Below the pieces are notes generated by a model that was given only the letters and a program-made list of their open reading frames with translations, was not told the origin of the DNA and did not search any database. DNA of 43,082 nt, taken from positions 11,178 through 54,259 of the forward strand of contig PATI01000051.1 in NCBI GenBank assembly GCA_002712335.1, read 5' to 3'. Shown piece by piece: positions 1 to 43,082 of the stretch. The DNA comes from Rhodospirillaceae bacterium. GTDB lineage: Bacteria; Pseudomonadota; Alphaproteobacteria; MPNO01; UBA2964. Within the stretch, counting starts at the first letter, position 1; each line of letters starts with the position of its first letter. A program made the translations under genes and the position numbers.

Positions 1-33
1 AATTAACAAATAAAGTTTTTATTTTAAGGTGGT

Positions 34-1104
34 TCAACCCGTTAATACATTCTCACGCAAAAGTTTGATTGCCTCCCCATAGTTTGGTCCAAGCTTCGCC
101 AAACACACCTGTCCAAAATTTAACCGTTGTGCATCCTCCATTAATCCCAGTATCTGGTCTTTGCATTCATCTGGTTCTCCTACCACGAAACAGCTTTTCA
201 CTGCTTCATCAGGTATTATCTCTGCAACTTGTGAGACTGTTGCTCCATTACTGAACGCCTCATCAACAGCTTTAACCAGGTTGGGTTCAACGAAATTTAT
301 TTGGAACTCGTCATCGGTGAAGCCCATCTGTTTCAAAGATATCAACATGTGGCTTACATACGGTTTGGCAAATTGAAATGCCGCATTCCGGTCACTCGAT
401 ATTGATACGTTTAACTCGCAGGTATCATATTGTGCGTTATTGGGTTGAAACTCTGATGAGAGCTTACGCGGCTGTTCAAGCATAGCTGCAAGGCGTCCGG
501 TCCGAACAAGCGGAATATAATATCCCCCTATCAATATGCCATCCATGATTCGCGCGGCAATTTTCAAAATCCGCGGACCATTGCCCCCAGAATAAAACCT
601 TACTGGTGACCGTGGTTCAAACTCCAATTTGAATTCCCAATCGGGGTTCAGATGAAAATAAGAACCAATATTAGGGTAGTCTTTATAGTTTATTGTACTT
701 CCGGATAGGAGAGCTTTGATCGAAGAAACTGTTTCCTTGACCGCAGCTAGAGGTTTAACTGCTTCTACTTGGTTTCCAGCAATAGCGTGTGCTCCCCTAG
801 CAATGCCGATGCTAAACTCCCTTCCGTCAGTCAATTCGGTTATCGTTGCGATGCTGTCTGCCAAGTCAACCGGATTACGAAAGTAGGGTACAAGAATAGC
901 AGTCCCGAGCTTTATAGGTACCTTAGCTGCAATAGAAGCCAATACAACAAATATATTACGGTGACATAGATTATCATTGACCCAGACTTGGTCAAAACCA
1001 TGTTGATGCGCTGTTTCGGCTAGCCCAATGACTTGCGGTAATGTATAGTCATTGGCGATATGTAGAGTAAATTGGAGACCTATATCTCCATCGAAATGTT
1101 TCAT
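34..1104 (-). CDS. Luciferase-like (LLM class) flavin-dependent monooxygenase/oxidoreductase
   Basis: A 356-residue TIM-barrel flavoenzyme of the bacterial luciferase / methylene-H4MPT reductase superfamily. The N-terminal barrel pattern is clear: a GLQF-type first strand near residues 9-12, AETAHQHGFDQVWV at about 29-42, a LGTAILVPYFRNP segment near 67-79, and GREFSIGIARG near 93-103, which is the usual flavin-side loop. The length is normal for the family. The start ATG shares one base with the TAA stop of the upstream SGNH hydrolase, so the two are translationally coupled. It is the last gene of a three-gene minus-strand unit. FMN versus F420 use and the substrate cannot be told from sequence; relatives oxidise or reduce small organic compounds. 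Family call secure, function open. Confidence 0.87.
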   Translation of the reverse strand: MKHFDGDIGLQFTLHIANDYTLPQVIGLAETAHQHGFDQVWVNDNLCHRNIFVVLASIAAKVPIKLGTAILVPYFRNPVDLADSIATITELTDGREFSIGIARGAHAIAGNQVEAVKPLAAVKETVSSIKALLSGSTINYKDYPNIGSYFHLNPDWEFKLEFEPRSPVRFYSGGNGPRILKIAARIMDGILIGGYYIPLVRTGRLAAMLEQPRKLSSEFQPNNAQYDTCELNVSISSDRNAAFQFAKPYVSHMLISLKQMGFTDDEFQINFVEPNLVKAVDEAFSNGATVSQVAEIIPDEAVKSCFVVGEPDECKDQILGLMEDAQRLNFGQVCLAKLGPNYGEAIKLLRENVLTG

Positions 1105-2363
1105 TAGTTCTGTTTTCCCACAAGTTCATCTATATTAACAGCCATACCCATCGCCTGATATCCAATACGGTTAGGGTGTAATAGATCACCCGGACCGCCA
1201 ATAGAAGAGTTGGGCACCATTTCAGGTCTTAGTTGACCATCATTAATGTCAATGGTCACTTCGTCGAAATCAATAATACCATCGAAAATGTCTGTAGAAC
1301 GGACCCGGTCGTTGAAAGTCCTACGATGCTTGTCAACGGTTCGTCGTCCGTGGCCACTTGTTGTCGCATTGAGCGCTGAAGTTAGAGTTGAACCAATAAC
1401 CCTTACACCAGGGATCTTCTGACGCATAATCTTTACCCCTTGGTTGATTCCATCAAATATGTCATCAGATGAAGCGTTACTAAAGCCTAAATCGTTAATT
1501 CCTTCGAGCCAAATTACAGTGGATATACCCGACATGCTTATGACGTCGCGATCCAAACGGTCTAGGGCAGAAATTCCTCCCAGACGATCTTCTGGAACGG
1601 TATCTCCTTGGGGCCCAAGAATTTGATTGCCGCCAATGCCTTGGTTTATTAAAGAGACCCTGTTTCCATATTTTGCGTTAAGTCTTCTTGCAACGACATC
1701 TGGCCAGCGGTCGTAGCCATTGATCGTAGAGCCCGACCCGTCAGAAATTGAGTCACCAAAAACCAAAATGACTTTTGAAGGTTTATCCATTTTCATGTCC
1801 AGAGCATCAAGGAAAAACCATGAGGTTGTAGAGTAGGGGAAGGCTATTTCTTCTTCGGAGGCACAAAAGTCCCCTGAATTTTGATGAGATAAATAAGAGG
1901 TCTGCAGGGCTTTTGCATGGTAGGTCATGGGTCCACTCCGGCCGTTAATGTGGAAGCTGACCGCTAGTTTTTGTCCTGCCAAGAGTGGATCTTCCGCATT
2001 TTTTATAAAGTCCAATTCAACCGGATCGCTGGTATGCCAATGGCCGGCTGGTATGGTTACTTTTTCTGAACCATTAAAACTCACTTGCCGATTAGATTGC
2101 GGAAATACTGCGCTACTCATTAACTGTTGACCAACGAAAACACTTTCAAAGTTTATGGGCATCGTTCCGTGTGCGTTAGATAGACGTATGCGGGCTTGTG
2201 TACCCCAGATATCAGGTCGAACAATCATACGAAAAGACTGACTGTAGGCACCTTGGTCTGGATTCGGGAAAACACTGGAAAGGTCAGGCTGTGCAGTTTC
2301 TCGGCCGTGAGGATATGGGCCTTGTGCGGATGCCGTCCATGCCGTTGCCCAGTTTTCTGACAT
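1104..2363 (-). CDS. SGNH/GDSL-family hydrolase with N-terminal beta domain
   Basis: A 419-residue esterase-type hydrolase. Residues about 1-195 form a beta-rich N-terminal region, and the catalytic SGNH domain follows: FGDSISDGSG at 202-211 (nucleophile Ser205), GIGGN at 242-246, GIND at 288-291 and DLLHPN at 393-398 (Asp393, His396). All four SGNH blocks are intact, so it should be an active ester hydrolase acting on acyl or acetyl esters. No signal peptide is visible; the N-terminus (MSENWATAWTAS) resembles mature SGNH enzymes, so it is probably cytoplasmic. It lies 12 bases downstream of the alpha/beta hydrolase and overlaps the following LLM gene by one base. Two hydrolases coupled to a flavin monooxygenase suggest stepwise processing of an ester-bearing compound, which is an inference. 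Confidence 0.88.
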   Translation of the reverse strand: MSENWATAWTASAQGPYPHGRETAQPDLSSVFPNPDQGAYSQSFRMIVRPDIWGTQARIRLSNAHGTMPINFESVFVGQQLMSSAVFPQSNRQVSFNGSEKVTIPAGHWHTSDPVELDFIKNAEDPLLAGQKLAVSFHINGRSGPMTYHAKALQTSYLSHQNSGDFCASEEEIAFPYSTTSWFFLDALDMKMDKPSKVILVFGDSISDGSGSTINGYDRWPDVVARRLNAKYGNRVSLINQGIGGNQILGPQGDTVPEDRLGGISALDRLDRDVISMSGISTVIWLEGINDLGFSNASSDDIFDGINQGVKIMRQKIPGVRVIGSTLTSALNATTSGHGRRTVDKHRRTFNDRVRSTDIFDGIIDFDEVTIDINDGQLRPEMVPNSSIGGPGDLLHPNRIGYQAMGMAVNIDELVGKQN

Positions 2364-2375
2364 AATTTATCTCTT

Positions 2376-3617
2376 TCAGTAGGGTGTTGGATGCATCACA
2401 CCTTTGCTATCAACGAGTATTCTTTCTGATAGAACAGGCTTGTCATCTATTCTGTCGCGAAGCCAATCATAGACTAAGCTTTCTCGATCTTCGCCTAGTT
2501 CACCAGATGCTGCATTAGCCATGCTGTGGTCAGCATCCTGATAAACCACCAGTCTTTTCGGCGACTCAATTAATTCAAATAATTCGTAAGTATAATGGAT
2601 AGGAGATAGTTGGTCGGCCTCGCCAGCAACAATCATATAGGGGCTGACGATTTCCTTTGCTATTTTTCGTAAGTCAAACTCTTTACGAAATTCATCGAAG
2701 GCATTTTCATCCTCGTATCCCGCCATAAACATGAAACGAACCTTGAAAGTTGGCGAAGCTGTGTTGAAAATCGTATCGCATCCTGGTTCTTGGCATACTC
2801 CGGTGCCACAGTACCCTTTTATCTTATTTTTTAGACCTGCAGCTGCAACGGTTCCATAGTATGTTCCAAAACTTGAACCACGAATAACGATGCGTTCACC
2901 ATCAATCTCATTTCGGGCAGTGAGCCAGTTTATGGCTGTTTCTGCGGCCTCGGAAAAATTGTCAGATGAAATTGTGACACCTCGGTTCCGGGTTTCCCCT
3001 TGCCCTGGCCCGTCGAGGGCAAGTACGGCCATGCCTCTTTTTAGTGCAGAATCACCGTGCAACGAGACCATATTTTCTTTACTGCCATCCATACCGCCAA
3101 TGTGAAGAATACAAGGGAAGGGGCCATCTTTCGCCGGGTTGGAAGGTAAATGTAAAAAGGCCGAAAGGGCGGTGCCCTTGTAGGGGATATCTATGCGTTC
3201 AACGGGGTGAGGGGCGTAAGCTATGAATTTATCATAGCATGAAATCATTTTACTTTCCCATTTCAGATCTTCTTCGTTGATATCAAAGTACGGCCACTGG
3301 GCGGAGGCATAGAGTAGTGAAGCAATAAAGTAGTTTTCATAGGCTGATACAAATCGACCTTCTTCTTCAAAGGCGCGAGCGATTTTTTCGCGCCGACTTC
3401 CCTCCCGGGCAAATTCGGGGCCAATATCATCAAATTTTTTCATTTTGGCGCCTGCCCTCCGAAATGATGCTACACCGGATGTTCCTCCGCGGCTTCCTTT
3501 ACCACCGAGGCGTCCCTGGTCCCATTCGGGGCCGACAGTCTTAATTACCGAGTCTAAAAGCCAGCGTTGTTCTCGCCATCGTTTAGTGCGGTTTTCCATA
3601 CGTGCCGTCTTCTGCAT
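2376..3617 (-). CDS. Alpha/beta hydrolase, 2,6-dihydroxypseudooxynicotine-hydrolase/FrsA-like
   Basis: A 413-residue protein with a helical N-terminal part (to about 140) and an alpha/beta-hydrolase core. The core shows the oxyanion segment HIGGMDGSK (172-180), LDGPGQGET (201-209), nucleophile elbow GSSFG (247-251, Ser249), acid Asp335 in AGEADQLSP and His364 in DADHSM. This architecture matches the family containing 2,6-dihydroxypseudooxynicotine hydrolase, a C-C bond hydrolase of nicotine breakdown, and FrsA-like proteins. The catalytic triad is complete. The ATG is preceded by AGGGGG at good spacing. Residues 35-55 are unusually Gly/Arg/Ser-rich and may be a disordered insert. It heads the minus-strand unit with the SGNH and LLM genes and diverges from the amidase. 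C-C hydrolase versus esterase activity is not decidable. Confidence 0.85.
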   Translation of the reverse strand: MQKTARMENRTKRWREQRWLLDSVIKTVGPEWDQGRLGGKGSRGGTSGVASFRRAGAKMKKFDDIGPEFAREGSRREKIARAFEEEGRFVSAYENYFIASLLYASAQWPYFDINEEDLKWESKMISCYDKFIAYAPHPVERIDIPYKGTALSAFLHLPSNPAKDGPFPCILHIGGMDGSKENMVSLHGDSALKRGMAVLALDGPGQGETRNRGVTISSDNFSEAAETAINWLTARNEIDGERIVIRGSSFGTYYGTVAAAGLKNKIKGYCGTGVCQEPGCDTIFNTASPTFKVRFMFMAGYEDENAFDEFRKEFDLRKIAKEIVSPYMIVAGEADQLSPIHYTYELFELIESPKRLVVYQDADHSMANAASGELGEDRESLVYDWLRDRIDDKPVLSERILVDSKGVMHPTPY

Positions 3618-3747
3618 TTATTCCCCCTTTTAATCAATTGCTTTTGAAGCGTAAGGTAAATATTACCAAGGTCAATACTGAGGACATACGGCCAGTTTGA
3701 TATTTGTTTTTGAAAGGGATTATCATTGAATAATACTAAAATAATCA

Positions 3748-3759
3748 AATTGATCAATT
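3748..3759. promoter_or_regulatory. 12-bp perfect palindrome in a divergent intergenic region (candidate operator)
   Basis: AATTGATCAATT is an exact 12-bp palindrome in the 232-base gap between the divergent hydrolase (3617, -) and amidase (3850, +). It lies about 90 bases from the amidase start. A symmetric site in a shared divergent promoter region is a plausible regulator-binding site, but A+T-rich palindromes also arise by chance. A nearby GGTAA-3-TTACC inverted repeat occurs around 3655-3667. No -35/-10 pair is convincing by eye. Confidence 0.3.
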
Positions 3760-3849
3760 AACCAGAAGTTTTTCGGTATGATAATATGGCGGTTTTTAGA
3801 CGACTAAAATATTTGAACTTCATAAAAAAGATTCGTACAGGGGGTAGAG

Positions 3850-5187
3850 ATGGTGCCAACGAGAAAATCTTATAGAGAAAGACATAAAGAACTTGACGCA
3901 GGTACGTATAAACCCAGTGATTTCTTAGAAGAGTGTTTGGAAAATATCTACGAATTGGAGAAGGATATAGGCGCGTTTGTTGCAACAGATGAAGAAGGGG
4001 CACGCAAAGCAGCCGAGGCATCTAATAAACGTTGGCGAACCGGAAATATCCTCTCGTTAGTTGATGGTATGCCTCTTTGTGTAAAAGATATAATGGAGAC
4101 AGCATCGATGCCGACCCAGCAGGGCTCCGATCTTTTTGTTGGTTGGTCGGGAGGCAGAGATTGTGCAGCTGTATCTGCCCTAAAAGAAGCAGGGGCAATT
4201 ATCTATGCAAAAGCGGTGACCACCGAATTTGCGGCGCAGCCCGCAAGGGAGACTCGCAACCCATGGGATTTGAGCAGGACGCCTGGTGGATCAAGTAGTG
4301 GAACTGCCGCCTCTGTTGCTGCAGGCATGTTACCTGGAGGACTTGGCACGCAAGGCTTAGGTTCGACGCTGCGACCTGCAAGCTTTTGTGGTGTATTTGC
4401 TTTTAAACCCAGCTTTGGCGGAATAAATCGAGGCGGAAGTTTTGATACAATAAGCCAGAGCAGCAGTAGTACCATGGCCGCGACCCTAGAAGAAACTTGG
4501 GAAATTGCGCGGGCAATTACGGCTCGTGTGGGCGGAGATCCTGGATTTTTTGGAGTAACTGGATCCATGGAAGCTCCGGACGCACAATTACCTATTCGAG
4601 TTGCTATTCTAAAGACCGAAGGTTGGGACCGGACAGAGGAAGACGCAAAGTTGGCCTTAGAAAACTCCAGAGTAAAACTAGAAGCTGCTGGTGTTAAGGT
4701 AATTGATAGCCAATCCAGTGACACTGTTGATGAATTAGAGCGTCACCTAATTGGATTAGTAGAGTTATCCGGAGGCCTAAATAATTGGGACTTCCGGTGG
4801 CCGTTAAATACTTATGCCCGAGATATGGATCGAGAAAAGCTAAGCGCAGAAGCTCGAGAAAGACTTAGCCAAGCAGAGGCTATGACGCATGGGGACTATC
4901 AGGCACTTTTAAAACAGAGAGAGGATCTTAGATTGTTTTATGCTGCACTAAAAAATGAATTTGATGTTTGTGTAACATTGTCAGCACCGGGGCCCGCTCC
5001 TGTAGGTTTGAAGTGGACTGGCGATGCCGTTTATGCTGTTCCCTCCTCTGTTTTGGGTACACCTTCCTTTTCTCTACCGATATTGAAGTCAAACGGTTTA
5101 CCGCTTGGTCTGCAGGTTATGGGATTTTCAGACCAAGATGAAAATGCGTTTGCAGCGGCAAGGGGTATATTAAATGTATTGCTATAG
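3850..5187 (+). CDS. Amidase (amidase-signature family)
   Basis: A 445-residue amidase-signature hydrolase that would cleave a carboxamide to acid and ammonia. The Ser-cisSer-Lys triad is visible: Lys79 in CVKDIMET, cis-Ser148 in GGSSSG, and nucleophile Ser172 in GLGSTLRPASFCG, with the family's usual 24-residue spacing between the serines. The nucleophile loop reads GTQGLGSTLRP instead of the commoner GTDTGGSIRIP, so substrate preference may differ. The start ATG follows a GGGGGTAG ribosome site. It is monocistronic as far as can be seen. With the neighbouring hydrolases it may process amide intermediates of N-heterocycle breakdown; that role is inferred. Confidence 0.9.
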   Translation: MVPTRKSYRERHKELDAGTYKPSDFLEECLENIYELEKDIGAFVATDEEGARKAAEASNKRWRTGNILSLVDGMPLCVKDIMETASMPTQQGSDLFVGWSGGRDCAAVSALKEAGAIIYAKAVTTEFAAQPARETRNPWDLSRTPGGSSSGTAASVAAGMLPGGLGTQGLGSTLRPASFCGVFAFKPSFGGINRGGSFDTISQSSSSTMAATLEETWEIARAITARVGGDPGFFGVTGSMEAPDAQLPIRVAILKTEGWDRTEEDAKLALENSRVKLEAAGVKVIDSQSSDTVDELERHLIGLVELSGGLNNWDFRWPLNTYARDMDREKLSAEARERLSQAEAMTHGDYQALLKQREDLRLFYAALKNEFDVCVTLSAPGPAPVGLKWTGDAVYAVPSSVLGTPSFSLPILKSNGLPLGLQVMGFSDQDENAFAAARGILNVLL

Positions 5188-5651
5188 GTTTCCAATTACT
5201 TTTCCATTGCCGCAGTTAATTCTTATACAAGCCTTAATTTAAGGTCTCGTTCCTAAAATTAATACAGATTAAGGACTAAATATCTGAATTTTATACCGCA
5301 ATTTCTCCGGTTTTATGAAAATGTTTTATTGTGAGCCGGAAAAACTTGGGTGTGGATAAAAAGTACTAGATTAAAGCCATAAAAGTGGTAATTATTTTTT
5401 TATTAACTGGCTTTAAGTAATTATACATCGAATATCCACAGGATTTGCCACAAAGAACAAAATTTTGTCTTTTACAAGAAACTTTTATTTTAAGAGATTT
5501 GTTCACCAATAAATTAAAATATTTTTAAGAATTGTCTAGTTTATGGTCTTGCTCATTCACTGTTAAGTGTCTTAAATATATATTAACTGATTAAATTTTA
5601 AACCAGTATCCATTGTGGGTGGAAAAACATTCATAGTGGTTAGGAGTTATA
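5188..5651. other. 464-base A+T-rich intergenic region upstream of the tandem tctC genes
   Basis: There is no convincing coding region here. It is strongly A+T-rich and contains a 9-bp perfect inverted repeat, TTAAAGCCA at 5371-5379 and TGGCTTTAA at 5408-5416, with a 28-base loop. A weak sigma70-like pair, TTGCTC (5549-5554) and TAAATA (5573-5578) with an 18-base spacer, could drive the first binding-protein gene. The region is long for this compact genome, so it probably holds the promoter and long leader of the 5652 gene. Confidence 0.4.
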
Positions 5652-6674
5652 ATGACAAAATACACTTTACCGATGATTGCCGCTTTGGCGCTGATAGCAG
5701 TTCCAGTAAAGGCAGATAAACTTACGGAGATTTACAAGGGAGAGAGAATTACAGTCACTATCCCTTACGGGCCCGGAGGTACATATGACAAATATGGCTC
5801 AAGTTTTTCAAATCATCTTGGGCGTCATATCCCCGGAAAACCAAATATGATTATGCAGTATATGCCTGGAGCAGGAGGGGCCAAAGCAATGAATTGGTTC
5901 TACAATGTCGCTCCAAAGGCAGGCCGGAACCTGATGGTTCCTCTGGACAATACCGTGGTTAATAAAGTCCTTAGGCCAAAAAAGATGCGATATGAGCCAA
6001 CGAAATTCACCTGGTTAGGGTCTTCAAACCAAACTAATGCCGTTATTGTAATTAGATCAGACAAAGGTATCAATAATATCCTCGACATGAGAAAAATCCC
6101 GGCAATTGGGTCTACGAGTGGAAAAAATTCAAGTACCTACATTTTTTGTATGCTGGCAGCGAAACTTTTAAACTTAAAACTAAAAATGGTGACAGGTTAT
6201 AAGGGCTCTTCTCGCTCGATTTTTGCTATTGAACAGGGAGAAGTTGATTTAACTGCACCTAATTGGTTGGCCTGGAGTTCCAAAGTTCCCCATTGGTTTG
6301 TAGGCAAGAAACCCTATGCAAAACCAATTTTACAAAACGGCTATTTCAAAGATCCAAACCTGCCAAACGTTCCCATGTTGACAGAGCTAGTTAAGCCAGA
6401 AGAGAAGCCGCTAGCAGCATTTTTGGCTTCGGCGGGTGTCTTGGGACGGGGTCTAGTACTGCCGCCGGGAGCGCCAAATTATCTGGTCAAGCCTCTTCGT
6501 GCTGCTTACGATAAAATGAATGCCGACAAGAGATTTCTTAAGGAATTAAAGAAACGAAAGCTGCGCCTCATGGCAAGTACGGGTGAGCAGGTGCAAAAAG
6601 TCGTTGCAACGGCAATGAAAAGCACTTCACCGGCAGTTGTAGCCAAGGTTAGGAAATTAGTATTCGGAAAATAA
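5652..6674 (+). CDS. TctC/Bug-type periplasmic carboxylate-binding protein, tandem copy 1
   Basis: A 340-residue solute-binding protein of the tripartite tricarboxylate transporter (TTT) family. A Sec signal peptide spans residues 1-21, with probable cleavage after VKA before DKLTEIY. The mature protein shows the TctC pattern YKGERITVTIPYGPGG (28-43) and QYMPGAGG (69-76), which build the carboxylate-binding loops. The ATG follows TTAGGAGT. It is a close paralogue of the next gene over its whole length, with many identical blocks such as TYDKYGSSFSNHLGR and PHWFVGK. It ends in its own strong terminator at 6702-6742. No tctA or tctB adjoins it; the only membrane components in the window are at 17463-19449. 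Ligand unknown; relatives bind di- and tricarboxylates or aromatic acids. Confidence 0.9.
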   Translation: MTKYTLPMIAALALIAVPVKADKLTEIYKGERITVTIPYGPGGTYDKYGSSFSNHLGRHIPGKPNMIMQYMPGAGGAKAMNWFYNVAPKAGRNLMVPLDNTVVNKVLRPKKMRYEPTKFTWLGSSNQTNAVIVIRSDKGINNILDMRKIPAIGSTSGKNSSTYIFCMLAAKLLNLKLKMVTGYKGSSRSIFAIEQGEVDLTAPNWLAWSSKVPHWFVGKKPYAKPILQNGYFKDPNLPNVPMLTELVKPEEKPLAAFLASAGVLGRGLVLPPGAPNYLVKPLRAAYDKMNADKRFLKELKKRKLRLMASTGEQVQKVVATAMKSTSPAVVAKVRKLVFGK

Positions 6675-6701
6675 TAATCTAAAATTAATAATTTTCTTTT
6701 G

Positions 6702-6742
6702 AGGGCGTATGCGCTATTAAGCACATACGCCCTTTTTTTTTT
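6702..6742 (+). terminator. Rho-independent terminator after tctC copy 1
   Basis: A 14-base arm (AGGGCGTATGCGCT, 6702-6715), loop ATTA and complementary arm (AGCACATACGCCCT, 6720-6733) with one internal mismatch, followed by a run of T to 6742. It separates the two binding-protein genes into independent transcription units, or at least attenuates read-through. Confidence 0.93.
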
Positions 6743-6766
6743 GGTGTCTAGAAGTGTGGAGGTTAC

Positions 6767-7804
6767 ATGTTAAATAAAATTAAATTGGGTCTGCCGGTTG
6801 TATTGGCCGCGTCTATGGTTTTGACAACTGCAATGGCCAACGAATTGGGAGATCATTATAAGGGAAAAACAATAACAATAACTATTCCTTACGGTCCGGG
6901 GGGAACCTACGACAAGTATGGTTCAAGTTTTTCCAACCACCTCGGCAGGGAACTGCCAGGCAAACCGACAATTATTATGCAATATATGCCCGGAGCAGGT
7001 GGATCACGGGCGATGAACTGGTTCGCTAATATTGCTCCAAAACAAGGCTATAACTTGCTTGTTCCTCTTGATAATTCAATCGTTAACCAGCTTCTTCGTC
7101 CTAAAAAGATGAAGTATAACGCTAACGACTTTAGATGGTTGGGGTCATCAAACCAGACGAACTCTGTTATATGTATTAGAAGCGATAGTGGCATCAAACA
7201 TGTCTCTGATATGAAACGTATTAAGACAATAGCTTCTGTTACAGGTCCCGCTTCTAGTACTTTCTTATTCATAAGTCTTGCAGCGAAGTTGCTCGATTGG
7301 AAGGTACAGATCGTGGCAGGCTATAAGGGGTCATCACGTGCGATGTTTGCTGTAGAGCAAGGTGAGACGCAAATGACGGCGCCAAACTGGCTGGCTTGGG
7401 GCTCAAAAGTTCCACATTGGTTTGTAGGTAAAAATCCATTCGCCAGATGCATACTGCAAAATGGTTACGAACCAGATCCAGCTAGCGCTATGAAAGGTGT
7501 ACCGATGCTTACTGATCTGATTAAGCCTGATGAGAAACCATTGGCCTTATTCTTGGCATCTGCCGGACCATTGGGACGTGGGTTGGTGTTGCCACCCGGT
7601 GCTCCAAAGCGTTTGGTTGCACCGCTACGCGCTGCTTATGATAGAATGAATAAGTCAAAGAAGTTTCTCGCTGAACTTAAAAAACGGAAGCTAAGGCTTA
7701 TTCCTACTAGCGGTAAGGACATTCAGAAGATGGTGGCTAATACTCTTAAGTCAGCATCTCCTGCTGTTATAAAACGAGCTCGTAAAATAATTTACGGTAA
7801 GTGA
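6767..7804 (+). CDS. TctC/Bug-type periplasmic carboxylate-binding protein, tandem copy 2
   Basis: A 345-residue TTT-family binding protein and close paralogue of the preceding gene. A signal peptide covers residues 1-24 (cleavage after TTAMA before NELGDHY). IPYGPGGTYDKYG and QYMPGAGG are conserved with copy 1. Divergent stretches occur around residues 130-165 and 235-250, where this copy carries a short extra segment, consistent with altered ligand contacts. The ATG is preceded by GTGGAGG. A perfect terminator hairpin follows at 7824. Like copy 1 it has no adjacent membrane genes and could feed the TctAB encoded at 17463-19449 or one elsewhere. Duplication with later divergence is the simplest explanation. 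Confidence 0.9.
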   Translation: MLNKIKLGLPVVLAASMVLTTAMANELGDHYKGKTITITIPYGPGGTYDKYGSSFSNHLGRELPGKPTIIMQYMPGAGGSRAMNWFANIAPKQGYNLLVPLDNSIVNQLLRPKKMKYNANDFRWLGSSNQTNSVICIRSDSGIKHVSDMKRIKTIASVTGPASSTFLFISLAAKLLDWKVQIVAGYKGSSRAMFAVEQGETQMTAPNWLAWGSKVPHWFVGKNPFARCILQNGYEPDPASAMKGVPMLTDLIKPDEKPLALFLASAGPLGRGLVLPPGAPKRLVAPLRAAYDRMNKSKKFLAELKKRKLRLIPTSGKDIQKMVANTLKSASPAVIKRARKIIYGK

Positions 7805-7823
7805 TTTACCTAAATAAGGTTAG

Positions 7824-7853
7824 AAAGAGGCGGCCCTGAGGCCGCCTCTTTTT
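7824..7853. terminator. Strong terminator hairpin shared by convergent genes
   Basis: A perfect 12-bp stem, AAAGAGGCGGCC (7824-7835) with GGCCGCCTCTTT (7840-7851), and loop CTGA. A T run follows on the plus strand. The reverse strand has a shorter T run, so the hairpin probably ends both the tctC copy 2 transcript and the convergent Rieske operon. Confidence 0.9.
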
Positions 7854-7863
7854 ATGCTCAAAA

Positions 7864-8898
7864 TTAGAAGGTTACTTCTTCTGCCGCTAAACGTTTTAAG
7901 AGCCGCCTAGCTTCAAGTACTCCCGTGTCTGCCTGTAAATCGATTTCATTAGTTTCCGCTCTTAGTCTATCCTGCTGACCTTCAATAATAGTTATATCCT
8001 CATTAAAAGCATGCAGTGATGCTTCATAAATTTTACTTTCTTGCTCAGGTGTAAGACTTTCGGCTTTGTTAGCCATTACCCAAAAATATAGGGTGGTCTT
8101 ATCTGTTTCAGGCATAGCAAGATGTAAAGTGTGGCGATCCAAAAGAATATTCTCTGGTTTGGCGTTTCTGGCCCCGGTTCCAGTTTTAGCAGACCCAACT
8201 TGCAGCCAGATAAATCCAGGAGGGGTAAATTCAATCACTTGCCATCTGTCAACTTTTCCTGTGTAGCCAGTTACTGAAACATGGGCCGGTGCAGGTTCAA
8301 TATTTTCCATGGACCGAGTTACTCGCACGGAATTTTCCATCCGTTCAGTTTTGACAGTTGCTTGATCGGCGACGCCGGATGCTCCTATGGTTGATTTGTG
8401 AGCAAATGGAAGGTGGGTGACGTCCATGAGGTTATCAATTAAGAGACGATGGTCAAACCGACCGTAAAGACGTGCATAGCGTACGCGCCAGTTAGGTCTG
8501 TTGGCATAAGGAAAATTATAAGGCTCCACTGTAGACGATATTGCCGAATCTCCCATCCAAACAAAGATAAAACCTTGGTGATCTCGACACGGGTAAGATC
8601 TTATTTTAGCGCCCGGCGGTATTTTTTTTTGACTCGGTATGTGGATGCAATTTCCATCTCGGTTGTACTCAATCCCATGGTATCCGCATTGAAGGTTTTC
8701 ACCATTAATTACTCCAAGGGATAGGGGAGCTTGTCTATGCACACAACGATCTTCTAGGGCTCCAATTTTTCCGCTGGATGAACTTCGAAAAATGACAATG
8801 GGCTCGCCCATTATTGAAGAGGCGAGGGGCTGGTCAGTAACCTCCTCTGATAAACCGGCTACGTACCAGTGGTTTCTCAAGTATTGGGAATTATTCAT
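7864..8898 (-). CDS. Rieske [2Fe-2S] oxygenase, vanillate O-demethylase (VanA)-like
   Basis: A 344-residue oxygenase component from ATG at 8898; a TTG at 8922 would add eight residues. The Rieske cluster ligands are Cys52/His54 (CVH) and Cys71/His74 (CGYH). The mononuclear iron site follows as NLMDVTHLPFAH (156-167; Asp159, His162, His167). Size and layout match single-component-alpha enzymes such as VanA and dicamba demethylase, which oxidatively demethylate or hydroxylate aromatic substrates with electrons from a separate reductase. No reductase or ferredoxin gene is present in the window. It is the last gene of the minus-strand bicupin-EutA-ceramidase operon and converges on tctC copy 2. 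Substrate unknown. Confidence 0.88.
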   Translation of the reverse strand: MNNSQYLRNHWYVAGLSEEVTDQPLASSIMGEPIVIFRSSSSGKIGALEDRCVHRQAPLSLGVINGENLQCGYHGIEYNRDGNCIHIPSQKKIPPGAKIRSYPCRDHQGFIFVWMGDSAISSTVEPYNFPYANRPNWRVRYARLYGRFDHRLLIDNLMDVTHLPFAHKSTIGASGVADQATVKTERMENSVRVTRSMENIEPAPAHVSVTGYTGKVDRWQVIEFTPPGFIWLQVGSAKTGTGARNAKPENILLDRHTLHLAMPETDKTTLYFWVMANKAESLTPEQESKIYEASLHAFNEDITIIEGQQDRLRAETNEIDLQADTGVLEARRLLKRLAAEEVTF

Positions 8899-8942
8899 CT
8901 TTCTAAACCGTAATTTGCTCAAATATCATCGATACAAAGAAC

Positions 8943-9737
8943 TCAATCCACATTAATTCTCTTTGATTGCAGCATGATGACCACAATAAAGGCGGAGACA
9001 GATGCAAATAAATGTTTGAGTGTATGCCCACTTACTGTACCGAGAAATAAATCGTATATCCAGTAATCGAGTTTTTCCAGCAATAGCGCGAAAGTGTAAC
9101 ACACCACAATCCAGAATAAATACTTGCCGTTGGTGTAATTCCAACGAGGATAGAATTTACACACTAAGGGTAAGATTAGAATGGGAAAAAATTGGATAAA
9201 ACCGTAAAATCTCAGATCTCCGCTTCCCTGCGCTTCCGTGACAGCCCAATAAATTACACTAACTGCACCCAGTAAAACGCTTAGTGGTAACAACCATTTA
9301 ACCAAGGCAGGTTGCCTGAGGCGGTCGGTGAGGCAGGCAACAAAGAAACCCATGAATGCGATTGTCATTGGTAACCGATCCCAAAATAGGCGTTCATTAT
9401 CAGGAGACCAGTGATAGTAGCCGGAGCCAATGCTAACCATAAAAATACCAATATAAAAAACAACGTAGGGCCATTTATGGATTCCAGATATGAAAAGTTC
9501 ATTTCCTTTTGGACCCAACGTGATCCAAAGGCCCCAAGATCCAATGATGGCGAATGCTATGTTCGATGCGGTATTCCCAAAATTTAAAATGCCAAGGCAG
9601 GTTCTAGTGTCTGCAAATAGGTGAAAATTAGGATCTTGGGGAATAGGATCTATTAATAGCGTTCCAACCAAGCCCAACAAGGATATAAAAAGTAATAATA
9701 AACCTTTTCCGCAACGCATTGAGCCTAGGGGTTTCAT
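8943..9737 (-). CDS. Ceramidase-like CREST-family integral membrane hydrolase
   Basis: A 264-residue protein with about seven hydrophobic segments. It matches the alkaline ceramidase / CREST superfamily of membrane zinc hydrolases. The diagnostic residues are present: Ser105 and His109 in GSGYYHWSPD, Asp120 in FWDRLPMTI, and His238/His242 in GHTLKHLF, the expected zinc ligands and catalytic serine. Known members hydrolyse ceramide-type amides; bacterial homologues are mostly uncharacterised. The start overlaps the EutA stop by ATGA, implying coupled translation. Pairing with EutA and a Rieske oxygenase is unusual. An amidohydrolase acting on a membrane N-acyl lipid is possible but unproven. 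Confidence 0.8.
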   Translation of the reverse strand: MKPLGSMRCGKGLLLLFISLLGLVGTLLIDPIPQDPNFHLFADTRTCLGILNFGNTASNIAFAIIGSWGLWITLGPKGNELFISGIHKWPYVVFYIGIFMVSIGSGYYHWSPDNERLFWDRLPMTIAFMGFFVACLTDRLRQPALVKWLLPLSVLLGAVSVIYWAVTEAQGSGDLRFYGFIQFFPILILPLVCKFYPRWNYTNGKYLFWIVVCYTFALLLEKLDYWIYDLFLGTVSGHTLKHLFASVSAFIVVIMLQSKRINVD

Positions 9738-11257
9738 TTTTTTTTCACTTTATCTCCTAATTGAGTATCTGTTGGAAATAAAAGTGATTTAATTACTATC
9801 GGGACGGCCCCGGTAGCGGGTATCACATTGCCAATGTCTATGTAATCAAATTCCTCAAGAATAATTCCATCAATCGACAAAATTTTATTTTCGAGTTTCA
9901 TTTCCTCGGTGGCATGAAAACCAAATACTCTTCCGATATCTTTTTCACAAACGAGTATAATTGGTTTTTCCTTAAGTATTAGACCGGAAAGTCCGTCCCT
10001 TATCCCTGATAAAAAGTTATCAATCCGCTGGTAACTTGCTGAACCGAACCAGTCGAAGCAAATGGCTAACGGTTGATCAGTATTTGATAGACCAAGACGC
10101 TTTAATGCATCTCCAACTTGTGTTGAAATTTTTGAGGAGCTTATCACTTCGGAATCTAAAGAAAATTCTGGTTTAATTACCGGGATATTTCTTAAGGGCA
10201 GTAGATTGTCATCTGATACCATTATTGTTGTGCCAGATAATTGAATTGTATATTGAGATGCTCCGACAACTGTTGCCCTAATATTTTCGACGGGTGGCAT
10301 TATCTTGTAATCATCGATTTCTATACGTTTACGTATAGAACATGCTAGGTAAGGACCTAGGTCGCCAAAACTTTTTGTCTCATATCCGTATATGAACTCC
10401 GAGACACCTCCTGAAAATGTTATCGCATCAATGTTCTTGTCATATTTAATTGAGGGAAGGCGCAGTAATTTCTCGGTGTCTTTTGTCGGTTTTTGACATT
10501 TAATTATTTCCATCAAACTGTCTGTCATAATTTCAGAGATCTTATGGCAGGCCTGACTAGAAATCTTCTTTCCTATTGATAAGTCAATTTTTGCCTTGTC
10601 AGCGAAGTGTTTTCCGGACTCCTCTATTCGGGTAACTATATTGTTGGAATCGAATGAGATAATACGCGCTCCTATATCTATGGCGGTAAGGCCGGAAATC
10701 TGGCCGCGGTCACAAATTGAAAATTTGGTGGTTCCGCCTCCGATATCTATATTCATCACTACTACCCCTACTTCTCTGGAGTTTACAATAGCTCCAGAAC
10801 CGTATGCGGCCATCGCAGCCTCCATCTTGTCGCCGGCGGAAACAGAGACAAACTTGCCAGTTTCAACCGCAAAGAGCTCACCTATCGCTCGGGAATTATG
10901 GCGACGAACCGCTAAGCCGGTTAAAATTAACGCCCCCGTATCGATGTCTTCAGGACGCAGTTGGGCAGATCTGTACTGCCCACTTATATATTTTCCAAGT
11001 TTTTTTGCATCGATAGTAAAGTCATCGGAATAGGGTGTTAAGAAGATATCGGAGTCGTAAATAACCTGGCGTTCAGTGGTTATATATCGACCATCTTTTA
11101 GTTCCATTTTTAGGCGCGAAAATACAAGGTGTGTAGTCGATGATCCGATATCAACGCCGACACTCAGCAGTGAAGTTTTATCGACGCTTTGAAGGTTTCG
11201 TTCTGTTTCGGCAAAAATTATTCGGCCGCCCTCATCTTCTCCTGTCACGTCATTCAA
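9734..11257 (-). CDS. eutA: EutA-type ethanolamine ammonia-lyase reactivating factor homologue
   Basis: A 507-residue actin-fold ATPase homologous to EutA, which exchanges damaged cobalamin out of ethanolamine ammonia-lyase. Recognisable parts are phosphate loop 1 DIGSSTTHL (36-44), DIGGGTTKF (171-179), FSGGVSEF (281-288), the LPLRNIPV-like segment in the second half, and a C-terminal YIDIG...GAVPIVIKSL block. It is about 40 residues longer than enterobacterial EutA. The start appears to be TTG at 11257; no ATG is available nearby. EutB, EutC and other eut genes are absent from the window. It sits 18 bases after the bicupin gene and overlaps the ceramidase-like gene. It may reactivate a lyase encoded elsewhere or a different B12 enzyme. 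Homology is clear; the partner is unknown. Confidence 0.85.
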   Translation of the reverse strand: MNDVTGEDEGGRIIFAETERNLQSVDKTSLLSVGVDIGSSTTHLVFSRLKMELKDGRYITTERQVIYDSDIFLTPYSDDFTIDAKKLGKYISGQYRSAQLRPEDIDTGALILTGLAVRRHNSRAIGELFAVETGKFVSVSAGDKMEAAMAAYGSGAIVNSREVGVVVMNIDIGGGTTKFSICDRGQISGLTAIDIGARIISFDSNNIVTRIEESGKHFADKAKIDLSIGKKISSQACHKISEIMTDSLMEIIKCQKPTKDTEKLLRLPSIKYDKNIDAITFSGGVSEFIYGYETKSFGDLGPYLACSIRKRIEIDDYKIMPPVENIRATVVGASQYTIQLSGTTIMVSDDNLLPLRNIPVIKPEFSLDSEVISSSKISTQVGDALKRLGLSNTDQPLAICFDWFGSASYQRIDNFLSGIRDGLSGLILKEKPIILVCEKDIGRVFGFHATEEMKLENKILSIDGIILEEFDYIDIGNVIPATGAVPIVIKSLLFPTDTQLGDKVKKK

Positions 11258-11275
11258 CCCTATTTATTTAACCTA

Positions 11276-12502
11276 TTAGCCGCCGGCAAATGAGTAGGTT
11301 GTATTCTTATCATAAAACTTATTTTCCATGCGGTTCTTGGTTCCTACTGCTTTAATTGCATCAATGTATGACTCTCTCACATGGGGATCTTCGAGATGAT
11401 ATGGTATGGAGGCACCTCCCGGGTAAGTGACGTCTACCATGCCCGGGTCAACGACATTTTCTCCTGGTATACCAGCCTGTTGTGCTAGGTGGTTATTTGG
11501 TCCATACCATCCCAAAAGTCGCAGCGGTGTCTCGCCTGTAGAAAAATGCTGATGAAACCAATCTCCTTCCATAGGGGCAGCTGAAATCATGCTTATTTCA
11601 TTGTATTCCTGTCTTAGCACGTTGTCTCCTTGTTCATTTTCCCAAGGGGTCGGGCCTATTTCCTGCGGCCAGGTATACGAGTAACCCTTGCCTCCAATAC
11701 ATATGAAAGCTGCAGCTGTTCCAGGTGAATATGCTCTGGAATAACGACCAGCGGGGTGTTCGCTTATGTACTGGTAAAAGACGTTCTCGGCCATCTGTGG
11801 TTCCATGCGACGATAGCCGGGGGTGCGTCGGTTGTCCAAATATAGTTCAGTTGTAAAAACATCGGCCACCACATTTGTACGACAAAGAGCTAGACCACGC
11901 GCTGGATCCGGGCGCAGTCCTTGAGCAGGTTTGAAATTATTTCCTGACGGATCGTATCGCGTTGTAAGATGGATGGATGAGCCAAATATAATGTTTTCAT
12001 CCCTAATTAAATTCAACATGTTCGGAGCAGTTGTACCAGCCAATAGAAGCGCAGGATTAGAGGACGAATTCACAATTCGATGATTAACATTCATGGGTAT
12101 TGTAAATAGGGTTCCTTTACTCCATTCAAATATTTCTGGTTTGTTATGATTTTCTATCCATATTTCTGTTGTGCCCCTACCTTCGAGAACAAGATATATC
12201 TCTTCATAAAGGTGTCGTTCCTCATTTAACGATTCACTTCCGGGGACCTGAACAAGATAACTTCCCCATTTTCCTTCCGTTCCAAACAATTGAATAAAAC
12301 AACCATGCCCTCCCATACGTTCCCAACGGCGCATTGGTAAATTGAAAATATTTGAAATTCCAACTTCTCTTACAATTGGAACTCCCTGTGCTTCCATAAA
12401 ATAGTCGTAGGGGGTCGCCAAGCGAGGCCAGGATGGGGTGCCTGCGTAAAGATCTTTTCCGGGTTCGTGCCAATGCGGATCTCCTGCAACATCATGGGGC
12501 AT
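11276..12502 (-). CDS. Bicupin protein (copy 1), N-terminal metal site retained
   Basis: A 408-residue two-cupin protein. The N-terminal cupin (about 95-180) keeps His and Glu in RHLYEEIYLVLEGRG and His in LFTIPMNVNHRIVN, so it can hold a metal. The C-terminal cupin (about 245-345) has lost its first motif: the segment aligned to AHRHAAGTH of the paralogue at 16187 reads AYSPGTAAA, though WFHQHF remains. It is a distant full-length paralogue of that gene, sharing F-E-W, LFTIP and FHQHF landmarks. Bicupins include aromatic dioxygenases and isomerases, and no specific activity can be assigned. The ATG follows GAGGAA. It is the first gene of the EutA operon and diverges from the SDR gene. Confidence 0.78.
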   Translation of the reverse strand: MPHDVAGDPHWHEPGKDLYAGTPSWPRLATPYDYFMEAQGVPIVREVGISNIFNLPMRRWERMGGHGCFIQLFGTEGKWGSYLVQVPGSESLNEERHLYEEIYLVLEGRGTTEIWIENHNKPEIFEWSKGTLFTIPMNVNHRIVNSSSNPALLLAGTTAPNMLNLIRDENIIFGSSIHLTTRYDPSGNNFKPAQGLRPDPARGLALCRTNVVADVFTTELYLDNRRTPGYRRMEPQMAENVFYQYISEHPAGRYSRAYSPGTAAAFICIGGKGYSYTWPQEIGPTPWENEQGDNVLRQEYNEISMISAAPMEGDWFHQHFSTGETPLRLLGWYGPNNHLAQQAGIPGENVVDPGMVDVTYPGGASIPYHLEDPHVRESYIDAIKAVGTKNRMENKFYDKNTTYSFAGG

Positions 12503-12664
12503 AATTTCCTCTTAATCCAAAATAAACTTTGCTGAGAAACAAAGCCTGAAAATGCTCAAAGGCACAGCGAGTGTCAAGGAAGAGGGGAAATATTACATTT
12601 TATTTCTATATAGAGAAAGAGATGCATAATGAAGCCACAGATAAAAAATTAAAGGAGTCAGGCT

Positions 12665-13447
12665 ATGTTATGGCTGAAAGACAAAGTTGCTCTTGTGACA
12701 GGTGCGGGCGAAGGCATTGGTAAAGCTATCGTTAAACGGTTTTTAGAGGAAGGAGTTTTGGGTGTGGCTGCCTTTGATATTAATCAACAAAGATTAAACG
12801 CCTTGAAAAAATCCTATGGTAATCGAATTTGCACTATATGTGGTGATGTTCAAAATATATCAGACAATAAAAAAGCAGTGGAGCAGGCTATCCGATCGTA
12901 CGGAAAATTAAATGTGTTAGTTGCTAATGCGGGCGTACGAGACGGACGAATACAACTAACCCAGATGAAAGAAAATGAGCTAACGAGCGGTTTTGACGAG
13001 GTTTTTGGAGTAAATGTAAAAGGGTATTTGGTAGCTGCGGCGACCGCACGCCAAGAACTCGCAAAAAATCGCGGTTCCATTATTTTCACACTTTCTACCT
13101 CTTCTTTCTACGTTGGGAGTGGCCCAATTTATACTGCCTCAAAACATGCAGCTCTGGGACTCATGAAATCATTATCATACGAGTTGGCCCCAGATATTCG
13201 AGTTAATGGAGTGGCTCCAAGCGGAACGCCTACGTCTTTTTCAGATGCTTATAACATGGCGGGTTTGGTTGAAGGAAAAGCCAAAATTTCTGGCCTACCG
13301 AACACTAATATTCTCCATCGTCAAACTGAACCAGCCGATCACGCAGGGGCATACGTATTACTCGCGTCTGATCAATCAGCGGTAATGACTGGTTCCGTCA
13401 TTAACAGTGATGCTGGAAGAGGAGTAACTCCTCATTCAACAAGCTAA
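12665..13447 (+). CDS. SDR oxidoreductase, cis-dihydrodiol dehydrogenase (BphB/HcaB)-like
   Basis: A 260-residue short-chain dehydrogenase. The cofactor loop is TGAGEGIG (12-19), with Asp38 ending the second strand, which favours NAD. NAG occurs at 88-90, and the catalytic residues are Ser144, Tyr156 and Lys160 (YTASK). Segments such as FDEVFGVNVKGY and SYELAPDIRVNGV closely resemble cis-2,3-dihydrodiol dehydrogenases of biphenyl and phenylpropionate pathways, which rearomatise products of Rieske dioxygenases. The start has AAAGGAG seven bases upstream. It stands alone on the plus strand and ends five bases from the convergent neighbour. It could act with the Rieske enzymes of the window, which is an inference. 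Confidence 0.87.
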   Translation: MLWLKDKVALVTGAGEGIGKAIVKRFLEEGVLGVAAFDINQQRLNALKKSYGNRICTICGDVQNISDNKKAVEQAIRSYGKLNVLVANAGVRDGRIQLTQMKENELTSGFDEVFGVNVKGYLVAAATARQELAKNRGSIIFTLSTSSFYVGSGPIYTASKHAALGLMKSLSYELAPDIRVNGVAPSGTPTSFSDAYNMAGLVEGKAKISGLPNTNILHRQTEPADHAGAYVLLASDQSAVMTGSVINSDAGRGVTPHSTS

Positions 13448-13452
13448 AATTG

Positions 13453-14820
13453 TTATCCCCAAGGATTTATTGCACCTTTGAGGGCTTCGTATCCTTCAAG
13501 GAACCCCGGACGATCACCTGCGTAAACTTTATCAAAGGTATCTAGAGCATTATCAAGAAAGCTCTTGAGTTTCTGATTTTCCTTATTTGCGTCAAGGTAC
13601 GCGTCACGGATCAGGACAAAATGAATTCTTGGGTCGTACGGCTGCTTGGTTCCACCTACCCACTCATCTCCATCTAGCAAGCGCAGCAACATAGCATCTG
13701 CCGAGCCGAGTGTTTGTTCGTGTATTGCCGGACCGGACATTCGATGCATCACCGAGGTCATGTCTCTGCCATTACCTGTGGTATACCCCATGTCTGTCCA
13801 CACCGTTCTCATATCAATATCTTTTCCAAGGTGTTTGGCGACAATTCCTCCAAAGGCCCGAAGTGGGTCGGAAATATCAGCCATTAAGTCCGTCAGGCGG
13901 TCTCCATCAAGATCTGTTGCGAGAACAATGCAGTCCCGTTTTTCGATCATGTCCCAAACGAGCAAACCATAATTTGTATCTGATATATGTTGTTCTATCC
14001 GACCACCCCAATTTTCCATTCCATCTTTAAAATCGGTTGGAAGAAGGGCAATAATCTTGTCAACTTCGACCTTAAACTCATCGTAAGGATCCACGGCATA
14101 TTTACGTCCCACTTCAAACTTAGTGCCTTGTAGTAGCCAACTGTGCAATCCTGCATTGATCCCGTCCTCTTGGGCCTGCGTAGGTTTTGTGGCTACCCTG
14201 CCGAGGTGACCGGTTTCGTGAACCATCTTTAGGAATAAACGGTTGGCATACGCCAGCTGAATTCCGGGGGTATTCATTTCCGAATGAATATGACCAGTTT
14301 GTGGATCGACGCCAAAGACCTTTTTGTCCTGGGAATAGGGTAAACACGGCATACATCGTACAGCCGTTATTGGGCCATACGGCCGGACATTGCAGTAAAC
14401 GCCGGCTTGTGTCCTTAGGGGCGCATTCCCAGATTTTCCCATGACTACGACTTTACCTCCCTGGCCGTCATTGACGTAAGCGTCTCCTGCTGTTGACCAT
14501 TTAATTGAAATGCATGGCATATTTCCAAACCAGCTGAGAGGATCCAAATTATGATCATGTCGGTATTGCGACCACATGGGTACGGCGTAAAAGGGAAGAC
14601 CCAATATATCTATCGCTGCCATAGTTCCCAAGAGGGCGAATGCATCTGTCATTGAGTGAGCGACTGGTTCCACACTGCCGTCATGATTCCCCCCTTGCCA
14701 GACTACCGCATCGGGGTAACCATTTGGTCGGACATCTGTAGGTTGGTATAAGTCATTGAGGAGGCTAAACAAATTTCCTCCCTCAGCTTCGGTTCGAGCA
14801 ATTTTCATCAGGTCGAGCAT
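13453..14820 (-). CDS. Unrecognised 455-residue protein
   Basis: I cannot assign a family. The reading frame is long and well formed with an AGAGG ribosome site before the ATG. The protein appears soluble: no signal peptide and no membrane segments. Notable features are a His- and Asp-containing N-terminal half (QGGNHDGSVEPVAHS, YRHDHNLDP), a paired-cysteine segment RCMPCLPYSQ around residue 160, a KMVHETGHLGRV stretch near 200, and DLDGDRLTDLMADISDP in the middle. The clustered His, Asp and Cys suggest a metal or cofactor site, but this is speculation. It is the last gene of the TTT-bicupin-DadA-like minus-strand run, 108 bases after the FAD oxidoreductase, so it probably acts on the same imported compound. 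Confidence 0.6.
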   Translation of the reverse strand: MLDLMKIARTEAEGGNLFSLLNDLYQPTDVRPNGYPDAVVWQGGNHDGSVEPVAHSMTDAFALLGTMAAIDILGLPFYAVPMWSQYRHDHNLDPLSWFGNMPCISIKWSTAGDAYVNDGQGGKVVVMGKSGNAPLRTQAGVYCNVRPYGPITAVRCMPCLPYSQDKKVFGVDPQTGHIHSEMNTPGIQLAYANRLFLKMVHETGHLGRVATKPTQAQEDGINAGLHSWLLQGTKFEVGRKYAVDPYDEFKVEVDKIIALLPTDFKDGMENWGGRIEQHISDTNYGLLVWDMIEKRDCIVLATDLDGDRLTDLMADISDPLRAFGGIVAKHLGKDIDMRTVWTDMGYTTGNGRDMTSVMHRMSGPAIHEQTLGSADAMLLRLLDGDEWVGGTKQPYDPRIHFVLIRDAYLDANKENQKLKSFLDNALDTFDKVYAGDRPGFLEGYEALKGAINPWG

Positions 14821-14928
14821 GGGGGCCTCTTTTAGTTATAAAAGTCTGTTAAGGGGCATTTTCAATGCTCCATTAAAATTGGCCTAAACATGCTGACTTG
14901 GAGCCTTCCTGTAAAGGGGCAGTTGTCG

Positions 14929-16173
14929 TTAAATTTTAAATCGGTCTGCACGAAATGGGGATGGGTCAATACTGGGCGTCACACCATGCATTAAATCCGC
15001 TAAAATTATAGCACTGCCAGCAGATGTGGATAGACCATTATGTTGGTGGCCAAAATTAAACCACAGCTCATCGTGCCTACTTCCTTTGTCAATTATCGGA
15101 AGACTGTCGACGAGTGTAGGGCGTCGTCCCATCCAGGCACTATCCTCCAATTCGGCGCCTAATGATAGAGCTTCCCGAGCTGAGTGAATAGAGTTTCTGA
15201 TCTGTTTCTCATCCACCTTCGCGTCCCTACCATTAAGCTCCACTCCGGACGTTATCCTTACCCCCTTTTTTTGGGGAGCCATGACATAGCCCCCATCAAC
15301 GTCGTGTACGACACGTTGTAGGCTTGCCCCTAATCCCGGGTTAAGGTGTATGTGGTAGCCTCTTTCCCAACCCATTGGTATTTTGTAACCCAGTTTCCCG
15401 GCGATTTCAGCTGACCAAGGTCCGGCTGCAATTACAACTTGATTTGCTTCCTGCATATGGTTGTTCTTCATTTCAACCTTCCAACCGTCTGAATAGGACA
15501 AAGTTGTTGCCGCGGCTTGCAATACCTTGCCCCCAAGTTTTTCGAATATCGAAAGGTAAGCATCACACAGCCCTGATGGGCTCGAGACACTGCATGCATC
15601 ATGCAGTAAGACACCATGTTTGAAAATTTGATTGAGTGAGGGTTCAAGATTTCTCAGTTGCTCAGAATTTAAAATGGTGTGACCTACGCCTGTTTTTTTG
15701 AAAACTCTAAGCTCCATGTCATAGGATTTGAAGCTTGCTTCGCTGCGGAATACCTTTAGCCACCCGGTTTTTCTTAATAAACTATCGGCATTTGCTTCCC
15801 GAATGAGATCCAGATGAAGACTGAGTGAGAAAGACTGTAGACTTCGCAGAGCCCGACTACTGTGGTCAAGGTGTGAATCAGTACAATAACTGAGGAATTT
15901 GGTAACCCAGGGAACTGACTTTAAAATAAAACCTATATTATAGTTGAGTGCATTGCTCTTTTTGAGAATGAGCTTTGGAAGTTTTTTGCGAAGCCCGGGA
16001 TTGTTAGAAATTACAACCGAACCATCGGATAATACGCCAGAGTTGCCGTAAGATGTTTCTCTACCAGGTTTTTTCGGGTCGATAATTGTTACACTATTTC
16101 TACGTCTCTGCAGTTCAAGGGCGGTGGTAATACCGACAATGCCACCTCCAATAACAATAATACGTTTTGACAA
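14929..16173 (-). CDS. FAD-dependent oxidoreductase, DadA (D-amino-acid dehydrogenase)-like
   Basis: A 414-residue flavoprotein of the DAO/DadA superfamily. It opens with the FAD-binding Rossmann motif IVIGGGIVG (6-14) and an acidic strand end (IIDPKK). Residues about 235-245 (VVIAAGPWSAEIA) and the C-terminal GHQHNGLSTSAGSA segment complete the FAD site. It would deaminate or dehydrogenate an amino acid or a related secondary amine or hydroxy acid. The start is TTG at 16173, only 13 bases after the bicupin gene; no ATG is suitable. It is part of the TTT-transporter run, suggesting oxidation of the transported substrate. Family call secure, substrate open. Confidence 0.85.
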   Translation of the reverse strand: MSKRIIVIGGGIVGITTALELQRRRNSVTIIDPKKPGRETSYGNSGVLSDGSVVISNNPGLRKKLPKLILKKSNALNYNIGFILKSVPWVTKFLSYCTDSHLDHSSRALRSLQSFSLSLHLDLIREANADSLLRKTGWLKVFRSEASFKSYDMELRVFKKTGVGHTILNSEQLRNLEPSLNQIFKHGVLLHDACSVSSPSGLCDAYLSIFEKLGGKVLQAAATTLSYSDGWKVEMKNNHMQEANQVVIAAGPWSAEIAGKLGYKIPMGWERGYHIHLNPGLGASLQRVVHDVDGGYVMAPQKKGVRITSGVELNGRDAKVDEKQIRNSIHSAREALSLGAELEDSAWMGRRPTLVDSLPIIDKGSRHDELWFNFGHQHNGLSTSAGSAIILADLMHGVTPSIDPSPFRADRFKI

Positions 16174-16186
16174 ATTCTAATAAACC

Positions 16187-17407
16187 TTATATGGCAGGGC
16201 CAATTGACGGAGGCGTCTTGATGGGGCCTTCCAGTTCCTCTTGTGGCAGCGCCATTATGGCAGCCTCATCAAATACATCACCCATATTTGAACTAACCCC
16301 ATTTTCGGCTATTGCTTCCAGCCATTTACGATGAATGCGCGGGTCCTGGTCTACATATTCCACCTGACGTCCCCCTTCTTGAATGGAGGTGGCCCCCTTG
16401 CCCTCAGCACTCTTTCGTCTTAAGGCAATAAATGGATATCGACGGCTTCCCATACTGCATGCAAGATAGCGTGCGGGTTGATCACAGGTATTAAAATGCT
16501 GGTGAAACATCCAAAAAGGTGGGGTGTACATGAAACCATGTTCCCAGGGAAATTCCTTGAATGCCTCATCACCCTCATACCACAGAAGTGTGTAACCTGT
16601 CCCGCTTACCGCGTGGACGTGAGTTCCAGCTGCGTGTCTATGTGCCTTTTTGTAACGACCCATTGGTATTTCGGAGGAATGGGCATGCATTGTGCTGTCA
16701 GCTAGGATGAAAGAAACATTTAGAGACCCTTTTCCACGAGAGTCCATGGCGTAGAGTTTAAAATTTGTGAGATCATTAACGAAATTGGTTTCCCAAAGAT
16801 TAGCCTCAGCGACGTTGTCTCCTCGGTTGACCACTACATGATCTCCTTCGCCGTCAAAGTGCCTAGTGTCTCCCAGTCGCTCTGGGAATTCGAAATCATT
16901 ACCAAATACAAATTGCTCATTGTGAAAAAGGTTTAAGACCAACGGAGCATCATTAGTGCATGAGAGCCGTGCATTCTCTTGACCAGATCCATTAAAAATC
17001 TGATAGCTACAGTTTAACGGTATTGTAAAGAGGGCCTTTGGACCCCACTCGAAGGTTCGAGTTTCACCATCAGGGTTGGTAACAGTAGTTGATCCATATC
17101 CAGAGAGCACATAGAAAAATGCTTCGTAAAGGTGTTTGATAGGTGCTGACTTTTTGCTAGGAGCAATTTCAATTACGTAATTGGCCATGAAATCACCGCG
17201 ACCATGCGTGTGTGCGAAACAACCCCTAGCATCCCACCTGTCCCAAATACCTGTCTCAAGTTCGAGTAGGTTATGTCCAAAGTCAAGATGCACGGGTATA
17301 CCCTCGCCGTCTGACCAATTCACGTAAGGATCAACAAGGAACTTTTTACTTATATCAATTTCGGTAGTTGAATTATTCTTCGTATTTTTTTCGTCAGGCA
17401 TGCGCAT
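16187..17407 (-). CDS. Bicupin protein (copy 2), C-terminal metal site retained
   Basis: A 406-residue two-cupin protein, a distant paralogue of the gene at 11276. In the N-terminal cupin the motif Glu is replaced (HLYEAFFYVLSG) and the second-motif His is Tyr (IPLNCSYQIFN). The C-terminal cupin keeps GRYKKAHRHAAGTHVH and WMFHQHFN, a His-rich metal site. The two copies therefore retain opposite metal centres. An ATG at 17401 has the better ribosome-site spacing (AGGGG then six bases) and may be the real start. It lies 55 bases after tctB and 13 bases before the DadA-like gene. It is probably a metal-dependent oxygenase or isomerase in the same pathway; the reaction is unknown. Confidence 0.78.
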   Translation of the reverse strand: MRMPDEKNTKNNSTTEIDISKKFLVDPYVNWSDGEGIPVHLDFGHNLLELETGIWDRWDARGCFAHTHGRGDFMANYVIEIAPSKKSAPIKHLYEAFFYVLSGYGSTTVTNPDGETRTFEWGPKALFTIPLNCSYQIFNGSGQENARLSCTNDAPLVLNLFHNEQFVFGNDFEFPERLGDTRHFDGEGDHVVVNRGDNVAEANLWETNFVNDLTNFKLYAMDSRGKGSLNVSFILADSTMHAHSSEIPMGRYKKAHRHAAGTHVHAVSGTGYTLLWYEGDEAFKEFPWEHGFMYTPPFWMFHQHFNTCDQPARYLACSMGSRRYPFIALRRKSAEGKGATSIQEGGRQVEYVDQDPRIHRKWLEAIAENGVSSNMGDVFDEAAIMALPQEELEGPIKTPPSIGPAI

Positions 17408-17462
17408 CCCCTACAGGAAATAATTTAAGAGTTAATGTGATCGCGGAGGTTGGAAGATAACC

Positions 17463-17951
17463 CTAGATCAAGCCTGCCCATTCTAGCAGTAGTCCCGGTG
17501 GGAAGGGAAGATGCAGAAGGTGCCCAAATATATACCAAGTAGCAAAGCCGGTCCCGCTTGGTAATAAAATTGTCATTACCAATGTTTCCTTATGGCGGAG
17601 CATATAAGCGAGAACCATTAACGGTATCGCTATATAAAAACCAATTAACCATAGCAAAACAGCAAAGCCATACATCCAGCCGAATACCTCAAGTGCACGA
17701 CGTTTGCCAACTTTTGATGCTTCTTCATCAGTGAAGTCAATATCCACGCCAGTTTGATCTGTTTCCGATTTGGACGGTGGTAGAATTTCCCGAAAAAGCT
17801 GATAGGTGAGCAGAACCAATGCTATAATACCAATAGTCCATGGGTACAACTTTGCTTCTAAAGGCATATCAGAAGACGAAACAACTACATAGGCGAACAG
17901 ACCGATAAAAGCTAATGTAAGCGCTGATCTGGGTTGAAATCGTAAGCCCAT
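17463..17951 (-). CDS. tctB: TctB-type small membrane subunit of tripartite tricarboxylate transporter
   Basis: A 162-residue, four-helix TctB protein starting at ATG 17951 (MGLRFQPRSALTLAFIG). A longer frame to 18017 would overlap tctA and is unlikely. Hydrophobic stretches lie near residues 12-28, 42-58, and two between about 100 and 155, with a charged loop between (TDEEASKVGKRR). It starts one base after the tctA stop, so translation is coupled. TctB is the poorly conserved helper of TctA in sodium-coupled uptake of carboxylates presented by TctC. Confidence 0.88.
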   Translation of the reverse strand: MGLRFQPRSALTLAFIGLFAYVVVSSSDMPLEAKLYPWTIGIIALVLLTYQLFREILPPSKSETDQTGVDIDFTDEEASKVGKRRALEVFGWMYGFAVLLWLIGFYIAIPLMVLAYMLRHKETLVMTILLPSGTGFATWYIFGHLLHLPFPPGLLLEWAGLI

Positions 17952-17952
17952 A

Positions 17953-19449
17953 TTAAGATTCCGTTTCCTGTGCCCTAAGTTTTGAATTTCGATCCTGAAA
18001 CATTGGGTACATGACACATATTAATAAAATAATAAAAATAATTATTACCCCCGGCCTTAACAAAAAATCGGCTCCGAAGAGTTGTACGGATGTCCACATA
18101 TGCCGTTCTGCGATTGGGCCTAAAACCAAACCGAGTAAAAGGGGTGGTCTCGGCCAACCAGCAGCCCTCATAAAGTAGCCAATCGTCCCAAAAGCCAACA
18201 TGATCAGCACATCTTCAAAACGACTAGACGCTGCGAAGCTACCGATTACGGCCATCGCTAATATTATTGGTATCATTAATGATGGCCGTAATTTGGTTGC
18301 CATTGCTAGCTGCCTTGTAAATGCAAGACATAAAATTGAGGTAATTATTGTCCCGATAATTAACAGCCAGATCATTGAAAAAGTGAGGTGTAAATCCTTG
18401 GTAAGCATATCTCGGCCGGGGGTTACCCCAACAATTATCAAACCTCCAAAAATCAATGCCAGAGTACTAGAGCCTGGAATACCAAAGGCCAGTGTAGGGA
18501 TTAAAGATCCTCCCTCTTTGGCATTTGTTGCAGCGTCAACAGCTATGACACCTCTTACATCACCCTTACCAAATGTCTCTCGGGCACCAGGGCAGGTTTG
18601 TTTTGCACTGCCATATGCAAACCAATCAGCGACGGCTGAACCTAGGCCAGGGATAATGCCAACCCAAACACCTATGAGACTGCTCCGAATAACTAGCCAA
18701 TAGTGAATAAACGCGTCTTTGACACCTTGCTTGCGGCCTTTGCCTAGATCCCCTAGAGGCATATCTGAGATACCTGTTCCCTTCACCGCCATGTATATCA
18801 GCTCTGGAATAGCGAAAAGTCCAATTGTAACGGGAACTAATTTAAATCCATCAATAAGGAATATCTGATCAAAAGTAAAACGGTGGAGACCGGTAATCAC
18901 ATGGACGCCTGCCATGGAAATAACGAGTCCAATGCCACCGGCAATGATTCCTTTTACCGGAGCTTTGCCACTAAGAGCTCCTACCATTGCAATTCCAACC
19001 ATTACCAGCATGAAGAATTCCGGAGGACCTAATAAAAGTACGAGTGGTCTAAGAACTGGAATTGCTATCAGCAATACCATAGCGCCTATAATGCCACCAA
19101 TAGCCGAAGAGGTGAAAGCGGCTGCAAGTGCACGAGCTGCCTCACCATTTTTCGCCATTGGGTATCCGTCCATAATTGTTGCTTGCGAACCTCCACCCCC
19201 CGGAACGGAAAATAAAATTGATGTAATAGAATTCGCGGTATTACTAACCGCCCAGACGCTCATGATTAGACAAATGGCTTCGAACTGATTTAGGACAAAA
19301 GCGACGGGAAGGAGCAGTGCTATGGCAGTTTTGCTGCCAATGCCCGGCATTGCGACTAAAGTGGAACTGATGATAATGCCGACCATCATCAGAAGAAAAG
19401 CTTTCCACTGAATTATACCAACCAAGCCGGCTATTGCAGCATCAATCAT
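17953..19449 (-). CDS. tctA: TctA-type large membrane subunit of tripartite tricarboxylate transporter
   Basis: A 498-residue polytopic permease with about eleven to twelve hydrophobic segments. It matches the TctA family in length and motifs: an early PGIGSKTAIALLLP segment (about 34-47), the mirrored GIIPGLGSAVADW (about 261-273), and KEGGSLIPTLAFGIPGS with its small-residue-rich re-entrant loop. TctA forms the translocation path of TTT transporters. There is little ribosome-site signal upstream. It follows tctC after a 62-base gap holding a perfect hairpin and is followed one base later by tctB. It may serve all three TctC proteins in the window. Confidence 0.95.
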   Translation of the reverse strand: MIDAAIAGLVGIIQWKAFLLMMVGIIISSTLVAMPGIGSKTAIALLLPVAFVLNQFEAICLIMSVWAVSNTANSITSILFSVPGGGGSQATIMDGYPMAKNGEAARALAAAFTSSAIGGIIGAMVLLIAIPVLRPLVLLLGPPEFFMLVMVGIAMVGALSGKAPVKGIIAGGIGLVISMAGVHVITGLHRFTFDQIFLIDGFKLVPVTIGLFAIPELIYMAVKGTGISDMPLGDLGKGRKQGVKDAFIHYWLVIRSSLIGVWVGIIPGLGSAVADWFAYGSAKQTCPGARETFGKGDVRGVIAVDAATNAKEGGSLIPTLAFGIPGSSTLALIFGGLIIVGVTPGRDMLTKDLHLTFSMIWLLIIGTIITSILCLAFTRQLAMATKLRPSLMIPIILAMAVIGSFAASSRFEDVLIMLAFGTIGYFMRAAGWPRPPLLLGLVLGPIAERHMWTSVQLFGADFLLRPGVIIIFIILLICVMYPMFQDRNSKLRAQETES

Positions 19450-19465
19450 TTTTTTAAACTTATGA

Positions 19466-19503
19466 TTTTATTGGGTAGCCTGATAAATGGCTACCCAATA
19501 AAA
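19466..19503. other. Perfect 15-bp intercistronic hairpin between tctC and tctA
   Basis: TTTTATTGGGTAGCC (19466-19480) pairs exactly with 19489-19503 around an 8-base loop. It lies just after the tctC stop on the transcribed minus strand. No T run follows on either strand beyond the A/T pairs of the stem base, so it is not a classical terminator. A leaky terminator or a 3'-end stabiliser that keeps tctC expression above tctAB, as in other binding-protein operons, is likely. Confidence 0.75.
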
Positions 19504-19511
19504 GAAACCAG

Positions 19512-20747
19512 CTATTTACACTTAATGTACTTTGCTTCACCACCAGCACCAGGAAATTTGAATTTACAGGTCATACCTACTTTTAACTTCTTACGTTTGA
19601 CCTTCTCTCCCTTAATCATAACTTTGGTGCGTTTACCTGAGACTTTAACCTTTATTTCATTTCCTTTGTGAACGAAATAAATGCGTTTGCCCTTTTTCTT
19701 GATCTTGGTTATCTGAGTGGTGTGCTTTACATATTTCTTCTTTGCACCTGCTTTGTAGAGCGCGATAACCTTATCCGAGGCCCCTAAAATACTAGCATTA
19801 ATTTTTTCCATTAATGCAGGGGCGGTCCAAGCGATATTTCTCTTGGCTCTTTTTGCTTCTTTAAGAAGATCTTTGTCACTCAACGCTGCTTTAAATGCAG
19901 AACGAAGGATTTTTAGACGATCTGCGGGTACGCCACTAGTCGTAAAAAACGGTCTTCCTGCCGCTAAAGGTGCTCCGAGAAGAGCAGCAAGAGCCTTACC
20001 CTGTTCAGATAATAATTCACCCATATGTGGAACTTTTAAGGCAGGGTGTGGTGCCCCATTATAAAGAATAGGTATCAAGCCTAATTCCTTGATAGCCTTT
20101 CTTGTACTTTCATAGCTGTTAGCTGTTCCATGTACGTCGCCACGCTCGATAGCGAGAAAACGATTTTGTCCACCACTAAATCCGGAAATTATTTTTACAT
20201 TAAACCCATCTAGTTTTAACAACGCTGGGTATTGATATGACCCTGCACCCGGTCCGGTTGCGGCAAAACGTATTGTTTTTTTTGAGTTCTTTAACTGCTG
20301 ATAAGTTTGAACGGGTTGATTCTTACCCATTACAATTAGAAATGTTGATGACGCAGCACTACCTAAGGCACTCAGCTTTTTGATGTCATATTTCACACCA
20401 ACTGCCTTTGTCCGCTGAGATAATGCAAGTTCTCTGGTGAGAATGGCTACTTCCGTTCCGTCTTTCTTTGCACGGTTGGCCATGTAATTAGCTGCAACAA
20501 TTCCACCTGCGCCGGGCATATTAATAACAATCATCTTTGGATTGCCCGCGATATATTTAGGCATATGCCTAGCTAGCAAACGCCCGTAAAAATCGTATCC
20601 GCCTCCAGGAGCTGAGCGGACTATCATTTTAATTTTTTTACCTTTGTAAAATCCGTCAGCATTTGCTGGTTGTGCGTTTATACCGCTCCACGCAGCTATT
20701 CCTGCTAAAAGACTTCCTGCCATCACTGACATTGAAAATTTCTTCAT
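19512..20747 (-). CDS. tctC: TctC/Bug-type carboxylate-binding protein with extra C-terminal basic domain
   Basis: A 411-residue periplasmic binding protein whose first 340 residues form a standard TctC: signal peptide 1-30 (cleavage after QPANA), FYKGKKIKMIV (33-43), APGGGYD (46-52) and NMPGAGG (76-82). Residues about 341-411 are an extra Lys-rich, beta-patterned domain with repeated short hydrophobic strands and two cysteines, Cys394 in GMTCKF and Cys410 in YIKCK, which may form a disulphide. TctC proteins normally end near residue 325, so this is a C-terminal fusion. The start has GGGAGG at good spacing. It is the first gene of tctC-tctA-tctB. The domain's role, such as ligand, metal or anionic-surface binding, is unknown. 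Confidence 0.9.
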   Translation of the reverse strand: MKKFSMSVMAGSLLAGIAAWSGINAQPANADGFYKGKKIKMIVRSAPGGGYDFYGRLLARHMPKYIAGNPKMIVINMPGAGGIVAANYMANRAKKDGTEVAILTRELALSQRTKAVGVKYDIKKLSALGSAASSTFLIVMGKNQPVQTYQQLKNSKKTIRFAATGPGAGSYQYPALLKLDGFNVKIISGFSGGQNRFLAIERGDVHGTANSYESTRKAIKELGLIPILYNGAPHPALKVPHMGELLSEQGKALAALLGAPLAAGRPFFTTSGVPADRLKILRSAFKAALSDKDLLKEAKRAKRNIAWTAPALMEKINASILGASDKVIALYKAGAKKKYVKHTTQITKIKKKGKRIYFVHKGNEIKVKVSGKRTKVMIKGEKVKRKKLKVGMTCKFKFPGAGGEAKYIKCK

Positions 20748-21072
20748 TAATTGGCCTCCCTATCGGTAGTGATCAAAATTCCATCGTGACGCTATAGAAT
20801 GATACGCTATTTATCAATAACGTTAAGTTTGATTAATTCTGACATTTTTTGTTGCATTTTTTCCTGCGCGCCCACCGCCAATGACAATAACGTCGAATAT
20901 CAGAGTCTTTTCTTTAGACAAAATTATCTCCTCCAAACTAGGATGGCTGCTAACGAAATTTATTTTTGTCTATGTCTACGTGCCAAGTTGGCAAAATACT
21001 CTCTACCGTGTTCTACAAGTCTAAGTTAGCGTATATATAAATTTTATTTTTTGACTATGAAAAGGGTATCAA
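20748..21072. other. 325-base divergent intergenic region
   Basis: This separates tctC (-) from the amidohydrolase gene (+) and must contain both promoters. A 76-codon frame at 20799-21029 looks non-coding: odd composition and no ribosome site. The clearest element is the near-palindrome at 20981-20993. I cannot pick a trustworthy -35/-10 pair on either strand. Confidence 0.4.
20981..20993. promoter_or_regulatory. Symmetric operator-like site TGCCAA-G-TTGGCA
   Basis: Six-base arms pair perfectly around one central base. It lies 80 bases upstream of the amidohydrolase start, in the divergent promoter region shared with tctCAB. G+C-containing symmetry in an A+T-rich spacer makes it more credible than the other palindromes here. 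The binding regulator is not encoded in the window. Confidence 0.4.
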
Positions 21073-22068
21073 ATGAAGATTGATGTTTTCAACCATGTCT
21101 TTCCAAATGAATTCTTTGAGGCTGCTGAAAAACTCATGCCTGTCCGTTCTGTTAAACGTTGGAAGTCAATGGAAGAACTGTATGATATGAACGCTAGAAT
21201 GAAAGTGATCGACAAATTTGATGATTATCAGCAGATCATTTCTATTTCCCAGCCTCCGCTGGACATGATTGCCGGCCCAGGAGACTCACCGGAGTTGGCT
21301 CGCGTAGCAAACGATGGCATGGCTCGGATATGTAAAACATACTCTGATCGTATGCCTTGGTTTATTGCTGCACTGCCTATGAATAATACTGATGAAGCTA
21401 TTAAAGAGGTTGATCGAGTTCTTGATGAGCATGGCGCCGTCGGATTTCAAATACATTCAAATGTTAATGGAAAACCATTAGATGCTCCTGAGTTTCGTGA
21501 TATTTTTGCAAAGATAGCGGAGCGTGGTAAGTGTGTATGGCTTCACCCCACCCGACCAGCTAATCACGCAGATTATTTGACTGAGGACCAGTCACATTAT
21601 GAAATATTTTGGGGCATCGGCTGGGCCTATGAAACAACAGCAGCTATGTGTCGTATGGTTTGTTCGGGTATGTTTGATGAAATTTCAGGTTTCCGTGTTA
21701 TGGCTCATCATTGGGGCGCATATATACCCCACGCGGAAGGACGAATGCCTCTTTGGGAGGCAAGGAATGCAACATCCACAGCGGATGGGAGTTCCTTCGC
21801 AGATAATCTTGAAAAGCCTATGCTTGATTATTTCAAAATGTTTTATGGAGACACAGCAATGTTTGGAGCAAAAGCACAAAGCCAAGCCGGATTTGATTTT
21901 TTTGGTGCTGAGAGCTCCTTTTTTGCTACGGATGCGCCTTATGACCTCAACGGAGGAGAAGATAATATTCGGGATACAATAGATGTAATCGAAAGCCTGA
22001 ATTGCTCGGAGGATGATCGTCAATCAATGTACGAATTCAATACACGAAAATTAATTCTTGGCAGTTGA
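21073..22068 (+). CDS. Amidohydrolase-superfamily decarboxylase (ACMSD / 2-hydroxyaromatic type)
   Basis: A 331-residue TIM-barrel amidohydrolase resembling the ACMSD-like subgroup, which contains non-oxidative decarboxylases and some hydrolases. Metal and active-site residues seen are His8, His158 in WLHPT, His212/213 in MAHHWG and Asp287 in TDAPYD. The usual N-terminal HxH is FNH here (Phe6-Asn7-His8), so the first metal-ligand histidine is missing; several decarboxylases of this group also deviate at that position. The start ATG has no strong ribosome site apart from AAAAGGG upstream. The next gene begins at the base after its stop, so the two are coupled. A C-C lyase role on a ring-cleavage or aromatic acid is likely but not certain. 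Confidence 0.83.
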   Translation: MKIDVFNHVFPNEFFEAAEKLMPVRSVKRWKSMEELYDMNARMKVIDKFDDYQQIISISQPPLDMIAGPGDSPELARVANDGMARICKTYSDRMPWFIAALPMNNTDEAIKEVDRVLDEHGAVGFQIHSNVNGKPLDAPEFRDIFAKIAERGKCVWLHPTRPANHADYLTEDQSHYEIFWGIGWAYETTAAMCRMVCSGMFDEISGFRVMAHHWGAYIPHAEGRMPLWEARNATSTADGSSFADNLEKPMLDYFKMFYGDTAMFGAKAQSQAGFDFFGAESSFFATDAPYDLNGGEDNIRDTIDVIESLNCSEDDRQSMYEFNTRKLILGS

Positions 22069-22797
22069 ATGGAAGAATTATTTTCAGTTATTCCTCGTGC
22101 CCGGTTGGGATTTATTATTCCCTCGTCAAACAGAATGGTTGAACCACAACTACAAGAATACTGTCCAAAAGATGTGATTCCCCATTTCAACAGAATTGGA
22201 ATGACCAACCGACACAGGGCTCCCCTGGAAGACCTTTTGCCTAGAATTCTTTTAGCAGCGGAACTCCTTGGCGACTCCAAGTGCGATGTTACTGTTTTGC
22301 AATGCACAGGCACCTCTATGTCCGGCGGAATTGAAAAGGAGAAGGAAGTCATATCTGCAATTGAGCGGGTTACCGGCAAGCCGGCTGCGTCTACGGCTTC
22401 CTCCCTAATGGATGCCTTCGATGCATTAGGTGTTAAGCGACTAGTGTTCATTTCGGAAACACTGCAAGAAGGCCATGATAAAAAGATGGATTTCCTTAAA
22501 GAGGCTGGCTTGGAGATTGTCTCTGATAAGGCGATGGGACTGGCAGGAAGTGATGTTTATTGTAGTACTCCATCCTCATATTGGTATGAAAATGTAAAGG
22601 CGCTACGCAATGACCAAGCTGAAGCATATTTCGTAAGTTGTGCAAATATACACAGTATCAATATTATTGAAGATCTCGAAGATGTATTAGATCGGCCAGT
22701 GATTACAAGTAACCAGTCGGCGTTGTGGTCAGCACTTAGAATCGCCGGAGTAAAGGATGATATTTCTTCCTTGGGGAGACTATTTCAGTGCAGGTGA
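22069..22797 (+). CDS. Maleate cis-trans isomerase / Asp-Glu racemase family protein
   Basis: A 242-residue protein of the maleate isomerase and arylmalonate decarboxylase branch. The two catalytic cysteines are Cys79 in VLQCTGTSMSGG and Cys191 in FVSCANIHS, with the family's VITSNQSALWSALR segment at 211-224. Both cysteines fit isomerase or racemase chemistry rather than single-cysteine decarboxylation. The ATG follows the amidohydrolase stop with no spacer (TGA-ATG). The protein ends six bases from the convergent NMT1-like gene. In N-heteroaromatic pathways this enzyme turns maleate into fumarate, but the actual substrate here is unknown. Confidence 0.85.
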   Translation: MEELFSVIPRARLGFIIPSSNRMVEPQLQEYCPKDVIPHFNRIGMTNRHRAPLEDLLPRILLAAELLGDSKCDVTVLQCTGTSMSGGIEKEKEVISAIERVTGKPAASTASSLMDAFDALGVKRLVFISETLQEGHDKKMDFLKEAGLEIVSDKAMGLAGSDVYCSTPSSYWYENVKALRNDQAEAYFVSCANIHSINIIEDLEDVLDRPVITSNQSALWSALRIAGVKDDISSLGRLFQCR

Positions 22798-22803
22798 ATC
22801 ACC

Positions 22804-23769
22804 CTATGACGGACAGTCTTCGCCGGGAATGGTACCAAGAATTTCTAAAGCATCTGCAACAAAGTTCTCTGCAATTAATTCTTCACGGGTGACTTTATCC
22901 AGATCTGGGTTGAGTTTATAAAATAAAGACATCTCATCATTCCAATGTTCGCGAGTAAGTTCCCCATTAATAGCAAAGCCGAAAGTGTCGTGTTCTTGTT
23001 GCCATATACTTTTTACTTCATCGTCAGGAACTGGGACTGTGACGTAGTTGTTATAAACCTTTTTAAAGTTATCAAAATCCTCGTGCAGCGCTCGCGAAGC
23101 TTTTATCATGCCGCGGGTCAGCCGACTTAATTCTTCTTGATGGCTCTGCTCATAGGACTCGGTTGTACTCAATACTCCGTGTGGTTGAACGGGGATTAAG
23201 TTTTTTAGGTCAGTAAACCCTAAAAGCGTGTGCAGGTTGTTGTTAGTATCGCGGTTTAACGAAATAGCTTCTTCGACTCTTATCAATGATACATCAATGC
23301 TATCCTCTAGAAGACGGCTGATTCGCTCGGGGGGAGGTCCAACCGCTTCCCACTTAATCTCTGACTCGCCAATATTTAATGCCCCCACAAGTAACCTCGC
23401 CATGTGATGGCTAAGAGCACCAAAGCCATCTAAAGCCCAGGAGCATCCTTTGAGTTGCTGGGGGTCTGTTATCCTGTTTTGCGTAACGAGATTCTGTGCC
23501 AGTCCCCGAGCCATGGAGACTATCACTCGAACCGGTTGCCTTTCAGATCGAAATTTTAAAACTGGCCCAAGTCCCCCGTACGAGACATCAACGCGGTTAT
23601 CGAGAACGGCTTGCATAGCAGCCACCCCACCGTGTACCGGTGTCCATGAAACTTCGAGCCCTTCCTCTTCCCAGCAACCAAGAAACGTTGCGGCTGCGCA
23701 GGCTAGATCGTCAACACCAAATGTTGGTCCAGATCCAGCGGCAAGTCTGATTGGAAGTTTTTTTGTCAT
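22804..23769 (-). CDS. NMT1/SsuA-like substrate-binding-fold protein without signal peptide
   Basis: A 321-residue protein with the type II periplasmic-binding fold of nitrate/sulfonate/taurine ABC receptors and THI5/NMT1 proteins: a DDLACAAATFLGCWEEEGLEV helix-strand start and a GGVAAMQAVLDNRVDVSYGG segment near residues 47-66. It begins directly with MTKKLPIRLAAGSG and has no signal peptide. A TAA stop lies in frame immediately before the ATG and GAGGAA is correctly spaced, so the start is not misplaced. It is therefore predicted cytoplasmic. No ABC permease or ATPase gene is nearby. It is the third gene after PhyH and a zinc alcohol dehydrogenase. It could be a ligand-binding or enzymatic derivative of a transport receptor. 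Confidence 0.8.
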   Translation of the reverse strand: MTKKLPIRLAAGSGPTFGVDDLACAAATFLGCWEEEGLEVSWTPVHGGVAAMQAVLDNRVDVSYGGLGPVLKFRSERQPVRVIVSMARGLAQNLVTQNRITDPQQLKGCSWALDGFGALSHHMARLLVGALNIGESEIKWEAVGPPPERISRLLEDSIDVSLIRVEEAISLNRDTNNNLHTLLGFTDLKNLIPVQPHGVLSTTESYEQSHQEELSRLTRGMIKASRALHEDFDNFKKVYNNYVTVPVPDDEVKSIWQQEHDTFGFAINGELTREHWNDEMSLFYKLNPDLDKVTREELIAENFVADALEILGTIPGEDCPS

Positions 23770-23779
23770 TTATGGTTCC

Positions 23780-24895
23780 TCATGGTGCTTGAGTTGTATC
23801 AAGATGAATGTGGATAGGCTCTTCCCCATCCTGTATTTCTCTGCCGAGAAGCTGAACGGCCTTTTCGGCTTCACCTAGGGTGTAATTATGAGTGCAAAGT
23901 TTTCCAAGTTCTTCCCACCTGTCGGTAAGTATTTCAATTGCACGCGCTGTGTCTTCCCAGTCGGAAGACAAAACCCCAAGCATTGAAATTTCATTAAAAA
24001 GTAACTTGTCACTGTAAAAATTATTTAAAGCATTATGCGTTTTTACGCCCGCCACCACAAGAGTTCCGCCCTTCTTTAACATTTCTATACCTTGGATCAG
24101 AGGTTCGGTTGAACCCATGGAAACATCAAGAACAATATCAGCCTTCCTTCCATTGGTAAGTTGTCGTACCCGCTCTACAGGGTCTTCCTTTTGAACGTTG
24201 ATTGTAGAATCTGCCCCTAGTTCTCTGGCAATTTCCAGACGATATTCGTCTGCGGCTGTTCCGGTAACAATAATTTGACCCGCTCCCATCTCTTTAGCGA
24301 CTAACGTGGCTAAAAGACCTCGCTGTCCTGGACCTTCAATAACAATTGTTTGTCCTTCTTTAAGATTGGGTCGAGCCCAGGCCCATCGAACGGCGTTGGA
24401 TAAGGGGTTATTAAGGCTCATAACATCCGTAGGAATATGATCTGGGATTTTATGCATTCGAGATTTCGGGTGCAAATAAAGGTGAGATGCATACCCGCCC
24501 CAGAGGTGTGGCTCAGTATTAAAGCCCATCCTTAATCCATACCCCATATTTGCGTCACAAAAGATTGGGCGTCCATCATGGCATGCAAGGCATTCACCAC
24601 AGGGAATAGAGGTTTCGACTACAACACGATCTCCTGCCTTAACATTCCATTTTTTTGATGCATTAACACCGACCCTGTCTACCCAGCCAAAGATTTCATG
24701 ACCCGGCGTAATCGGTAAAGTGCCGTGCGGTGTCCCAATAAAGTGTCCATCATATTGCTCGTAATCAGTGCCACATAAACCTGCAGCTTCAATTCGTAAA
24801 ATACCGTCATCTGCACCTATGTCTGGAATAGGTATTTCTCGGGTTTCGAATTTTCGCTTCTCCGTAAGCACTGCCGCATATGCTGTTTCGGTCAT
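23780..24895 (-). CDS. Zinc-dependent medium-chain alcohol/polyol dehydrogenase
   Basis: A 371-residue MDR enzyme starting at ATG 24895; an upstream frame extends into the PhyH gene and is unlikely. Catalytic zinc residues are Cys41 (GLCGTD), His66 and Glu67 (PGHE). The structural zinc loop has Cys99, 102, 105 and 113. The NAD(P) domain begins with VIEGPGQRGLLAT in place of the usual GAGPVG. Both zinc sites are complete, so an NAD(P)-linked oxidation of an alcohol or polyol is expected. It lies four bases after the PhyH gene and ten bases before the NMT1-like gene. Substrate unknown. Confidence 0.9.
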   Translation of the reverse strand: MTETAYAAVLTEKRKFETREIPIPDIGADDGILRIEAAGLCGTDYEQYDGHFIGTPHGTLPITPGHEIFGWVDRVGVNASKKWNVKAGDRVVVETSIPCGECLACHDGRPIFCDANMGYGLRMGFNTEPHLWGGYASHLYLHPKSRMHKIPDHIPTDVMSLNNPLSNAVRWAWARPNLKEGQTIVIEGPGQRGLLATLVAKEMGAGQIIVTGTAADEYRLEIARELGADSTINVQKEDPVERVRQLTNGRKADIVLDVSMGSTEPLIQGIEMLKKGGTLVVAGVKTHNALNNFYSDKLLFNEISMLGVLSSDWEDTARAIEILTDRWEELGKLCTHNYTLGEAEKAVQLLGREIQDGEEPIHIHLDTTQAP

Positions 24896-24899
24896 TACA

Positions 24900-25730
24900 C
24901 TAGCTCCGTCCGCCTGAAGCGATCTTACTCGCTGTGGAATTTGTAAACTTTGCCCTTGTATCCTCCATAAACTTAATGCAATCCGGGTCGTAGTCATAAC
25001 GCGGTTCAGGGTCTATCCCCCAATTATTGCCTATATTTTGTCCTCTGACCAGCATTGCTGTTGCACCCTTAAAGCGAGTTTCCTTCACGTGTGGAGCTAC
25101 GTAATGAATGGAAAAACCAACTCGGGGATGGTTGGCTTGATTGGGCCCGGATCCGTGAACTACGCTTTCATGATGTAGCACGACTTGTCCGGCTTTCACT
25201 TCGGCGAAGACAGCTTTTTCTTCGGGGACATCAACTACCGTTTGCCCTTGCTGAACTAAATTATGTTTATGCATTCTAATTTCGTGAACAGCGGCGGGTC
25301 CTTTATGGGTACCCGGTATATATTGAACACAGCCGGATTGAATTGTGGAGTCGTTAAAAGCAAGCCAAGCGGTCAGTGTTTCGGCTGGTTCTAAGCCATA
25401 ATAAAAGCTGTCAGTATGCCACGATACGAAACGTGGATCATTAGCTTTTTTGGTAAAAAATGAAGCACCCCAACATAAAATATTAGGACCAAGAATATCT
25501 TCGACAGCGTTTAAAAGTTTTTCATTCCTTACGACGTCGCACAGCCATGGAAAAGGCAAATGCGCTTTAATGCGGAATTTTACTTGAGGCTCGTGCCCAA
25601 GTTTGTTTTCCATGCCAACAAATTTATCATGTAGCTGTTTTGCTTCTTGCTCCGAGTAAGCCTCAACAGGGTACAAAAACCCGTCTTTATTAAACTCTTG
25701 GACTTGTTTTTTTGTAAGAGCTTTTGACAT
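24900..25730 (-). CDS. Phytanoyl-CoA dioxygenase (PhyH)-family Fe(II)/2-oxoglutarate oxygenase
   Basis: A 276-residue double-stranded beta-helix oxygenase. The iron facial triad is His105 and Asp107 (SWHTDSF) with His192 (VVHGSGPN), and Arg203 in HPRVGFS would bind 2-oxoglutarate. The length and the KDGFL N-terminal segment suit the PhyH/EctD-like family. Members hydroxylate small metabolites, phosphonates or amino-acid derivatives. The start follows AGGTTAAG. It is the first gene of a minus-strand unit with the zinc alcohol dehydrogenase, so hydroxylation followed by alcohol oxidation is a natural inferred sequence. Confidence 0.9.
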   Translation of the reverse strand: MSKALTKKQVQEFNKDGFLYPVEAYSEQEAKQLHDKFVGMENKLGHEPQVKFRIKAHLPFPWLCDVVRNEKLLNAVEDILGPNILCWGASFFTKKANDPRFVSWHTDSFYYGLEPAETLTAWLAFNDSTIQSGCVQYIPGTHKGPAAVHEIRMHKHNLVQQGQTVVDVPEEKAVFAEVKAGQVVLHHESVVHGSGPNQANHPRVGFSIHYVAPHVKETRFKGATAMLVRGQNIGNNWGIDPEPRYDYDPDCIKFMEDTRAKFTNSTASKIASGGRS

Positions 25731-25847
25731 TTTCTTAACCTGCCTTTTGTTTACTCAAGTTTATTTTCATCTAAAAAATAATAATGCTTTCAGATTAAAT
25801 ACAAAAATTATTTTCGAGTTATACTAGATTAAATAAAGGAGGACGAA

Positions 25848-26285
25848 ATGGCGAATAAAAAAGCTAAGGCTATAGGGATTAATCATGTTGTCCTCGAGGT
25901 TGGTGATCTTGATGAAGCCCTTGAATTTTATGGGAAGTTGTTTGATTTCGCCTTGAGAGGTAGAAATGAACATAACGTTTTTATAGATCTTGGTGATCAG
26001 TTTATTCAGCTTAGACTTGGCAGAACACAAGAACCTGACGGTGCAAGGCATTTCGGTTTTGTGGTTGATGATCGCAATCCGGTTAATGAGGCTTTGAAAG
26101 AGTTGGGTGTCGAGTTGCTTGAGCGGGGTATGAATTTTCGTGATCCATGGGGAAACCGCCTTGAGATAGTTCCCTACAATGAAATTCAATTTACCAAAGC
26201 ACCAAATATTTTAAGGGGAATGGGAATAGAAAATCTCGAAAAAACACCCTCAGCGATCAATGAACTTGCTGAAAAAGGTATGTAG
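25848..26285 (+). CDS. VOC-superfamily protein (glyoxalase/extradiol dioxygenase-like)
   Basis: A 145-residue vicinal-oxygen-chelate protein with two beta-alpha-beta-beta-beta modules: INHVVLEVGDLDEALEFY (11-28) and RHFGFVVDD (68-76), ending in DPWGNRLEIVPY. Candidate metal ligands are His13, His69 and the Glu of RLEI. A perfect AAAGGAGG ribosome site lies five bases before the ATG, with a TATACT box near 25820 that could be a -10 element. It diverges from PhyH and is probably monocistronic. Dioxygenase, isomerase or resistance functions all occur in this fold, so no specific role is given. Confidence 0.85.
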   Translation: MANKKAKAIGINHVVLEVGDLDEALEFYGKLFDFALRGRNEHNVFIDLGDQFIQLRLGRTQEPDGARHFGFVVDDRNPVNEALKELGVELLERGMNFRDPWGNRLEIVPYNEIQFTKAPNILRGMGIENLEKTPSAINELAEKGM

Positions 26286-26489
26286 CTTCAGAGAATGTAT
26301 TAAGTGATCTTATGAGAAAATTGAAAATTACAGACCATATTAAAATGAAATAATTAGTCTACTTACAATAGCTAAAATTTTGTATTGTGATTTTTAAGTA
26401 GGAACAGCAAGTTCTTAGATTAAAATTATTTGTTAACTTGAAAAATTATAGTTACCTTATAAGGTTCAGACTGTCTAAACGGGATTTGT

Positions 26490-27914
26490 GTGATGGCACG
26501 TAAGGCCTTTCTAACATCAATTAGAACATCATTTGAGCAGGCAATCAGCACTCTTGAAATATTAGGTCATGACATAGGGGTAGATAGAGGGTTAGTAAAT
26601 CAAATCTTATCTGCTAACTCAACATATGTGGTTAGGTTTGGGGTAAGGTTAAGAGGAGAAATGCATACCTTTACCGGCTATCGGTCAGTACATTCTGAAC
26701 ACTTTGAACCTGTAAAAGGAGGCATTCGATATGCACCTAATGTTAAACAAAATGAGGTTGAAGCACTTGCAGCTTTAATGAGTTTTAAGTGTGCACTAGT
26801 TGAAGTGCCCTTTGGAGGAGCAAAGGGAGGGTTAGTTATTGATCCTCAAAAATGGAGTGAGGATGAACTTGAAAGAATTACACGTAGATTCACCCAAGAG
26901 CTATCTAAGAGAGATTTGATCAGTCCTTCTCAAAATGTTCCGGCACCAGACATTGGTACTGGCGAGAGAGAAATGGCCTGGATCGCTGATGAATATCTAA
27001 AACTTCATCCTGCTGAACTAAATGCATGGGCTTGTGTAACTGGGAAGCCTATCTCAAGAGGTGGGATTGCGGGTCGTTCCGAAGCAACTGGTCGAGGCAT
27101 TCAATATGCGTTAAGAGCTTTTTTTAAAAATACATGTGATTTAAAAAAGACTGGACTATCATCTGGGATCGCAAAGAAAAGAGTCATTGTGCAGGGTCTT
27201 GGAAATGTGGGATTTCATGCAGCTTTATTTCTGTCTAAAGAAGACGGTGCGATTGTAACCCATGTTTTGGAGCGTAATGGGTCAATCGTAAATCAAAACG
27301 GGATCGACATCCAAAAATTGGGGGATTATATAAATACGAATGGAACTGTAGAGGGGTTTCCTGATTTTGTTCCTGAAGGGACAAAGCTATTAGAAGAACA
27401 AACTGATATCTTAATTCCTGCAGCCATGGAATTAGTGATAACAGAAACAAATGCATCATCAATCAAAGCGCCGTTAATAGTCGAAGCCGCAAATGGACCT
27501 ATTTCAGCGGAAGCCGATAAAATTTTGCGCGATATGGGAAAAATTATCATACCTGATTTGTATGCTAACGCTGGGGGAGTGACTGTAAGCTACTTTGAAT
27601 GGATTAAGAATCTCAGTCATATAAGATTTGGTCGGATGCAGCGGCGAGCGGAAGAAGTTCGTTTTGGGGCATTAATAGACGGTATAACTAGCGTTACCGG
27701 TGCAAAGTTCCCTGAACATTTGGCGAAACGGGCCATTGACGGTGGAAAAGAGATTGATCTTGTGAGATCGGGCTTGGAAGATACAATGCGCAGTACGTAT
27801 GAAGTTATTTCAGAAACTTGGAATTCACATCCAGATATCAAAGATCTTAGAATGGCGGCCATGATCGTTGCAATAAAAAGGATAGCTCAAAGCTACTCTT
27901 CAATGGGGATTTGA
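26490..27914 (+). CDS. Glu/Leu/Phe/Val dehydrogenase (glutamate dehydrogenase type)
   Basis: A 474-residue amino-acid dehydrogenase. Substrate-side residues are KGGIRYAP (76-83), catalytic Lys112 in GGAKGG with Lys100 in MSFKC, and Asp154 in PAPDIGTG. The Rossmann motif QGLGNVG follows around residue 235. The segment PISRGGIAGRSEATGRG is typical of glutamate dehydrogenase. It is about 50 residues longer than most bacterial hexameric enzymes, mainly at the N-terminus. Two starts are adjacent, GTG 26490 and ATG 26493. It interconverts an amino acid and a 2-oxo acid and may assimilate ammonia released by deaminating pathways. The 204-base gap upstream is A+T-rich with nothing recognisable. Confidence 0.92.
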   Translation: MMARKAFLTSIRTSFEQAISTLEILGHDIGVDRGLVNQILSANSTYVVRFGVRLRGEMHTFTGYRSVHSEHFEPVKGGIRYAPNVKQNEVEALAALMSFKCALVEVPFGGAKGGLVIDPQKWSEDELERITRRFTQELSKRDLISPSQNVPAPDIGTGEREMAWIADEYLKLHPAELNAWACVTGKPISRGGIAGRSEATGRGIQYALRAFFKNTCDLKKTGLSSGIAKKRVIVQGLGNVGFHAALFLSKEDGAIVTHVLERNGSIVNQNGIDIQKLGDYINTNGTVEGFPDFVPEGTKLLEEQTDILIPAAMELVITETNASSIKAPLIVEAANGPISAEADKILRDMGKIIIPDLYANAGGVTVSYFEWIKNLSHIRFGRMQRRAEEVRFGALIDGITSVTGAKFPEHLAKRAIDGGKEIDLVRSGLEDTMRSTYEVISETWNSHPDIKDLRMAAMIVAIKRIAQSYSSMGI

Positions 27915-28320
27915 TTTTAAAAATTAATTGCCGCCGGAAAGCTCGTAAGGCCGGAGTAAGTTACTTGGGCTTTATGTTGCTGTGCAGACTTTGTTGTCTC
28001 TGCAAATGGCCTCATGTTCGCCCTTGGTTTTTTTTGAAGCTGTGCAATGTAAGAAACCTGCTTTAACGCAATTACAACTGATGATAAGCATTTATAAAAA
28101 GGTCTTAAATATAGAGGATAAGGCCGAACGGATTAAAAAAATATATGAAAACAATGAGAAAAGAAGTGGAGATTATTGGGTATTCCTGTGGGGTAGAGGA
28201 GGCCCGTCTGCTGCGGAGGGATCATTGTCGGGTCATCATGCCCAATGGAAAACCTAAAGGGCTACATGAAGTATTACCGGAAAATGTTACGTAGCGTGTC
28301 TCTTGGAAGATGAAACGGCT
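27915..28320. other. About 400-base region with no secure gene
   Basis: A 91-codon frame (27982-28257, GTG start, no ribosome site) and the short frame at 28145-28294 overlap in different phases; neither is compelling. The spacer is less A+T-rich in its second half than other spacers here, so a decayed gene or a small protein is possible. No terminator with a T run was found after the glutamate-dehydrogenase-like gene. Confidence 0.35.
28145..28294 (+). CDS. Possible 49-residue small protein
   Basis: The frame MKTMRKEVEIIGYSCG continues to LHEVLPENVT before TAG, with protein-like composition and a charged, beta-then-loop look. There is no clear ribosome site, and two ATGs (28145, 28154) are possible. 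It overlaps another open frame of opposite plausibility. It could be a remnant C-terminus of a lost gene. Offered as a weak candidate only. Confidence 0.25.
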   Translation: MKTMRKEVEIIGYSCGVEEARLLRRDHCRVIMPNGKPKGLHEVLPENVT

Positions 28321-29493
28321 ATGAAAATTTCAGTGACACATGATGAAATGGTAGGTCGAGCGCGCTCTCTTGTTCCGTTTTTAAGAAAAAAGGCCGCGGC
28401 AACTGAGTTAAATCGTTCAATGCTTCCCGAAGTTTATGATAAATTGGAAGCGTCTGGTTTGTTAAAGGTCATGTTAGCTCCAAACCTTGGCGGTTTAGGT
28501 ATGTATTTACCCACCCACATAGAGACAGTTATGGAAACAGCTAGGGGATGTGGATCAACGGCATGGTTACACAGTCTGATCGGTAATCAAAATTATCTTG
28601 TAGGATGGTATCCAAAAGAAGCTCAGGATGAAGTAAAAAGTAGTGGTTTACCAATTTTCACCTGTTTGGTAATGGGTGCTACTACTACTGCTGTTGCAGC
28701 AAAAAATGGTGTCCTTCTTACAGGTAAATGGCCTTATGTAACTGGCGTTGACCAAGCAAACTGGCTAATGCTTAGCGCTCATGATCCAAATAACAAAAAA
28801 CGTAACCTTACCTGCCTAATTCCTAAACATTCTGTAAACATAGAGGACGACTGGGATTGCTTCGGCATGAGAGGTACGGGCAGTAAAACTGTATCTCTTA
28901 AAAATGAGTTTGTGCCAAATCATCGCATACTATGTTTTCGTGAGGCTGAAGCAAATGGGATTCCTGGTTCCTTAATAAATGATGGTTTACTATACCAATA
29001 TAATCCTACTTCGACAGTATTTGCATTTGTCGTAGCGGCCCCGGCAGTTGGCCTAGCCGAAGCTGCTGTTAAAGCTTATCGACATAGATTAGAGGTTCGT
29101 ACCAATTCCAGAATGCCTTCGATGCAGAAGGAGTGGGGGGCGTCACAGGCCCGTCTCGGGCGGGCACGGGCGCAATGTGATATGGCAAGGGCAACTGTTC
29201 TTGAAAATGTAAATCAGTTAATGGATCAGCTTCAGCATAAAAAACAAGTCTCGGAGCAGGATCGCGTGAGATATCGAATGTCTATGGTCGAAATTGTTCG
29301 TATTTGTAGCGAATTGATTTATGAATTATTTTGTGATGCTGGAACGGGTGTGATGATGGGAGGCAATGAATTACAACGCATCTTTCGTGATATTCATGTC
29401 TTACGAAGTCATTTCGTAATTTTGCCCGAATTTGCAGCAGCAAACTCCGGAAGGGTGCAACTTGGTCTATCACCGAAAGGACCATTTATATAA
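28321..29493 (+). CDS. Acyl-CoA-dehydrogenase-fold flavin monooxygenase (HsaA/HpaH-like), copy 1
   Basis: A 390-residue protein from ATG 28321; a TTG at 28303 would add six residues. It has the acyl-CoA dehydrogenase fold of two-component group D monooxygenases such as HsaA and 4-hydroxyphenylacetate 3-hydroxylase C2. Typical segments are ARSLVPFLRKKAA near the N-terminus, ARGCGSTAWLHS, GKWPYVTGVDQANW, the MRGTGSKTV substrate/flavin loop, and a C-terminal HVLRSHFVILPE, where HsaA-like enzymes have a catalytic His. Such enzymes ortho-hydroxylate phenols using reduced flavin from a separate reductase, which is not encoded nearby. It is a paralogue of the next gene. Confidence 0.85.
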   Translation: MKISVTHDEMVGRARSLVPFLRKKAAATELNRSMLPEVYDKLEASGLLKVMLAPNLGGLGMYLPTHIETVMETARGCGSTAWLHSLIGNQNYLVGWYPKEAQDEVKSSGLPIFTCLVMGATTTAVAAKNGVLLTGKWPYVTGVDQANWLMLSAHDPNNKKRNLTCLIPKHSVNIEDDWDCFGMRGTGSKTVSLKNEFVPNHRILCFREAEANGIPGSLINDGLLYQYNPTSTVFAFVVAAPAVGLAEAAVKAYRHRLEVRTNSRMPSMQKEWGASQARLGRARAQCDMARATVLENVNQLMDQLQHKKQVSEQDRVRYRMSMVEIVRICSELIYELFCDAGTGVMMGGNELQRIFRDIHVLRSHFVILPEFAAANSGRVQLGLSPKGPFI

Positions 29494-29630
29494 AAGTTCT
29501 CACACTAATTTGAAATTATCTTTCCTCCAAATTACATGACAATAGTATATAATTTTGCAAAACTTTGTTTTATGTTCGAGCTAGTCAACTATTTACAAAA
29601 TCCTATGATGATAAGAAACGTGATCTGACT

Positions 29631-30845
29631 ATGCCTGATACTGGATGCAGCATCGATATTATCCGAGAAGAATTGAGAGAAAAGGCCCGTTCCATGGTAC
29701 CTACTCTGCGTGGACGGGCAGCAGAATCTGAGACGAATAGGCGGTTACCAGACATTACTCATAGAGAGTTTTTAGAAGCGGGTTTTTATAAAATGTTTCA
29801 GCCTCACCGGTACGGCGGATATGAATTGAGCTGGGACAGTATTTTGGATATTGCTGCTGAGTTAGGCCGGGGCTGCGGGTCGAGTTGTTGGGTATTTACT
29901 AACCTAACTGGTCAGTCGTGGATCAATGGAATGAAATGTGAGCAGGCGCAAGACGATGTTTGGGCCGACAATCCGGATGCAGTTATTGCCTCATCCTTTC
30001 CAGGAAAAGATGCCACTGTTAAGATCGTTGAAGGTGGTTGGGTAGCGAACGGAACATGGGGTTTTTCCAGCGGGATTGATTTTGCCGACTGGAGTAACGT
30101 TCAACTTTTCGTGCCCCAAGACAATGCCCCCCCACAACATCAATTTGCTTTGGTACCAAAAACTGATTTTTTTTCTTTCGTTGATGACTGGAACCCTAGC
30201 GGTCTTGCTGCAACTGGTAGTCGTTCGTTCGTTTTAAAAGAGGTATTTATTCCTAAACACCGAGCAATTTCAGCTGCAGAGGTTCAGGGTGGAGCAACGC
30301 CGGGAAGCAAGGTTAACCCAAGCCCCCTATACAAACTTCCCTTATTTGCGCTAGGGACTAAACAATTTTCCTCGACAGCCGTGGGCATCTCGCTCGGGGC
30401 GCTGGATGCAATGTGGACTGATTTATCAATCCGAAAATCAGTGGCAGGAGTGAAACTCAGTGAACAGGGAACAGTACAAGCACGTGTCGCTGAGGCAAGT
30501 ACTGAAATAGATGCAGCCAAGGCACTCTTATCAAGCGACTTTAAAGAAGGTATGCAAGTAGCTGCAGGCGACAGACCGCCTACGCAGGACCAACGCGCTC
30601 GTTGGCGTAGAAATAATGCATATGCCGGTAAATTATGTGTACAGGCTGTTGAACGTTTATTTCCTCTCGCTGGAGGTCGAGGTTTGGTGTTCGATAGTAT
30701 ATTTCAAAGAGCCGTCAGAGACGTGCATGCAGCTACTTCCCAAAATAGCATGGCTTGGGATGTCGCGGCGATGATGTATGCACAGCAAAGGTTCGGAGCT
30801 GTAATTTCAGACCCTCGATATTTTCCTGATGTCAAAAAGGGTTAA
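29631..30845 (+). CDS. Acyl-CoA-dehydrogenase-fold flavin monooxygenase (HsaA/HpaH-like), copy 2
   Basis: A 404-residue paralogue of the preceding gene; the start is taken at ATG 29631 rather than the upstream TTG at 29565. Shared landmarks include KARSMVPTLRGRAAESETNR, GRGCGSSCWV, GTWGFSSGIDFADW and LAATGSRSFVL. The C-terminal RDVHAATSQNSM segment keeps the Arg-Asp-hydrophobic-His pattern of copy 1 but differs afterwards. Two such subunits side by side could form a mixed oligomer or act on successive substrates. It is followed 36 bases later by a VOC protein, echoing HsaA-HsaC style hydroxylation then ring cleavage, an inference from order only. Confidence 0.85.
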   Translation: MPDTGCSIDIIREELREKARSMVPTLRGRAAESETNRRLPDITHREFLEAGFYKMFQPHRYGGYELSWDSILDIAAELGRGCGSSCWVFTNLTGQSWINGMKCEQAQDDVWADNPDAVIASSFPGKDATVKIVEGGWVANGTWGFSSGIDFADWSNVQLFVPQDNAPPQHQFALVPKTDFFSFVDDWNPSGLAATGSRSFVLKEVFIPKHRAISAAEVQGGATPGSKVNPSPLYKLPLFALGTKQFSSTAVGISLGALDAMWTDLSIRKSVAGVKLSEQGTVQARVAEASTEIDAAKALLSSDFKEGMQVAAGDRPPTQDQRARWRRNNAYAGKLCVQAVERLFPLAGGRGLVFDSIFQRAVRDVHAATSQNSMAWDVAAMMYAQQRFGAVISDPRYFPDVKKG

Positions 30846-30881
30846 ATAACGATAATTTACTTTTTTAATAAGGAGATTGTT

Positions 30882-31361
30882 ATGGCAAAATTGAGACACA
30901 TCGCAATGTCAGTTGATGACCCAGAAAAAACAGCTGATTTTTATTGTGAGGCATTTGATATGGAAAGGGTCGGGAAAACAGACTCTCCGCTAGCCAAGGG
31001 TTGTTATGTATCAGATGGGGTTATCACGGTTGCTCTCTTAAAATATAAAACTGATCATTGGGCCGGTTACGTCGAAGGTGAAGACGAACGAGGTAAGGAT
31101 TACGTCGGTCTTCATCATATAGGTTTTTGGGTGGATGATGCAGAAGAGGCTGACAAAAAAATAGAAAAAGCTGGTGGAAAATACTTTATGGGACGACCCG
31201 ATCAGAAGGCTCCAACAACCTTCTATGAAATTAAATACCGTGATCCTAACGGGGTGATATTTGATGTAACACATTTAGGTTGGGGAGGAGCGACTAAGGA
31301 TGTTGTTCCTGCTGCAGGAACACCAGAGCCTCCGTCTCGAGGTCACCCAAAGGATAATTGA
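30882..31361 (+). CDS. VOC-superfamily protein (possible extradiol dioxygenase or isomerase)
   Basis: A 159-residue VOC protein with modules RHIAMSVDDPEKTADFY (5-21) and HHIGFWVDDAEEA (78-90). Candidate metal ligands are His6 and His79, while the usual C-terminal Glu position is Asp128 in GVIFDVT, so metal binding may be altered. A Pro-rich tail (about 143-159) ends the protein. AAGGAG lies seven bases before the ATG. Its stop codon directly abuts the stop of the convergent ABC-F gene, leaving no spacer. It probably works with the two flavin monooxygenases upstream. Confidence 0.85.
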   Translation: MAKLRHIAMSVDDPEKTADFYCEAFDMERVGKTDSPLAKGCYVSDGVITVALLKYKTDHWAGYVEGEDERGKDYVGLHHIGFWVDDAEEADKKIEKAGGKYFMGRPDQKAPTTFYEIKYRDPNGVIFDVTHLGWGGATKDVVPAAGTPEPPSRGHPKDN

Positions 31362-33257
31362 TTACGATTTGGAAATTTTCGCCTCGGCTTTTTCAAGACT
31401 GTCTTGTATTTTTATCCAAGATTCCTCAGCCTCTGCAAGAGATTTAGCAGCATAAGCGGCCTTGATCTGTAATGATTTGATTTTGTCATTTTCTTCTTGT
31501 TCGTAAAGGTCTGGATCGGCAAGAACTTTTTGTAATTCCTTTACTTCTGATGTTAGTTGCATGACGGTATTTTCAGCAAGATGTAGCTGTTTTTTTAAGG
31601 GCGCCAATTTATTTCTTTGTTCTGCTGCAAGCCGCCGCCGTTCTTTTTTCTCGGTCTTGGGTATATTTTTTTGTTCTGTTTTTTCTACTTTTTTGTCTCC
31701 TCCTTTTGTTAGCAAGGTTCGGTATTCGTTTAGGTCCCCGTCATAGGGCAAAACAGTTCCTTGATTGACCAACCAAAGCCTATCGGCGGTGAGTTCAAGA
31801 ACGTGCGGGTCGTGGCTGACGATAACGACTGCGCCTTCAAAGGAATTTATAGCCTGAATAAGAGCTTCGCGCGCAATAATATCAAGGTGGTTTGTAGGTT
31901 CATCAAGTAAGAGAATATGGGGATTATCGCAACACATCATGGCGAACAATAATCTCGCTTTTTCTCCACCAGAAAGGTTTTTAATTTTTGTGTCTGCTCT
32001 TTCTTGGGAAAATCCAAATCGTCCAAGGTGAGCCCGCAGTTTTACTTCAAGGTCCTTGGGGTGCTTGTGCGAAATTTCAATTAGTGGTGTGGCCTCAAAA
32101 TTAAGCTCCTCTGTTTGATGCTGAGCAAAATAACCCACACGAACTTTTTTCGAATGGTTAAAATGTCCGGATATCGCTTCTAGCCGTCCTGCTAGGAGTT
32201 TTATAAGGGTTGATTTACCGTTGCCGTTAGCCCCAATTAAGGCAATTCGGTCCTCCATGTCCAAACGAAACGAGACATCTTTGAGTACAACCTTGCCGTC
32301 ATATCCGATAGAGACATTGTCTACACTGTAAAGTGGAGGTGGTAAGGGTTTCGGACTTGGAAAGTCGAAAGCGATCAGGTCATGATCAGGCTGTTTCAGC
32401 AGGGGTTGCATTTTTTCCAAAAGTTTTAATCGGGATTGTGCTTGTCTGGCCTTGCTAGCCTTGTACCGGAAGCGATCAATAAATTTTTGTATGTGGGCGC
32501 GTTGGGCTTCTTGTCTTTGTCGTTCAGCCTCTACCCTGTGTATTTGAGCACGAAAGTTAGTTTCAAATTGATCATAGCCACCGGAGTAAAGTTTCAACTT
32601 AGCATTATCCAAGTGCAAAATCTGGTCTACAACACGGTTTAACAAACCACGGTCATGGCTCACAACAAGAATTGTTCCCTCATCCCGCCGTAAATATTCT
32701 TCGAGCCACAGACCTGCCTCAAGGTCAAGGTGATTGGAGGGTTCGTCAAGGAGTAATAAATCAGGCTTTGTGAATAGCAGACCAGCAAGAGCAACGCGCA
32801 TCCGCCAACCCCCAGAGAATTCTTTACACGGACGCCGTATTTCCGATTCCGCGAAACCAAGACCAGAAAGAATTCGAGCCGCTTTTGAATGCGCACGATG
32901 TGCCTCTTTCTCATACAATCGAGAATGAATTTCTGCTATACGATTTGGGTCGGTCGCGGTCTTAGACTCTTTTTCCAACCTAGTAAGCTCTTTGTCAGCG
33001 CTCATTACGGTGTCAATAAGATTTAGCGAACTTTCTGGAACTTCTTGTTCAGTAATACCAATTTGCCAACGATGGGGAAAATTAATTGTACCTGTATCTG
33101 GAGTTAGACTTCCTTTTATCAAATTGAGAAGTGTTGTTTTCCCTGCGCCATTGCGGCCCACAAACCCGACTCGTTGTCCTTCATTGATAGCCACTTCAGA
33201 GTTTTCAAAAAGTATCCGGGGGCCTATCCGGTATGTAAGCCGTTCAATACGCAACAT
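31362..33257 (-). CDS. ABC-F family ATPase (YheS/Uup-like)
   Basis: A 631-residue soluble protein with two ABC domains and no membrane segments. Walker A motifs are GRNGAGKTT (34-42) and GANGNGKST (342-350), signatures FSGGW (147-151) and LSGGEK (428-433), and Walker B DEPSNHLD (171-178) and DEPTNHLD (452-459). The interdomain linker (about 238-300) is basic and helical, and residues about 530-631 form a charged coiled coil. This is the ABC-F layout of translation factors that act at the ribosome. The first signature is unusual (GGW instead of GGQ). It follows the 82-residue gene by about 50 bases. Probably a housekeeping gene. Confidence 0.93.
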   Translation of the reverse strand: MLRIERLTYRIGPRILFENSEVAINEGQRVGFVGRNGAGKTTLLNLIKGSLTPDTGTINFPHRWQIGITEQEVPESSLNLIDTVMSADKELTRLEKESKTATDPNRIAEIHSRLYEKEAHRAHSKAARILSGLGFAESEIRRPCKEFSGGWRMRVALAGLLFTKPDLLLLDEPSNHLDLEAGLWLEEYLRRDEGTILVVSHDRGLLNRVVDQILHLDNAKLKLYSGGYDQFETNFRAQIHRVEAERQRQEAQRAHIQKFIDRFRYKASKARQAQSRLKLLEKMQPLLKQPDHDLIAFDFPSPKPLPPPLYSVDNVSIGYDGKVVLKDVSFRLDMEDRIALIGANGNGKSTLIKLLAGRLEAISGHFNHSKKVRVGYFAQHQTEELNFEATPLIEISHKHPKDLEVKLRAHLGRFGFSQERADTKIKNLSGGEKARLLFAMMCCDNPHILLLDEPTNHLDIIAREALIQAINSFEGAVVIVSHDPHVLELTADRLWLVNQGTVLPYDGDLNEYRTLLTKGGDKKVEKTEQKNIPKTEKKERRRLAAEQRNKLAPLKKQLHLAENTVMQLTSEVKELQKVLADPDLYEQEENDKIKSLQIKAAYAAKSLAEAEESWIKIQDSLEKAEAKISKS

Positions 33258-33307
33258 TTTTTATAAAAGTCAGTCCGTCAAATAGAGTGGAAGTTTTTGT
33301 AAATGGT

Positions 33308-33556
33308 TTATTTTTCGGGCGGTAGAATTTCGACGGTACAAACCTCTTCAATCAGATGTCCGCGGCCAATATCATTGAGATGCATTCGTTTTTGTTCGTT
33401 TGAAAGGACTTTACCTAAACCGTGATTCATCATTAGGACGATGGATCTATCTCCCATGTCGAGCCAGTAGCTTCTTCTGACCAATTTACCATTGGCATCT
33501 CTTGCAAAAGGGTTATCCGGTTCTGCACCCATGTCCGGTTCGTAGAACTTAGCCAT
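33308..33556 (-). CDS. Small conserved-looking protein of unknown function
   Basis: An 82-residue protein from ATG 33556 (MAKFYEPDMG), preceded by GAAGGAA at good spacing; a TTG 12 bases upstream is less likely. It is acidic-to-neutral, with an Arg-rich middle (KLVRRSYWLDMGDRSIVLMMNHGLG) and no signal peptide or membrane helix. I do not recognise a family. It lies upstream of and in the same direction as the ABC-F gene. Confidence 0.55.
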   Translation of the reverse strand: MAKFYEPDMGAEPDNPFARDANGKLVRRSYWLDMGDRSIVLMMNHGLGKVLSNEQKRMHLNDIGRGHLIEEVCTVEILPPEK

Positions 33557-33683
33557 AATTTCCTTCAATAAATTATAAGAGGCATTAAATTGCCCAGCTT
33601 TTTAAAAATTCGCAAGTGTTCTGTTCCCAAGCTGACTAATATTACGCTAAATTCTGAAAAAATAACTTCTAAGGGTATGAGAT

Positions 33684-34565
33684 ATGGATTGTTTAGATAG
33701 ACGGGAACGTTTTCGAGCAGTAATTGAAGGAGATGAGTGCGTATACCCGGGTTCTGTATTTGATCCGATTTCAGCGAGAATAGCCGAGGAACTAGGGTTT
33801 GAAGTAGGAATGTTTGCTGGGTCTGTTGCCTCTTTGACAGTTTTGGGTGCACCGGACCTAATTCTTCTAACCCTTTCCGAGTTTGCCAATCAGGCATATC
33901 GTATTTGTCGTGCGGGTAATTTACCACTTTTAGTTGATGCAGATAATGGATATGGAAATGCTCTCAATGTTCGGAGAACGGTTGAAGAGCTCGAGACCGC
34001 AGGAGTAGCGGCTTTGACTATAGAAGATACGGAATTACCTCAAGGGTATGGGTCTCCTGGGTCTCAAAGCTTAATTTCCATAGAGGAAGGGGTCGGAAAG
34101 ATGAAGGCGGCAATTGATGGACGTCAAGACCCAACCCTCGTCATTGCCGGTCGCACAAGTGCAATGGGTATAACTGGCCCAGAAGATACTGTCGCCCGAA
34201 TTAAGGCTTACGAAAATGTGGGAGTTGATGCGATTTTCCTTTCAGGAGTGTCAAGCAGCGAACAGCTTGAAATAGTATCTAATGCTATAAGTATTCCGAT
34301 TTTTTTGGGTGGTGCCGCCTCAGCTTTAGGAAGTATTCATACTCTGAGTGCTTCGGGTGTAAGAATTTGTCTTCAGGGACATCAAGCATTTCAAGCGTCT
34401 GTCAACGCAACATATACGACGCTTAAAGCTCTTCGTGAAGGAACCAACCCTTCTGAGCTTAAATCTGTCGCACCTAAAACTATGTTAGATCGCTTATCCC
34501 GGAGTGACGATCACAAGAGGTGGATGCAGATTTGGCTCGGTGGTGAAATGTCTGAACGAGATTAA
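33684..34565 (+). CDS. Isocitrate lyase/PEP mutase-superfamily lyase (oxaloacetate-decarboxylase-like)
   Basis: A 293-residue TIM-barrel enzyme. Mg-binding residues sit in VDADNGYGN (Asp85, Asp87) and IEDTE (Glu114, Asp115). The gating loop reads ELPQGYGSPG and lacks the KKCGH cysteine of isocitrate and methylisocitrate lyases, so C-C lyase activity of that type is unlikely. This pattern resembles the Pseudomonas-type oxaloacetate decarboxylase and other 2-oxo-acid-acting members. It could remove the C4 end product of a ring-cleavage pathway. It diverges from the small gene at 33556 and converges on the aldehyde dehydrogenase with 16 bases between them. Confidence 0.83.
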   Translation: MDCLDRRERFRAVIEGDECVYPGSVFDPISARIAEELGFEVGMFAGSVASLTVLGAPDLILLTLSEFANQAYRICRAGNLPLLVDADNGYGNALNVRRTVEELETAGVAALTIEDTELPQGYGSPGSQSLISIEEGVGKMKAAIDGRQDPTLVIAGRTSAMGITGPEDTVARIKAYENVGVDAIFLSGVSSSEQLEIVSNAISIPIFLGGAASALGSIHTLSASGVRICLQGHQAFQASVNATYTTLKALREGTNPSELKSVAPKTMLDRLSRSDDHKRWMQIWLGGEMSERD

Positions 34566-34581
34566 TTTTCTTTAATTAAAT

Positions 34582-36063
34582 CTATAATTTGACGCAGATG
34601 TTGCTGATTTCTGTATAAAATTCCAAGGAATAATTTCCTCCTTCTCGTCCGATACCTGATTGTTTGGAACCCCCAAATGGTGTTCTTAAGTCTCGAAGAA
34701 ACCAGCTATTAATCCAGCAAATTCCTACCTCCATTTGAGGCGCAACCCGATGGGCACGAGCCAAATCTTCGGTCCAAATAGAACAAGCGAGGCCGTAAGG
34801 GGTATTATTGGCCATTGCAATTACTTCATCCTCATTATCGAAGGGTGAAATATGACAGCAAGGGCCAAAAATTTCTTCTTTCACTACAGCCGAATTTTCG
34901 TCTAGTCCTGTCCAGATAGTAGGTTCAATCCACGCTCCATCATTCAATTCCTCCATTTCTGGAATTTTGCCGCCGGTGATAATCTTTGCGCCTTCACTTT
35001 CAGCGACTTTGTAATAGTTGAGAACCTTTTGCTGATGTTCCTTACTAATGAGAGGTCCAAGCGATGTTTCTTTATTCTCTGGGTGGCCACAAACAAGACT
35101 TTCGGCTCCCTCTTTTAATAAGTTAACAAATTTATGAAAAATGGGTCTTTCTACGTAAACTCTCTCGGTTCCCAGGCAGACCTGTCCGCAATTTGCAAAA
35201 GCTGAACGCATCGTGCCTTCAATGGCTTTATCCATATCGCAGTCCGCGAAAATAATCGCGGGATTTTTTCCTCCAAGTTCAAAGGAGACATCCCTTACAC
35301 CTACCGCAGCATTTTTTAGAATTATCTCGCCGGTACGAGTTTCGCCCGTGAAGGTAATAGCGTCTATATCTGGGTGTTTGGTCAAAAACTCACCAGTTGA
35401 CCCAGGACCGGTTCCTTGTACGACATTATAAACCCCATTTGGTACACCAACATCATTCATGACCTCTCCTAATAGGGCGGCGGTGGAAGGGGTTTCCTCT
35501 GAGGGCTTTACAACCACGGTATTGCCGCATGCGAGAGCTGGGCCAGCTTTCCATGTCATCAATAATAAAGGCAAATTCCAGGGACAAATTATACCGATTA
35601 CTCCCTTTGGTTTACTGACGGTATAATTTAGAGCCCCTGTCCCATCAGGTGTTGGCATTCTAAAACATTCATTATGATGGTTGCGCATAATGTCCGCGAA
35701 AATTTCAAAATTAGCCGCTCCTCTTGGGATATCCAAATGGGACGCGAGGCTTACTGGTTTTCCAGTGTCAGCTACTTCTGCCTCTAAGAATTCGTCAAAA
35801 CGGTTCTGAATTCCACCAACAATTGCTGTTACCAATTTTAGTCTTTCAGCAAGAGGCATAGTTCCCCAAGGTCCATTAAGGGCATCTTTTGCTGCTTTCA
35901 CCGCGGCATCGACATCGGCTTGGCTCGCTTCATTGACTACTGAGATTATCGAGCCGTCTACAGGGCTAATATTTGCAAAAGAATTGCCGGAGCGGCCGGT
36001 GCAGTACTCACCATTAATGAAATTCATTGTTTTATGATTGTTGGACAAATCAGGTGTTGGCAC
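34582..36063 (-). CDS. Aldehyde dehydrogenase, 2-hydroxymuconic-semialdehyde dehydrogenase-like
   Basis: A 493-residue NAD-dependent aldehyde dehydrogenase. Catalytic residues are Asn163 in CPWNLP, Glu262 in ELGGKNP and Cys296 in NCGQVCLG. The sequence and length suit the 2-hydroxymuconate and 2-aminomuconate semialdehyde dehydrogenase group of meta-cleavage pathways. The start is GTG (36063) with GGAG seven bases upstream. It follows the UbiD decarboxylase and the 62-residue gene, so the three probably form one unit that decarboxylates an aromatic acid and oxidises a semialdehyde. General aldehyde specificity cannot be excluded. Confidence 0.9.
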   Translation of the reverse strand: MPTPDLSNNHKTMNFINGEYCTGRSGNSFANISPVDGSIISVVNEASQADVDAAVKAAKDALNGPWGTMPLAERLKLVTAIVGGIQNRFDEFLEAEVADTGKPVSLASHLDIPRGAANFEIFADIMRNHHNECFRMPTPDGTGALNYTVSKPKGVIGIICPWNLPLLLMTWKAGPALACGNTVVVKPSEETPSTAALLGEVMNDVGVPNGVYNVVQGTGPGSTGEFLTKHPDIDAITFTGETRTGEIILKNAAVGVRDVSFELGGKNPAIIFADCDMDKAIEGTMRSAFANCGQVCLGTERVYVERPIFHKFVNLLKEGAESLVCGHPENKETSLGPLISKEHQQKVLNYYKVAESEGAKIITGGKIPEMEELNDGAWIEPTIWTGLDENSAVVKEEIFGPCCHISPFDNEDEVIAMANNTPYGLACSIWTEDLARAHRVAPQMEVGICWINSWFLRDLRTPFGGSKQSGIGREGGNYSLEFYTEISNICVKL

Positions 36064-36110
36064 TTTACTTCTCCATTTGAATAAAAATTGAAAAGGTCAC
36101 ATTTGTGTCT

Positions 36111-36299
36111 CTATTTTTGTTTTATTTTAATAAAATACCCACCTGCGTCATCACGCTTTAATATTTCAGCAGCTCGTAATTCCCCCCATGCCCGTAAAAA
36201 TTCCTGCCATGGTATGTCCATATGCTGATCGACGATATCGTGAAATTGCTCCGCATTGATTTCTAAAGATTTTTTTATTTTTTTTGCTAGGGGACTCAT
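36111..36299 (-). CDS. 62-residue protein translationally coupled to UbiD
   Basis: A small basic protein, mostly helical in pattern, with a short C-terminal strand pair (GGYFIKIKQ) that resembles a winged-helix or small adaptor fold. Its ATG overlaps the UbiD stop by ATGA, and a full GGAGG site lies in the last UbiD codons, so translation is well supported. No known family is recognised. Some UbiD-like hydroxyarylic acid decarboxylases need a small third subunit (BsdD/VdcD); this could be an analogous partner, but I see no sequence evidence that it is homologous. Confidence 0.68.
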   Translation of the reverse strand: MSPLAKKIKKSLEINAEQFHDIVDQHMDIPWQEFLRAWGELRAAEILKRDDAGGYFIKIKQK

Positions 36300-37648
36300 T
36301 CAAAATCCTCCAATTTAAACCGATCTCTTCCGTAATTTTTAATACGCCTGTAAAGAATTTTAGGCACTCCTTCCGGGATTGTTGCATCAATTCCAAGTTT
36401 AGCAGTGGTGGGTAAACCACCCTTTCCTAATAACCAGGATTTAACGCTAGGGTCGATGTGTTTTGCCCTGGCTCCTTCAAGAATGATGGCATCTTGGTTC
36501 GCCTGTACTCTAAATGCTATCGCCCAATCGAGTTCATCCGGGTCATATATATCAATATCCTCATCTGTAACGATAACAAATTTAACTTCTGCAACAGATA
36601 GCAGAGCGGCAACAGCGTTCTTTCCCTCTCCTGGACGCTTCTTGATAGAAGCGATTAGGGACCAATAACCACAACTGCCAACTGGTGCCCTTATGTCCAC
36701 AGGCTGTACACTAGCAATTCGGAGAGCCTGAAGACCCGCTGCCTCGGTGACTGGCGCTGCTAGCCAATCATTTTCCCATGGCATCTGAAGCATATAAAAA
36801 ATTGGATCTCGGCGGTGTGTAATACATTTTATACGAAAAACAGGGTTCCACTTTACATCACCGGAGATTTGGCTGAATTCCCCAAAAGGTCCTTCATCCG
36901 CTGTCCATCCGATGGGCAATAACTCTCCTTCTAAAATCATTTCGGCGTCTGCGGGTACTTCTAAGTCTAGAGATTTACATTTGACCATCTCGAGGGCTTG
37001 GCCACGCAATCCTCCGGCCAGTGCAAGTTCGTCTATATCAATTGGGGCTTTATACGAAGCTGCCAACATATCTAGAGGATGTACGCCAACCGCTATAGCG
37101 ATTGGCAGAGGTTCACCTTTATCTAATGCCCGCTGATAATAAAAACGCATATCAGAGGGGGAAACTAAATCAATACCGGTTTCGTTCGGTGTCCGGTACA
37201 TCAACCTGTAGCAACCGACGTTGGATCCATGTTCTGGGTCATTGGAAATAGCAAAAGTACCTGAAATATATGGTCCACCGTCAAATAGATGCATCATTGG
37301 GAGAGGTATAGTTGTGAGATCAACATTATCTCCTTCCATAACTATTTCTTGGCAAGGAGCGGATTTTACAGAAATGGGTTTAATCGGCCTCGTGGATTTA
37401 GACTCGAATTCAAATGCAACACGATTTTCAGGACAACCCATAGCAATAGCTAAACGTTTGCGTGTTGAAACAAGGGCAGTGGCTACCCTCCATCCGGGAT
37501 AATCAATTATATTTTCAAAAATAGTGGCTTCATTGACCTGATCTCCAAGAGAAGACAACTGCCGGCAATCGACGGGTTTTTTAATGTGCTTTAATTGTCC
37601 TGCATCTTCTAGGTCATTCAGGAAATCCCGAAATCCATTTTCGTTCAT
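36296..37648 (-). CDS. UbiD-family prenylated-FMN decarboxylase
   Basis: A 450-residue UbiD-type decarboxylase of aromatic or unsaturated carboxylic acids. Family marks are GPYISG (125-130), NVGCYRLMY (143-151), which lines the prFMN/metal site, and the DEGPFGEF (251-258) segment with acidic residues. The active-site lid segment lies near ENDWLAAPVTEA. It needs prenylated FMN from a UbiX-type prenyltransferase, which is not in the window. The start has AGGAA six bases upstream. It heads the unit with the 62-residue protein and the aldehyde dehydrogenase, which makes aromatic-acid catabolism more likely than ubiquinone synthesis. Substrate unknown. Confidence 0.9.
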   Translation of the reverse strand: MNENGFRDFLNDLEDAGQLKHIKKPVDCRQLSSLGDQVNEATIFENIIDYPGWRVATALVSTRKRLAIAMGCPENRVAFEFESKSTRPIKPISVKSAPCQEIVMEGDNVDLTTIPLPMMHLFDGGPYISGTFAISNDPEHGSNVGCYRLMYRTPNETGIDLVSPSDMRFYYQRALDKGEPLPIAIAVGVHPLDMLAASYKAPIDIDELALAGGLRGQALEMVKCKSLDLEVPADAEMILEGELLPIGWTADEGPFGEFSQISGDVKWNPVFRIKCITHRRDPIFYMLQMPWENDWLAAPVTEAAGLQALRIASVQPVDIRAPVGSCGYWSLIASIKKRPGEGKNAVAALLSVAEVKFVIVTDEDIDIYDPDELDWAIAFRVQANQDAIILEGARAKHIDPSVKSWLLGKGGLPTTAKLGIDATIPEGVPKILYRRIKNYGRDRFKLEDFE

Positions 37649-37658
37649 GATCTTTTCC

Positions 37659-37675
37659 TATGGAATTGTTCCATA
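37659..37675. promoter_or_regulatory. Inverted repeat in the ubiD leader (candidate operator)
   Basis: TATGGAA and TTCCATA pair perfectly across three bases, starting 11 bases before the ubiD ATG and overlapping the end of its ribosome-site region. It lies in the 114-base divergent gap with msrA. A repressor site or a small leader hairpin that occludes translation are both possible. Confidence 0.4.
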
Positions 37676-37762
37676 AAACTAACTTAGAGGTCTTACTTTA
37701 GTCTAGGAGTGGCAAAATAAAATTTTTATTCTATATTAATGTTACATAAAGAGGTGCGTGTC

Positions 37763-38407
37763 ATGTGGTTTTCTTCGCAAAAGTTGGAATTGCCTTCCGC
37801 AGAAGATGCTCTGTCCGGTAGAGAAAACAAGATAGAAGTTGCTGATAGACATTTTGTAAATGGGAACCCACTTGAACCCCCGTTTCCTGAAGGTATGGAA
37901 AAAATTGTCTTTGCTCTCGGTTGTTTCTGGGGTGCGGAAAGATTATTTTGGGAAGTTGCCGGTGTTTACTCAACTGCTGTCGGTTATATAGCTTGTTATA
38001 CAAAGAATCCCACATATGAGGAAGTGTGTTCCGGCCGAACTGGCCACACAGAAGCGGTGTTAGTAGTGTTTGACCCCAAAAAGGTAAATCTAACAAATCT
38101 TTTAAAGACTTTCTGGGAAGGCCATGACCCTACTCAGGGTATGCGGCAAGGTAATGATGTAGGTACTCAATATCGTTCAGGAATTTATTTATATTCTGCC
38201 TTTCAGCGCCAGGTTGTAGAGAAATCATTTGAAAAATTTGGCGAGGAGCTTCTGCATGGAGGGTATGGCGGTATTACCACAGAAATAAAAGAGGGGTCCG
38301 TTTTTTATTATGCGGAAGATTATCACCAACAATATCTTGCTAAAAACCCTGGAGGTTATTGTGGTCTCGGAGGGACAGGCGTGGTTTTACCTGTCCAAGG
38401 GTCTTAG
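37763..38407 (+). CDS. msrA: Peptide-methionine (S)-S-oxide reductase MsrA
   Basis: A 214-residue MsrA from ATG 37763, preceded by AAAGAGGTG; an ATG at 37739 would add eight residues with no ribosome site. It repairs Met-S-sulfoxide. The catalytic Cys54 is in ALGCFWGAE, and length and order match the E. coli enzyme closely ([36 protein letters not shown]). Two oddities: the usual GYTGGYT loop is GYIACYT with an extra Cys78, and the C-terminus keeps the first resolving cysteine (Cys200, GYCGLGG) but has Val208 where the second normally stands. The recycling relay may therefore be shortened or rerouted. Monocistronic; diverges from ubiD. Confidence 0.94.
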
Positions 38408-38477
38408 GAATAAATGTAGGGTGCAATTTTTTTTCCGATTGGGAAAAACAATCTTAATGTAGGCATAATTTATGGAA

Positions 38478-38494
38478 CTCTATTATCAATAGAG
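38478..38494. terminator. Small hairpin spanning the TauE/SafE stop codon
   Basis: CTCTATT and AATAGAG pair across ATC, with the permease stop codon inside the stem. A short T-containing tract follows on the minus strand. It is A+T-rich and weak, so it is only a possible terminator of the permease gene convergent with msrA. Confidence 0.3.
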
Positions 38495-39229
38495 AATCGC
38501 TTGAAAAATTAGCTTTATCCACATAGCAACTATTATAACGATCACACATCGATTAAACCATTTCGGACTTATATATGGGGTTGTCCACATCCCGAATTGT
38601 GTAAAAAGGATCGTGGGTATAAGTGCCCAGATCCCCTGTATAATCCTTTCTTCAGTATATAGGCCTAAACCACCAATGGCTATGACGTGGGTGCCTGAAA
38701 TGACAAGAAACATTAATGAAACAGCAAACACGTAAGTTTTACTGTGCAGGCGATATGAGTGTATCCAACTTGCAATTACCGGCCCGGCTATTCCGGTCGC
38801 GCCCTGACACATGCCTGCAATTAAGGCTAAAACTGGAGCAGTTTTTTTCGCAACCTCCCCCTTAAGTTGAAAATCTGGTTTTAAAGCTAAGAGCAATAAA
38901 TATAAGCCAAGCCAACCGACAAGCAGCCATAGTAATGCAATGTCTGAGAGCGAGGCTAAAACTAGCGCTCCTGTGGCCGTTCCAAATCCCGCTGCAATTA
39001 GAGATATTTTTAGATGCGGGACATCGGTGTTCATTTTACGGTAGCGCCAGCAAATCCAAATATTACTCGCTGCCACTGGGATCGTTAAAACAACTATTGC
39101 GTGTTCCGCACCAAGAAAAGCCGCGAGAGTTGTAACTGCAATCGTCGGTAATCCAATACCAACCGCTCCCTTAAAATATGACCCAAGAGCAATGGCAATC
39201 AGGACGATCATAAGCGCTTCGTAACTCAT
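38486..39229 (-). CDS. TauE/SafE-family sulfite/organic-acid exporter-like permease
   Basis: A 247-residue membrane protein with about seven to eight hydrophobic helices in two inverted halves. The characteristic FKGAVGIGLPTIAV segment opens the first half and CQGATGIAGPVIASW the second. Family members export sulfite, sulfoacetate or other organosulfur and organic anions, or import them. The start is taken at ATG 39229; a TTG at 39256 is the only longer option. It is alone between convergent msrA and divergent Rieske genes. A sulfur-compound link is suggested only by family. Confidence 0.85.
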   Translation of the reverse strand: MSYEALMIVLIAIALGSYFKGAVGIGLPTIAVTTLAAFLGAEHAIVVLTIPVAASNIWICWRYRKMNTDVPHLKISLIAAGFGTATGALVLASLSDIALLWLLVGWLGLYLLLLALKPDFQLKGEVAKKTAPVLALIAGMCQGATGIAGPVIASWIHSYRLHSKTYVFAVSLMFLVISGTHVIAIGGLGLYTEERIIQGIWALIPTILFTQFGMWTTPYISPKWFNRCVIVIIVAMWIKLIFQAILY

Positions 39230-39426
39230 AAATGCACCGATACTTGTTGGGAGCAATGGAGGAAAATTTTATTTTATAGACCAATACATTGGTAGGCTGC
39301 AGTTTTCAAGAATTAGAAAAATTTAGTTAGACAATGACTATAAACCCTCACGTACCTTGTTAATTTGTTAACGGCTGATATTTTTATGCTTATAGAGATA
39401 AAAAAATTAAATTAGGGGGATGTAGC

Positions 39427-40722
39427 GTGTCGGCTGAATACGCTCTTTTTAGCAAAGAAGAAAATGAAATCCTGACCCGAACGGGTCCAGGAACACCGAT
39501 GGGTAAACTTTTACGAAGGTATTGGCTGCCTGCAATAAAGTCGGAGGAGATCTCGGTTTCGGGAGGAGATCAGTTACGGCTGAAACTGTTAGGTGAAGAT
39601 TTGATAGTGTTCCGATCTACCGATGGCCGTGTTGGTGTCTTGGACCAATTTTGTCCGCATCGCCGGGCAAATTTGTTTTTTGCCCGTAATGAAGAATGCG
39701 GTTTACGTTGTACTTACCATGGTTGGAAATTTGACCTTGATGGAAACGTTATCGAAATTCCTTCCGAACCTGATTTTGAACAGTGGGAGTCGAAGCCCAG
39801 GGTAAAGGCTTATCCTACAGTAGAATCTGGTGGAATTGTATGGGTATATATGGGGCCGCCAAAGCAAAAGCCTGACCCACCTGAATATGAATATTGTTTG
39901 GTTCCAGACGAGAATCGATTTGTGACAAGGCGTTGGGAAGAATGTAATTGGTTGCAGGGAATGGAAGGTGGAATAGACCCGGTACATGTCCCATTTTTGC
40001 ATAAATATGAATTGAGCACAGATCCATTACATCGCGGAACTGCGGGTGCGGATTTAACATCGGCTACAAAAATATTTTATGACAGTGTTAATCAACCCTA
40101 CGGTGCTAATGTTATTGCGCGAAGGGATGCTAAGGATGAAAATTATTACTGGCGTATAGGTCAATGGATATTTCCTTGTTTCACGATAGCCCCTCCTTAT
40201 GGAGATTTTGCGATGGGGTCTAATGTTTGGGTGCCGCGCGATGATAACAGTTTCTGGCGGTGGATAATTAGTTGTCATCCTACACGTAAATTAACAAAAA
40301 CCGAAATTTCAGTGATGGAAGAGGGAAAAGGTACCCATGTCAGATTAGGCGATGATCTGAAAGGGATAGCTAATAGAGAAAATGACTATTTGATCGATCG
40401 AGAGGGCCAACGTGCGGAGAAAACGTTCAATGGTGTATATACAGTTGGTTTACAAGACAAGGCGATGCAGGAGAGCCAAGGCGAGATTCATCAACGTCAG
40501 TTTGAATATTTGGTCAACAGTGATAAGTCTATAATTATGATGCGTCGAAGGTTGCTGGCTACTGTAGGGATTAATGAACAGGGCGGAGAGTTGCCGGGGC
40601 TTACTGCCGTAGACCAGAGAATTAGATCAGCATCCCTCGTAAAGCCTAAAGGCATATCTTATGAAGAGTTGAGCAAAGATATTTTAGTATCACGTGAGGG
40701 TACTCCGGTTACATCCATTTAA
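39427..40722 (+). CDS. Rieske [2Fe-2S] oxygenase, phthalate-dioxygenase-like alpha subunit
   Basis: A 431-residue oxygenase with Rieske ligands Cys76/His78 (CPH) and Cys95/His98 (CTYH). The mononuclear iron motif is GMEGGIDPVHVPFLH (Asp184, His187, His192). The GMEGGID signature and larger size match phthalate 4,5-dioxygenase-type oxygenases, a different branch from the VanA-like enzyme at 7864. The start is GTG with GGGGGATG upstream. Electrons must come from a reductase encoded elsewhere. The ornithine-cyclodeaminase-like gene follows after 29 bases, so the two are probably co-transcribed. Substrate unknown. Confidence 0.9.
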   Translation: MSAEYALFSKEENEILTRTGPGTPMGKLLRRYWLPAIKSEEISVSGGDQLRLKLLGEDLIVFRSTDGRVGVLDQFCPHRRANLFFARNEECGLRCTYHGWKFDLDGNVIEIPSEPDFEQWESKPRVKAYPTVESGGIVWVYMGPPKQKPDPPEYEYCLVPDENRFVTRRWEECNWLQGMEGGIDPVHVPFLHKYELSTDPLHRGTAGADLTSATKIFYDSVNQPYGANVIARRDAKDENYYWRIGQWIFPCFTIAPPYGDFAMGSNVWVPRDDNSFWRWIISCHPTRKLTKTEISVMEEGKGTHVRLGDDLKGIANRENDYLIDREGQRAEKTFNGVYTVGLQDKAMQESQGEIHQRQFEYLVNSDKSIIMMRRRLLATVGINEQGGELPGLTAVDQRIRSASLVKPKGISYEELSKDILVSREGTPVTSI

Positions 40723-40751
40723 AGACCAAAGACGTGGGGGAGCGTTAAGCA

Positions 40752-41831
40752 ATGACATTAATTTTATCTAATGAAGATATTGAAAAAGTACTTGAGATGG
40801 ACGCCCTCGTGCCGGTATTGGAAGAGGCTTACATAGAGCTTGTAGAAGGACGGGGCGGAAATCGCCGCCGTTCCGATATTGTAACTCCCACCACCCTCCG
40901 TGATGATGGTTTATATGCTCTAAAATCAATGGATGGAGTAATACCTAAGCTAGGTGTTGGGGCAATAAGGTTGAATTCTGATATACTCACTTTTCCAACA
41001 ATTGGAAACGAAATGAGAAGAGTTAAGGTGCCTGCAGCCCCAAATAATCGCTATGTTGGATTGGTGTTGTTATTCAGTACTCATAATGGAGAACCTTTAA
41101 TGATTTGTCCTGACGGCGTTATGCAGCGCATGCGTGTGGGGGCAACTAATGGTATTGCTGCTAAACACTTAGCGTTAGCTGGTGCAGACACTCTTGCTGT
41201 ACTCGGTTCTGGTTGGCAAGCGGGTGCCGCAGTGCTCGCCCATGCAGCAGTTCGTAATCTTAGTGATGTTCGGGTATACAGCCCGAACCCAAAAAATCGA
41301 AAGGAATTTGCACTAGAAATGTCGGAGGCCCTAAATATTGATGTAAAAGTGTGTGCGTCTGGTGAAGAGGCGTGCAAGGGAGCGCATATGGTGGCCTGCG
41401 CTACAAACGCGGTAATGCCAGTATTCTCAAAAGAATGGCTAGAGCCTGGTATGCACATCGGCACTGTCCGACCCGGAGCTACCGAAGTTGAAAAAGCAGC
41501 GTGGTCGGAGATAGAAATTTTTGTTTTATTAGATCACGATGATAATGCAGAGATGATTTATACGCATGGAGTGCTGGTAGGAGAGGATAAGGTAGGGTCA
41601 TATGGTGTTGAACACGATGATTGGCATAAATCTCTGCCCTCGCTCCCACAAATTATTAATGGCGATTGCGAAGGTCGAACCGATGATAGTCAGTGTTCTT
41701 GTTTTTTGAATAATCTCGGAATGGGATATCAATTTGCCGCTACTGGATATGTAGTCTACCAAAAGGCTAAAGAGTTAGGACTAGGAACCGAATTACCTAC
41801 GGATATGTTTACAGAAACTGTACACCCTTAA
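40752..41831 (+). CDS. Ornithine cyclodeaminase/mu-crystallin-family oxidoreductase
   Basis: A 359-residue protein with an N-terminal dimerisation/substrate domain and a Rossmann NAD(P) domain starting at AVLGSGWQAG (149-158). QRMRVGATNGIAAKHL (125-140) is the usual catalytic linker. The family includes ornithine cyclodeaminase, alanine and ketimine dehydrogenases and opine-like imine reductases. A GGGGAG site lies nine bases before the ATG. It follows a phthalate-type Rieske gene, a pairing that suggests handling of an imine or amino product of ring oxidation, which is inferred. It converges on the thioesterase with ten bases between them. Confidence 0.88.
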   Translation: MTLILSNEDIEKVLEMDALVPVLEEAYIELVEGRGGNRRRSDIVTPTTLRDDGLYALKSMDGVIPKLGVGAIRLNSDILTFPTIGNEMRRVKVPAAPNNRYVGLVLLFSTHNGEPLMICPDGVMQRMRVGATNGIAAKHLALAGADTLAVLGSGWQAGAAVLAHAAVRNLSDVRVYSPNPKNRKEFALEMSEALNIDVKVCASGEEACKGAHMVACATNAVMPVFSKEWLEPGMHIGTVRPGATEVEKAAWSEIEIFVLLDHDDNAEMIYTHGVLVGEDKVGSYGVEHDDWHKSLPSLPQIINGDCEGRTDDSQCSCFLNNLGMGYQFAATGYVVYQKAKELGLGTELPTDMFTETVHP

Positions 41832-41841
41832 AAGGCCTGAT

Positions 41842-42258
41842 TTAAAGCAATAAACCAGCTAACATATTTCGAATTTCTTCTGGCATATTAGTCGATTTTC
41901 TTTGTGTCAGATCAAAGAAAACTTCTACAGCTTCTTGAGTTGCAATTTGCTTCTTTGTCTCCGCGTTCTCCATAACCTGTTTGTAAGTTAAACTTTTTGT
42001 CCCCAAACGAGTAAAACCACTTTTAATAATAATTAGTTCGCCCTCGTTTACCTCATTAATAAAATTATTGATTGTACGAGCTACAACGACACCTAAGCCG
42101 TTTTGTTTTAACAAAGCTTGGGCACCATCTATATGGTTCCAAATATGAAATCCTGCATCATCGAAAAAGTGTGCGTAAAAGCGCACGTTCATATGGCCTA
42201 AATGATCGCAATACCATGGGTGAACAACAGCACGATGGGTCTCCATCCAGTTTGTCAT
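41842..42258 (-). CDS. Hotdog-fold acyl-CoA thioesterase (4-hydroxybenzoyl-CoA thioesterase-like)
   Basis: A 138-residue hotdog protein with the family signature around WYCDHLGHMN (15-24), including catalytic Asp18 and the GHMN helix start, followed by FYAHFFDDAG. AAGGAATG precedes the ATG. The C-terminal segment (TQEAVEVFFDL) completes the beta-sheet. It hydrolyses acyl- or aroyl-CoA esters in the cytoplasm. It is alone on the minus strand and divergent from the final gene. Confidence 0.88.
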   Translation of the reverse strand: MTNWMETHRAVVHPWYCDHLGHMNVRFYAHFFDDAGFHIWNHIDGAQALLKQNGLGVVVARTINNFINEVNEGELIIIKSGFTRLGTKSLTYKQVMENAETKKQIATQEAVEVFFDLTQRKSTNMPEEIRNMLAGLLL

Positions 42259-42336
42259 TTACATTCCTTTTTTTGTCCAACTAAAAGTAATCATAGGGCA
42301 GCGTGACAATTGAGGAAATGGCGTTAACATATACAA

Positions 42337-43082
42337 ATGAAAGCAGCAGTAATAGAAAAGCAAGGCGGGTCGGATTGTATAAATTATAGGGATTGGCCTG
42401 ATCCTGAGCCAGGACCCGATGATGTTATTGTAAGAGTTAAGGCGTGTGGTTTAAATCATCTCGATATATTTGTCCGAAGAGGAATGCCCGGGTTTCCAGT
42501 TCCTATGCCCTTTATTTCTGGTGGTGATATTGCAGGCGAAATTTTTGAGGTAGGACAAAAAGTGTGTGGTTGGGTTCCAGGAGACCGAGTTACTCTCAAC
42601 CCGGATACACATGAAGGAATGATTGGTGAACAATTATATGGTGGCCTTGCAGAATTGGTGAGAGTGCCATCAAAAAATCTCGTAAAACTGCCGGAAAATT
42701 TATCCTATGAAGAGGGAGCTTCAATACCGATCGCATACGGTACAGCTAATAGGATGCTCTTCGGTAGAGGGAATATAAAAGAACAAGAAAAAATGCTTAT
42801 TTTGGGTGCTAGTGGTGGTGTTGGAATAGCATGTATTCAATTTGGCAAAATGGCTGGAGTCACTGTCATTGCGGCCGCTGGTACTGCAGAGAAATGCAAA
42901 AAACTTAGTAATATTGGAGCAGATTATACTATAGATTACTCAAAGGAAGATTTTAGCGCTGCTGCCTGGAAAATTTCTGAAAAAGAGGGTGTTGATGTTG
43001 TTGTAAATTTTACGGGCGGCAATACATGGGCTCCTTGTCTGCGCACAGTAAAACCGGGAGGTCGAGTTTTAACATGTGGTGC
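42337..43082 (+). CDS. Quinone-oxidoreductase-like MDR dehydrogenase, 3' end cut by window
   Basis: The first 248 codons of a medium-chain dehydrogenase are present and open at the window end. The N-terminal domain shows VKACGLNHLDIFVRRG and ISGGDIAGE. The Rossmann motif is LGASGGVGIACIQFGK, and the second strand ends in AAGTAEKCK. The segment where zinc-binding members carry a four-cysteine structural loop is shortened to VTLNPDTHEGMIGEQLYGG with no cysteines, so structural zinc is absent. No good ribosome site sits before the ATG; GAGG is about 20 bases away. The stop lies beyond the window. Confidence 0.87.
   Translation, partial: MKAAVIEKQGGSDCINYRDWPDPEPGPDDVIVRVKACGLNHLDIFVRRGMPGFPVPMPFISGGDIAGEIFEVGQKVCGWVPGDRVTLNPDTHEGMIGEQLYGGLAELVRVPSKNLVKLPENLSYEEGASIPIAYGTANRMLFGRGNIKEQEKMLILGASGGVGIACIQFGKMAGVTVIAAAGTAEKCKKLSNIGADYTIDYSKEDFSAAAWKISEKEGVDVVVNFTGGNTWAPCLRTVKPGGRVLTCG

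Follow-up and report, generated by a model that had tools for sequence, protein, structure and literature searches.

The window, i.e. the whole stretch of DNA analysed here (43,082 nucleotides; contig PATI01000051.1 of a Rhodospirillaceae bacterium), contains open reading frames for two cupin proteins, P1 (11276..12502, minus strand; 408 aa) and P2 (16187..17407, minus strand; 406 aa). A gene for an EutA-like ASKHA ATPase (9734..11257, minus strand; PF06277, E 1.6e-121) lies directly downstream of P1. Between P1 and P2, a 455-aa protein with no Pfam match (13453-14820) and a DAO-type flavoprotein (14929-16173) are encoded, both on the minus strand. P2 is adjoined, also in relatives, by two ORFs (17463..19449, minus strand) that we take, from their position, to be TctB- and TctA-like; the P2 cluster further includes a gene for a TctC-like receptor (19512..20747, minus strand; PF03401 at 21.7 bits, below the cut-off of 27).

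P1 and P2 are homologous over nearly their entire chains, as the original prediction had assumed (BLASTP, residues 28-396 of P1 versus 24-379 of P2; 26% identity, E 4e-38), and all of the motifs it quoted were found in one or other translation. Pfam Cupin_2 matches the N-barrel of both proteins. The predicted structure of P1 matches bicupin structures across residues 18-369, so that its two barrels are indicated by Pfam and by the model; P2, with a poor AlphaFold model (pLDDT 55), is assigned as a bicupin by homology only. Profile searches against PDB sequences returned weak matches only (best E 0.0041 and 0.00099). The relatives encode up to seven such paralogues per genome, P1 and P2 being two among them, and a phylum-wide search with a P1 profile gave, among the matches listed, a hit only in the nearest genome, G001 (1 of 398). 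The homologue sets used below are the best 120 of 1397, 3531 and 5906 matches, respectively, and for the first and the last of these only the candidates sharing most words were scored; rows and genomes are related, so that the counts and permutations given here overstate the evidence.

The N-barrel of P1 carries ERHLYEE (residues 95-101; 12200..12220, minus strand) and NVNHRIVN (12068..12091, minus strand), the latter with His141 at the fourth ligand position of the alignment. The motifs predicted as intact N-domain cupin ligands are thus present, but in place of the canonical cupin set they provide Glu95/His97/Glu101/His141, which align (HMMER) to His57/His59/Glu63/His106 of auxin-binding protein 1, presumably the metal ligands of that protein. 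Of 121 aligned members of the P1 family, 119 have Glu and two have Asp at the first position; at the third, 85 have Glu and 36 have Lys. In the C-barrel, the family alignment has the first motif replaced by AYSPGTAAA (residues 257-265; 11708..11734, minus strand), with Tyr258 and Pro260 where two His are expected, as had been noticed from the sequence; His317 and His319 of FHQHF (11543..11557, minus strand) are kept. In the clade of P1 (34 rows, 20 of them less than 90% alike), Pro250, Arg256, Tyr258, Pro260 and Gly261 are invariant, and His97 and His141 are present in every row. The ratio of C- to N-barrel divergence is 0.90 in this clade versus 0.89 +/- 0.04 in subsamples with an intact C-site. 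The dN/dS was 0.016-0.033 in the five of 21 pairs with usable dS; for most pairs, including that with the window's own closest relative, dS was saturated and a ratio could not be calculated. P1 shows no sign of pseudogene decay. One orthologue (L005, in G004) has Asn95 and Ala101, i.e. a degraded N-site, which suggests that this site may be dispensable in some orthologues, and another (L012, in G005) is broken by a frameshift.

P2 has the opposite metal-ligand pattern, and in this respect the motifs and the family alignment bear out the original prediction. Its N-barrel motifs, HLYEAFF (residues 92-98; 17114..17134, minus strand) and NCSYQIF (16994..17014, minus strand; Tyr135 at the fourth ligand position), place Ile/His/Ala/Tyr at the four ligand positions. 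In the P2 family, the first, third and fourth positions are mostly Val/Ile, Ala/Ser/Gly and Tyr, respectively, and the fourth is Tyr in all 121 aligned members. The N-site proposed as lost is absent; the conserved His92 and Glu95 of HLYE remain. The C-barrel keeps, as described from the sequence, AHRHAAGTH (16619..16645, minus strand), which lies opposite AHRHTGNVI in an alignment with gentisate dioxygenase 3bu7, and FHQHF (16493..16507, minus strand), which P1 and P2 have in common; the alignment gives an intact three-His site (His256/His258/His302), and His-His-His is found in 121 of 121 family members. Because the replacing residues are fixed within their own families, chance is ruled out for the site differences between P1 and P2.

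The C-site of 139 P1-type rows, a mixture of database proteins and genome loci with some near-copies, reads His-His-His in 104, Tyr-Pro-His in 34 and HRH in one; both centres (N-terminal Glu/Asp-His-x-His with C-terminal His-His-His) are found in 94. The paralogues of other genomes have His-His-His at this site in 57 of 68 cases (bicupins shorter than 300 aa left out), all 11 exceptions being P1 orthologues, in 37 of 37 cases of a further set, and in all 113 single-length proteins of a divergent set, from which seven long proteins were handled separately. The C-terminal His-x-His...His centre is almost universal. Two trees, computed after removal of the ligand columns, show the replacement of the C-site as a single change; proteins with the C-site are found on either side of their deepest branch, and so is the N-site, with a minimum of five changes. 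The C-site loss of P1 is nested inside its own family and the nearest relatives still have both centres, which supports a two-centred ancestor of P1 and a late loss of the C-site. None of the single-length paralogues examined on the P2 side has an N-site, and the P2 line would appear to have been without it long before P1 lost its C-site; that is, the family alignment places an ancestor already lacking one site in the P2 line and not in the P1 line. Four double-bicupin proteins (P0243, P0244, P0246 and P0247) share a common layout, and the first three each join a half with an N-site to a half without. In three double-bicupin proteins on the P2 side of the tree, one half has both sites, so that on this unrooted tree P1 and P2, too, may go back to a two-centred ancestor; by the tree, the halves are not close kin of P1 or P2. 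P0241, P0242 and P0245 were rejected as fusions, their linkers being mutually unlike and the proteins perhaps run-together neighbouring genes.

Gentisate and salicylate 1,2-dioxygenase (3bu7 and 2phd; about 11% identity) hold their iron in the N-terminal barrel (PMC4019311), whereas the three-His site here is in the C-barrel and the N-barrel of P1 has Glu-His-Glu-His; neither P1 nor P2 has a three-His centre in the N-barrel. Scores for 5-aminosalicylate 1,2-dioxygenase (NF049978) were 16.7 bits for P1 and 28.6 bits for P2 against a cut-off of 650. Oxalate decarboxylase OxdC (about 14% identity) has both centres occupied, and we know of no EutA partner for it. Bicupins with metal listed in one barrel only are known, among them pirin, fungal quercetinase, KduI and homogentisate dioxygenase; PMC2684688 lists N-only and C-only cases of this kind and suggests that one site degenerated. 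In contrast to these, N-only and C-only forms occur here among the paralogues of one genome, and one of the losses is young enough for two-centre sisters to survive.

The EutA-like protein scored 406.9 bits with PF06277 (cut-off 27) and did not reach the NCBIfam EutA equivalog cut-offs (best 353.5 versus 598). A pattern search found VDIGSST, DIGGGT and SGGVS, which we take to be ASKHA motifs, in the orthologue from G001; the phosphate-1, phosphate-2 and adenosine motifs were located by eye in the window's protein also. The gene adjoins P1 in all 11 testable relatives: the constant neighbour of P1 is the EutA-like ATPase, not P2. Within the order, 32 of 51 PF06277 matches, fragments included, lie beside a bicupin gene (limit 400 bases; the EutA of G020 was missed by 25 because profile ends were used). 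A sample of the class comprised 30 EutA-like loci, 23 beside a bicupin, five beside UbiD and two beside neither; among the matches listed for 385 genomes of the class, EutA was found in 11, a bicupin in 12 and both in 11. An earlier tally of 63 loci (47 bicupin, eight UbiD, eight none) was biased, since many loci had been fetched via bicupins and one gene was repeated. Bicupin and EutA divergence are correlated (r 0.93; 27 non-repeated pairs; 0 of 5000 permutations), a value that supersedes r 0.96 from 44 pairs including repeats. All 21 genome pairs compared show lower similarity for P1 than for P1', its counterpart in the sister module, and in 15 of 15 the EutA of P1 is likewise less similar than that of P1'; both members of the P1 module evolve faster than the sister modules. 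Members of the P2 family and paralogues without the N-site also pair with EutA (the window's P2 has none adjacent), so the state specific to P1 is not needed for the pairing.

Canonical EutA, the reactivating factor of ethanolamine ammonia-lyase, belongs to the same PF06277 family, and its ASKHA motifs are kept here; it adjoins EutB and EutH (L158) or EutB (L162), whereas the present branch adjoins bicupins or UbiD. This branch stands apart on an EutA tree that has several long branches and an unsure fine structure. No EutB match was obtained in 26 of 27 genomes of the order or in any of the 11 good-quality ones (E. coli control positive), a search covering the window's relatives rather than its own assembly; the EutB expected alongside an ethanolamine ammonia-lyase reactivase did not show up in most of these relatives. 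In G244, of the same class (phylum sample), EutA lies beside EutB and a bicupin match is absent. The literature searched yielded no description of the bicupin/EutA-like pairing, no paper on EutA together with UbiD, and none on the full factor name of EutA together with cupin; a hydroxyectoine racemase that goes by the name 'EutA' in a review on ectoine (PMC5924519) is an unrelated protein.

The explanation that we favour, with somewhat more confidence than doubt when taken as a whole, is that of a large bicupin family of the gentisate-dioxygenase/oxalate-decarboxylase fold, to which P1 and P2 belong as distant paralogues; the working centre shared across the family would be the three-His site of the C-terminal barrel. 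The P2 line, with the N-barrel site absent, would work with the C-centre alone. P1 would derive from a two-centre branch (N-terminal Glu-His-Glu/Lys-His, C-terminal His-His-His), in whose P1 clade the C-centre was swapped once for a fixed Tyr-x-Pro-Gly; the usual holding of metal would then be left to the N-centre only, and the C-barrel retained as a remodelled pocket. The EutA-like genes, which pair with bicupins of several lineages and, in a single offshoot, with a UbiD decarboxylase, would most likely serve in ATP-driven (re)activation of the partner enzyme or exchange of its metal or cofactor. The setting may be catabolic clusters fed by TctABC-type importers.

The original prediction offered subfunctionalisation of a two-centre ancestor, in which a duplicated two-centre gene lost opposite centres in its two copies as a division of labour. 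Its starting point stands for P1, which probably had a two-centre ancestor; opposite single centres in P1 and P2, two centres in the wider P1 family, and the both-site halves on the P2 side are in its favour. The reciprocal split itself is not supported, since the N-site is missing throughout the sampled P2 family and the single-length P2-side paralogues examined, whereas the loss in P1 happened once, later, within a subclade; with families 26% identical, up to seven paralogues per genome, and unrooted data pointing to two losses at different times, we regard this as the least probable of the alternatives. A P1/P2 heteromer with two active centres from different chains, also proposed originally, is weakly supported and in our estimate improbable. 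The orthologues lie within 5 kb in seven of 10 relatives having both, and the two families 21-23 kb apart on all four plasmid records holding either; tandem bicupin genes precede EutA at three loci (L177, L181 and L182), and three of the four double-bicupins pair an N-plus with an N-minus half, albeit halves not closely related to P1 or P2. However, P1 and P2 are more than 1 Mb apart on a single contig in G003 and in different contigs in G012 (each at least 22 kb inside), no P2 orthologue was found in G010 and G011, both with P1 (best 51% and 50%), P1 diverges much faster (58-63% identity to G012/G013 versus 76-81% for P2, in genome pairs with both), and on the two plasmids examined each bicupin family has an EutA-like neighbour of its own. 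It is more probable that the two proteins have separate steps or substrates than that they work in one complex.

That P1 is a decaying or merely structural bicupin without catalytic role seems similarly improbable: the lost C-site, the two damaged orthologues and the rapid divergence would fit, but the low dN/dS, the invariant replacement residues alongside His97 and His141 in 34 of 34 rows, and the EutA neighbour retained in 11 of 11 testable relatives argue against it. The EutA-like protein and the bicupin might instead form one ATP-dependent enzyme, with phosphorylation of the substrate followed by decarboxylation or oxygenation, by analogy with acetone carboxylase, in which an ASKHA subunit acts within one ATP-dependent enzyme. 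The tight pairing and co-divergence, and a decarboxylase (UbiD) as the alternative partner, agree with this; the protein scores as EutA, however, and its Pfam matches up to E 0.1 include no acetone-carboxylase-type family, so that we consider it unlikely, if the least improbable of these alternatives. A bolder extension of the favoured explanation is put forward tentatively: this EutA branch may have abandoned vitamin B12 for a dedicated role as ATP-driven reactivase or metal/cofactor loader of bicupin oxygenases or decarboxylases, and in one offshoot of UbiD decarboxylases. In the P1 clade, remodelling of the C-terminal metal centre would have gone along with faster divergence of the EutA partner, enzyme and reactivase being rebuilt jointly about the Glu-His-Glu-His centre of the N-barrel.

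The loss of one centre in bicupins is an event of a known kind; unusual here are N-only and C-only paralogues in one genome family together with close kin that have both, and these N-only, C-only and two-centre natural variants make the role of each centre testable. The larger point is the conserved pair, which links an ATPase family assigned to the repair of B12 enzymes with enzymes not known as B12 users. Should this link prove functional, cupin and UbiD enzymes would join those subject to ATP-dependent reactivation, and the annotation 'EutA' would be misleading in genomes without EutBC.

The bicupin genes P1 (11276-12502, 408 aa) and P2 (16187-17407, 406 aa) are both located on the minus strand, and every motif quoted for them in the original prediction is present. 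The two proteins are homologous over almost their whole length (26% identity, E 4e-38), as was proposed, and their opposite patterns of metal-ligand positions are real. In alignment to auxin-binding protein 1, the N-barrel of P1 carries Glu95, His97, Glu101 and His141, with Glu in place of the first canonical His, whereas the same four positions in P2 are Ile, His, Ala and Tyr; the C-barrel positions are Tyr258, Pro260 and His317 in P1, and His256, His258 and His302 in P2.

Family alignments were based on the best 120 homologues of P1 and of P2, each plus the query. Throughout the P2 family the N-barrel site (N-site) is absent, with Tyr at its fourth position (121/121), and the C-barrel site (C-site) is invariant (121/121); most members of the P1 family have the C-site, and a minority have Tyr/Pro instead. 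The pooled P1-type set (139 rows, some of them near-copies) comprises 94 rows with both sites by our own criterion, 34 rows with Tyr-x-Pro at the C-site (the C-less clade), eight rows with the N-site lost and the C-site kept, all of them the paralogue P1', and three rows with a one-residue deviation each. A more divergent sample has the C-site in 113/113 and the N-pattern Gln-His-Glu-Tyr in 105/113. Among genome paralogues, the C-site was found in 57/68 of a first aligned set, the remaining 11 being P1 orthologues, and in 37/37 of a second.

On a tree of 32 representatives, calculated with ligand columns excluded, the C-site changed once, at the base of the P1 clade; this change is a loss, because proteins with the C-site flank the deepest branch on both sides. 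A second tree (51 rows) agrees on the single change. For the N-site, a minimum of three changes is needed on the first tree and of five on the second, which places halves with both sites, from three double-bicupin proteins, on the P2 side. Since the N-site thus occurs to either side of the deepest branch, a two-centre common ancestor of P1 and P2 is possible; the tree lacks an outgroup, however, and the N-site may instead have been gained more than once. The finding named in the original prediction as its refutation, ancestors already lacking one site each, applies to P2, which belongs to a family without the N-site, and not to P1, whose ancestors had both sites.

The C-site of the C-less clade is replaced, not decaying. 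Pro250, Arg256, Tyr258, Pro260 and Gly261 are invariant (34/34 rows), and the ratio of C-barrel to N-barrel divergence is no higher than among relatives with the C-site (0.90 vs 0.89 +/- 0.04). For P1, 5 of 21 pairs gave an estimable dS, with dN/dS of 0.016-0.033; comparisons with the closest relative of the window were saturated. His317 and His319 are retained. In the N-barrel of gentisate dioxygenase, His160 binds the metal and His162 belongs to the outer shell (PMC4019311); His317 and His319 may correspond to this pair. Loss of one site in a bicupin is ordinary; an excerpt of PMC2684688 records bicupins with metal in the N-barrel only, the C-barrel only, or both. P1 proteins are less alike than P1' proteins in 21/21 matched genome pairs, and the EutA partners of P1 less alike than those of P1' in 15/15, pairs not being independent; for both genes, the fastest-changing of the modules compared is the one that lost the C-centre.

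The constant neighbour of P1 is an EutA-like gene (9734-11257, minus strand; ASKHA ATPase, PF06277), since it follows P1 immediately in 11/11 testable relatives (the contig of G011 ends within P1), whereas P2 is within 5 kb in 7 of the 10 relatives that have orthologues of both. In G003 a single contig carries the two, separated by >1 Mb in either direction; in G012 each lies at least 22 kb inside a contig of its own. In G013 they again fall on separate contigs, but with P1 close to an end, so that the two may still be neighbours there. No close P2 was found in G010 and G011. Two draft genomes contain interrupted orthologues, of P1 in two overlapping frames (L012, G005) and of P2 with an in-frame stop (L038, G008), through sequencing error or real breakage. 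A 455-aa protein between P1 and P2 (13453-14820) is conserved in the genus and has no match in Pfam, NCBIfam or PDB sequences. A ceramidase-like membrane protein (8943-9737; PF05875, E 3.5e-09) is encoded with the EutA-like gene on one side and a Rieske oxygenase on the other, and stays with P1 in several relatives, and an arylmalonate-decarboxylase-like protein (22069-22797; PF17645, E 2.1e-21) follows an amidohydrolase in the same neighbourhood.

The pairing extends beyond P1. Within the 27 order genomes, a same-strand bicupin lies at most 400 bases from 32/51 PF06277 matches, fragments included. Among the matches listed for 385 class genomes there are 31 EutA places, 30 with loci; a bicupin adjoins 23 of these 30 (20 same strand, three opposite), a UbiD-like decarboxylase five (identified by Pfam in two proteins, and otherwise from resemblance to one of that pair), and neither partner two. 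Bicupins occur in 12 class genomes and EutA in 11, all within the 12 (hypergeometric 2e-20, overstated as relatives are not independent). In relatives of the window, a further EutA-like type has as its neighbour a UbiD-like decarboxylase, about 441 aa long (L126, L129, L133, L135, L146, L147, L150, L154, L212; by Pfam at L146 and L154 only). Bicupin and EutA distances are correlated (r 0.93, 27 non-repeated pairs, 0/5000 permutations). The bicupin-paired ATPase is found in relatives mostly without EutB (present in 1/27 order genomes), whereas canonical EutA in the phylum sample lies beside EutB and EutH where neighbours were scanned (L158, L162), and the bicupin- or UbiD-linked genes are set apart from it on the EutA tree. 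A counter-case from beyond the 385 genomes is G244, of the same class but taken from the phylum sample, where EutA adjoins EutB and no bicupin was matched. No description of the EutA-bicupin pairing was found in the literature searched.

P1-family proteins are encoded on four of 72,556 plasmid records, rhizobial ones, and P2-family proteins on the same four, with the genes 21-23 kb apart on all. An EutA-like gene adjoins the P1-family gene on 4/4 (by coordinates), and the P2-family gene has its own on both plasmids whose genes were read. The Phyllobacterium P1-type protein keeps both sites, and a nickel/cobalt transporter and NikR directly follow the bicupin-EutA pair (L157:11745-13347), a hint of nickel or cobalt as the metal. 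Because P1-type and P2-type genes occur together even where the P1-type keeps its C-site, a shared pathway is suggested. Four double-bicupin proteins look genuine, of which P0243, P0244 and P0246 have the Glu-His-Glu-His N-site in the first half and not in the second, and tandem bicupin genes upstream of EutA also occur; two-bicupin teams are therefore plausible in the family. For the window's own P1 and P2 as such a team, predicted as a heteromeric pair, the evidence is poor. A 695-aa database protein named TctC receptor joined to cupin (P0087) may be an importer receptor-bicupin fusion.

What the data show directly is the state and history of the sites, the pairing of the genes and their co-divergence. 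By inference, the remaining ligand positions of P1 and P2 would bind metal, the bicupins would act as oxygenases or decarboxylases, and the EutA-like ATPase may reactivate or load its partner bicupin.
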